A stretch of DNA of 38,534 nt, taken from positions 1-38,534 of IMG/VR virus record IMGVR_UViG_3300041955_000431; one strand, 5' to 3'. The translations under genes and the position numbers were made by a program. Shown here piece after piece: positions 1-38,534 of this stretch. Positions within the stretch are counted from its first letter, which is position 1. The number at the start of each line of letters is the position of its first letter. The notes under the pieces are model-generated. The model was not told where the DNA came from, made no database searches, and worked only from the letters and a program-made list of their open reading frames with translations. This DNA comes from a virus.

Positions 1-849
1 TCCCAAATACTCATAAACCGTATCATAAAACTCCCCAGTATAACCCGTTACAGGATGAATCATTGTTCCGTTAACACTATCCTGCGTCCAATAACCCTTC
101 TTCCCGTTAAGCCATAAAGTGCCTGATGTGCTATCTGTCCACGTACCATAAGGTGAATGTGTAAATTCGGCTAATTCTGTTGTTGTAATCGGCAAGTTGA
201 AACTCTTATACAAATTAGAAAATATTGTATTTGATGCTCCACTATCAACAAACAACATTGGCGCTATGTTTGCCGTAGTTTGCCCAGTGCTTGTTGTTGT
301 GCCAATTAACATACTAATACCTTCTTCATCATCATATGGCACCCTTTCGGTAACAATTACATTACTCTCAATTGGCTTTAAAATATCATATGCCAACGGG
401 CTTGTATCATAATCCAATGAGCCGTCGCAACTACCCGCTATATATCCCAGTGTATCGTCGTCATAAATGAGCTCCATTGCATACGTAAAGCCGTCCCTCG
501 CGCCAACTGTGGCAGTATTTGTCATAAGTACAAGACGTGAAAATGTGGCGGTAGCAATATTGGTTGATTTATCCTGAAAATAAGCCGATAAAGCGCTTGA
601 CGGTAATACATCTTGGTGATGAATAAGCACCTCTTGACCTACCTGTGGTAAATATGTCGGCACCTCATTCAAAAAGAATAAAAACATCTTCCCAGATTCA
701 ATAAATCTTTGTTGATATTGAATATGCATTGGCACAATAGATAAATTAGTGCCAGCCGTTGTTATTACAGAACTTACACCGCGCGTAGCATTGTTTACCG
801 TAGTGCCTGATGTAACTAAATTAATTGTGTTATTTGTATTTGCAGCCAT
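1..849 (-). CDS. Virion-associated protein of unknown function, 3' end outside window
   Basis: An open frame runs from the ATG at 847-849 to the window edge without a stop, giving at least 283 residues, so the C-terminus is missing. The N-terminus is Asn/Thr-rich (MAANTNNTINLVTSGTTVNN), followed by a more structured stretch with FLFFLNEVPTYLPQVGQEVL and LVLMTNTATVGARDGFTYAM. No signal peptide, membrane segment or catalytic motif is visible and I do not recognise the family. It begins 23 bases after the stop of the 101-residue gene and is probably co-transcribed with it from the candidate promoter at 1201-1213. Its place at the end of a run of tail genes and its Thr/Gly-rich composition suggest a tail or fibre-associated protein; that is inference from context. 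Confidence 0.8.
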   Translation of the reverse strand, partial: MAANTNNTINLVTSGTTVNNATRGVSSVITTAGTNLSIVPMHIQYQQRFIESGKMFLFFLNEVPTYLPQVGQEVLIHHQDVLPSSALSAYFQDKSTNIATATFSRLVLMTNTATVGARDGFTYAMELIYDDDTLGYIAGSCDGSLDYDTSPLAYDILKPIESNVIVTERVPYDDEEGISMLIGTTTSTGQTTANIAPMLFVDSGASNTIFSNLYKSFNLPITTTELAEFTHSPYGTWTDSTSGTLWLNGKKGYWTQDSVNGTMIHPVTGYTGEFYDTVYEYLG

Positions 850-872
850 TTTAACCGTTTTTTCTTATATTA

Positions 873-1178
873 TTATGACGCTGCCGTTGTTATTCCAACC
901 GCAGTACCTGTTCCACTTGTAGGTGTTCCAGCATTTATAGTTTGTATAATAGACGTCTTGATATTACGCAATTTGGATACTGAAAACACGTTATTGTCGT
1001 AATCACCACTAATATCCACGACCTCTTTATTCATTATCTGATTTGTCAGGTAGTTCACGTCCGCGTCATTAATAGTAAAATATATCGGAGTGAAACTTTG
1101 CTGCAATATCTGCGCTTTACCATAATCGGTAATGTAGACTTGCATTTGGTCAGTTGTACCAGTTTTTAAGAAGCCCAT
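873..1178 (-). CDS. Small virion protein with the shared MG..LTD.G N-terminal module
   Basis: This 101-residue protein starts at the ATG at 1176-1178. Residues 1-45 (MGFLKTGTTDQMQVYITDYG, then FTINDADVNYL) match in spacing and pattern the first 45 or so residues of the next two genes upstream (393 and 894 residues): MG at the start, [VF].[IL]T[DP].G near residue 18, and an F-[TS]-[IL]-x-D-x-D-V-x-Y type strand near residue 38. Here the module makes up nearly half the protein and ends in a Gly/Thr/Ala-rich tail. A candidate late promoter lies 22 bases before the start. I infer a minor virion protein that uses the same docking module as its neighbours; its biochemical role is unknown. Confidence 0.8.
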   Translation of the reverse strand: MGFLKTGTTDQMQVYITDYGKAQILQQSFTPIYFTINDADVNYLTNQIMNKEVVDISGDYDNNVFSVSKLRNIKTSIIQTINAGTPTSGTGTAVGITTAAS

Positions 1179-1200
1179 TGTTGCTTTTGTTTAATTTTAT

Positions 1201-1213
1201 TTTATTATAAATA
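1201..1213 (-). promoter_or_regulatory. Candidate late promoter element before the 101-aa gene
   Basis: On the minus strand this reads TATTTATAATAAA, identical to the copies before gp25 (20395-20407) and before the 68-residue gene (31652-31664). It lies between the stop of the 393-residue gene and the ATG at 1178, leaving a 22-base A-rich leader. It contains a TATAAT-like core and no obvious -35 box. Its promoter role is inferred from recurrence and position. Confidence 0.5.
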
Positions 1214-1230
1214 GTTTCATTTTTAAATTA

Positions 1231-2412
1231 TTACGTTTGCGCCGCCCCCTCGCTATTAATTACTCCGCCGCCGCTTGGCGTTGGAACAGGCGTAATATAC
1301 GTGCCTGGATTATAACCGCTGTCTTTTACTTGCGCGACCACATCAATAGACGAAGTATATATAACACTCGAATCCAGTTCTTTTTTTGCTGTTAGTCCGA
1401 CAGAAAAAGTATACGCGCCTTCGTATATTTCTTGGTCAGTATAGTTTTGACCGTGCCAATGGGCAATTGTTGATCCAGGATTAACAATTTCAAAGCTGAC
1501 GCCAAAACGTATGACTTCATACGGAAACATCACTATACGACTTTTATTATAAACGAATTGAGGTACATACAAATTAATTGCACTATCAATGTACGTGTTT
1601 CCGTCTTTAATTGCCGTCCATTGCAGCCTATACTGAATATGAACAAAGTCAGAAGAATAATTTTCATCGATAATTGCTTGAACAGGCGTATGCGTTACTG
1701 GTAAAATATTGGTCACCGCAAATGAATCAATAATCACAGGATTATTTGTCTTGTTGAGAAAATAAAAATATTCAATTTCACTTGATGACCTGTAGCCATT
1801 GGTAATGCTTACGCCAGGAAATGGCGTGTATATCAATGGCGACGGACTAACCATCCCCAATGTAGGCTCCGTACTTCCAGTATAGCTCTGATATGCTGTG
1901 GACGGACGAATATAATACATAAATCCCTCGGCATTATTAATAGTTGCAAATAAATCAGAATGCCACATATTACGGCTGCCAAGCACAATTGGCTTATCAA
2001 ATATTTTATCCGTATTGGACAACTTATAAACACTCAATATGCTCTCACTCGGAATTTCTGGGTCAGAATACATCCAAACTGGATTAGATATTGATGTTCG
2101 ATTTGTGGGCAGCGTTCTGTCATCTATAATTGTGTCGCGATCTACTGTGCCACGTAAATTCAAAATAAGCCCAACTTCGGGGGTCACCTGATTCGCTGGT
2201 AGTGTATCACCACTAAAATATATTCCACCAGTATACGTGTCGTAAACATATGTCAATCCAGTATAACAAATATAATTAACGTCGTGGTCGCCAATTGAAA
2301 AATACTTTGTACCGTCCACCAAGCCACGATTATAGAACTTCTCAACTCCTAAAGGTGTGAGAAATACCGTCATATCATATTCAGTTGTACCAGTTGATTT
2401 ATCGAATCCCAT
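1231..2412 (-). CDS. Virion protein with the shared N-terminal module, probably tail or fibre-associated
   Basis: The protein has 393 residues from the ATG at 2410-2412. The frame also has a TTG at 2424, but the ATG is preferred because it puts MGFDK at the N-terminus, matching the MG start of the two paralogous neighbours, and leaves one base after the upstream stop instead of an overlap. Residues 1-50 carry MTVFLTPLGVEKF and YFSIGDHDVNYI, the same pattern as in the 101- and 894-residue proteins. The remainder looks beta-rich (Tyr, Thr, Gly, Pro) with no catalytic motif I recognise, and the end is a Gly/Pro-rich tail (PVPTPSGGGVINSEGAAQT). It is translationally close to the 894-residue gene and probably shares its transcript. 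A role as a fibre or decoration protein is inferred. Confidence 0.8.
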   Translation of the reverse strand: MGFDKSTGTTEYDMTVFLTPLGVEKFYNRGLVDGTKYFSIGDHDVNYICYTGLTYVYDTYTGGIYFSGDTLPANQVTPEVGLILNLRGTVDRDTIIDDRTLPTNRTSISNPVWMYSDPEIPSESILSVYKLSNTDKIFDKPIVLGSRNMWHSDLFATINNAEGFMYYIRPSTAYQSYTGSTEPTLGMVSPSPLIYTPFPGVSITNGYRSSSEIEYFYFLNKTNNPVIIDSFAVTNILPVTHTPVQAIIDENYSSDFVHIQYRLQWTAIKDGNTYIDSAINLYVPQFVYNKSRIVMFPYEVIRFGVSFEIVNPGSTIAHWHGQNYTDQEIYEGAYTFSVGLTAKKELDSSVIYTSSIDVVAQVKDSGYNPGTYITPVPTPSGGGVINSEGAAQT

Positions 2413-2413
2413 T

Positions 2414-5098
2414 TTAAAAGTCAATTGTGGCGTTAATTATTAATACATCACTATTCAGCGTACGTTGCAACGGCTGACTAAATTTACCCACGCCTACCAC
2501 CTCTCCGTTATTATCGTAAATATCAATTTCAGTAAACGCCACCTTATTAATGTTTGCATTAAAGGTGGGGTTATTAGACGTGATAAACCTATTTGGCATA
2601 ACGGTAAGATTAATTATGGATTTGTAAATAGTTGCTTTAATATCTGTTTCAATATTACCAAAAAAGAATGTTTCATCACCAAAAGTCATTCCTGTTGTAT
2701 TCACCCTTGGAACCGTAACAAGTAGATTAATGTCATAATTATTAGTTGCCAATACTGGAAATGTTTGGTCATTCAATGTAATCTGCAAACTATCAATCTC
2801 CGCTGGTTTTATATCGCTCAAATGCGCTGGATTCGTGCCACTGCCTGTGTTATCCAAATATAAAATGGTAATACGGGCGCCTGGCGACGGCGTAAAATTA
2901 AAATGCACTTTATATGTCGTAAATGAGCCGCCTGGTTCAATCGTATAGTTTGACTGGCTTAATACATTCCCGTTGTAAAAAACGTATACCTGTCCTGCTG
3001 GTGTTGTCGGAAGGTCAATATATATTTCAGTACCAACCCTATAAATATCCGTTGGCGACACAGGTACCGTAGGAATTACATTTGGCACCAAATCATCAAT
3101 TTTCTGTGTAGTACCTGCGATAGTTGTGCCAACCAAATAATGGAACTGCAATAAATCGCCCACTTGTAAATTCGTCAGCGTGCCGCCCGTTGTATGACCC
3201 GTTGTTATTCCAACATAAATGGATTGACCTACTTGCAAATAATCGCCACAAATAGCGCACGTTGGGTCAGGATAAATATGAGCCAAATCGACAGCTTCAT
3301 TCAATACCAAACCACCAAAATAAGAATTTGGTTTACGCGAAACAATTACACTACCTATCGGCTGGTATGTTAAAGGATAGGATACCTGATTTACATTGGT
3401 CACAATTACTGATTCACTGTATAATTGATAACTATTAATAGTTGGGATAGTAACAGGAATACAGCCATTGGTGCCTATGTAAGAATTTGCTTCAAAATAT
3501 TTCCAAGCCGTTGGGTCTGGTAAATCACCTGCCGCGGTTTTTTGTAAAATAATCCACACAGCGTCAGCGCTAAAGCCTATTCCGTCTGCGTGTTTTTTAA
3601 AATATCCAAATTCACTGTAAGTCGGGTCAAGTGGATTATGCGGAAACATAAACTGAACATCAGCATAATCTCTTGCCGTTCCTACCGTTGCATAATTTTC
3701 ACATTGTATTCCAGTAATGCCATTCGTGTAATCAACCAGCGCGTACGTAACGTGTAATTCTTCCGCTGATGTTATAATGCCTAACGAACCGGAACCGTTG
3801 CAGTGTCCTGGATCGATGTCTGTTAATACTGGCTGCGGCAGCGACCAATTACGATTAGATTTAAGCGACATTGCCGTAATAACTTCTTCGTTTTCAATTA
3901 TAACAATTTGCAAATCTGGAAACACTTTACCTATAGCCGTAGGCGTTACTTCTGTATCAATTAAATCATAATAAGTAAAATTATCGAGATTTTTAAGCGT
4001 GCTGTCACAAACAAACGTGTAACCAATCTGATTTGCATATCCTGCGCCGCCAAACTGTTTCTTATGATACATTAATGTCGGCAAATGCAATTGTAACGTA
4101 TCAGAGTAAAACCCCTCGCCGTAATAATTATTCACAGTATTGTTTGTATAGTGAATAATTCCAACTTTTGTTTGATATTCATTTAACGCATATTTTAAAT
4201 ATGGGTAAATACTCATATAATTAGTGGAAACCACATTATTGTGCCCTTTATACGCTGTATAATCTAATCCAACAAGATCTTCGGCATAAACTATCGACAT
4301 ATTCCAAATAGGCACGTCGTGCGAACCATTATCACAAGTATCAGTAAAATTCAATAAACCCTTTGACCAATAAGCATACGGATAAGCTTCATCAAATACT
4401 TTGCTAATCATATCGCCGCCCACATAAAAATATGCGTAAGCGGTATTACCAGTTGTAGTGCCTGTTAACCCCATATCGGGTAATGTTCGGTCAACTGCAA
4501 CGGTAAGCCCTGTATTTGTTGCGCCCGTAATACCTATAATCTGATACCATAAATAAGGTAACGGAACGACGTCAACATAATCAGCAAATACAGTACCAGT
4601 ATACCCTGTAGTAGGCACTTTAATTAACATCAAATCACCTATATTTGGTGTTGCGCCAGTAGGATTAATGGTTGTACCAGTAACTGTGTCGCCTGTATTG
4701 TACACAACCGTCAAAATGTTTCCGCCTTGAAAATTTTCTTTCGGAACACGGTACCCGCCGCACAGCATATAATTAAAAATATATTCGTTGTAAGTCGTGC
4801 CCGTAAAAAATCCGCGGTCTTTAGCTGCGCTGTAAACAATCTGCGGAAATGATACAATAGACGTAATTGGAACAATATAATTTGTGCTTTCGCTTGGAAT
4901 CATATATGTTGCTGCGGGCTGATTATCGGCGGGGCGTAAAATGTTCAACAATGAAGAATTTTCATCGGTATAAACCATTTCACCATCGCTCAAGGAACAG
5001 TTAGTGAACTGCAATTGCCCAAGTGATAAGTTTTCCCTACCCTTATCGGTTAATTTTACATTAACCAACGATTCTGATTTTTTTATAATGTATCCCAT
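2414..5098 (-). CDS. Large virion protein with the shared N-terminal module, possible tail fibre
   Basis: The protein has 894 residues from the ATG at 5096-5098. Residues 6-45 (KSESLVNVKLTDKGRENLSL, then FTNCSLSDGEMVY) hold the clearest copy of the N-terminal module also seen in the two downstream genes. The rest is long, low in charge and rich in Tyr, Thr, Gly and Asn, with repeated T-G-x-T stretches such as VTGTTINPTGATP and MGLTGTTTGNTAY, as in extended beta-structured tail proteins. A segment near the C-terminus (EIYIDLPTTPAGQVYVFYNG) resembles a beta-sandwich strand pattern. No enzyme motif is visible. A candidate late promoter (5107-5119) precedes it, so it likely heads a unit with the 393-residue gene. 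Receptor binding or fibre function is possible but not shown. Confidence 0.8.
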   Translation of the reverse strand: MGYIIKKSESLVNVKLTDKGRENLSLGQLQFTNCSLSDGEMVYTDENSSLLNILRPADNQPAATYMIPSESTNYIVPITSIVSFPQIVYSAAKDRGFFTGTTYNEYIFNYMLCGGYRVPKENFQGGNILTVVYNTGDTVTGTTINPTGATPNIGDLMLIKVPTTGYTGTVFADYVDVVPLPYLWYQIIGITGATNTGLTVAVDRTLPDMGLTGTTTGNTAYAYFYVGGDMISKVFDEAYPYAYWSKGLLNFTDTCDNGSHDVPIWNMSIVYAEDLVGLDYTAYKGHNNVVSTNYMSIYPYLKYALNEYQTKVGIIHYTNNTVNNYYGEGFYSDTLQLHLPTLMYHKKQFGGAGYANQIGYTFVCDSTLKNLDNFTYYDLIDTEVTPTAIGKVFPDLQIVIIENEEVITAMSLKSNRNWSLPQPVLTDIDPGHCNGSGSLGIITSAEELHVTYALVDYTNGITGIQCENYATVGTARDYADVQFMFPHNPLDPTYSEFGYFKKHADGIGFSADAVWIILQKTAAGDLPDPTAWKYFEANSYIGTNGCIPVTIPTINSYQLYSESVIVTNVNQVSYPLTYQPIGSVIVSRKPNSYFGGLVLNEAVDLAHIYPDPTCAICGDYLQVGQSIYVGITTGHTTGGTLTNLQVGDLLQFHYLVGTTIAGTTQKIDDLVPNVIPTVPVSPTDIYRVGTEIYIDLPTTPAGQVYVFYNGNVLSQSNYTIEPGGSFTTYKVHFNFTPSPGARITILYLDNTGSGTNPAHLSDIKPAEIDSLQITLNDQTFPVLATNNYDINLLVTVPRVNTTGMTFGDETFFFGNIETDIKATIYKSIINLTVMPNRFITSNNPTFNANINKVAFTEIDIYDNNGEVVGVGKFSQPLQRTLNSDVLIINATIDF

Positions 5099-5106
5099 TT
5101 TATCTA

Positions 5107-5119
5107 TTTACCATAAATA
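5107..5119 (-). promoter_or_regulatory. Candidate late promoter element, variant copy before the 894-aa gene
   Basis: The minus strand reads TATTTATGGTAAA, 11 of 13 matching the TATTTATAATAAA element. It fills the short gap between the stop of the 1927-residue gene (5125) and the ATG at 5098, leaving an 8-base leader. It is weaker than the exact copies, but it lies in one of the few true intergenic gaps. Confidence 0.4.
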
Positions 5120-5124
5120 CTTTA

Positions 5125-8100
5125 TTATGATGTTGGTGTCGATGTTGCAGTAAAATTACCGCTGCTTATGTTCAAAGAAACCGAATTATTGTTTTCAACA
5201 GCGCTGGCATTAATATTCGTCGCCTTAACAACATATGAATTTGCTTGTAAATCAATAAACAACAGCAAATATATGGTCACAAAATTACCACACATATCTT
5301 TCCCTGTTAATCTACCAATAAATTCGCCAGTAACAGGATACCCCGCCATATCATTGGCAATGTCATATCGCAGATAAATACCATCATTTTCTGCGTGTAC
5401 CGTACCAGCGCCATACGCAAATACTTCTCTGCTCGTAGCGTCGCTGGCAGCAAAGAATTTATTTATCGGGTCGTCAAAGAAATTCTTATTATATCCGTCT
5501 TTATAATAAATAACGTTGTTATTCTTATAAAACGCAATTAATTCATTTTCCATATTTACCGTTGTTCCGCTAACATTACTTTCGTAAACTTTCACATAAC
5601 TTTTGCGAGTAATCGTATACGTGTTGCCTGTTAATGAATTATATGTATGACCTGATGGTATTCCCGTTGCGTCATAAGTTGTCCAAGTAACACCCGTAAA
5701 CGGCGGCGGAAGCTGCCTAATAGCGTAATGATAAGCATAAGTTGTCGGATAATTAGAATTATCTACGGCATTCGACTGAATATTAATAGTTTTACCTGTA
5801 AGAGTGGTACCAGTCATAAACGCCATATAGTATTCAAAATCGTGGTCATACACATCAGTATGCTCTGATAGCATAGCAGCAGATGGTACCGTGCCTAATA
5901 TGCCTGTAGGTATGAAACTTAAAATATCATACACGCCGCTGTCCATAAATTGATAAGTGTCGCCAGTAAAATACGTATATGTATATCCTGTTCCACTTAG
6001 CATTCTACTTGCCGTAAAATGTGAAAAAGTATCACCAGTCGAGCCATTCAAAATATAACCACCAGCACAATTGATATCTTCACCTGTTTTAATCGTGCAG
6101 TCAAAATCTTTTGGCTGTACAACCAGATAAATTTCATCGTTCACATAGTAATACCCACTAAACGTATAACTCAACGTCCTGCTTGCTAATGACGTATATA
6201 ATGGATTGCTGGAACCGCCAACGGTATAAGATTGTTGATTATACACTTGCCCATTTACGTCTGCCAATTTTACAATAACAGTTTGCGCAGTATCAATATC
6301 ACTATCATAAATTAATTTAGATTCAATTTTAATTAAATTATATCTATTAACTACCAAATATTTACTATCGCTTCGCGAAGCTAAACCCACTGTAGATAAC
6401 GCAGACTGAAAATCTGGCGGTACCTTATGCGTTTCCGTATAACCTGTATCGACAGCTAATGTAGCCCAATTTTGCCCATACGTATTAACTATAGAAATAT
6501 AGTTGTTGGTCGTCGCATAACAAGTGGCGTCATTTACCCCAAAAGTGGCATAAATACCATAGGTGGGCTTCGGCGTGTAGAACGGGCCGACGCCCGTCAC
6601 AGTCACACCCGTTGTCGGATAAAACCCCTCAAACGTATACGCCATTGACCCGCTCATAAATAATTGATTTTCTACAGTCGCGCCATCTGGCGTAATACAC
6701 GTGCCAGGATAGCCACCGTTTTCATAAAATTTATATTCCAGACCACACGTGTGCGTCAAATTAATATCAATGAACGTATCTCCAACTGTTAACGCGTATT
6801 TGTTTACATAAGCCCGACTGGTATGCATCAACGGAAATGTTCTGGTTAAATTAAAATATTGTTCATACATTCCACTTACGTCACCAGTATATCCAGTACC
6901 GCCCAAAGGTATGTATGGAATTACCCATTTTGTTGGCGACCCGCCAACAGCGTAGGTCGGTTGAGTAGTGCCAGTATTATTTGAATAGCCAAATGCGTGC
7001 GGCTGCCTGTACCATAGCGGATTTCCGTCAATATCTTCATAATATAAATTAACCTTTTTAAGTTTAAAATTTGATAATTTAACACTAAAATTACCCAACA
7101 CACTGGTTAATGGCGTTAAATTCTGTACGGAAAAGGAAGGTTTAGGATTGGTGCCCAACGTTAGCGGTAAATAATAACCTTCAAATCTCACAAATTTTTG
7201 TTGCAAATTACCTTTCATCATAAACGGAAAAACGCCTGTCCAAGTATCGTCTAATAACGGATGAAAATAAACCGTAGGTTGTTGAATGTATGTCAAACCC
7301 GTAGACCCAGTAACCGCTACATCAACACTCCAATAATACACCGTATTTGCCGTAGGCGTATAAGCAAATGTATCACTATATGTCTGCTGCGCCGAGCCTT
7401 TGCCGCCGTTAGAATGTTTAAACGTTGTTATCCAATAATCATCAGTAGAGTGTACGCCAAACGATACGTCAGGCGGGCTACCTATACCCATTGAGCCAAG
7501 CCAAAATACTGTGTCAGTAAAATTTGTATATGTTAGCACATCAGTAAAAGGATTTACCGTTAGTCCAGTGTTGTCAAAATAACAAACGTGCGGCATTGGC
7601 GGCGGAGTAATAAAATCAATATCCGTCGGCGCCTTCGTAACCGTAAAATTTTGCAAATATAATATGCCAGTTCCGCTATAATGAATATCCTGTGCCATCA
7701 AAACCATTTGAATATAATTCTGATTAGCGCGGAACTTGGTTTTCATATGAATCCAATTATATTTATCATATTTTACCTGACCCAGACACCCCTCAATCAT
7801 ATCCCTATCGCTCACAATTCCATCTGGGGTCGTCACGCCTGTCATAAACGGCACAAGTCCAATATATGAATAAGCAGTATTACCTGAAACTGAAAATGTA
7901 AGCTTAATATCGCCTTCCATTATATAATACTCATTCGGTTCAATAGGGATATTATTCAAACCCATAATGATAAGCTTTTGTAACGGATATAAAGCACCAG
8001 AAGTTGGAAGAGCAGCTAAAACAATTTTAGCGCTGCCAGTGGTACCTGTGGACGTCATACCAGCGTAATAACCTGCGCCTAAATTATCGTCATAAGTTGT

Positions 8101-10908
8101 TCCAGATACCGCAGGAAGTACATTACCAATTGTATGATAACCAGGAAGCCCAGAATGTGACGCAAAATACAGTAAATTAGTATTACTGCCCGCGCCCACG
8201 GGAACTAACCCTGACATTGTGCCATAATTTCCCTGTTCTAACGATAAAATATTTTGGCTATCGGCATAACGCCTGTAATATCCGTAATTATCCGCTTCAT
8301 ACGCTCCGCCGCGAATCAAATATGAACTTGCTTTCGTAGATAACTGGCAACTGAATATTAAAACAACATTATTTGACGTAAAATCTTTGTGTAGGTATCC
8401 TGTAGCCTGAAAAATGTCGTAATAACCGTCTAAAGATGGTTTTAACGCGCTATCTTGGAATTCTGAACCATCAGTACCAAGCCATTTTTTGGATTTATTT
8501 AAACCGTGTTTATAAACGAATTTGTTTCTCGACAGATTTGAGTTGTCGTATTTTTTGCCAGCAACAAAAATAGTTGTAGCTGGGATGAATTGTTGAACCA
8601 AATTCACCCAATAACTATCAAACTGACTAATAAATGCCAATGTGTTAGCATAATCAATTGTTTGTTTACCTAATTTACCTGAATATATCAAATAATCTGA
8701 ATAAATCTTACTCAATACAGGATATTTATGCACAACTTTACGATTACGCGGATTAATAAGTTTAGTTAATATTTCGCGCAGATAATCATTAAATGATATA
8801 GTAGAAGGCGTCACCGTGGCGCCTGAAACACTAATTGTGTAATTATTGTCGGCGTAAAATGAATACACATAGTAATCGAATGTCATCTGACTCGAAATAG
8901 CCGCATCAGCTTCTTTTGAATTAATAACCAAACGACTATCTTTGATATCATAATCAGTATCGCGGAGTAATAAATCATAATTCTGATTGGTAGCACCAGT
9001 AGCTATAACCCAAGACTTTTTATTATCAACCGTTCTTATCAAATCAAACCCTTTAATTACATCAAAATTAGTATAGGCGCCAATGTAAGATTGTCCGCCG
9101 TCGTACGGGCCGATATTCTGGGCGTCGTTCAGCATATTACCGCCATTCGCCTGAAAATAAATATTAGGTGGAGTAGTCGGATAGCCGTCACTATCAATAG
9201 GATAGTTGTAGATATTACCATTAAAAATTTGGTAATAACGGTCATAATCCAACGGATTTTGAGCAACATAAACATATTCATTTATGTCCATAATTTCCAA
9301 CGGCACCCCTACCAGTTCAAGCGCAAATTCAATTCCTTTTCGTGTGCCTTTTGATTTGAACAAATAAAATGAATTAATAATAATACGACGCCATAATTCA
9401 ATGTCGACTTCCTGTGGCGTTTCGCTGCCTTGTGTTTTGTTTATGTCAAATAATGATTGAACTAACGTACTCTCATCTTCAATTTCATATGTTTCCCATC
9501 CTAACATATGCGCAAAATTCTTTAATAAAACATCTGGAACGTTATCAATTTTATCATACGATACGTTGGTCATATAAGCAATTCCGTCCGCGTACTGTTT
9601 CACTTGGTCAAACATATGACCATACGCCTGTAATGTAATATAAGTTTTACGATCGTCAGTGTCATACTCTTGTAATGAATCACTGGTTAAAAATCTGGCG
9701 ATTAAATCCGTTTTATATTCATCAAATGAACCTGCAATAGCGTTCAAATTACTTAAATAAAGGTCAAACGCATCAGTAAACACATCAACATTAAAATCAT
9801 CATAAATAGGAAATTGCATATTTGTAGGCGTTATAACAAACGTTCCGTCGTCTTGACGATTAGGCACGTTAAACACCGCCAAATATTGCGGAGTACTATT
9901 CTGGTTCAATAAATAAGACGCTAAATCACTTGCTGTGGTATAGAAACTATCATATACCGCTTGTTGCGGTTTGATATAAAAACTTACATTTGCCGCACCA
10001 CTTGGAGATACTACGTCGCTAAAAGGGTCGCCCAAAACAGTTATAATTAAATTATTTGGGTCTTTCACGCCTGTGGGCGGAACACAATTAATTATTTGAT
10101 ATGATGTTGAATTATAATAAAGCTCGTATTGCGTAAAATTAAGCGCAAAATTTCTTACGGGGGCAACGTATTGCGGCGCAGGTGCCGTTGTTCCTGATTT
10201 ATAAAAATCAATATTGAACGGATTTGCTATATTACCTATTCTAACTTTAAAAACTGCCGCGTCGCCGTTCTGGTATACTTGATAATCAAATAAACACGGA
10301 TATGCAATAGAATGCGGCGTAATATGCATACTTGCGGGGAACGTTTCAACAATTTCCTGCATACATATACGAAATCTTTCGCTTAAAGACGCATAAGTAA
10401 CATATTTTTCTATGTTTGAATTATCAAAACGAACCGTCGCCGTAACATTAGTAAGAATCTGGCTCTTCAACGCGTCAATACCATCTAATGTGAAATCTTG
10501 GGCGGTGTAACTGCGTTGCGCATCAGCCAATGTATAAACACTGCTTTGATTTTGACTAATTGTTGTTGTAATGCTAAAATTGCCAAGCGTAAATATAGGC
10601 TCGCCTTGAAGGTCATTTTTTGCCGTATACTGATAACCAACCAACGCATCACCAAAAACATCCACGCCTTGCGCAACAACCGCACCTTGCTCAACATACA
10701 AACGAGTTGCCTGCTCATATTGAGCGCTTGTAGCACACGGGATATATTGCAACTGACCATTAATTAAATAAACCCTATAACCGTCAAAACCCCACGCTTT
10801 AGCCTGATTAATAGCGTCTGCCGCGGTATTAAACATATATTCAACAATAGGGTCAGTTGAAACCCCAACTGACGGGCTCAAATTTACACTGCCTAAATCT
10901 GTGTTCAT
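5125..10908 (-). CDS. Giant baseplate/tail protein with a phage tail protein I-like region
   Basis: The protein has 1927 residues from the ATG at 10906-10908, whose ATGA overlaps the TGA of the upstream gene. Residues about 400-545 look like the P2 gpI-type tail protein: an alpha-rich region with LTSDSLQEYDTDDRKTYI, DNVPDVLLKNFAHMLGWETY, a WRRIIINSFYLFKSKGT segment and KGIEFALELVGVPLEI, the classical position of the 'long segment, then KGT, then short helix' pattern. Members of that family are usually a few hundred residues, so this one carries about 1400 extra residues that look beta-rich and Thr/Gly/Tyr-rich, probably several sandwich-type domains (for example around residues 1000-1150 and 1250-1400). 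It sits last in the baseplate operon. I infer a wedge-to-fibre connector fused to a long peripheral portion; the tail-I assignment is moderate and the rest is unassigned. Confidence 0.75.
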   Translation of the reverse strand: MNTDLGSVNLSPSVGVSTDPIVEYMFNTAADAINQAKAWGFDGYRVYLINGQLQYIPCATSAQYEQATRLYVEQGAVVAQGVDVFGDALVGYQYTAKNDLQGEPIFTLGNFSITTTISQNQSSVYTLADAQRSYTAQDFTLDGIDALKSQILTNVTATVRFDNSNIEKYVTYASLSERFRICMQEIVETFPASMHITPHSIAYPCLFDYQVYQNGDAAVFKVRIGNIANPFNIDFYKSGTTAPAPQYVAPVRNFALNFTQYELYYNSTSYQIINCVPPTGVKDPNNLIITVLGDPFSDVVSPSGAANVSFYIKPQQAVYDSFYTTASDLASYLLNQNSTPQYLAVFNVPNRQDDGTFVITPTNMQFPIYDDFNVDVFTDAFDLYLSNLNAIAGSFDEYKTDLIARFLTSDSLQEYDTDDRKTYITLQAYGHMFDQVKQYADGIAYMTNVSYDKIDNVPDVLLKNFAHMLGWETYEIEDESTLVQSLFDINKTQGSETPQEVDIELWRRIIINSFYLFKSKGTRKGIEFALELVGVPLEIMDINEYVYVAQNPLDYDRYYQIFNGNIYNYPIDSDGYPTTPPNIYFQANGGNMLNDAQNIGPYDGGQSYIGAYTNFDVIKGFDLIRTVDNKKSWVIATGATNQNYDLLLRDTDYDIKDSRLVINSKEADAAISSQMTFDYYVYSFYADNNYTISVSGATVTPSTISFNDYLREILTKLINPRNRKVVHKYPVLSKIYSDYLIYSGKLGKQTIDYANTLAFISQFDSYWVNLVQQFIPATTIFVAGKKYDNSNLSRNKFVYKHGLNKSKKWLGTDGSEFQDSALKPSLDGYYDIFQATGYLHKDFTSNNVVLIFSCQLSTKASSYLIRGGAYEADNYGYYRRYADSQNILSLEQGNYGTMSGLVPVGAGSNTNLLYFASHSGLPGYHTIGNVLPAVSGTTYDDNLGAGYYAGMTSTGTTGSAKIVLAALPTSGALYPLQKLIIMGLNNIPIEPNEYYIMEGDIKLTFSVSGNTAYSYIGLVPFMTGVTTPDGIVSDRDMIEGCLGQVKYDKYNWIHMKTKFRANQNYIQMVLMAQDIHYSGTGILYLQNFTVTKAPTDIDFITPPPMPHVCYFDNTGLTVNPFTDVLTYTNFTDTVFWLGSMGIGSPPDVSFGVHSTDDYWITTFKHSNGGKGSAQQTYSDTFAYTPTANTVYYWSVDVAVTGSTGLTYIQQPTVYFHPLLDDTWTGVFPFMMKGNLQQKFVRFEGYYLPLTLGTNPKPSFSVQNLTPLTSVLGNFSVKLSNFKLKKVNLYYEDIDGNPLWYRQPHAFGYSNNTGTTQPTYAVGGSPTKWVIPYIPLGGTGYTGDVSGMYEQYFNLTRTFPLMHTSRAYVNKYALTVGDTFIDINLTHTCGLEYKFYENGGYPGTCITPDGATVENQLFMSGSMAYTFEGFYPTTGVTVTGVGPFYTPKPTYGIYATFGVNDATCYATTNNYISIVNTYGQNWATLAVDTGYTETHKVPPDFQSALSTVGLASRSDSKYLVVNRYNLIKIESKLIYDSDIDTAQTVIVKLADVNGQVYNQQSYTVGGSSNPLYTSLASRTLSYTFSGYYYVNDEIYLVVQPKDFDCTIKTGEDINCAGGYILNGSTGDTFSHFTASRMLSGTGYTYTYFTGDTYQFMDSGVYDILSFIPTGILGTVPSAAMLSEHTDVYDHDFEYYMAFMTGTTLTGKTINIQSNAVDNSNYPTTYAYHYAIRQLPPPFTGVTWTTYDATGIPSGHTYNSLTGNTYTITRKSYVKVYESNVSGTTVNMENELIAFYKNNNVIYYKDGYNKNFFDDPINKFFAASDATSREVFAYGAGTVHAENDGIYLRYDIANDMAGYPVTGEFIGRLTGKDMCGNFVTIYLLLFIDLQANSYVVKATNINASAVENNNSVSLNISSGNFTATSTPTS

Positions 10909-11813
10909 TTAGTAATTACATTACCGTAGCTTTTATTATAATCAATCGTCGTTCTGCGCTTACGTACTTCAAATAATTTATTTCCGTTGTTGTCAGTAAT
11001 TTCATATAAATCATATTGGGCGTAAATATTAGCGTCAAAATCATACAATGTGTAAATTCCGTCAAAAATGGATTTGCTTTGTTCGCCGTATAACGCAATA
11101 TTCAATGTTTCCATATCATAATCAACCATTTCAATCTCAATATACTGCGGGTTAAAATTGGTATTTGTAATAATAACATTCTGTCCTTTTTGCCCAATAA
11201 ATGGCGGAGCAGTAGGTTTAAAACTTGGCGCCGTATTAGGTGTAACAGTCACAAATAAAAGGCTACCAGCGTTATTATAATTGTAAGTAATAGTTTTTTG
11301 GCTGGCGTTAGAACTTTGTGTTGTCACCGCTTCGGCTAAAAATGAAGATGTAACAATTCTAAATAAATTAGGCGTTTTCGCTTGGGTAGCCGTTGATAAA
11401 TACTCAATACGGCATCCATCCAATCCGTTGTTTATAAACTTGCCCGCCACGTTAGGCGATACTGTGGTTACATCAAACACTAATCCAGCAATATCAGGAA
11501 ATGCAGACAAACTGCCGCAATCCGCAATTGCAACTCGAATTTGAAGCGGACGAATATAAATGCCATATATTCCTTTTTGCGCAAAAGCTGTGGCAGGTAA
11601 CTGTAAATTATACAGCCCGCCCATTACTTCAATGTTTGAAACGGCGCCATTAGAGCCAACATTCATAATTGGCTTTATTACGTCCGTGCCAACATAACGT
11701 GTTATTGTCTGCGTATCCGTAGTGTTGCGGGAAGCAGAATAAACGACAAGCACTTCTATATCCGAAGGTTGTACGTCTGCTGGGCGCTTTGTTCCATAAA
11801 TTCCAACTGACAT
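10905..11813 (-). CDS. Baseplate-region protein of unknown function
   Basis: The protein has 302 residues from the ATG at 11811-11813, with an A-rich leader. It reads MSVGIYGTKRPADVQPSDIEVLVVYSASR and so on, with a mid-protein Pro-rich link (FKPTAPPFIGQKGQNVII) and a charged C-terminus (LFEVRKRRTTIDYNKSYG). The pattern is mostly alternating hydrophobics, consistent with beta structure; no catalytic motif, signal peptide or membrane segment is seen. Its TGA stop overlaps the ATG of the 1927-residue gene, implying coupled translation. I do not recognise the family. Its place between gp6/J and the tail-I-like protein suggests a baseplate component. Confidence 0.8.
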   Translation of the reverse strand: MSVGIYGTKRPADVQPSDIEVLVVYSASRNTTDTQTITRYVGTDVIKPIMNVGSNGAVSNIEVMGGLYNLQLPATAFAQKGIYGIYIRPLQIRVAIADCGSLSAFPDIAGLVFDVTTVSPNVAGKFINNGLDGCRIEYLSTATQAKTPNLFRIVTSSFLAEAVTTQSSNASQKTITYNYNNAGSLLFVTVTPNTAPSFKPTAPPFIGQKGQNVIITNTNFNPQYIEIEMVDYDMETLNIALYGEQSKSIFDGIYTLYDFDANIYAQYDLYEITDNNGNKLFEVRKRRTTIDYNKSYGNVITK

Positions 11814-11827
11814 TTTTTTTAATTTTT

Positions 11828-12415
11828 TTAGCTTATACCGTTGTCATAAAACTTGTAAAACCCGAAACCAGTATTTTCAAGCTCTTGGACATTGGCTACT
11901 GTTTTCAAACGCATAAACGATTCGAAAACATTATTCACCCCCCTACTGATAAATAGGTTACTATCGAACTTTGGTTCATCAATTAAATTCCAATACGCCA
12001 TTGTAAACGCTGTACTATCAGATTGCAAATTATCCGCAATGGGTTTAAATTTATACGTAGTTATACCATTATTATCCACATAATCAATCTGAAAGCCCGT
12101 TCCTAAATACATTGAATACCACGCAACGGTAGGATTTGGCGGAGTATCTTCATATGTTATCTTCGCCAAAATATCTGTACCGCGAATCGTTACTTCCACG
12201 TTCAAATACGTTTCACCAGGCGCAAATGATTGTTTAATGTATTGCAATTTGCTGGTTGTTGTGCCTGTGATATAGGTGTCCGACAATAACGTATAATCAA
12301 TTACATTATCTTCTGGGTTCAATGGCAGCAATACGCCCATCACCTTGCTTTCCGCAGTTAACGCCACGACAATGTTTATCGTTTCGGGTAGTGTATTTAT
12401 GTTAAACTGTATCAT
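11828..12415 (-). CDS. Baseplate-region protein of unknown function
   Basis: The protein has 195 residues from the ATG at 12413-12415 (MIQFNINTLPETINIVVALT). The N-terminal half has strongly alternating hydrophobic strands and the C-terminal part ends in a more helical stretch (FESFMRLKTVANVQELENTG). There is no recognisable enzyme motif. It lies in the tightly packed baseplate operon, 11 bases after the 632-residue gene and 14 bases before the 302-residue gene. Its function is unknown; a small wedge or linker component is a reasonable inference from position only. Confidence 0.8.
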   Translation of the reverse strand: MIQFNINTLPETINIVVALTAESKVMGVLLPLNPEDNVIDYTLLSDTYITGTTTSKLQYIKQSFAPGETYLNVEVTIRGTDILAKITYEDTPPNPTVAWYSMYLGTGFQIDYVDNNGITTYKFKPIADNLQSDSTAFTMAYWNLIDEPKFDSNLFISRGVNNVFESFMRLKTVANVQELENTGFGFYKFYDNGIS

Positions 12416-12426
12416 ATTCCATAAAA

Positions 12427-14325
12427 TTATTGTGGGTGCTTACCAGGATTATCTCCGCCACCGCCGTCGCCGCCACTATGCGGGTTCGGCCCGACGTACG
12501 TATACCGTAATTCAAACGAAACTGGTATGTCAAAACTTAACGTGTTTGCTTCCGTAGGCAACGTATTCTGTAAATTATTAAACAATAATTTAACTGTATA
12601 CATTAAATTAATATGCTGCGACAAAGGAAAGCTCATTTTATTATTAGTTATTTTATAAAAATAAGGTTCAAAATAAACAGTAGAATAATTATTACCTAAC
12701 CCCCACGTCAACATAAGATTTAAAGTTGAGCCTGATGATATCGCATATAAATCATTTCCGCCATATTGAATAGATAATTGTTCAGCAAACGGATAACCAA
12801 AACTTGATATGTTACTGGACGTAATGGGATAAAACCATTTCATCATTCTTTTACTTTCCCACCAATTAGGGCTTGTGTCTGTCGCATCCCAAATACTATT
12901 ATTTGTTTCGGTAAATTGATAATAATAATCGAAATATGGTTGTAAAGCATTTGCCAATAAAGAAGGGTTATTATTCAAATCCGTGTCCAAAACAAACGAT
13001 ATATTTGGCGTGGGTACCGTCGCAAACGTATATGTTGTATTTGTGCCATCCCAATTTTTACTACTATCAATTATTCTGGATATTTTAGTCGGCCCCGTTT
13101 CAGTAAATCCAACAATTTCTATATCTTTCAAATAAACGTCGCCAGTACCATTATTGTAAACCGTTAAATTACGCATAGATTGAGTAGGTAACTGGCTAAC
13201 TTTAGTATCTATCGCAGAACGTATATCATCAAACAGTAAAATGTCAATATTAGAAGAATTAATGGCTAACGTGTCGTCTGTACTGCTTAACAAAGCAGCC
13301 AAACTTCCGCCTAACTGTAAATTAAAAGCCGTCGGGCTTGGCGGTATAACTGGCACAATGTACGTGCCATTTTGCACATTAATATGAGGATTAAAATTAA
13401 ATAAATAGTTGTCAAAAACAACCTCATACAACTTTATTTGCGGCACGTGAATATCCCATAGCTTTGTTGTAGGATTAAATTCACCCATACTATAAGTTTT
13501 ATTACTGTATTGCAACGTATACTCCATATACATCATACGAGAATCAAATATTGCAGCATTTTGAATCCACTGCTTATAGCTGGTAAAATCGCTTGTAGGT
13601 ATTAAATTAATCAATCTGCCATTTAACGCATCCCAGAATTGAAAATTAACATAAAATGTTCCAATAGTAAACGTGTTCAACCAGTATAAATAATATCCGT
13701 CTGTAGTCTTATTTAAAGTAAAAGTTGGTCTATGCCAGCTTCCGTTGGCGTCGCCTTCAAGCTCACACCATCGCGGATTAACATAAATGACATTTTGAAA
13801 TACCAATTCTTGGTTTGTTGAATATGGCGTTGTGTAAAAATTCATTTTAATAAATGAATTATACATATATGGATTTGGGTCAAAGCGTTTAGGCTTTAAA
13901 CAACTCAATGTTTGACCAGTACACGTAAACCACGTATTTTTTTTACTATAAAAAGGATAGCATAATGAGTTCCAGAATGTCGGAAATGTGCTCCCTGTGA
14001 ATGTCGCGCTATTTTGAAAATAAGTCTGTATTTGGTCGTAATAACTTGTATAAGGTTCACTCAAAATATAACGTATTTGCGTGTCGCCTGTAGGGTTCAA
14101 ATTGCTATCAATCTGACGATAAAAATTAACATCAAAAACCATTTGACCGTAACGCGGAACAAACGTGGTTATTTCATAGTCATTAATTGTGCCGATTTCG
14201 TTTGTCAACGCGGCATCAACTAAATTGTCAACACTAAACTCTTCAAAAGAATCTCCATTATCCGACGTCAGATTAATCGGAAGCCGAAAAAACCCAAAAG
14301 TTCTATTTATATCATAATTTTTCAT
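12427..14325 (-). CDS. Baseplate-region protein of unknown function with Gly/His-rich tail
   Basis: The protein has 632 residues from the ATG at 14323-14325. A TTG two codons upstream keeps the frame open, but the ATG is chosen because it forms a tidy TAATG stop/start overlap with the upstream gene. It begins MKNYDINRTFGFFRLPINLT and is rich in aromatic residues and Asn throughout, suggesting a large beta-structured virion protein. The last 20 or so residues are a flexible Gly/Pro/His-rich tail (GPNPHSGGDGGGGDNPGKHP). No enzyme motif is visible and I do not recognise the family. Its position between gp6/J and the tail-I-like gene makes a baseplate or tail-fibre role likely. Confidence 0.8.
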   Translation of the reverse strand: MKNYDINRTFGFFRLPINLTSDNGDSFEEFSVDNLVDAALTNEIGTINDYEITTFVPRYGQMVFDVNFYRQIDSNLNPTGDTQIRYILSEPYTSYYDQIQTYFQNSATFTGSTFPTFWNSLCYPFYSKKNTWFTCTGQTLSCLKPKRFDPNPYMYNSFIKMNFYTTPYSTNQELVFQNVIYVNPRWCELEGDANGSWHRPTFTLNKTTDGYYLYWLNTFTIGTFYVNFQFWDALNGRLINLIPTSDFTSYKQWIQNAAIFDSRMMYMEYTLQYSNKTYSMGEFNPTTKLWDIHVPQIKLYEVVFDNYLFNFNPHINVQNGTYIVPVIPPSPTAFNLQLGGSLAALLSSTDDTLAINSSNIDILLFDDIRSAIDTKVSQLPTQSMRNLTVYNNGTGDVYLKDIEIVGFTETGPTKISRIIDSSKNWDGTNTTYTFATVPTPNISFVLDTDLNNNPSLLANALQPYFDYYYQFTETNNSIWDATDTSPNWWESKRMMKWFYPITSSNISSFGYPFAEQLSIQYGGNDLYAISSGSTLNLMLTWGLGNNYSTVYFEPYFYKITNNKMSFPLSQHINLMYTVKLLFNNLQNTLPTEANTLSFDIPVSFELRYTYVGPNPHSGGDGGGGDNPGKHPQ

Positions 14326-15968
14326 TAACAAATAATTCCGCTATATTGCTGAAATGGCTTATCAAATTTATTCTGATCCAATAATGAATCATCAATTGGG
14401 GCATAACCCGTAGTATTTGGCTGTGTTGTCTGCGTTAATGTATCAGTGTAAGCACTCAATAAATACCCCCCTGTTAGCATTGACGGCACCATTGGGCTTG
14501 CATAGTTTCGAACATTAAGCATTATGTTTGTGTTCACGTAAAATGCGTCGTTCAAATATGGAAAATCAATACCGTTACCTTGTGACTCATAATATCCAAT
14601 ATCTAAAATATAGCGCCAACGATATGTTTGAAATTTGTCACTATAAACAGCATAAACAGGTAAAATATAAGAAGGATCCCATTCAGTAATAGTATTAGAA
14701 AATTTACGTATAGGAATTTCGGTAAAAGGATTATACGAAAAACGAATGGGCTGGTCTGTTATATTGCATAAAAACGTGTGCTCAACTTTAGCGATTTCAT
14801 TTTCTTGCAATGCCAACGGGTCGTATTCAGTCAAATTATAATACAAAAAATTAAGCTGATTGCTATAGTCAATATCGTTGCCATTTTCACTCTCATAATG
14901 AAAACTGACAGATTGGATTCCGCCGTAATTAAAAGTAGCCGTAATAAAATTGCTAAAACTTGCTTGAACGGTTGTCATATCTAAAACATCGTGTACCAGT
15001 TTTCTTGCAACTACATACACATCAGTCAATGGAGCTTTCAAATTACTTGTCTGAATTGCAAAATTCAACTTCTTGTCTTTTATGTACAAATATGTTGGCT
15101 GTCCAAATGAATTATTAGCATAGGCGCAGTAATACAAATCATCCATATATCCCAAAAAATATAATCGTTTTAAGTAATATTCACACGGCATTTTATCTAC
15201 TATCTTCGTAACGAATACGTGCGGATTGTATATTGCTAACCAATTAACATCTGTACGCCCCGTCGCCACATTAAACACGTCTTGGGTAATACCCAATTCA
15301 ATTCCGTCAATAATCACCATAGGCGATACGGGGGTGTCTACGGGCGGAGAAGCAACAGCAGTAGATGTATTAGATGTGATGGGCTGAATGTATATTTCAT
15401 TTCCCTGTACCATTACAACGCGATAAGTACCGCTTGTATATCTGGAATCGCCGATAGTTTCAGTAATATAAATGGCGTCATTTTCCTGTAGGTTATGCCC
15501 AAGATATAAAAGCAGCCCATTACGTGTTTTATTATTAATTAGTTGAGCCTGAATCGCCAAGGCTGGCAATCCCTGTGTTAAATCCAAAGTTTTAGTGACA
15601 CCGTTATTAGTAACTGAAATGGTTGTATCTCCTTTTTGTGCCCCATCCCCAATTTGCAGCGGCGCCATTAACATAACATCCCAGTTAGCTGGAAGTGTTA
15701 AATCAAAATGAGTAAAATTTGGCTTTATAACGGGTGGTCGTGGAAGATTGTATTTTAAATTAACAATTTCATTAATATTACCGCTAAACCTGAAATTATC
15801 ACAATTACCTTTTTCAGTATAAAATTGGTCTAATTGGCTAATACGGTCAAATACATTATATTCAGTAATAGGTTTACCATATGACTCGATATCAAAAGTA
15901 AAATTCAACGTAGTATTTTTAGCGTCGGCGGTTTTAGTTGATGGTAATATTTGAGTAATATTAATCAT
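14325..15968 (-). CDS. Baseplate-region protein of unknown function
   Basis: The protein has 547 residues from the ATG at 15966-15968 (MINITQILPSTKTADAKNTT). Its start overlaps the end of the 727-residue gene by 8 bases and its TAA overlaps the next ATG (TAATG), so translation is probably coupled on both sides. Residues about 110-220 look like a compact beta barrel (IGDGAQKGDTTISVTNNGVT, then LYLGHNLQENDAIYITETIG and YRVVMVQGNEIYIQPI), a pattern reminiscent of small beta-barrel domains in tail proteins. The rest is aromatic- and Asn-rich. No catalytic residues are recognised. A structural role in the baseplate is inferred from the operon. Confidence 0.8.
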   Translation of the reverse strand: MINITQILPSTKTADAKNTTLNFTFDIESYGKPITEYNVFDRISQLDQFYTEKGNCDNFRFSGNINEIVNLKYNLPRPPVIKPNFTHFDLTLPANWDVMLMAPLQIGDGAQKGDTTISVTNNGVTKTLDLTQGLPALAIQAQLINNKTRNGLLLYLGHNLQENDAIYITETIGDSRYTSGTYRVVMVQGNEIYIQPITSNTSTAVASPPVDTPVSPMVIIDGIELGITQDVFNVATGRTDVNWLAIYNPHVFVTKIVDKMPCEYYLKRLYFLGYMDDLYYCAYANNSFGQPTYLYIKDKKLNFAIQTSNLKAPLTDVYVVARKLVHDVLDMTTVQASFSNFITATFNYGGIQSVSFHYESENGNDIDYSNQLNFLYYNLTEYDPLALQENEIAKVEHTFLCNITDQPIRFSYNPFTEIPIRKFSNTITEWDPSYILPVYAVYSDKFQTYRWRYILDIGYYESQGNGIDFPYLNDAFYVNTNIMLNVRNYASPMVPSMLTGGYLLSAYTDTLTQTTQPNTTGYAPIDDSLLDQNKFDKPFQQYSGIIC

Positions 15969-18144
15969 TAAAATATCTGTTTTTTATTTCATATAACGCG
16001 TTTTGCCACGTTGGAAACTTACCAAACAAATAATAATAAGTATCACCATTGGAATCCGTATATTGATTATTAGTCATTCCATAAGAACTATATACGTTAT
16101 TAGTAATTAATTCTTCAACAATATCAGTTACATCAGCAATACTTGTTTCAAATAAAATTTTACTACTCCCGCTTTCAATGGACGAAACAAATAAACCTGC
16201 CGTCCAATTAGGCGACACAGCCAAATTAAATCGATTATGAACGCCGTTAACCTGCCTGTTTGTTGAATCAGGACTCTGCGCTAACATTGTAGCATAAATA
16301 TTCACCACTGGCGGATTATTAGAATCCCACGGATTATCGCCAAAAAACCACGTTTTTTCTATAGGGTACCCGTTATTATCCATTGTTTTATTGCCGCTAA
16401 CTGGGTCAACTGTGCCATATAATTCAAGAAATACATTACCCCTGTTTACACCCTGCAAATTCTTCACGCCAACGCCATAAAGCCAGTCATAATTTTGAAC
16501 AGCATAATTACTGGTCTGGTCAGTAGGAAGCCACGGAAGCCACGATAATTCATTGGCGTATGTGATTCCAGCCGAAGTTCCGACGCCTTCATCCTGCACC
16601 CAGAAACTGGGCACGTACAGCGTACCACGCATACTTGTTGTGCCTGTTAATCCTGTGGTTGGAACAGGAAAATTAAACTCGCCTGGCACTTGTTTTGGCA
16701 CGTATGACAAAAATGTTCCGTCATTACGTAAATCATCTTTTGCGTGCGGTCTGAATTTAGCTTCAACCGTATAAAATCGCGGGGTACCTTTCAATGGGTC
16801 ATATTCGAATAACGTAGTGGTCATATTATTAATTTCCCACCCGCCCATATATGTGTGCCCATCACGCGTGGCTGGAACTCTTACGGCTGGTGCCAAATTA
16901 GTAGAATAATTTATGCCGTTATAACCATATGGATTACGCCTGCCATTGCCATAAATGCTTTCATTGTCATCAAAAAACTCAAACACATAATGTCCTTTTG
17001 TTGGAATACCACGCTGACTGGGCGTTCCATCACTATTAGTACCCGCTGAAACTAATTGACCAAATTCATCAGTCACATAATAATCTTCATACATTGGCAA
17101 GCTTAACATAAAGACACCGTTGGTAGACCCATCAGCGCTTGGTAACGCCGTATAAATGCCGTACCGTTCCGCGTTATAAGCGCTTAATAATTTATAAGCG
17201 ATAACCTTTAAATTTGTAGCTGGATTATGTACGGCTAACACGTCAACGGCATCCGTTCTGGACATTTTATACACGTTATTACTCACCCAGTCACCAATTG
17301 GTGGCGACCAAGGGCTTTCTTCAATAAACGACCCAAACAGTATAGCCGTAGGTGTATACTTATAGTTTATATTAAAATCACAGCGTGTAAGTCCTATGTT
17401 CTGTGACGTAGAATCACCCCAAAACGGAATTACGTTAATAAAATTATTTGCAGTAAAGATATTAGGCATTGAGTCAATATTAGCGTTTAATAGCACCTCA
17501 TACGTGCCACCCGTGGTTAATATAAAATCAGGATTTATTGCTTGTGTTAGCCCAGTGCTAAGCTGTGCCGAAATTGCTGAACTGGTATTAACTTCCGTAA
17601 TCATATCATCCGCAGTAATATAAAAAGATTTCGTGTCAAACAAATCAAAATCCATATGTATTGCCTGCGAACCTAATGGAACGCCAAATAAAATATAATC
17701 CCCAGAATCATTAGTAGTTGTGGTGTATGTATAATATTTCTCGTATATTTCAAGGTAAGTCGGATAATAAGTTAAATCCGTTACGTCTGGAAAAATACCA
17801 ATAGGCTGATGACTAATATTGCTTTGTTTTACACGCGGAAAAATATTATATCGTACGCCATTCGGCAATGTATCAGTAACCGCTTTAAATGGATATAGCT
17901 GTATAATGTCACTACGTAATTCGTCGTCTGCCGATAGCGGCAAAAAAAGACTAATTTTTGCATTCTGCACGCCAAATCCGCCATTTACGCTAACTCTGCC
18001 AACAACAACTCCAAAGTCAGACGTCATTTGTTTATATACGTCATAAGTGCTTACACTTAAACTTAAAATTTCAAGGTTTTCGAAATCTTGGTCAAGCGTA
18101 AAACATACATTTTCCCCGCCATTGATGTTTATTGGTATTCGCAT
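15961..18144 (-). CDS. Baseplate-region protein with a possible carboxypeptidase-regulatory-like domain
   Basis: The protein has 727 residues from the ATG at 18142-18144, three bases after the gp6/J stop. Residues about 45-170 show the layout of a carboxypeptidase-regulatory or transthyretin-like sandwich: GRVSVNGGFGVQNAKISLFL (a 'new trait, value added' strand pair), a variable insert, then NDSGDYILFGVPLGSQAIHM, the 'G-x-Y-x-[FL]-x-x-[VL]-P-x-G' ending typical of such domains. The rest (about residues 180-727) is Pro/Asn/Gly-rich without a recognised motif. In this operon position it is probably a wedge or fibre-anchoring protein; the domain call is by pattern and moderate. Confidence 0.75.
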   Translation of the reverse strand: MRIPININGGENVCFTLDQDFENLEILSLSVSTYDVYKQMTSDFGVVVGRVSVNGGFGVQNAKISLFLPLSADDELRSDIIQLYPFKAVTDTLPNGVRYNIFPRVKQSNISHQPIGIFPDVTDLTYYPTYLEIYEKYYTYTTTTNDSGDYILFGVPLGSQAIHMDFDLFDTKSFYITADDMITEVNTSSAISAQLSTGLTQAINPDFILTTGGTYEVLLNANIDSMPNIFTANNFINVIPFWGDSTSQNIGLTRCDFNINYKYTPTAILFGSFIEESPWSPPIGDWVSNNVYKMSRTDAVDVLAVHNPATNLKVIAYKLLSAYNAERYGIYTALPSADGSTNGVFMLSLPMYEDYYVTDEFGQLVSAGTNSDGTPSQRGIPTKGHYVFEFFDDNESIYGNGRRNPYGYNGINYSTNLAPAVRVPATRDGHTYMGGWEINNMTTTLFEYDPLKGTPRFYTVEAKFRPHAKDDLRNDGTFLSYVPKQVPGEFNFPVPTTGLTGTTSMRGTLYVPSFWVQDEGVGTSAGITYANELSWLPWLPTDQTSNYAVQNYDWLYGVGVKNLQGVNRGNVFLELYGTVDPVSGNKTMDNNGYPIEKTWFFGDNPWDSNNPPVVNIYATMLAQSPDSTNRQVNGVHNRFNLAVSPNWTAGLFVSSIESGSSKILFETSIADVTDIVEELITNNVYSSYGMTNNQYTDSNGDTYYYLFGKFPTWQNALYEIKNRYFND

Positions 18145-18147
18145 ATG

Positions 18148-19974
18148 TTAAGTCCTAACTGTAGTCGCAAAAATTGGAGTTATAATGATATCTGTAGTGG
18201 GAAAACGCAATTGTAGTACCTGATTTTCGTCAACATAAATAATACCGTCGCTGGTATCAATAATATTATTAGTTACATCAGATAATGGCTGCGACGTTGT
18301 ATTTGATGAATAATTGCCGCCAACCATATTAACAATACTCAATGATGTAACATTAAGCACGCCAGACGTATTATTAATAGCCTGCATAATAGCGCCCGTA
18401 TACATACTTTGACCCATTACCATAGTGCTGGATGTAAATAAATCGCTAACGTTAGCAATAATTGCCGCAACAGTATTCAAATAATTATCCTGCGACATTA
18501 AGACAGAAGCTTGTATCGCAATATCAATTACTTCGCCAGGTTGAATCTGAACATAATCATTAAACATTCGGTATTCAGACAAATATGTTGCTATATTGTC
18601 CATCAAAACACTGCTAATACTGTTATCCAAATTTCCGTTCTGGTCATAAGAAAGCAAATGAATAACAATTTTATTCTGGTCTTGCATAACACCAACTCTG
18701 GCAGGCGAGCCAAATATAGAAGGCATTAACGTAACCAACGTCTTATAATCTTCTAATGTCACCGCTCTGTTTTGTGCAGCAAAATTATATCCGATATAAT
18801 ACCGCAATTCTTCGATAGTTGGTGCTTCGGCTCCGCCAACTGCTGGCGTGGTGTTTATGCAACGCAGTGATGATTGAATGGAAGCCACGGTTTGAGCGTT
18901 CGGCCCACGATTAACCATCACGGCATTTGTGACCGTATTAATAATACCTAATCCAACATTGGAATCAACACCGCCGCCTACCCTGTATTTTATATACATA
19001 GTAGTATTGGGCTGCGGAGCCAAGCCTAAACTTGTATTATTCAAGAATGACTGCAAATTCATAACGCCGCTATTTTGAATAAAATTATCCAATATATCGC
19101 TGCTGCTGTCTGTTGCCGACCCAAAAGTAATAACACAATAACCTGTAGGCGTAAATTCATAAATGTACCGTTGGTTAACTTTAATGTACTTGCCATAATA
19201 TAACCCATTGGAAGATACTGGGCGTGATGTATCAACAACAAAAACCGTATTTTGAGCCAACGAAGTTACAGGATACCACATCAACGTCGGGTCGTTAAAA
19301 TCACTATAAGTGGGTTGAGCCACTAAACCTGTGCCGTTTTTTGAAATAATACCGTCAACCGATAAGACGTTTACATCTGGAAGAATAATTTGAAAAAATG
19401 GATTCACTTGCGTGCTTCCAAAAGTATAGGTATAGATTTTTGACGCTCCGTTCACAACAACCGCCGTTTTCTTTATGGTATAACTGGCTAAATTGTTGCC
19501 GACATAATTAGGAATTTTCACGCGGTCAACATCCCCTGTCACACTGGTTGGTGAAGAAAAATCGACATCATATACCGTTTCAAATATCTGGTTATTACCC
19601 ATAAACTGACTGCCGCTTTTTAAAATTGGCAAATAACGCGCATCTTCCGCGTCGCCATATACAGGAACGTCAACAGCAAACTGGCACACAGCTACACTGG
19701 CGCTTCTGGTAGGTATTTTAAGCCCGTAGGTTTTCGCAATATTATAAAGTGAGCTTCGTTGTTGGGCGTAATCCAAGACAGTTTCTTGAAGGCTTCTATC
19801 TATATTAAAATTTAGATTATCAGCAATAGCCGCGTTCAAATCAATATACACTGATATGATTGAAGCGTCGTTCAAGTTTTGAATGACTTCTGGATAATAC
19901 TGCTGAATGAATGCTGTTTCTGCCGCTTGTAAAGAAGCAAAATCTCGTTTTGAATAATCAATTTGTGGTGCCAT
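18148..19974 (-). CDS. Baseplate wedge protein, gp6 / Baseplate_J-like
   Basis: The protein has 608 residues from the ATG at 19972-19974, one base after the gp25-like stop; T4 gp6 is similar in size. It begins with an alpha-helical N-terminus (DYSKRDFASLQAAETAFIQQ, then NLNFNIDRSLQETVLDYAQQ), a typical J/gp6 start. The centre has YIKYRVGGGVDSNVGLGIIN followed near residue 380 by GGAEAPTIEELRYYIGYNFA and RAVTLEDYKTLVTLMPSIFG, the hallmark motif of this family in which a 'GG...E..E' loop precedes a helix and 'R..T..DY' strand. C-terminal strands with DIAIQASVLM complete the pattern. Such proteins dimerise to form the wedge ring next to gp25. The gp25-gp6/J gene order supports the call. Confidence 0.9.
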   Translation of the reverse strand: MAPQIDYSKRDFASLQAAETAFIQQYYPEVIQNLNDASIISVYIDLNAAIADNLNFNIDRSLQETVLDYAQQRSSLYNIAKTYGLKIPTRSASVAVCQFAVDVPVYGDAEDARYLPILKSGSQFMGNNQIFETVYDVDFSSPTSVTGDVDRVKIPNYVGNNLASYTIKKTAVVVNGASKIYTYTFGSTQVNPFFQIILPDVNVLSVDGIISKNGTGLVAQPTYSDFNDPTLMWYPVTSLAQNTVFVVDTSRPVSSNGLYYGKYIKVNQRYIYEFTPTGYCVITFGSATDSSSDILDNFIQNSGVMNLQSFLNNTSLGLAPQPNTTMYIKYRVGGGVDSNVGLGIINTVTNAVMVNRGPNAQTVASIQSSLRCINTTPAVGGAEAPTIEELRYYIGYNFAAQNRAVTLEDYKTLVTLMPSIFGSPARVGVMQDQNKIVIHLLSYDQNGNLDNSISSVLMDNIATYLSEYRMFNDYVQIQPGEVIDIAIQASVLMSQDNYLNTVAAIIANVSDLFTSSTMVMGQSMYTGAIMQAINNTSGVLNVTSLSIVNMVGGNYSSNTTSQPLSDVTNNIIDTSDGIIYVDENQVLQLRFPTTDIIITPIFATTVRT

Positions 19975-19975
19975 A

Positions 19976-20386
19976 TTAAAAATTTAATGTTGCGTTATCA
20001 GTGAAATCAAAAGTACCGCTGGTAACACGGTAATCAATTGAAATCGTTATGCTATATTGTTGATTAGGGGGTAAACTTGCATCGTCGCCATAATGCGTAA
20101 TATTAATTGCTTTTATTTGAATATTAGGCATAAAATTCGCGATTGCATTGCTTATTTCCGTTCGAATATTATTATCAACGTCAGTACTTTGAGGTTCAAA
20201 TAAATACTGACGTATGTTTGTGCCAAACTGTGGTAAAAAGAAACGTTCACCTTTCGTCGTCATTAATAAATGAACGAAATTAGATTTAACTTCCTGTGCA
20301 ACTGTGGTGTTCATCTGTAAATAATCACCAGCCGTACTATCCTGAAAAGGGAACGCGACCCCTATGGTTTGTTTTCGTATAGGCAT
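19976..20386 (-). CDS. Baseplate wedge protein, gp25-like
   Basis: The protein has 136 residues from the ATG at 20384-20386, the usual size of the gp25/gpW wedge family. Visible family marks are the core LLMTTKGERFFLPQFGTNIR followed by QYLFEP, a helix (NIRTEISNAIANFMPNIQI) and a final pair of beta strands (YSITISIDYRVTSGTFDF). Family members sit in the inner baseplate and help nucleate the sheath. It heads the baseplate operon, with gp6/J directly after it. A candidate late promoter lies 8 bases before its start, downstream of the inserted HNH gene, so its expression need not depend on that insertion. Confidence 0.93.
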   Translation of the reverse strand: MPIRKQTIGVAFPFQDSTAGDYLQMNTTVAQEVKSNFVHLLMTTKGERFFLPQFGTNIRQYLFEPQSTDVDNNIRTEISNAIANFMPNIQIKAINITHYGDDASLPPNQQYSITISIDYRVTSGTFDFTDNATLNF

Positions 20387-20394
20387 ATAAAATC

Positions 20395-20407
20395 TTTATT
20401 ATAAATA
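20395..20407 (-). promoter_or_regulatory. Candidate late promoter element before gp25
   Basis: This is an exact copy of TATTTATAATAAA on the minus strand, 8 bases before the gp25-like ATG and about 15 bases after the HNH stop. It would drive the packed block from gp25 to the 1927-residue gene, which contains no other sizable gap. Its role is inferred from the identity with the copies at 1201-1213 and 31652-31664. Confidence 0.55.
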
Positions 20408-20421
20408 GTGCCAACACTAAT

Positions 20422-21021
20422 TTACTTATTGCTAATTAATCGGCATAACTCAATAAAACGTAGTTGTGTTAAATTATTTTTCATCAAATTCACGTCTTTA
20501 TGCACCCATTGCACATTATCAACCGTGTAGCCCAATTGAGAGTCAATACGGTCTAAAGACGCTGTTGTATTTTTCCAATCAACACTACTATTAATGATTT
20601 TAGAACTAAAACCGATAGGTACACCCGATAATGCACATAATTTATTTTGTTGTAAATACAAATTCCATAAAAATTCAATTGATACATTTTCGCCCCACAA
20701 AATCCCGCGCAAATTAGCGTTGCGTTTAATATAACTATAAAACGTTTTACTAATATCCCCAACACCTTGATGCTCTAATTTGATAAATCCAACTTTTTTC
20801 CCTTGTTGTTTTGCTTTGGCGTAATTTAATCTACTTCTGCAACTCTTGCAGCAAGTTTGGCGACCAATCCTTAAAAAATAACCTCGTACATATTCTTCTT
20901 TTCCACATTTACATCTAACGTGATATTTTGTGTGTGTATCTGATTTTGTTACTTGAATAGTATCATCAATAACAACATAATCGCCAAATTTATTACCCTC
21001 TTGTGGCAAATCCGTTCTCAT
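20422..21021 (-). CDS. Free-standing HNH homing endonuclease
   Basis: The protein has 199 residues from the ATG at 21019-21021. Residues 37-61 carry clustered cysteines (RCKCG and TCCKSC) resembling a zinc-binding finger. Residues about 129-182 are an HNH nuclease core of the phage type: CALSGVPIG, then ASLDRIDSQLGYTVDNVQWV and HKDVNLMKNN (D157/D160, N169, H174, N178 as likely active-site or metal positions). It would nick or cut DNA at an intron-like or intergenic target and promote its own spread. It lies between the RNR terminator and the gp25 operon, with a perfect 14-bp inverted repeat two bases before its start. There is no sign of truncation. The family is secure; its target is unknown. 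Confidence 0.88.
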   Translation of the reverse strand: MRTDLPQEGNKFGDYVVIDDTIQVTKSDTHTKYHVRCKCGKEEYVRGYFLRIGRQTCCKSCRSRLNYAKAKQQGKKVGFIKLEHQGVGDISKTFYSYIKRNANLRGILWGENVSIEFLWNLYLQQNKLCALSGVPIGFSSKIINSSVDWKNTTASLDRIDSQLGYTVDNVQWVHKDVNLMKNNLTQLRFIELCRLISNK

Positions 21022-21023
21022 AA

Positions 21024-21065
21024 GGTTCTTTTCCTATATATAGTTAATAAAATAGGAAAAGAACC
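21024..21065 (-). promoter_or_regulatory. Perfect inverted repeat (hairpin) abutting the HNH start codon
   Basis: Arms GGTTCTTTTCCTAT (21024-21037) and ATAGGAAAAGAACC (21052-21065) are exact reverse complements separated by 14 bases. In the minus-strand RNA the hairpin ends two bases before the HNH AUG, and its 3' arm holds the only purine-rich, RBS-like stretch (AUAGGAAAAGAA). It could hide the start from ribosomes on long transcripts. It lacks a U-tract, so it is not a terminator. Confidence 0.7.
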
Positions 21066-21074
21066 AATAATAAC

Positions 21075-21107
21075 AAAAAAAAAGAGCAAATTTTGCTCTT
21101 TTTTTTT
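21075..21107 (-). terminator. Rho-independent-type terminator after the RNR gene
   Basis: AAAGAGCAAA and TTTGCTCTTT form a near-perfect palindrome with oligo-A on one side and oligo-T on the other. On the minus strand a GC-containing stem (core GAGC/GCTC) is followed by nine T residues, about 20 bases after the RNR stop. It is symmetrical, so it could act in both directions. It closes the replication operon. Confidence 0.8.
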
Positions 21108-21128
21108 AATATATTAATTATTAAATAT

Positions 21129-24100
21129 TTAACCACATTTAGAATATTGACACGACGGGCATTTCAAACAACCCTCGGAATATTGTAATGTTGCGCCACA
21201 TTCAGGGCAAGCTCCCGCTTTTGGGTCAGCGGTGCCGTCTTTAATATATTTTTTCAAAATACGAATAACACCATTAATCCACGTGTTAATCATATCATCC
21301 ATATTCAAAGATTCCAGTAAATGAATAAGATGCACAATAGGCATACGATGACGTAGTAACCCTGATACAAATTTAGCGTAATTCCAATATTCTTTATTGA
21401 ACACACGGTTCAAACCTTTAACCTCTTGTTCGAACCCGCCTTTATCAGTGTATAAAAAATCATAACGTGAACCATTACCATTATCTTTGACACGGCGCAC
21501 CCTGCCTTTTTCAACATAAACAGGCACAGGGAATTCGTCAGCCAAACCAGTAAATATTTCATACGGGTGACCATCAAGACTACCCAAAAAGCCAATCCAT
21601 TTTTCGCTGTTGTTCATAAACTTAATTACATCACAATCAACAAATTTAGGGCGTTTTTTGGCGTGAGTTTCACCAAACGTTTCATCTTTCTTGATTTTAT
21701 CTTCACTGTCAGATGCAACCAGCACACCTGTACGGCTGCCGTCACGATACACAGTAACACCTTTGCACCCCTCACGCCAAGCTGTTAAATATAGTTCGTG
21801 TATATCTTCTTCGGTCGCGGTATTCGGCATATTGGTTGTATTACTGATACTATGGTCAATCCATTTCTGTAAAGCACCCTGCATTTTCACCTTTTCGCGC
21901 CAATCAATATCATTTGCGCTGGCTTTATTGTATGGTGATTTTGCAGCAATCGCGTTAAACGCATCAGTAGGCAGCAAAGCCACTTGTGCTACATCATAGC
22001 CATTAGCAGTAAGCCAAGCAGCAAAAGGCGGGTGAATAACTTCATATTCTTCCCACTGGTCGCCACTCTGGTCAGTAAATACAATTTTAACGTTCTTGTC
22101 CATTGGATTTACTTTGCGCCTGCGTTTGTATCGTAACGAAAAAACTGGTTCTACGCCAGAAGATACACCTAATAAAACAGATACAGAACCTGCTGGACTA
22201 ATGGTATTTAATGAAATACCGCGACGCCCGAATTTCTTCATACGTTCTTTAAGCTTCGGGTCGGCTTTGAATAATCGCTCCAAAAATGGGTTGCCTTTTT
22301 CTTTATCCCAACTATAAATCGGGAATGCGCCCCTTTCTTCCGCCAGTGTAACGGATGAATGATACGACGCCAGCCCAAGTTCACGCAGCACGTCTGTGGC
22401 AAATTGCGTCGCTTCGGAAGTGCCATATTGTAAATTCATTGCTGCAATCATATCACCCAGACCTGTTATACCCAAACCTGTACGGCGTCCATTAATAGCT
22501 TTTTTCTTAATTTCAGTCCAAAGCATAGTTTCCGCCATCTTAATATGCTCTGGTTCGGGGTCAGAAGCCACTTTAGAGAGTATCTGGTCAATCTTTTCCA
22601 GTTCAAGGTCTACTATATCGTCCATAAACCGTTCGGCTGTCTGAGCGTGTCTAATGAATAAATCGCGGGCAAAACGAGCATTGGGTGTAAATGGGTCGAT
22701 AATGTAATTAAAAAGATTGATAAGCAGTAGGCGACAGGAGTCGTTGGTGCATAAAACAATTTCGCCGCAATTTTTAACGCAAATACCACTGGAAACAATA
22801 TAATTATCGTCTTCTGTTTTTGTTATCACATGATAATTATGGTTATCGTCCACAGTAATATTATAAACGTCCTCGTACCCATAAAATTCGACAGATTCAA
22901 CTTTATGGTTTTCTACCACTTGATGTTTAAAATTAGCAAACGTTTTAAACCTAAAATTATTTCCTAAAAATTGTGGCAAATGATGTTTTTTTGCGTAATC
23001 AATCCAATTATTATAAGTTAATTTACCTAATTCTTTATATGCTTTTCGCCCCTCTTCAATTAATTCTTCATTTGTTACATTTATAGACCTACCATTTGTA
23101 AATCCTGTATGAAAAGCAAATAAATGTTTTTGTTCGTCTGAAAATTGATGATATGGGTTTTTATCGCCTAACATCCTGTCAGAATGTAATTTTTTATGTT
23201 CATTCATAGGCATAACCAACAAATTATCTACACGGTCATTTTGTTTGTTAAAATCTTTATGATGTATAGCAAAATTAACCGCGTCAACCTCCCCATTAAT
23301 AAATTCATTAATTAATCTGTATTGACGACGATTCCTAAAATTACCGCCAAACATTTTTTCACCAGTTCTACTTATTTGACGATAACCATTAGAATCAAAA
23401 GAATAGAATGGAACAATACTATCACCTTTATTTAACGCGTTTAATTCGGTATACTCTAAATTAGATAATAAAACTTTATGATTAGGGGTCGCAATTAAAA
23501 ACGACCCATCATCCAACGTCAATTTCCAGACTTCTTTTTTAATTCCAGTTTTACGCGGATTTCTACCCCACTTAATTTCAGTCTTACCCGTTGTTTGATT
23601 TGTTGAATAAAGCGGAACATCTTTACCCTCTTTAGCTAATTCTTTAATGGAAACGGCATTTCTTCCATCCGCCGTAGCAATTAAAGTACCACCAATAATA
23701 CAAGGGTTAGTCGATACCACGTTAAAACCTTGGTCAGTATAACAATCACCAATAGACTCACGTTTAATAGTATCCCACATAAGCAGCCCTGGTTCAGCGT
23801 GAGCCCAAGCGTTACGTACAATATTCTGCCACAAATCTCTGGCTTGTATTTCTTTTTTATATTTCGGATTTTTAACGTTAATGGGAAACTGTTGAATATA
23901 CTTATCATCCGCCACAACCGCATTCAAAAAAGCGTCACTCACTTTCAATGAAATATTGGCGCCAGTGACTTTAGTTCGATCAATTTTAGCGTTTATAAAT
24001 TCAACGGCATCCATACCTTGTACATCGTAGCTTAAAAGCAAAGCTCCGCGCCTACCTTCCATCGCCACTTCACGGGTTGTATTCGAATAGCGTTCCATAA

Positions 24101-24587
24101 ACGGCAGTATACCTGTCGTTGTTAACGCGGCGTTGGTTACTTTTGTACTACACGGACGTATGTGCGATATATCAGTACCGACGCCACATCTACGCTTATA
24201 TAATTGAGCCAACTGCTGGTCTGTCCATAGAATCCCACCATAGCTATCGTATAACTCACCCGTTACAAAACAATTAGAAATGGAAAGAATCTGAAAAGTA
24301 TTGCCGATGCCAGCCATAGGGCTGCCCTGCGGCACAATATATTTGAAATTCCGAAGCAACTGGTAAATATCTTCTTCGGTCATAGGGTTTGGGTATTTTG
24401 CTTCAATACGCGCAAACTCTTTAGCAATGCGCCTGTGCATATCATCAGGCGTCTTTTCATAAATGTTCCCGTCTGCATCTTTTAACGCATACTTTTGCAT
24501 CCATATATTGGCAGCCAAAGCGTCGCCATTAAAATACTCCAATGTTGCGTTTAATATTTCATCTTGTGTATACTTGGTCAATTTCAT
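21129..24587 (-). CDS. nrdJ: Adenosylcobalamin-dependent (class II) ribonucleotide reductase with intein
   Basis: The reading frame has 1152 residues (about 841 after splicing) from the ATG at 24585-24587. It reduces ribonucleotides to deoxyribonucleotides for phage DNA synthesis. Extein marks: SNCFV (C106), the radical motif STNP/CGEIVL (thiyl cysteine C607, E609), a second redox cysteine C618 in NDSC, KGVTVYRDGSR near the C-terminus and a final zinc-ribbon-like tail (CPECG, CLKCPSC, SKCG), all typical of NrdJ. No small-subunit gene is in the window, in keeping with class II. An intein with an HNH domain (residues 296-606) interrupts the enzyme immediately before C607. The gene follows the helicase after 14 bases and ends at a strong terminator, so it is the last gene of the replication operon. 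Confidence 0.92.
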   Translation of the reverse strand: MKLTKYTQDEILNATLEYFNGDALAANIWMQKYALKDADGNIYEKTPDDMHRRIAKEFARIEAKYPNPMTEEDIYQLLRNFKYIVPQGSPMAGIGNTFQILSISNCFVTGELYDSYGGILWTDQQLAQLYKRRCGVGTDISHIRPCSTKVTNAALTTTGILPFMERYSNTTREVAMEGRRGALLLSYDVQGMDAVEFINAKIDRTKVTGANISLKVSDAFLNAVVADDKYIQQFPINVKNPKYKKEIQARDLWQNIVRNAWAHAEPGLLMWDTIKRESIGDCYTDQGFNVVSTNPCIIGGTLIATADGRNAVSIKELAKEGKDVPLYSTNQTTGKTEIKWGRNPRKTGIKKEVWKLTLDDGSFLIATPNHKVLLSNLEYTELNALNKGDSIVPFYSFDSNGYRQISRTGEKMFGGNFRNRRQYRLINEFINGEVDAVNFAIHHKDFNKQNDRVDNLLVMPMNEHKKLHSDRMLGDKNPYHQFSDEQKHLFAFHTGFTNGRSINVTNEELIEEGRKAYKELGKLTYNNWIDYAKKHHLPQFLGNNFRFKTFANFKHQVVENHKVESVEFYGYEDVYNITVDDNHNYHVITKTEDDNYIVSSGICVKNCGEIVLCTNDSCRLLLINLFNYIIDPFTPNARFARDLFIRHAQTAERFMDDIVDLELEKIDQILSKVASDPEPEHIKMAETMLWTEIKKKAINGRRTGLGITGLGDMIAAMNLQYGTSEATQFATDVLRELGLASYHSSVTLAEERGAFPIYSWDKEKGNPFLERLFKADPKLKERMKKFGRRGISLNTISPAGSVSVLLGVSSGVEPVFSLRYKRRRKVNPMDKNVKIVFTDQSGDQWEEYEVIHPPFAAWLTANGYDVAQVALLPTDAFNAIAAKSPYNKASANDIDWREKVKMQGALQKWIDHSISNTTNMPNTATEEDIHELYLTAWREGCKGVTVYRDGSRTGVLVASDSEDKIKKDETFGETHAKKRPKFVDCDVIKFMNNSEKWIGFLGSLDGHPYEIFTGLADEFPVPVYVEKGRVRRVKDNGNGSRYDFLYTDKGGFEQEVKGLNRVFNKEYWNYAKFVSGLLRHRMPIVHLIHLLESLNMDDMINTWINGVIRILKKYIKDGTADPKAGACPECGATLQYSEGCLKCPSCQYSKCG
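22770..23702 (-). mobile_element. Intein with HNH homing endonuclease domain inside the RNR
   Basis: This 311-residue in-frame insert (RNR residues 296-606) runs from CIIGGTLIATADG to SSGICVKN and is followed by Cys. Block A is the first cysteine and the following strand; block B is TPNH (residues 367-370); block F is VYNITVDDNHNYHV; block G is GICVKN. The penultimate residue is Lys instead of the usual His. The central part has an HNH-type motif, HHKDFNKQNDRVDNLLVMPM then NEHKKLH (residues about 442-468). Removing it restores STNPCGEIVL, the conserved RNR sequence. The splicing and homing elements look complete; activity is inferred. Confidence 0.92.
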
Positions 24588-24601
24588 AATTTTTAAATTT
24601 A

Positions 24602-26017
24602 TTATTGTGGATGTGCTGCTGCATTTTGTTGTTGTCTTGCGTGTCTTTCGCGATAGTCAGTAGCCACTTCACGAATACGCCCAGCGACGCGGTTTGCTTG
24701 TAATTCATCAAAACCAGTAAAGGTTTGCATCGTAGCTGTGTCAATAAGCATACGCGAATTGTCAAAAGTGCAATTATCAAACACTTTTCCGTCGTCACCA
24801 AATCGGCTTTTCAAAATTGCGATTGTTGCCGTTTTCTGATCTCTCTGGGTTAACGTCTTGGCAATTGAAATAATAAGATGGGCAACCTGTGCTTTTTTAA
24901 TATTACCACCAATCATATCAACTTCCACGACAGCCGCAGTTGTGCTTTTACGACCACCCTGCACTGCTGTCCAGAACGCAACCTGAAATTCATCAGCCAT
25001 ACCTTCCAACTGACGCATTGTTCTGCCTTCACCAGACCATTCCTCGGCATCTTTGGATTGTTCGCCGACAATACAATCCGCATAGTCGACAATCACCATA
25101 TCCAGTTTACCGCCAAGTTTATTACGTTCACGTTTAATTATGCGGCGTAATTTTACCGCATTTATTTCATCTGCTCGCAGTTTTTCAAATATCAACTGAT
25201 TTTCTTTGCCGTTATTACGAGCCACAGCGTCCAAAACCGCCTGACGATTTGCGTTTAAATCAGGTAGCGCAATGCCAGACCAATGAGATAGATATTTACG
25301 ACGTACTTCGTTGAGCGTATCTTCGAAAAAAATATGCAAAACATTCTTGCCTTGTAAATAAGCGTGCGAACCAATTAATGATAAAATAGTTGTCTTACCC
25401 ACGCCAAGCGGCGCTATAATGACAGCCAGTTCACCCTTTCCAAGTCCACCGTTGGTAATCTCGTCAATACCAACAATGCCAGTTGGAATAGGCTCACGGT
25501 AATTATCATCCAGCGCAGCTTCTATGCCAGTAAAAAAGTTAACGCTTTCACCATCTTCTTTAAAGGCAACGGCTTTCTTAACCATATCTTCAATCTTGTC
25601 ATAATCTTCTGACGTGCTCTTGTTCAATAATTGTTGCACTTCATCAATTGCATTTCTGACCGATTGGTATTTACAAAAGCGCAAGGCGATATCTTGCACA
25701 TTCAAATTTTCAAATTTAGCATTCTGAATACCTGTCAAGGTATCCGTTAATGTTTTATGTGTTTCAGGCGCGCCAGAATACATCATATCAATTTCTATCT
25801 GGATGCCTATATAATTTGGAATGACTTCGTGTTTTTTATGGTACCCTTTCAATAGTTTGATTATAAAGCCAAAGTACTGGTTTTTAAAGTACTGCGGCTC
25901 TATAATCTCTATGATTTGCAAACCAAACTTTTTATCTACGATTATTTCAGCAATTAATTGCTGCTGAAATTCAATTCCAAAGTCCAGTATATTATTAATT
26001 TTTCTGTTCGTTGACAT
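24602..26017 (-). CDS. DnaB-like replicative helicase (T4 gp41-type role)
   Basis: The protein has 471 residues from the ATG at 26015-26017. Residues 1-150 form an alpha-helical N-terminal domain as in DnaB. A RecA-like C-terminal domain follows: TGIVGIDEITNGGLGKGELA, Walker A APLGVGKTT (202-210), Walker B MVIVDYAD (307-314), a FWTAVQGGR strand with a glutamine near residue 353, and ILKSRFGDDGKVF (about 401-413), the usual 'K-x-R-x-G' arginine-containing end. It would unwind the phage fork as a hexamer. It overlaps the 171-residue gene upstream by 23 bases and is followed by the RNR after 14 bases. The family call is firm; no primase is seen in the window. Confidence 0.9.
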   Translation of the reverse strand: MSTNRKINNILDFGIEFQQQLIAEIIVDKKFGLQIIEIIEPQYFKNQYFGFIIKLLKGYHKKHEVIPNYIGIQIEIDMMYSGAPETHKTLTDTLTGIQNAKFENLNVQDIALRFCKYQSVRNAIDEVQQLLNKSTSEDYDKIEDMVKKAVAFKEDGESVNFFTGIEAALDDNYREPIPTGIVGIDEITNGGLGKGELAVIIAPLGVGKTTILSLIGSHAYLQGKNVLHIFFEDTLNEVRRKYLSHWSGIALPDLNANRQAVLDAVARNNGKENQLIFEKLRADEINAVKLRRIIKRERNKLGGKLDMVIVDYADCIVGEQSKDAEEWSGEGRTMRQLEGMADEFQVAFWTAVQGGRKSTTAAVVEVDMIGGNIKKAQVAHLIISIAKTLTQRDQKTATIAILKSRFGDDGKVFDNCTFDNSRMLIDTATMQTFTGFDELQANRVAGRIREVATDYRERHARQQQNAAAHPQ

Positions 26018-26510
26018 CGGCAGGTGGTGTTAAAGAATAATGTTGGAATTTCGTTGTTAACTTTCTGCTGGGCATCGATAAAATACTTTGAATGATACTT
26101 ATTATCCGCGCAATGTGCCTTTTGATGTTCACATCATAACGTATTTTAGCTGGGTATATGGTAGCGTCCCAGTATCTTTCGATGACAATTTTCCCATTCA
26201 CACGTACCTGAAATAAATATTTATCAGGGCTGTCATTACGATCAAAATTTGGGTCGTCTGCAAAATAATACTTGAACTCGTCCATAAAGTCCAATGTGCG
26301 GTTTTTTAATTCGTCTTGTATAATTCCTATACAATCATCGACTGCATCTTTCAATTCAAGACTATAAATAGATTCGGGGTTATAGTTTCCCACGGTAAAG
26401 AATCTCTGAACGATAATATTTTCATTAATTTTAAACAGAAATTCGTAAGGCTCCCGAAAGCTTTTTGAGCGGTCGATGAGCGTTTGAGTTAAACTTGGAT
26501 TTGCCATCAT
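25995..26510 (-). CDS. Unknown replication-operon protein
   Basis: The protein has 171 residues from the ATG at 26508-26510; a second ATG follows directly and could be the start. It is mixed alpha/beta, with a charged central segment (LDFMDEFKYYFADDPNFDRN), a strand pair VRVNGKIVIERYW and a C-terminal helix rich in Ile and Arg (INIKRHIARIISIIQSIL-like region). No known motif is visible. It lies between the FEN-type exonuclease and the helicase and overlaps the helicase start by 23 bases, so the two are probably translated together. In T4-like replisomes helicase loaders and mediators are small and diverge quickly; this gene could be one, but the sequence itself does not show it. Confidence 0.8.
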   Translation of the reverse strand: MMANPSLTQTLIDRSKSFREPYEFLFKINENIIVQRFFTVGNYNPESIYSLELKDAVDDCIGIIQDELKNRTLDFMDEFKYYFADDPNFDRNDSPDKYLFQVRVNGKIVIERYWDATIYPAKIRYDVNIKRHIARIISIIQSILSMPSRKLTTKFQHYSLTPPADVNEQKN

Positions 26511-26520
26511 CGTATAATTA

Positions 26521-27579
26521 TTAAGTTAATAAGCATTGTTTAAAATAATCTTGTTCTTTCTTGATTATAGTCTGAAACGGCAACCAAAAATCTGTGAAAG
26601 CGTCATCATTATAACTGTTCAGCCGAATACCATCTTCCATAAACATTTTCAGTGCTTTCTGCACTCCGCCCCTATTTTCAGGGTCAATGGGAGATTCTTT
26701 GATTTCTTCTAAATCGGCAACGCCATCTGGCGTTACGTGTGGTGGGTTCAAACTGATGATTTCGTTCATCACCGCAAAATAATCATTTGCGTATATTCCC
26801 CATTTTGTCCGACCTTCCAAAATCTTGTAAACTGCTGTGTTGTCGGGCTGTTCAGCCAGCAACTCTTTTGCGCGGCTTCGAACCCATTCAACATTTTTCG
26901 GTTCATTTTTTAATTCAGGAAAAAGCTTTAAAACCGTAATTTCGGCTACTCCCTCGATGCCTGATATATTATCCGCTTGGTCACCGCCAATCATTTTGAT
27001 AATCGCCACATTACTGTAATGATATGGAAAATGTTTGTGAAAATTTTCAGTTGTTACCAAAAATTTCCTGGTGCGGTCAGCCAAATAAACATCAGTATCT
27101 TCGGAAAGTAGTTGGAGTAGGTCTTTATCGTTAGTGAATATAATTTTGTGTTCATTTGGCGAATGTTGTGAATAATATGCTATGCAGTCATCTGCTTCCG
27201 ACGCGTCCTCTTGGACTTGTCGGATATACAATTCTTCCAAATATTTTTTAATCCGCTGGCGCTGTGCCTGTAAATCCGCGTACTCATCTTCGGTAAGCTG
27301 AATAAATGGGTCGCGATTTTGTTTATAATACGGATAGTAACCTTGGCGGAACGCTCTGGAATTAGCCCCTTCCCAGAACACCACAACTTTAGTGATGTAA
27401 TACTCTTGATAAAATTTTCTGATTGTATCCAGAAAATGATATATCGTTTTTACCCGACCACGTTCAGTTATGGTGTTCCTCGTTGCGTGAAAGCCTATTT
27501 TTAAAAGAACTTCCCCGTCAATTAGAAGGGTTTTAATTTTAACAGGCTTCTTACTTTCAATCTTCCGATGAATCATCAT
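26521..27579 (-). CDS. 5'-3' exonuclease, FEN / T4 RNase H-like
   Basis: The protein has 352 residues from the ATG at 27577-27579, with a second ATG adjacent. FEN-family marks in order: TLLIDGE (D21), VVVFWEG (E70 where Asp is usual), a basic helical-arch segment FRQGYYPYYKQNRDP, SEADDCIAYY (E128, D130, D131), IFTNDKDLLQLL (D151, D153) and the helix-hairpin-helix entry GGDQADNISGIEGVAE (D200, D203). Such enzymes remove RNA primers and flaps during lagging-strand synthesis. The gene overlaps the recombinase by 23 bases, so translation is probably coupled. The call is secure at family level. Confidence 0.9.
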   Translation of the reverse strand: MMIHRKIESKKPVKIKTLLIDGEVLLKIGFHATRNTITERGRVKTIYHFLDTIRKFYQEYYITKVVVFWEGANSRAFRQGYYPYYKQNRDPFIQLTEDEYADLQAQRQRIKKYLEELYIRQVQEDASEADDCIAYYSQHSPNEHKIIFTNDKDLLQLLSEDTDVYLADRTRKFLVTTENFHKHFPYHYSNVAIIKMIGGDQADNISGIEGVAEITVLKLFPELKNEPKNVEWVRSRAKELLAEQPDNTAVYKILEGRTKWGIYANDYFAVMNEIISLNPPHVTPDGVADLEEIKESPIDPENRGGVQKALKMFMEDGIRLNSYNDDAFTDFWLPFQTIIKKEQDYFKQCLLT

Positions 27580-28603
27580 CTTGACCTGTTATTGCTGCGG
27601 CTGTTTCCGCGGTTACTACTTCTTCTATTAGGTCGAAATCGCCATCGGTTTCCAAAATTTTACGGAAATAATCACCGTGTTCGAGTTTGTACTTGTCGAT
27701 AGCTTTTTGATTGTCGGCAATGAAATAATGTGGAGTGATGATAATATGTCCATCCACAAATCCCAGTCCGTTGATGTGGTTCTTAACGATAGATACTTTT
27801 GTACGGGTAGCATATTTTATCTGGCGTCCGCCTTTTGCGGCTTTGATGCCAGAAATGCCTGCATTCTCAATGTTCCCGAACTGAAATACCAATGAAGAGT
27901 TCAAATAAATGGAGTTACCGCCCTTACCTTGGATACGTGCAGCAACTCTTGGGTTTTTCATATCTTTCCAAACCCACGGCTGTGTGATAATTGTTAATGT
28001 ATTGGTATATTTCCTGCCCTCTTTACGAGTGGAAAGAATACGATGGTTCAATCCCATCCCAATTTTTTCTGCAATAACACCAGCGGTATGCTGTCTGCCG
28101 CCAGCACCTTCAAACGTCAATTTACACGGAATGGAACCTACGGAATCCCAGAAAAATGCGAGATTATATGGTAGTTTACCTTTTTCTTGTGCGTCAATCA
28201 GAGCGTTCACATAATCTGTGACCTGTTCGACGTAATCAAAATTATCGTTGTACAGAAAGAAGCCTTTCCATTCACCTTTTTCATTTTGATTACAATTGAA
28301 ACCCATAAGCTGTGCGTGCTCAAATGACCATTTGAGCTCCGTAATTAAGAACACGGGTAAATCACCTTGACGCTGGGCGTCGGCGGCTGCTAAAAGAAGC
28401 GCCGCCGTTTTCCCAGAGTCACTGTGCCCGATGAATTGATTAATGTGCCCTTTGGCGGGCCCTGGCAGACCTACATTAACCAAAAAATCTTCCCCGCAAG
28501 AATAGTATTCCTGCGGTTTCAGCTTCGTGGAGCTATTGTATTCGTCCAGTTGAGCCTGAACATCATTGTCAAACTCTTTCTTTTTAATCGCTTTGTTCGG
28601 CAT
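27557..28603 (-). CDS. RecA/UvsX-like recombinase
   Basis: The protein has 348 residues from the ATG at 28601-28603. The RecA-type core is visible: Walker A GHSDSGKT (59-66), a strand-helix with VFLITELKWSFEHAQLMGF, Walker B NLAFFWDSVGSI (D153), a LTIITQPWVWKDM segment like the 'x-x-x-x-N/Q' sensor strand, and the later KGGNSIYLNSSLVFQFG region where RecA-fold proteins have the arginine-finger/loop part. It would form the nucleoprotein filament used in recombination-dependent replication and repair, together with the gp32-like protein two genes upstream. The gene begins 11 bases after the HNH gene and ends inside the exonuclease gene. Confidence 0.9.
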   Translation of the reverse strand: MPNKAIKKKEFDNDVQAQLDEYNSSTKLKPQEYYSCGEDFLVNVGLPGPAKGHINQFIGHSDSGKTAALLLAAADAQRQGDLPVFLITELKWSFEHAQLMGFNCNQNEKGEWKGFFLYNDNFDYVEQVTDYVNALIDAQEKGKLPYNLAFFWDSVGSIPCKLTFEGAGGRQHTAGVIAEKIGMGLNHRILSTRKEGRKYTNTLTIITQPWVWKDMKNPRVAARIQGKGGNSIYLNSSLVFQFGNIENAGISGIKAAKGGRQIKYATRTKVSIVKNHINGLGFVDGHIIITPHYFIADNQKAIDKYKLEHGDYFRKILETDGDFDLIEEVVTAETAAAITGQDDDSSED

Positions 28604-28614
28604 AAATTTTCTTT

Positions 28615-29154
28615 TTACAAATTAGTTTCATTAATTTTTAAACGTGCTAAAAGTTCAAAATGTTTTTCTTTACTATCTAAAACATCACCATTTAGGCTCC
28701 TGAACATCATTATTTCTTGATCGTAATTCATATGCCGATGAAGTAAATAATGGTCTTTTATTGGTAACTCTAAAATATCCAGCCAATCTTCTTGATTATA
28801 CGACCAATGGTGTAAATTTATACCAGGAAGTTTAGTTAAAAATATCTCGGTATATTTTGTAGCCATATATTTTTCTGGGTACTTCTGATAATGTTTTTTT
28901 AATATCTCTTTTTTTCTCTCTCTTGACGGCTTGTATTTTTGGCGATATTCAAGTCTAAAATATTTATCACGACCTCTTTTACGCTCTTTTTCTACCCATT
29001 CTTTATCATTTCTTAATTCACTTTCTCTTGTTTTTACGTCAGTCTTGGTGCAAGAAATACACTTATTCAAATGACCGTCTGACATTTTTTTATGCTCATA
29101 GAATTCTGAAATAGGTAAAGTTTTTCCGCATTTAAAACACGTTTTTTGTTTCAT
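28615..29154 (-). CDS. Free-standing HNH homing endonuclease with zinc finger
   Basis: The protein has 179 residues from the ATG at 29152-29154. Two CxxC pairs (C6/C9 and C32/C35) form an N-terminal zinc-ribbon-like finger. A long basic region (residues 50-100, rich in Lys and Arg) is likely to bind DNA. The HNH core is at about 114-145: LHHWSYNQEDWLDILELPIK then DHYLLHRHMNYDQE (H115, H116, N120, H135, H139). It is inserted between the ssDNA-binding protein and the recombinase genes. A perfect hairpin ends directly at its start codon, and a candidate late promoter lies in the hairpin. The nuclease family is fairly sure; the target is unknown. Confidence 0.83.
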   Translation of the reverse strand: MKQKTCFKCGKTLPISEFYEHKKMSDGHLNKCISCTKTDVKTRESELRNDKEWVEKERKRGRDKYFRLEYRQKYKPSRERKKEILKKHYQKYPEKYMATKYTEIFLTKLPGINLHHWSYNQEDWLDILELPIKDHYLLHRHMNYDQEIMMFRSLNGDVLDSKEKHFELLARLKINETNL

Positions 29155-29210
29155 CTTTTTAAACTTTTCGAGATATTATTATCTATAAATATCCCGAAAA
29201 GTTTAAAAAG
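29155..29210 (-). promoter_or_regulatory. Long perfect hairpin directly before the HNH start codon
   Basis: Arms CTTTTTAAACTTTTCG (29155-29170) and CGAAAAGTTTAAAAAG (29195-29210) are exact reverse complements. In the minus-strand RNA the stem continues through one G-U pair and six more pairs (GAUAUU/AAUAUC) to a 10-base loop at 29178-29187, about 23 pairs in all. The 3' arm ends at the base before the AUG. No U-tract follows, so termination is unlikely; sequestering of the start is the natural reading. Confidence 0.75.
29179..29191 (-). promoter_or_regulatory. Candidate late promoter element inside the HNH hairpin
   Basis: The minus strand reads TATTTATAGATAA, close to TATTTATAATAAA. It spans the loop and inner stem of the hairpin at 29155-29210. 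A transcript starting about 6 bases beyond the TATTTATA box would lack the 5' arm, leaving the HNH start free. Its promoter role is inferred. Confidence 0.4.
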
Positions 29211-29236
29211 GTAGATTTTTGTTTTTTCTTACCATT

Positions 29237-30154
29237 CTAAAAAGGTAAATCGTCCTCGCTGATGGTTGTACCTTCGGCTACGGCTGTTACTACAGGAATC
29301 TCAACTGACACTATTGCGTGAGTTGCAGACGCAGTTCCCTGCGGTGTTCCTGCTGTTGGCAATGCATCGGTGATGGTTTCCTGCGTACTGGTAGACGGAG
29401 TGTCATCAGTTTCTGGTTTTGGTACCCATTTATTGTCGTGTTCACTCCACATAGGAATACCACCTTCTGCTATAATAAGCAAGTATTCGTGGTCGTATTT
29501 CTTGTAGACGTTTTCCCACGTCATTGGGTCAGCAAGCCACTGTTCAACCAATTCTTGACTGGCTGAAAGCGGGCTAACGCCATTCGGCAGGATAGATGTG
29601 ATTGCGGTGTATTCCTTACCACGCTGGTCTTTCACTTTGGTCAGGTTGATGAGTAAATCCGTACCCGTTACAGGGTCGGTAACATCACCGAATTTCTTGA
29701 AGATGGTTGTCAGCATATCGAATACGCCTGTTCCTTTTGATTCGTGTGGGAATCGCCAGAACTTGACACCTTCTTGTTCCTTTCCGCGTTCAATACCTTT
29801 GATGATGTAATACAAGCGCGGTCTGTACTTGGCAGCCTGCTTTTTAACAGCAGGGTCAGGGTCACCTTTAAGCTCGTTGTAAATTTCATTCAACGGCGAA
29901 GGTTTGCCTTCATTCTTGCCAGGGTCGTACAGTTTACGCTGCTTACCGCCTACTTCCACTACGTGGAAATAAACTTCAATAAATGGTGATTGATCTGGGT
30001 TTTTCGGGGGAAGCATTCTAAAAATCTTCTCTCCGCGTGTGATACCCTTATCCAGGGCAATTGTGAAGTACTTTGTTAAATCTGTTTTTTCAAAAGTACT
30101 CTGGGCTGCTCGTTTTGCTTGCTGATCGAGCACAGCTTGTGCAACATTACTCAT
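29237..30154 (-). CDS. Single-stranded DNA-binding protein, T4 gp32-like
   Basis: The protein has 305 residues from the ATG at 30152-30154. The core has the gp32-type OB layout: KIFRMLPPKNPDQSPFIEVY near residue 45, YRPRLYYIIKGIERG, VKFWRFPHESKGTGVFDMLT and LLINLTKVKDQRGKEYTAIT. A Thr/Ala/Pro-rich linker (from about residue 250) ends in SEDDLPF, an acidic tip much like the DDDIPF end of bacterial SSB. There are no cysteines, so the structural zinc of T4 gp32 is absent. The protein coats ssDNA and would coordinate with the recombinase and helicase downstream. It is the first gene of the replication operon and has a promoter-like sequence about 107 bases before its start. Confidence 0.88.
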   Translation of the reverse strand: MSNVAQAVLDQQAKRAAQSTFEKTDLTKYFTIALDKGITRGEKIFRMLPPKNPDQSPFIEVYFHVVEVGGKQRKLYDPGKNEGKPSPLNEIYNELKGDPDPAVKKQAAKYRPRLYYIIKGIERGKEQEGVKFWRFPHESKGTGVFDMLTTIFKKFGDVTDPVTGTDLLINLTKVKDQRGKEYTAITSILPNGVSPLSASQELVEQWLADPMTWENVYKKYDHEYLLIIAEGGIPMWSEHDNKWVPKPETDDTPSTSTQETITDALPTAGTPQGTASATHAIVSVEIPVVTAVAEGTTISEDDLPF

Positions 30155-30260
30155 AGTTGATTGTTTTAGATAACTTATTGTTTATTTATTGTTTTACTTA
30201 AAAAGCTTACTTTTAATTACTTAACATATTGTGACTAAAAATAGGCTCATTTCAGAACCT

Positions 30261-30292
30261 TAAATATAGTCATTAACTTTGAAAAAGTCAAA
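30261..30292 (-). promoter_or_regulatory. Candidate early promoter of the replication operon
   Basis: The minus strand reads TTTG (30292-30289), 20 bases, then TATATTTA (30268-30261). This fits the Bacteroidota pattern TTTG-N19-21-TAnnTTTG except for the last base, and can also be read as TTGACT-N17-TATATT. It lies in the longest non-coding gap of the window (30155-30308), which otherwise shows only an AT-rich leader of about 100 bases before the ssDNA-binding protein gene. A 5-bp palindrome, ACTTT/AAAGT, lies in the spacer. Confidence 0.6.
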
Positions 30293-30308
30293 TATCTTTC
30301 AAAAAAAA

Positions 30309-30623
30309 TTACACATTGTATGGCGGAAACTCAATGTTGTAAGGGTGTACATTATCCCCAAATAATTTTCTGGTAGATTTAACACCTTGGATTACAACTT
30401 CGCCCGCGTCCAAAACCTGTAGGCTAAAAACACCGCCATCAATCCACGTTCCGCCAGGAATGTTCATAGTCGCGCCATTTAATACAAAATTTACCGTATC
30501 ATCAGATGAACCACCAGTAATAAGACGATAATAACGATAGTCATATAAATTATCTTGATACGTAACAGTAGAGCCCGATGTAATCGTAAAGGTTATGGCT
30601 ACTGCTTGATCTACAATGCCCAT
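30309..30623 (-). CDS. Small beta-rich protein of unknown function
   Basis: The protein has 104 residues from the ATG at 30621-30623 (MGIVDQAVAITFTITSGSTV). Alternating hydrophobic residues, Gly turns and the segment MNIPGGTWIDGGVFSLQVLD suggest a single beta-sandwich domain. No cysteine pattern, signal peptide or catalytic motif is seen. It follows the 261-residue gene after 19 bases and is the last gene of the short unit that begins at the candidate late promoter 31652-31664. A decoration or tail accessory protein is possible; I do not recognise the family. Confidence 0.75.
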   Translation of the reverse strand: MGIVDQAVAITFTITSGSTVTYQDNLYDYRYYRLITGGSSDDTVNFVLNGATMNIPGGTWIDGGVFSLQVLDAGEVVIQGVKSTRKLFGDNVHPYNIEFPPYNV

Positions 30624-30642
30624 TTCTTTTTATTGTTTGTTC

Positions 30643-31428
30643 TTATATTCTGTATGCAGGTAATGCCCTTGCAACTTTATCTTCAAACGGGTCTGGCGGA
30701 TTGAACGAGTTACGAATATCTCTTTCATTAAAATCGCCTAACAATCCTGACAAAGATAATTTTTTATTCTTCCCTTGTTCCAATTCTGTCTGATTTTTTG
30801 CCGTACCTTCTTTTCCGTACTTATCTATTTGTACATTAAAAGGATACGAATTCTGCGCCATAACTTCTTTTACTTCTTCTGGCGTTGGCGGTTTTGAAAG
30901 TTCGACCTGCTGATAAATAGCGTCAATCTTGCCAATAGCTTGATCCATTTTCTGAACGTTCTGTTCCAAGCTATTAATTTTTTCCAACATTCCGTTAACC
31001 TGTTGCAATGTTTGGTCTACTTTAGCGCTGATATTATCAGTTTTCTGACTAACAGCCTTGGTATCCTGAACAATATCTGTCACATCAATTTCTTCCGTAG
31101 GTTCGTCACCTGCGGCGGCATCATCCATAGAGGGCGCCTTTGTTGCATCGTCTTGCGAAGCGTTTTGATTGCCAAAAGGATTTTCTGGTGGATTACCGTC
31201 TGCTGGCGGTTGCGTGCCGCCTTCTGGTGCACCACCCTCTGGGGCGCCGCCTTGTGGGGTATCCTGTTGATTGTCCGCTGGCGGAGTATTAAAATCATCC
31301 ATTGTCAGCGCGTCTTTTTTCTTGTCATCTTCTTCCGAAACATCACTAAAATAGTTATATTCGGAAATGCTCTGCATACGACGAACTTCTTCCTGAATAA
31401 CCTGCGGGCTAACGTATTGTTTATTCAT
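30643..31428 (-). CDS. Protein with disordered linker and coiled coil, unknown function
   Basis: The protein has 261 residues from the ATG at 31426-31428. An N-terminal helix (VSPQVIQEEVRRMQSISEYN) is followed by a disordered stretch rich in Pro, Gly, Asp, Asn and Gln (about 45-115) with the short repeat GGAPEGGAPEGG. Residues about 120-190 form a coiled-coil pattern (VSQKTDNISAKVDQTLQQVN, then LEKINSLEQNVQKMDQAIGK). The C-terminus ends NPPDPFEDKVARALPAYRI. There is no enzyme motif. The layout fits a virion or assembly protein with a flexible spacer; the sequence does not identify which. Confidence 0.8.
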   Translation of the reverse strand: MNKQYVSPQVIQEEVRRMQSISEYNYFSDVSEEDDKKKDALTMDDFNTPPADNQQDTPQGGAPEGGAPEGGTQPPADGNPPENPFGNQNASQDDATKAPSMDDAAAGDEPTEEIDVTDIVQDTKAVSQKTDNISAKVDQTLQQVNGMLEKINSLEQNVQKMDQAIGKIDAIYQQVELSKPPTPEEVKEVMAQNSYPFNVQIDKYGKEGTAKNQTELEQGKNKKLSLSGLLGDFNERDIRNSFNPPDPFEDKVARALPAYRI

Positions 31429-31429
31429 A

Positions 31430-31636
31430 TTATAGTAAGATTTGACTATGCGTTATTGGGCGTTCTTCCGTCAATAACTGACGACCATCTTCAATGATTA
31501 ATTTCTTTTCAATTAAAGTGGTTCTCTCGATTAAACCGTCGTTTTCAACGATTTTTTTCGATTCTGGTTCTTTTTCGACATCAGTTTCGGGTGTTTGTCC
31601 TAAAAACTGGTCTAAAGCGTCTTTATTGATTTCCAT
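31430..31636 (-). CDS. Small acidic protein of unknown function
   Basis: The protein has 68 residues from the ATG at 31634-31636 (MEINKDALDQFLGQTPETDV). The frame stays open to an ATG at 31690, but that start would place the candidate promoter element (31652-31664) inside the gene and add an unlike hydrophobic N-terminus, so the inner ATG is preferred. The protein is rich in Glu, Lys and Thr and probably helical or disordered. It ends one base before the ATG of the 261-residue gene, so the two are probably coupled. Its function is unknown. Confidence 0.6.
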   Translation of the reverse strand: MEINKDALDQFLGQTPETDVEKEPESKKIVENDGLIERTTLIEKKLIIEDGRQLLTEERPITHSQILL

Positions 31637-31651
31637 AATATTGTGTTTACT

Positions 31652-31664
31652 TTTATTATAAATA
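31652..31664 (-). promoter_or_regulatory. Candidate late promoter element before the 68-aa gene
   Basis: This is an exact copy of TATTTATAATAAA on the minus strand, 15 bases before the ATG at 31636 and after the stop of the hub gene at 31705. It would serve the 68-, 261- and 104-residue genes. Confidence 0.5.
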
Positions 31665-31704
31665 TCCGCCAATAAACAAAAAATCATCATAGCAATAAAA
31701 TCTT

Positions 31705-34700
31705 TTATTTAAAAGTAATTGCTGCTAATTTACTTACAATCAACGTTGCCATTCGCTGATATCCGCTTGGAGTTAAATCCCACTGGTCAGAAGTATAAGT
31801 TTCAGTACTTGGATTTTCTATTTGAGCGTGTTCGGCTGCTGTAATTCGCGCTTCATTAAATATATCAATCGATGCGTAATTCAATTCAGATGCCGCTCTT
31901 AATACCATAGCAGACGCATTTTGAATTATTGAACGTTGCGGTTCATCATATGGCATTGCGTCAATTAATGCGATGTTGTACCCAATAAAAGCTGTAGTAT
32001 TATTATGCCCGCCATCTGTGCTAAAAAACAGTTTAGCCGCATTTAATACTTGGGTTTTCGTGTACGGTGAACGGTCATTTGTGCATAAATTAGAAACAAT
32101 AATGTCTGGTTTAAACGCTTGTATTTTAGCAATCAAATCATTTTTATGATTTATATTCCCAGTATTACTGTAATTATTAACATAGCCTGCACTATTTACG
32201 CCATAACTCTGGTACACTAACGTTTTATTAAGCGCTTTTAACTGTACGCCTATATCCGTGCCAAGCGCGCCCACAATATGCGAATCGCCAAACACAAAAA
32301 CTTTAACATTTGGCGTATAAATACTCTTTTTAATTGTCGTAGGCGCGCCACCAGAAGATGCTGGTAAGTCGCTCAATGCGTCGCCAGGTGTGTAAAATCT
32401 ATTGTAATAATCAACAGCGTATTTACTACGATTAAACGGTGGATTTTTTCCTACGCCGTCAGTAGATTTATAATATTGATAAGTTGTATTACAATCTGCA
32501 CACACTTCTCCAAGACTGGCACACAACCAAGCTGCCCAACCTGCGTCTAAATTATTCCACCCGTCAGGACTACTCTCTACCTCCTGAACTCCAGGGGTTG
32601 AAGAGTTTGGATTGCCAAATAAAAAATGTTGATAATTTGGTGTTTTAGTAAGTAAGAAATTAAGCTGCCCTTCAAGATCTGTAGGAATTTGCGATAAAGG
32701 ATTAAAAGAGTTCGAGTTCCACTGAAACATTCCATAATCAGTGCTACCGTTATTTTCTTTATTATTTGTTGTAGTATAATTAAAATGGCATTCCATTTCA
32801 ATGTTACCCATAACGCCTGCAACTACTTTTAATATACTATCTGCCGCATTTGGATCATTCGCAAAAATACCCATCAATTTCGGATCATTTTTCAACGCGC
32901 GTTTTACTATGTTTTTAATTTCTACCCCCGTTTGCCCGTTAACAACAATACGATCACTATTTTTTGTGTCCTTTGGCACCGTAGACCCTTGCGCCTGATA
33001 CATCGATGAAGATGGAGATGGAGAAATATTACTGGTAATAGATGTTCCCAGTACGTTTTCCAAGCTAAATTTTGCCAACTGCATTAAAACATCACCTTTT
33101 GACGGCATCACAGACATAGGCTGACGCACCCCCTTAAACGTAGTTTTAATATCGTTCGGAGTAATAGTATGTTTTACGTTTGTAATCCAATACGTGCCAT
33201 AAAATAATGGAATATTTACAAGTTCAAAATACATTAACGGTTGAATCATCAAATTACCAAGCGTATCAATAGTTGCCGTATACGACCTTTCAGTAAAAAT
33301 GGAAAATAAATCACCGCTCTGCGTTTGAGATTGATTCGCAAGATTGGTAATAACCTTAAAATATTCTTCGGTGTTCTGGAACTCGCTCTGGTCTAAAATT
33401 AAATTACTGAACATTTGCTGTTCTTGCGCGCCAAAATTAACGACAAATGCCACACCGTTAGCTTTAGCTACGTCTTGCGGAATCGACGTGCCATTACCTA
33501 TATTTGCCGTATTATTTTTATTACTATTTTGCACTTGACCGCCTGTCAGCATATAAGATTTAGCCAACGTGCGAAGTTTTTGATTTGGCGCCGTATCCAA
33601 CACACTACTTCCATTTCCTATAAACTGAAAAATGAATTTTGGCGTCGTTTCCAAAACATCTACAGTAGTAAAGGTTCCAAATAAATCACCAGCAAAATTA
33701 TTTTTTCCTGGCGTAGTACTTAATGTGCCTAAATCAATATAAGACGGCAACGCGTGAAGAACAGACGAGTGCTTTTTAGCTAAATCACTTAAAAATGTAT
33801 AAATAGAAAAATTATCACCAGTATCATCATATTTGAAACTACTACTCAAATTCTGATTCAAATAGCCCGAAAGCCACGTTATATTAACCAACAACTTTTC
33901 GCCGATGTCACGCATTGAACGGTCAACAAACATAAAATGCTCCGCCAAACTTGAACTCACACCACTGGTGTCACCATTATTGGAAATATGATTATAATTA
34001 TAAGCTAAAAATAAATTTGAACCCGCCGTAGTTGAGTTTGACTGCGTATTAACACTTAACTGCATCCAGTTATCATAAATCGCCTTAATATTGTAATACG
34101 TCTTAAATTTCAAAATATTTAATGGTGAAATGGAATGAGCGGTATCAGCCACGTTAGAAATAGCTTGGGCATTCAACGCTTTATTAGCAGCAATCAATTC
34201 GGTTTGTATCGCCGTTAAACAATGCTCAATATCAGTATTTGCTGATTCAACTAAAAACTGAATCCGTGCTTTTAATAGATTAAATCGCGTGTCAGGGGTC
34301 GCCAGTCTTTCATCTGGGCTATAAATAAAATACATCAAAAAGTCTTTGGCTATTTGCAGCGTTTGTAAAGTAGGCTGCACATTAATAGTTTCAAAAAAAT
34401 CTTTAACTAAACCTCTTAATTGCGTATCAGTATAAATACCGTTTCGACCCAGATATTTTGTAATAGAATCGTTCATTTCTGGGCTATCTTTATAGGATGG
34501 TAACACTTGATTACCAAATAAACAACTTCGAACATACTGCGCATCATTTAAACCAGTTAAATTACGAAACACTACCGTATCCATCATATTCTGAACTACA
34601 TTACCATTTGTATCTATAGTATAAACATAATCATATACGCTGCCCACATTCAATAATCGACGAGTATCCATATGGGTCTGAATAACACGGCTAACTTTAT

Positions 34701-37017
34701 ACCACTGGGCTTGTGTCAAACTGGCGTTAATTACCTGTAACATATTTTGAACACCATTAAACGCCGTTCCTAATTTATATGCGTCACTATGCAATATATT
34801 ATATATCAACAACAAATCTAATTGTTGTTGCACTGTATAAGTAGTTTGTTTACCTGTCGCCGCATCTGTAACCGTTACGGGGTAAAAATCCCCTTGGTCA
34901 ATAACTAATAATGACAATAGTAAATCTAACGCATTCAACGTATTTTTCAAAAATTCTGATTCACATAAATCCAAGACGCCACATCCAACGTAATCAATAA
35001 TATCATCATATTTTATAATAGGATTAAAGTGCGGCGTTACATTTGCTTTAACACCATAAAAATACCCGCCTTCCGTGTTATATGAACGCGGTAAAAAATT
35101 TGCGTCCATAATATAAGTTCTTGAATCTTTAAGTATTGCTGCGTACTTATTCACAAGTTGCGCACTTTCTGGTTGGTCATAAGGATTAGTAAATTCGCCT
35201 TTATTAAACAATAACTGACTACCTAAATTATTTGCATAAAGCTTTGATGTGAGTGAATCAAAATCTGTTGGTGATGATACTAATGCTTTAGGCTGTGAAG
35301 TGATAAATGGCATATCACCAATAAACGGCCCAGTAAACCACAACATTCGACAGGCGTTTATCGTTAAATTAATTAACTGCGCAGTTAATTCTTGGTCTCC
35401 GCCACTTTTAGTTTTACTATATATGTCGTTTAAATATTTCATTATATATTGCAACCCAGCAATGCCGCCAGCAGACGGATACAAAGCAAAAACAGCGGTG
35501 CCATATCCGTCGTGTAACTTATATCTTCTTATAAAATCACTATCAATAGATGGTGTTTCGTCTGAATTAATAAATCTTAATACATCAGACCCAACAAGAT
35601 CCACTGAAAAACGTAAACTACATTTGAGAATATCATCAGCAGTTGCATAAGGATTTGCCGCAGGAAACAGCCCATTACTTTGATTGATTGAATTATAATC
35701 GTCAATTTGGGTTGTGGTGCTTAAAGTCTGATAAAACGTAAATAGTTCTTGCATTTGTCCTAACAACGATATGTTTTTAGGATTAGTTGCAGATAAGCCT
35801 TGATAATAACTCACCGCATTATCGGCGGCTGTCCCATAAGAAACGCCGTTTGTTAAACACGAATACAAATATTTCCATATTGAAACGTACATTGCAAATA
35901 CAGAATGGTCAAAATCATCAGTGTCTGTGCCGATTATTTGAAACAAAGAATTAGTAGAAGGGTCTACAATATTGGCATAAGCAATCTGACTATACGTCGC
36001 AAATGTTCTCAACTGGTAATCGGCGCCTAAATCATATTCATATGTAGGAAATGTTCGTAATCTGCTTGACAAATTTATACGACGTATATCCAAAGGTAAT
36101 TGCAACGGCGTTCCATACCAAATGTTATATAATTGAGAAAATAAATCCCAATAAATTCCGAAACCTGTTAACGCATCAACACCATAATAATATGACGTCA
36201 AAGGCTGCCCCGATACGCCTGAATCGCTAACATAATATCTTACAGAATACGCGTAAGGTTTATTTTCTACAGATGCAGAAGGTATTTCTACTTTTTTGAA
36301 AACGTTTAAATTTGTTATAATTGTAGGCGGCGTGCCTGAACTACTAAAAAAATTATTATCCAAATTATTTGGGTCTATATTATAAGAAACACCTGTATGC
36401 CCGTTCGTGGCATTACCGCTAATATTCAAATATGACGCGCTAAAATCGCCCGTATTACGGAAGTTCCAAATCCCGCCAAGCCAATCTATGTAAGGCTGTG
36501 GTAAACTATACAACCCAGCAACATTTTTAAATAACGTGCCAGGATTTGCTTCAACCACTTTACGTGTTTGTAATATTGGATCAGTACTTAACGGAGCCAT
36601 TATAGGCACTGGCGGATTAATAGGATATGTATTCAATAATAAAAAATATGTTGATGAAAAATCACTACTACTGGTCGTTAAATCAGAGTAAAACTGATTT
36701 ATAAATTCAGGCGTGTTCAATAACGAAGCAAAATTACACATTGGCACACCAGAAGAAAATCCAAGTAAATACCCCTCTAACGGCAACATTTCTACAGATG
36801 AAGCCCATAACTGCGCTGGGGTGAAATCAGGAAAATCTTTTGAAGTCGCATATAAGTAATCATTTCCTTCATCTTCTCCATCCAAACCCGTTCCATATAC
36901 TAAACTTCGCACGTAATCAGATGTCAAGTAAACAGGACGTTTCCAAGTGCTTAAATCTAAATTAGTATACCCAATTGGGTAAGAAATAATTGTGTTTATT
37001 CGATTGTTTAAATCCAT
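31705..37017 (-). CDS. Baseplate hub-like protein with lysozyme and SGNH-hydrolase-like domains
   Basis: The protein has 1770 residues from the ATG at 37015-37017. Residues 1 to about 1300 are a large structural part; its end (FYGTYWITNVKHTITPNDIK, then TTFKGVRQ) looks like the last strands of a phage tail hub (gp27/gpD-type) domain. Residues about 1364-1545 match the phage tail lysozyme type: VVAGVMGNIEMECHFN with probable catalytic E1409, and DYGMFQWN (from D1427). Residues 1571-1770 form an SGNH/GDSL fold: FGDSH (S1579), GVNSAGY, SNLCTND (N1647) and DQWDLTPSGYQRMA. In the last motif Asp (D1747) replaces the usual catalytic His of D-x-x-H. The protein would sit at the tail tip and open the cell wall; the SGNH part may bind instead of cleave. 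It overlaps the upstream gene by 10 bases. Confidence 0.82.
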   Translation of the reverse strand: MDLNNRINTIISYPIGYTNLDLSTWKRPVYLTSDYVRSLVYGTGLDGEDEGNDYLYATSKDFPDFTPAQLWASSVEMLPLEGYLLGFSSGVPMCNFASLLNTPEFINQFYSDLTTSSSDFSSTYFLLLNTYPINPPVPIMAPLSTDPILQTRKVVEANPGTLFKNVAGLYSLPQPYIDWLGGIWNFRNTGDFSASYLNISGNATNGHTGVSYNIDPNNLDNNFFSSSGTPPTIITNLNVFKKVEIPSASVENKPYAYSVRYYVSDSGVSGQPLTSYYYGVDALTGFGIYWDLFSQLYNIWYGTPLQLPLDIRRINLSSRLRTFPTYEYDLGADYQLRTFATYSQIAYANIVDPSTNSLFQIIGTDTDDFDHSVFAMYVSIWKYLYSCLTNGVSYGTAADNAVSYYQGLSATNPKNISLLGQMQELFTFYQTLSTTTQIDDYNSINQSNGLFPAANPYATADDILKCSLRFSVDLVGSDVLRFINSDETPSIDSDFIRRYKLHDGYGTAVFALYPSAGGIAGLQYIMKYLNDIYSKTKSGGDQELTAQLINLTINACRMLWFTGPFIGDMPFITSQPKALVSSPTDFDSLTSKLYANNLGSQLLFNKGEFTNPYDQPESAQLVNKYAAILKDSRTYIMDANFLPRSYNTEGGYFYGVKANVTPHFNPIIKYDDIIDYVGCGVLDLCESEFLKNTLNALDLLLSLLVIDQGDFYPVTVTDAATGKQTTYTVQQQLDLLLIYNILHSDAYKLGTAFNGVQNMLQVINASLTQAQWYKVSRVIQTHMDTRRLLNVGSVYDYVYTIDTNGNVVQNMMDTVVFRNLTGLNDAQYVRSCLFGNQVLPSYKDSPEMNDSITKYLGRNGIYTDTQLRGLVKDFFETINVQPTLQTLQIAKDFLMYFIYSPDERLATPDTRFNLLKARIQFLVESANTDIEHCLTAIQTELIAANKALNAQAISNVADTAHSISPLNILKFKTYYNIKAIYDNWMQLSVNTQSNSTTAGSNLFLAYNYNHISNNGDTSGVSSSLAEHFMFVDRSMRDIGEKLLVNITWLSGYLNQNLSSSFKYDDTGDNFSIYTFLSDLAKKHSSVLHALPSYIDLGTLSTTPGKNNFAGDLFGTFTTVDVLETTPKFIFQFIGNGSSVLDTAPNQKLRTLAKSYMLTGGQVQNSNKNNTANIGNGTSIPQDVAKANGVAFVVNFGAQEQQMFSNLILDQSEFQNTEEYFKVITNLANQSQTQSGDLFSIFTERSYTATIDTLGNLMIQPLMYFELVNIPLFYGTYWITNVKHTITPNDIKTTFKGVRQPMSVMPSKGDVLMQLAKFSLENVLGTSITSNISPSPSSSMYQAQGSTVPKDTKNSDRIVVNGQTGVEIKNIVKRALKNDPKLMGIFANDPNAADSILKVVAGVMGNIEMECHFNYTTTNNKENNGSTDYGMFQWNSNSFNPLSQIPTDLEGQLNFLLTKTPNYQHFLFGNPNSSTPGVQEVESSPDGWNNLDAGWAAWLCASLGEVCADCNTTYQYYKSTDGVGKNPPFNRSKYAVDYYNRFYTPGDALSDLPASSGGAPTTIKKSIYTPNVKVFVFGDSHIVGALGTDIGVQLKALNKTLVYQSYGVNSAGYVNNYSNTGNINHKNDLIAKIQAFKPDIIVSNLCTNDRSPYTKTQVLNAAKLFFSTDGGHNNTTAFIGYNIALIDAMPYDEPQRSIIQNASAMVLRAASELNYASIDIFNEARITAAEHAQIENPSTETYTSDQWDLTPSGYQRMATLIVSKLAAITFK

Positions 37018-38534
37018 TGAGTATATTTTCTTGTTCCGAACATATCATCAACTGTCCAGTTATTCGTATATATTAACGCTTCAGTGCTTACACCATTAAC
37101 CATTGTTGCTTCATCAAACTTAAAAACGTCCAAAGCCTGTAAAGCTTTAGGATGAAAAGGAAGCGCACTGGGGCTGCCAACACATTCAGCAGGGTCATTT
37201 ACTTCTACATCCAAATAAATCGATTTAAAACGATTATAAATATCGCCGCTTATAAAACTCGGAGTATAACCATATCCATCAGTAATGAAAGTGTTGCTAT
37301 TAATAAGTTTCGCAGCAGAAAATACGCCGTTTTGTAAATTTTTATTTATAGGCTGCGTGCCATAAGTATATAAGGCGTCAGAAGATGTTAAATTACTACT
37401 CAAATTTTTTAACGTACCAATAATTTTTGACCCATTAGCAAGCGTGCCTAATTCAGTCACCAAATTTTTAAATATGTTGGAAATAATAATAGGATAAATT
37501 CCTGCTTTGTTTAATGTGCCAGTAATATATTGCAAATTGGGTGAAATTGGTAAATACAACGTACCGTTATGATAAATAACACTTAATATTTGTTCCAGAA
37601 TATGGTTTAAAACGAATTGTTCGGTATTATTAGCAATTGTTAAAGTATTCTGAACAATAGGTGTACTCAAAGGCGTTGCCACATACACATTACCTGTAGT
37701 GTTATCGATATCATAACCAGCCGTTATATTTTGCTGGGCAATCGACATTGCTTTATACATTTCTTCAATAAACGCAACTTCACCCCAAGCCTTTACGTCG
37801 GCATTAATTGAATTCCCTGGATAATCTTTATAATTAGCGCCGTCGAAGTTCGTCGCGTAGTATTCTGGCCACGGCATACGATAAAACTTCCCATTTCCAA
37901 TTTCCACCGTTTCATACTGCTGGCTATACTGGGATTTACTATTTTTTGGATCAGCAAGTGATTGAATTATTAGTGCACTTTTACGTCGAAGTAATTCAGC
38001 AAAGGCATCCATATGAACAACAATCCCGTATACAATATTCGCTATGCTTGGAATGAACTTTAACCCCCCGATAAGTCTTTGCTCCAACGTTTTTATATCA
38101 TTAATTTCACTTTTATGCTCAAAATCATTAATAGCGTTAATATAGTTATTATACACGTCATTAGGCATTGGCGTAGTAATCTGTGTATCTGAATTGTAAT
38201 AATCACTTAATGTCAATGTAATGTTAAACGGCGAAACATCTAAATTCGCGACATTATTAGCCGCTATACTATTTTTTCTTGCTATAAATGTTGCGTTTGT
38301 ATTTGCTATATATCCGTTTATTGTTGACTCATTATCGCCTTTATTACCGTTCACAACCAAATTATTAAGATTCGTATAAAACAACGTTAATGCGGCACTA
38401 AAATTATTAACATCTTCTGATCGTTGCCTTGTATTAGAAAAATCATTATCTTTAATAATTTTAGATACCTGATTATTAATATTATAAAGATCTTTCAATG
38501 TGATTTTATAATTATCTACAGGAACACCGCCGTT
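37008..38534 (-). CDS. Baseplate-region protein of unknown function, 5' end outside window
   Basis: The frame is open to the window edge and begins within NGGVPVDNYKITLKDLYNI, so the real start lies beyond 38534; at least 508 residues are present. A TTG at 38498 is an internal codon, not a needed start. The visible protein is helical near its N-terminal end (LYNINNQVSKIIKDNDFSNT) and mixed later (TLEQRLIGGLKFIPSIANIV, then LRRKSALIIQSLADPK). It ends MFGTRKYTQWI and overlaps the hub gene by 10 bases. No known motif is seen. Its coupling to the hub gene suggests a central baseplate or hub partner. Confidence 0.8.
   Translation of the reverse strand, partial: NGGVPVDNYKITLKDLYNINNQVSKIIKDNDFSNTRQRSEDVNNFSAALTLFYTNLNNLVVNGNKGDNESTINGYIANTNATFIARKNSIAANNVANLDVSPFNITLTLSDYYNSDTQITTPMPNDVYNNYINAINDFEHKSEINDIKTLEQRLIGGLKFIPSIANIVYGIVVHMDAFAELLRRKSALIIQSLADPKNSKSQYSQQYETVEIGNGKFYRMPWPEYYATNFDGANYKDYPGNSINADVKAWGEVAFIEEMYKAMSIAQQNITAGYDIDNTTGNVYVATPLSTPIVQNTLTIANNTEQFVLNHILEQILSVIYHNGTLYLPISPNLQYITGTLNKAGIYPIIISNIFKNLVTELGTLANGSKIIGTLKNLSSNLTSSDALYTYGTQPINKNLQNGVFSAAKLINSNTFITDGYGYTPSFISGDIYNRFKSIYLDVEVNDPAECVGSPSALPFHPKALQALDVFKFDEATMVNGVSTEALIYTNNWTVDDMFGTRKYTQWI

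Follow-up and report, generated by a model that had tools for sequence, protein, structure and literature searches.

A phage HNH/EndoVII-like endonuclease gene behind a hairpin that is predicted to hide its start codon and holds a candidate late promoter

Hairpin-hidden endonuclease genes and the locus under study

Endonuclease genes that are hidden by a hairpin in long transcripts and expressed from a late promoter are known from phage T4 (I-TevI and segB) and from Aeromonas phage Aeh1 (mobE) (PMC2988022). In T4 I-TevI, I-TevII, I-TevIII and segB, the late RNA starts downstream of the 5′ arm, with the result that only the late RNA can be translated. An inhibitory helix over the start region also occurs in the early RNAs of T4 genes e and soc, and the late promoters of gene e lie near its 5′ strand, but these are lysis and virion genes rather than mobile nucleases. 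The T4 endonuclease gene segG adjoins the phage single-stranded DNA-binding protein (SSB) gene, gene 32, as the gene described below adjoins an SSB gene; however, it encodes a GIY-YIG enzyme, lies on the promoter side of gene 32, is described as a promoterless cassette, and has no such hairpin in the review (PMC2988022). The closest precedent for our locus is mobE, a free-standing HNH gene in a replication/nucleotide operon, with a late promoter directly upstream and a hairpin that hides the initiation region in longer RNAs (PMC2988022).

The stretch analysed here, which we call the window, is the 38,534 bases of IMG/VR record IMGVR_UViG_3300041955_000431, a metagenome-derived virus with nearly all of its recognisable genes on the minus strand. 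Among these is a gene for a free-standing HNH/EndoVII-like endonuclease of 179 aa (28615..29154 (-); PHROG endonuclease 4e-11, EndoVII 7e-9). It is preceded by a gp32-like SSB gene ending in ...EDDLPF* (29237..30154 (-); Pfam gp32 1.2e-10, PHROG SSB) and followed, after 11 nt, by a UvsX-like recombinase gene (27557..28603 (-); PHROG match), behind which come genes for an exonuclease, a DnaB-type helicase and a ribonucleotide reductase. The large subunit of the latter (21129-24587 (-), 1152 aa) carries an intein-like insert with an HNH-like stretch (PHROG HNH matches at 394-486); its homologue in related contig G001 measures 808 aa. Flavobacterium phage immuto, an annotated and cultured relative, has a nearly identical gene order but no HNH gene. 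In bacterial genomes, the top seven HNH relatives all come from Bacteroidota records except for one, from an unclassified bacterium. Because of this shared gene order and the origin of the bacterial HNH relatives, a Bacteroidota host is likely for the window virus.

The endonuclease assignment of the 179-aa protein comes from PHROG only. The protein has two CxxC pairs followed by HHWSYNQ...H...HR, and these C and H residues, including HH...H...HR, are invariant across 14 homologues. In an AlphaFold2 model, residues 112-140 form a strand-strand-helix, the predicted beta-beta-alpha order. A Pfam search gave nothing above the cut-off, and a Pfam family assignment was dropped for that reason; neither a PDB fold search with the model (best E 0.9 to Cap5, with Hpy99I at E 5.6) nor a PDB sequence search gave a significant match. 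The gene is optional at this site: the SSB-uvsX junction is empty in relative L031 and in immuto, and an eroded remnant is left in L028. It is probably a mobile cassette for a homing endonuclease, inserted between SSB and uvsX. In two further relatives (L014 and L027) the HNH copy is broken by a frameshift and the hairpin is retained.

The initial annotation had likened this locus to T4 I-TevI. The logic is indeed the same, but I-TevI is an intron-encoded GIY-YIG enzyme with an autorepressor site, and mobE is the nearer parallel. The two HNH genes differ in turn: mobE sits at nrdA, behind a T4-type late promoter, and is controlled by occlusion of the ribosome-binding site (PMC2988022), whereas the window gene has a candidate TATTTAT promoter, a helix that covers the AUG region itself and is backed by covariation over 23 relatives, and a setting in a phylum without Shine-Dalgarno pairing. 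The T4 late consensus, TATAAATA in sense, is a feature of the T4-group members and not of the gating logic, and the window HNH gene lacks it. What is new here is thus the lineage, the promoter, the comparative evidence and a link to SSB tips; the logic itself was already known.

A hairpin that keeps its pairing but not its sequence

The hairpin consists of a 5′ arm (29188..29210 (-)), a 10-nt loop (29178..29187 (-)) and a 3′ arm (29155..29177 (-)) that stops at the base before the AUG (29154-29152). The arms are 23 nt each and 96% complementary, with one G-U pair. The minimum free energy of 29120-29240(-) is -29.9 kcal/mol, vs. a mean of -11.9 for shuffled sequences (z = -6.9; none of 200 shuffles was as stable), and among 272 gene starts, taken from the window plus five related contigs, the start region of the HNH gene folds best (-26.9 kcal/mol). 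The hairpin noticed in the initial annotation, with arms of about 23 bp ending just before the AUG, was thus recovered at the same coordinates.

Relatives of the HNH protein are encoded on 28 viral contigs, and a profile search gave 80 loci in two groups. The first group (class 1) comprises 23 distinct start regions at the same position, with the order SSB-HNH-uvsX in every case. All have a hairpin where the HNH gene starts, and the inner end of this hairpin carries TATTTAT or a sequence close to it; perfect stems of at least 10 bp cover the start of 21 of these 23 genes vs. 10 of 400 control ORFs. The sequences of the arms differ, as in TTCCAC/GTGGAA, TTTCTAG/CTAGAAA, TTGTCATG/CATGACAA and GTTCTGCA/TGCAGAAC, and stem length ranges from 9 to 25 pairs. 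In a duplex test over the 23 relatives, the 5′ arms paired with their own 3′ regions at a mean of -19.2 kcal/mol, vs. -9.3 when the 3′ regions of other relatives were swapped in; cognate pairing was weak in three relatives (L010, L014 and L024). Per-position pair counts showed at least two Watson-Crick types at 24 arm positions and at least three at 11. In a MAFFT alignment of 10 sequences, 88.8% of cells in the proposed helix were paired vs. 42-54% for slid partners, and the covariation score was 0.383 vs. 0.178 for shuffled alignments (0/500 reached 0.383) and at most 0.147 for slid partners. A hairpin formed by chance is ruled out by the shuffles, the swapped arms and the control ORFs.

The register of the helix also shifts among relatives, lying upstream of, across or beyond the AUG, yet the start remains covered. 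In four relatives (L008, L022, L073 and L087), the strongest segment of the helix is displaced: its 3′ arm falls within the coding region, immediately after the AUG, and its 5′ arm lies farther upstream. It is coverage of the start that is conserved, rather than the sequence or position of the arms. Paired changes in the arms, which the initial annotation had proposed to look for in related phages, are indeed present, and the embedded TATTTAT is kept.

TATTTAT as a candidate late promoter and the proposed switch

The promoter-like element that had been placed in the loop and inner stem is TATTTATAGATAA, at 29191-29179 on the minus strand, with TATTTAT at 29185..29191 (-). An unbiased count of all 7-mers covered the 60 nt before ATGs in the window and in five related contigs (G001-G003, G005 and G007); TATTTAT in sense showed the strongest enrichment (71 vs. 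5.9 expected). Its complement, ATAAATA, was also somewhat enriched (25 vs. 5.9), because regions upstream of ATGs are AT-rich. The distance from TATTTAT to the ATG was never below 11 nt and peaked at 11-13 and 21-24 nt. A W-rich block precedes the motif by 14-17 nt. Further candidate sites lie at 1178, 5098 and 20386 of the window and in the same five contigs.

In contig G001, TATTTAT precedes the genes for tail sheath, tail tube, gp25 wedge and head-tail adaptor, and was not found before those for reductase, helicase, exonuclease, UvsX, SSB or DNA polymerase. In immuto, it precedes 8 of 22 late genes (including terminase, portal, sheath and hub) vs. 1 of 13 early genes, both sets being our own selection; GroES of immuto also carries it, at 47 nt. 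From the functions of these genes we infer that TATTTAT is used late, and we consider it a strong candidate for the core of the late promoter in this Immutovirus-like phage lineage. The earlier proposal of a late promoter inside the hairpin therefore stands in so far as the motif is the most enriched of the lineage, is in sense and precedes structural genes, but the element is not that of T4: TATAAATA occurs at the hairpin only on the opposite strand (29184-29191), and a T4 late promoter was rejected because the match is antisense only and the orientation counts favour sense TATTTAT. When the flanks of TATTTAT were tested for pairing in the 68 genes with an exact motif in the six contigs, the four HNH genes among them ranked 1-4 (-23.8 to -19.6), with the next at -12.1. 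Since only these four have such hairpins, the hairpin is not a general property of TATTTAT promoters.

A candidate reader of TATTTAT is a sigma-70-like protein of 254 aa encoded in contig G002 (8618-9382 (-)). It has no tblastn match in the other contigs, and a search for sigma factors gave a weak hit in G001 and none in G005, G007 or immuto. We found nothing relevant in the literature on late promoters of Flavobacterium phages.

Neither TATTTAT nor TAHHTTTG was found in the stretch from the HNH AUG to uvsX, and the 80 nt before the exonuclease and DnaB genes were likewise free of both. Because uvsX, the exonuclease and DnaB have no promoter motif of their own, early read-through RNA across the HNH gene is to be expected: early or middle RNA from upstream of SSB would have to cross it to express uvsX and the genes behind. 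In such RNA, the 23-bp hairpin would pair the initiation region up to the AUG and block ribosomes. In Flavobacterium johnsoniae, Shine-Dalgarno pairing does not guide translation, and RNA structure near the start modulates it (PMC6847099), which makes burial of the start region a plausible switch; Bacteroidota ribosomes, choosing starts without Shine-Dalgarno pairing, would be sensitive to structure there. Later, the phage late polymerase would read TATTTAT inside the hairpin and start the RNA in the loop, near 29179-29180. This predicted start (29179..29180 (-)), 11-12 nt after the first T of TATTTAT, derives from the minimum motif-to-ATG distance and from analogy with spacing in F. johnsoniae (PMC6847099). 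The late RNA, missing the 5′ arm, would be unable to fold and would be translated. Computed costs agree in direction: freeing the region from -15 to +13 takes about 18 kcal/mol in the read-through RNA vs. 2.9 in the predicted late RNA, which is expected to keep a weak downstream stem touching the AUG. Production of the nuclease would then fall in the late phase, by which time the early genes have been expressed and many copies of the genome are available for homing.

We consider it quite probable that the HNH gene is, as a whole, a homing nuclease gated by the hairpin and promoted late, with the start site, timing, translational block and homing all predicted from the DNA. The reading first proposed, a start hidden in long RNA and freed by an internal late start, is thus supported as a prediction by the covariation, the motif and the SSB-HNH-uvsX layout. 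If correct, phages of another bacterial phylum would have their own version of T4's device for keeping a selfish nuclease untranslated early on, with a different promoter, no Shine-Dalgarno pairing, and selection on base pairing rather than on sequence. TATTTAT would be a candidate late promoter for a lineage of phages that has been little studied but has a relative in culture, immuto, and with the HNH leader the occlusion of start codons could be tested directly in Bacteroidota.

Other explanations would keep parts of this picture. The hairpin and TATTTAT could be real and the promoter not late-specific, being active, for example, throughout infection. Lateness is deduced from gene function alone and GroES of immuto has the motif, but its absence before the replication and nucleotide genes of G001 and before nearly all immuto early genes examined makes this reading unlikely. 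It is also quite unlikely that the hairpin serves mainly as an RNA processing site, with RNase III-like cleavage of the perfect stem separating the SSB mRNA from the HNH-uvsX mRNA. A long perfect stem between two cistrons would suit such a role, and processing by RNase E of segG, segB and Aeh1 mobE RNAs is known in the T4 group (PMC2988022). However, stem length and register vary, and the helix lies partly over the coding region in some relatives, yet coverage of the start is kept; other genes with TATTTAT have no such hairpin, and the conserved TATTTAT inside it would be left unexplained.

The palindrome might instead act as DNA, as an operator or cleavage site for the nuclease itself or as a recombination relic. 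I-TevI does bind an operator over its own late promoter (PMC2988022), and the outer 5′ arm overlaps a repeat of the SSB tail codons. A binding site should keep its sequence, however, whereas the arms change freely with pairing retained; what is conserved is the promoter element and the tail copy. We regard a role as DNA as very unlikely and dropped a fixed operator because the arm sequences vary too much. Least credible is a transcription terminator or attenuator with no role in HNH start control. The position behind the SSB stop codon is what would be expected of one, but the AT-rich stem is not followed by a U-tract and a terminator scan made no call, for which reasons we dropped this reading; moreover, it would cut off uvsX, the exonuclease and the helicase, none of which has its own promoter motif, and the HNH-less relative has no such hairpin.

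SSB tips, class-2 relatives and a second HNH gene

The protein encoded directly before the HNH gene carries the acidic tip typical of SSBs in 76 of 79 distinct loci, its end being (L/M/I)PF plus at most five more residues. These upstream proteins fall into 12 groups without BLAST links, those with Pfam matches being gp32-like, PF00436 SSB or DUF3127. More distant HNH relatives, in other phages of mostly Gram-negative hosts, lie directly behind tails of the DDDIPF, DDDTPF or DDSCPF type in 14 of 15 records, and such tails are also found there on primase/helicase genes. In the window, a second copy of the SSB tail codons, ATCTACCTTTTTA, occurs as a direct repeat at 29204..29216 (-), overlapping the outer 5′ arm, with the first copy at 29238-29250. 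At least two copies, the second between the SSB stop and the HNH start, are present in 18 of 23 class-1 and 30 of 54 class-2 loci, and the second might be a trace of insertion. In the HNH-less L031 the LPF tail is intact and uvsX follows after just a short gap; in L028 the tail copy remains, but the hairpin and most of the HNH gene are gone. A small inverted repeat, TTACC...GGTAA, lies over the SSB stop codon (29229..29248 (-)) and is common to HNH-bearing relatives, a palindrome of this type being present in 22 of 23 class-1 and 25 of 54 class-2 spacers.

The simplest reading of these positions is that the DNA encoding the tip is the homing site; co-regulation of HNH with SSB is the alternative. 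Because unrelated SSB types, and even primase/helicases, share the tip, jumps between non-homologous genes would be possible. We lean slightly towards a family that homes to DNA encoding acidic (D/E)x(L/I)PF tips at the C-terminus of SSBs and moves between non-homologous genes with its own late promoter and hairpin, adapted to the promoter type of each phage (TATTTAT or TAHHTTTG). If true, the link would account for the passage of a homing endonuclease from one gene to an unrelated one. A literature search on SSB-tip-associated HNH genes found nothing relevant.

The class-2 relatives are in other phages and often have, near the HNH start, TAHHTTTG, which is the Bacteroidota -7 element, or the near match TAHHTTTA. 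The element lies in the loop of a strong hairpin in L119, L137 and L140, and itself pairs with codons behind the AUG in L090, L103 and L126. Over 21 such loci, cognate pairing was -14.4 vs. -10.2 for swapped partners (permutation p = 5e-5). Perfect stems of at least 10 bp cover 6 of 50 class-2 starts vs. 10 of 400 controls, and TAHHTTT(G/A) begins exactly 12 nt before the HNH ATG in L093-L096, L099, L104, L106, L110, L115, L116, L121, L124, L128 and L133. By F. johnsoniae spacing (PMC6847099), this distance would put the RNA start at the A of the ATG and yield a leaderless RNA. With few long stems and many 12-nt spacings, class 2 uses the hairpin in part only.

The window contains a second, unrelated free-standing HNH/EndoVII-like gene of a different family (20422..21021 (-), 199 aa; PHROG endonuclease 3.5e-18, EndoVII 4.6e-17), located behind the reductase gene. 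A perfect 14-bp hairpin, GGTTCTTTTCCTAT/ATAGGAAAAGAACC (21024..21065 (-); z = -6.4), ends 2 nt before its AUG. No other start region in the window is as stable as those of these two HNH genes, which appear to have converged on the same solution. Among relatives of the second gene, stems of at least 10 bp occur at 7 of 53 starts, and L195, L203, L209 and L211 have a hairpin around a promoter-like element in the loop.
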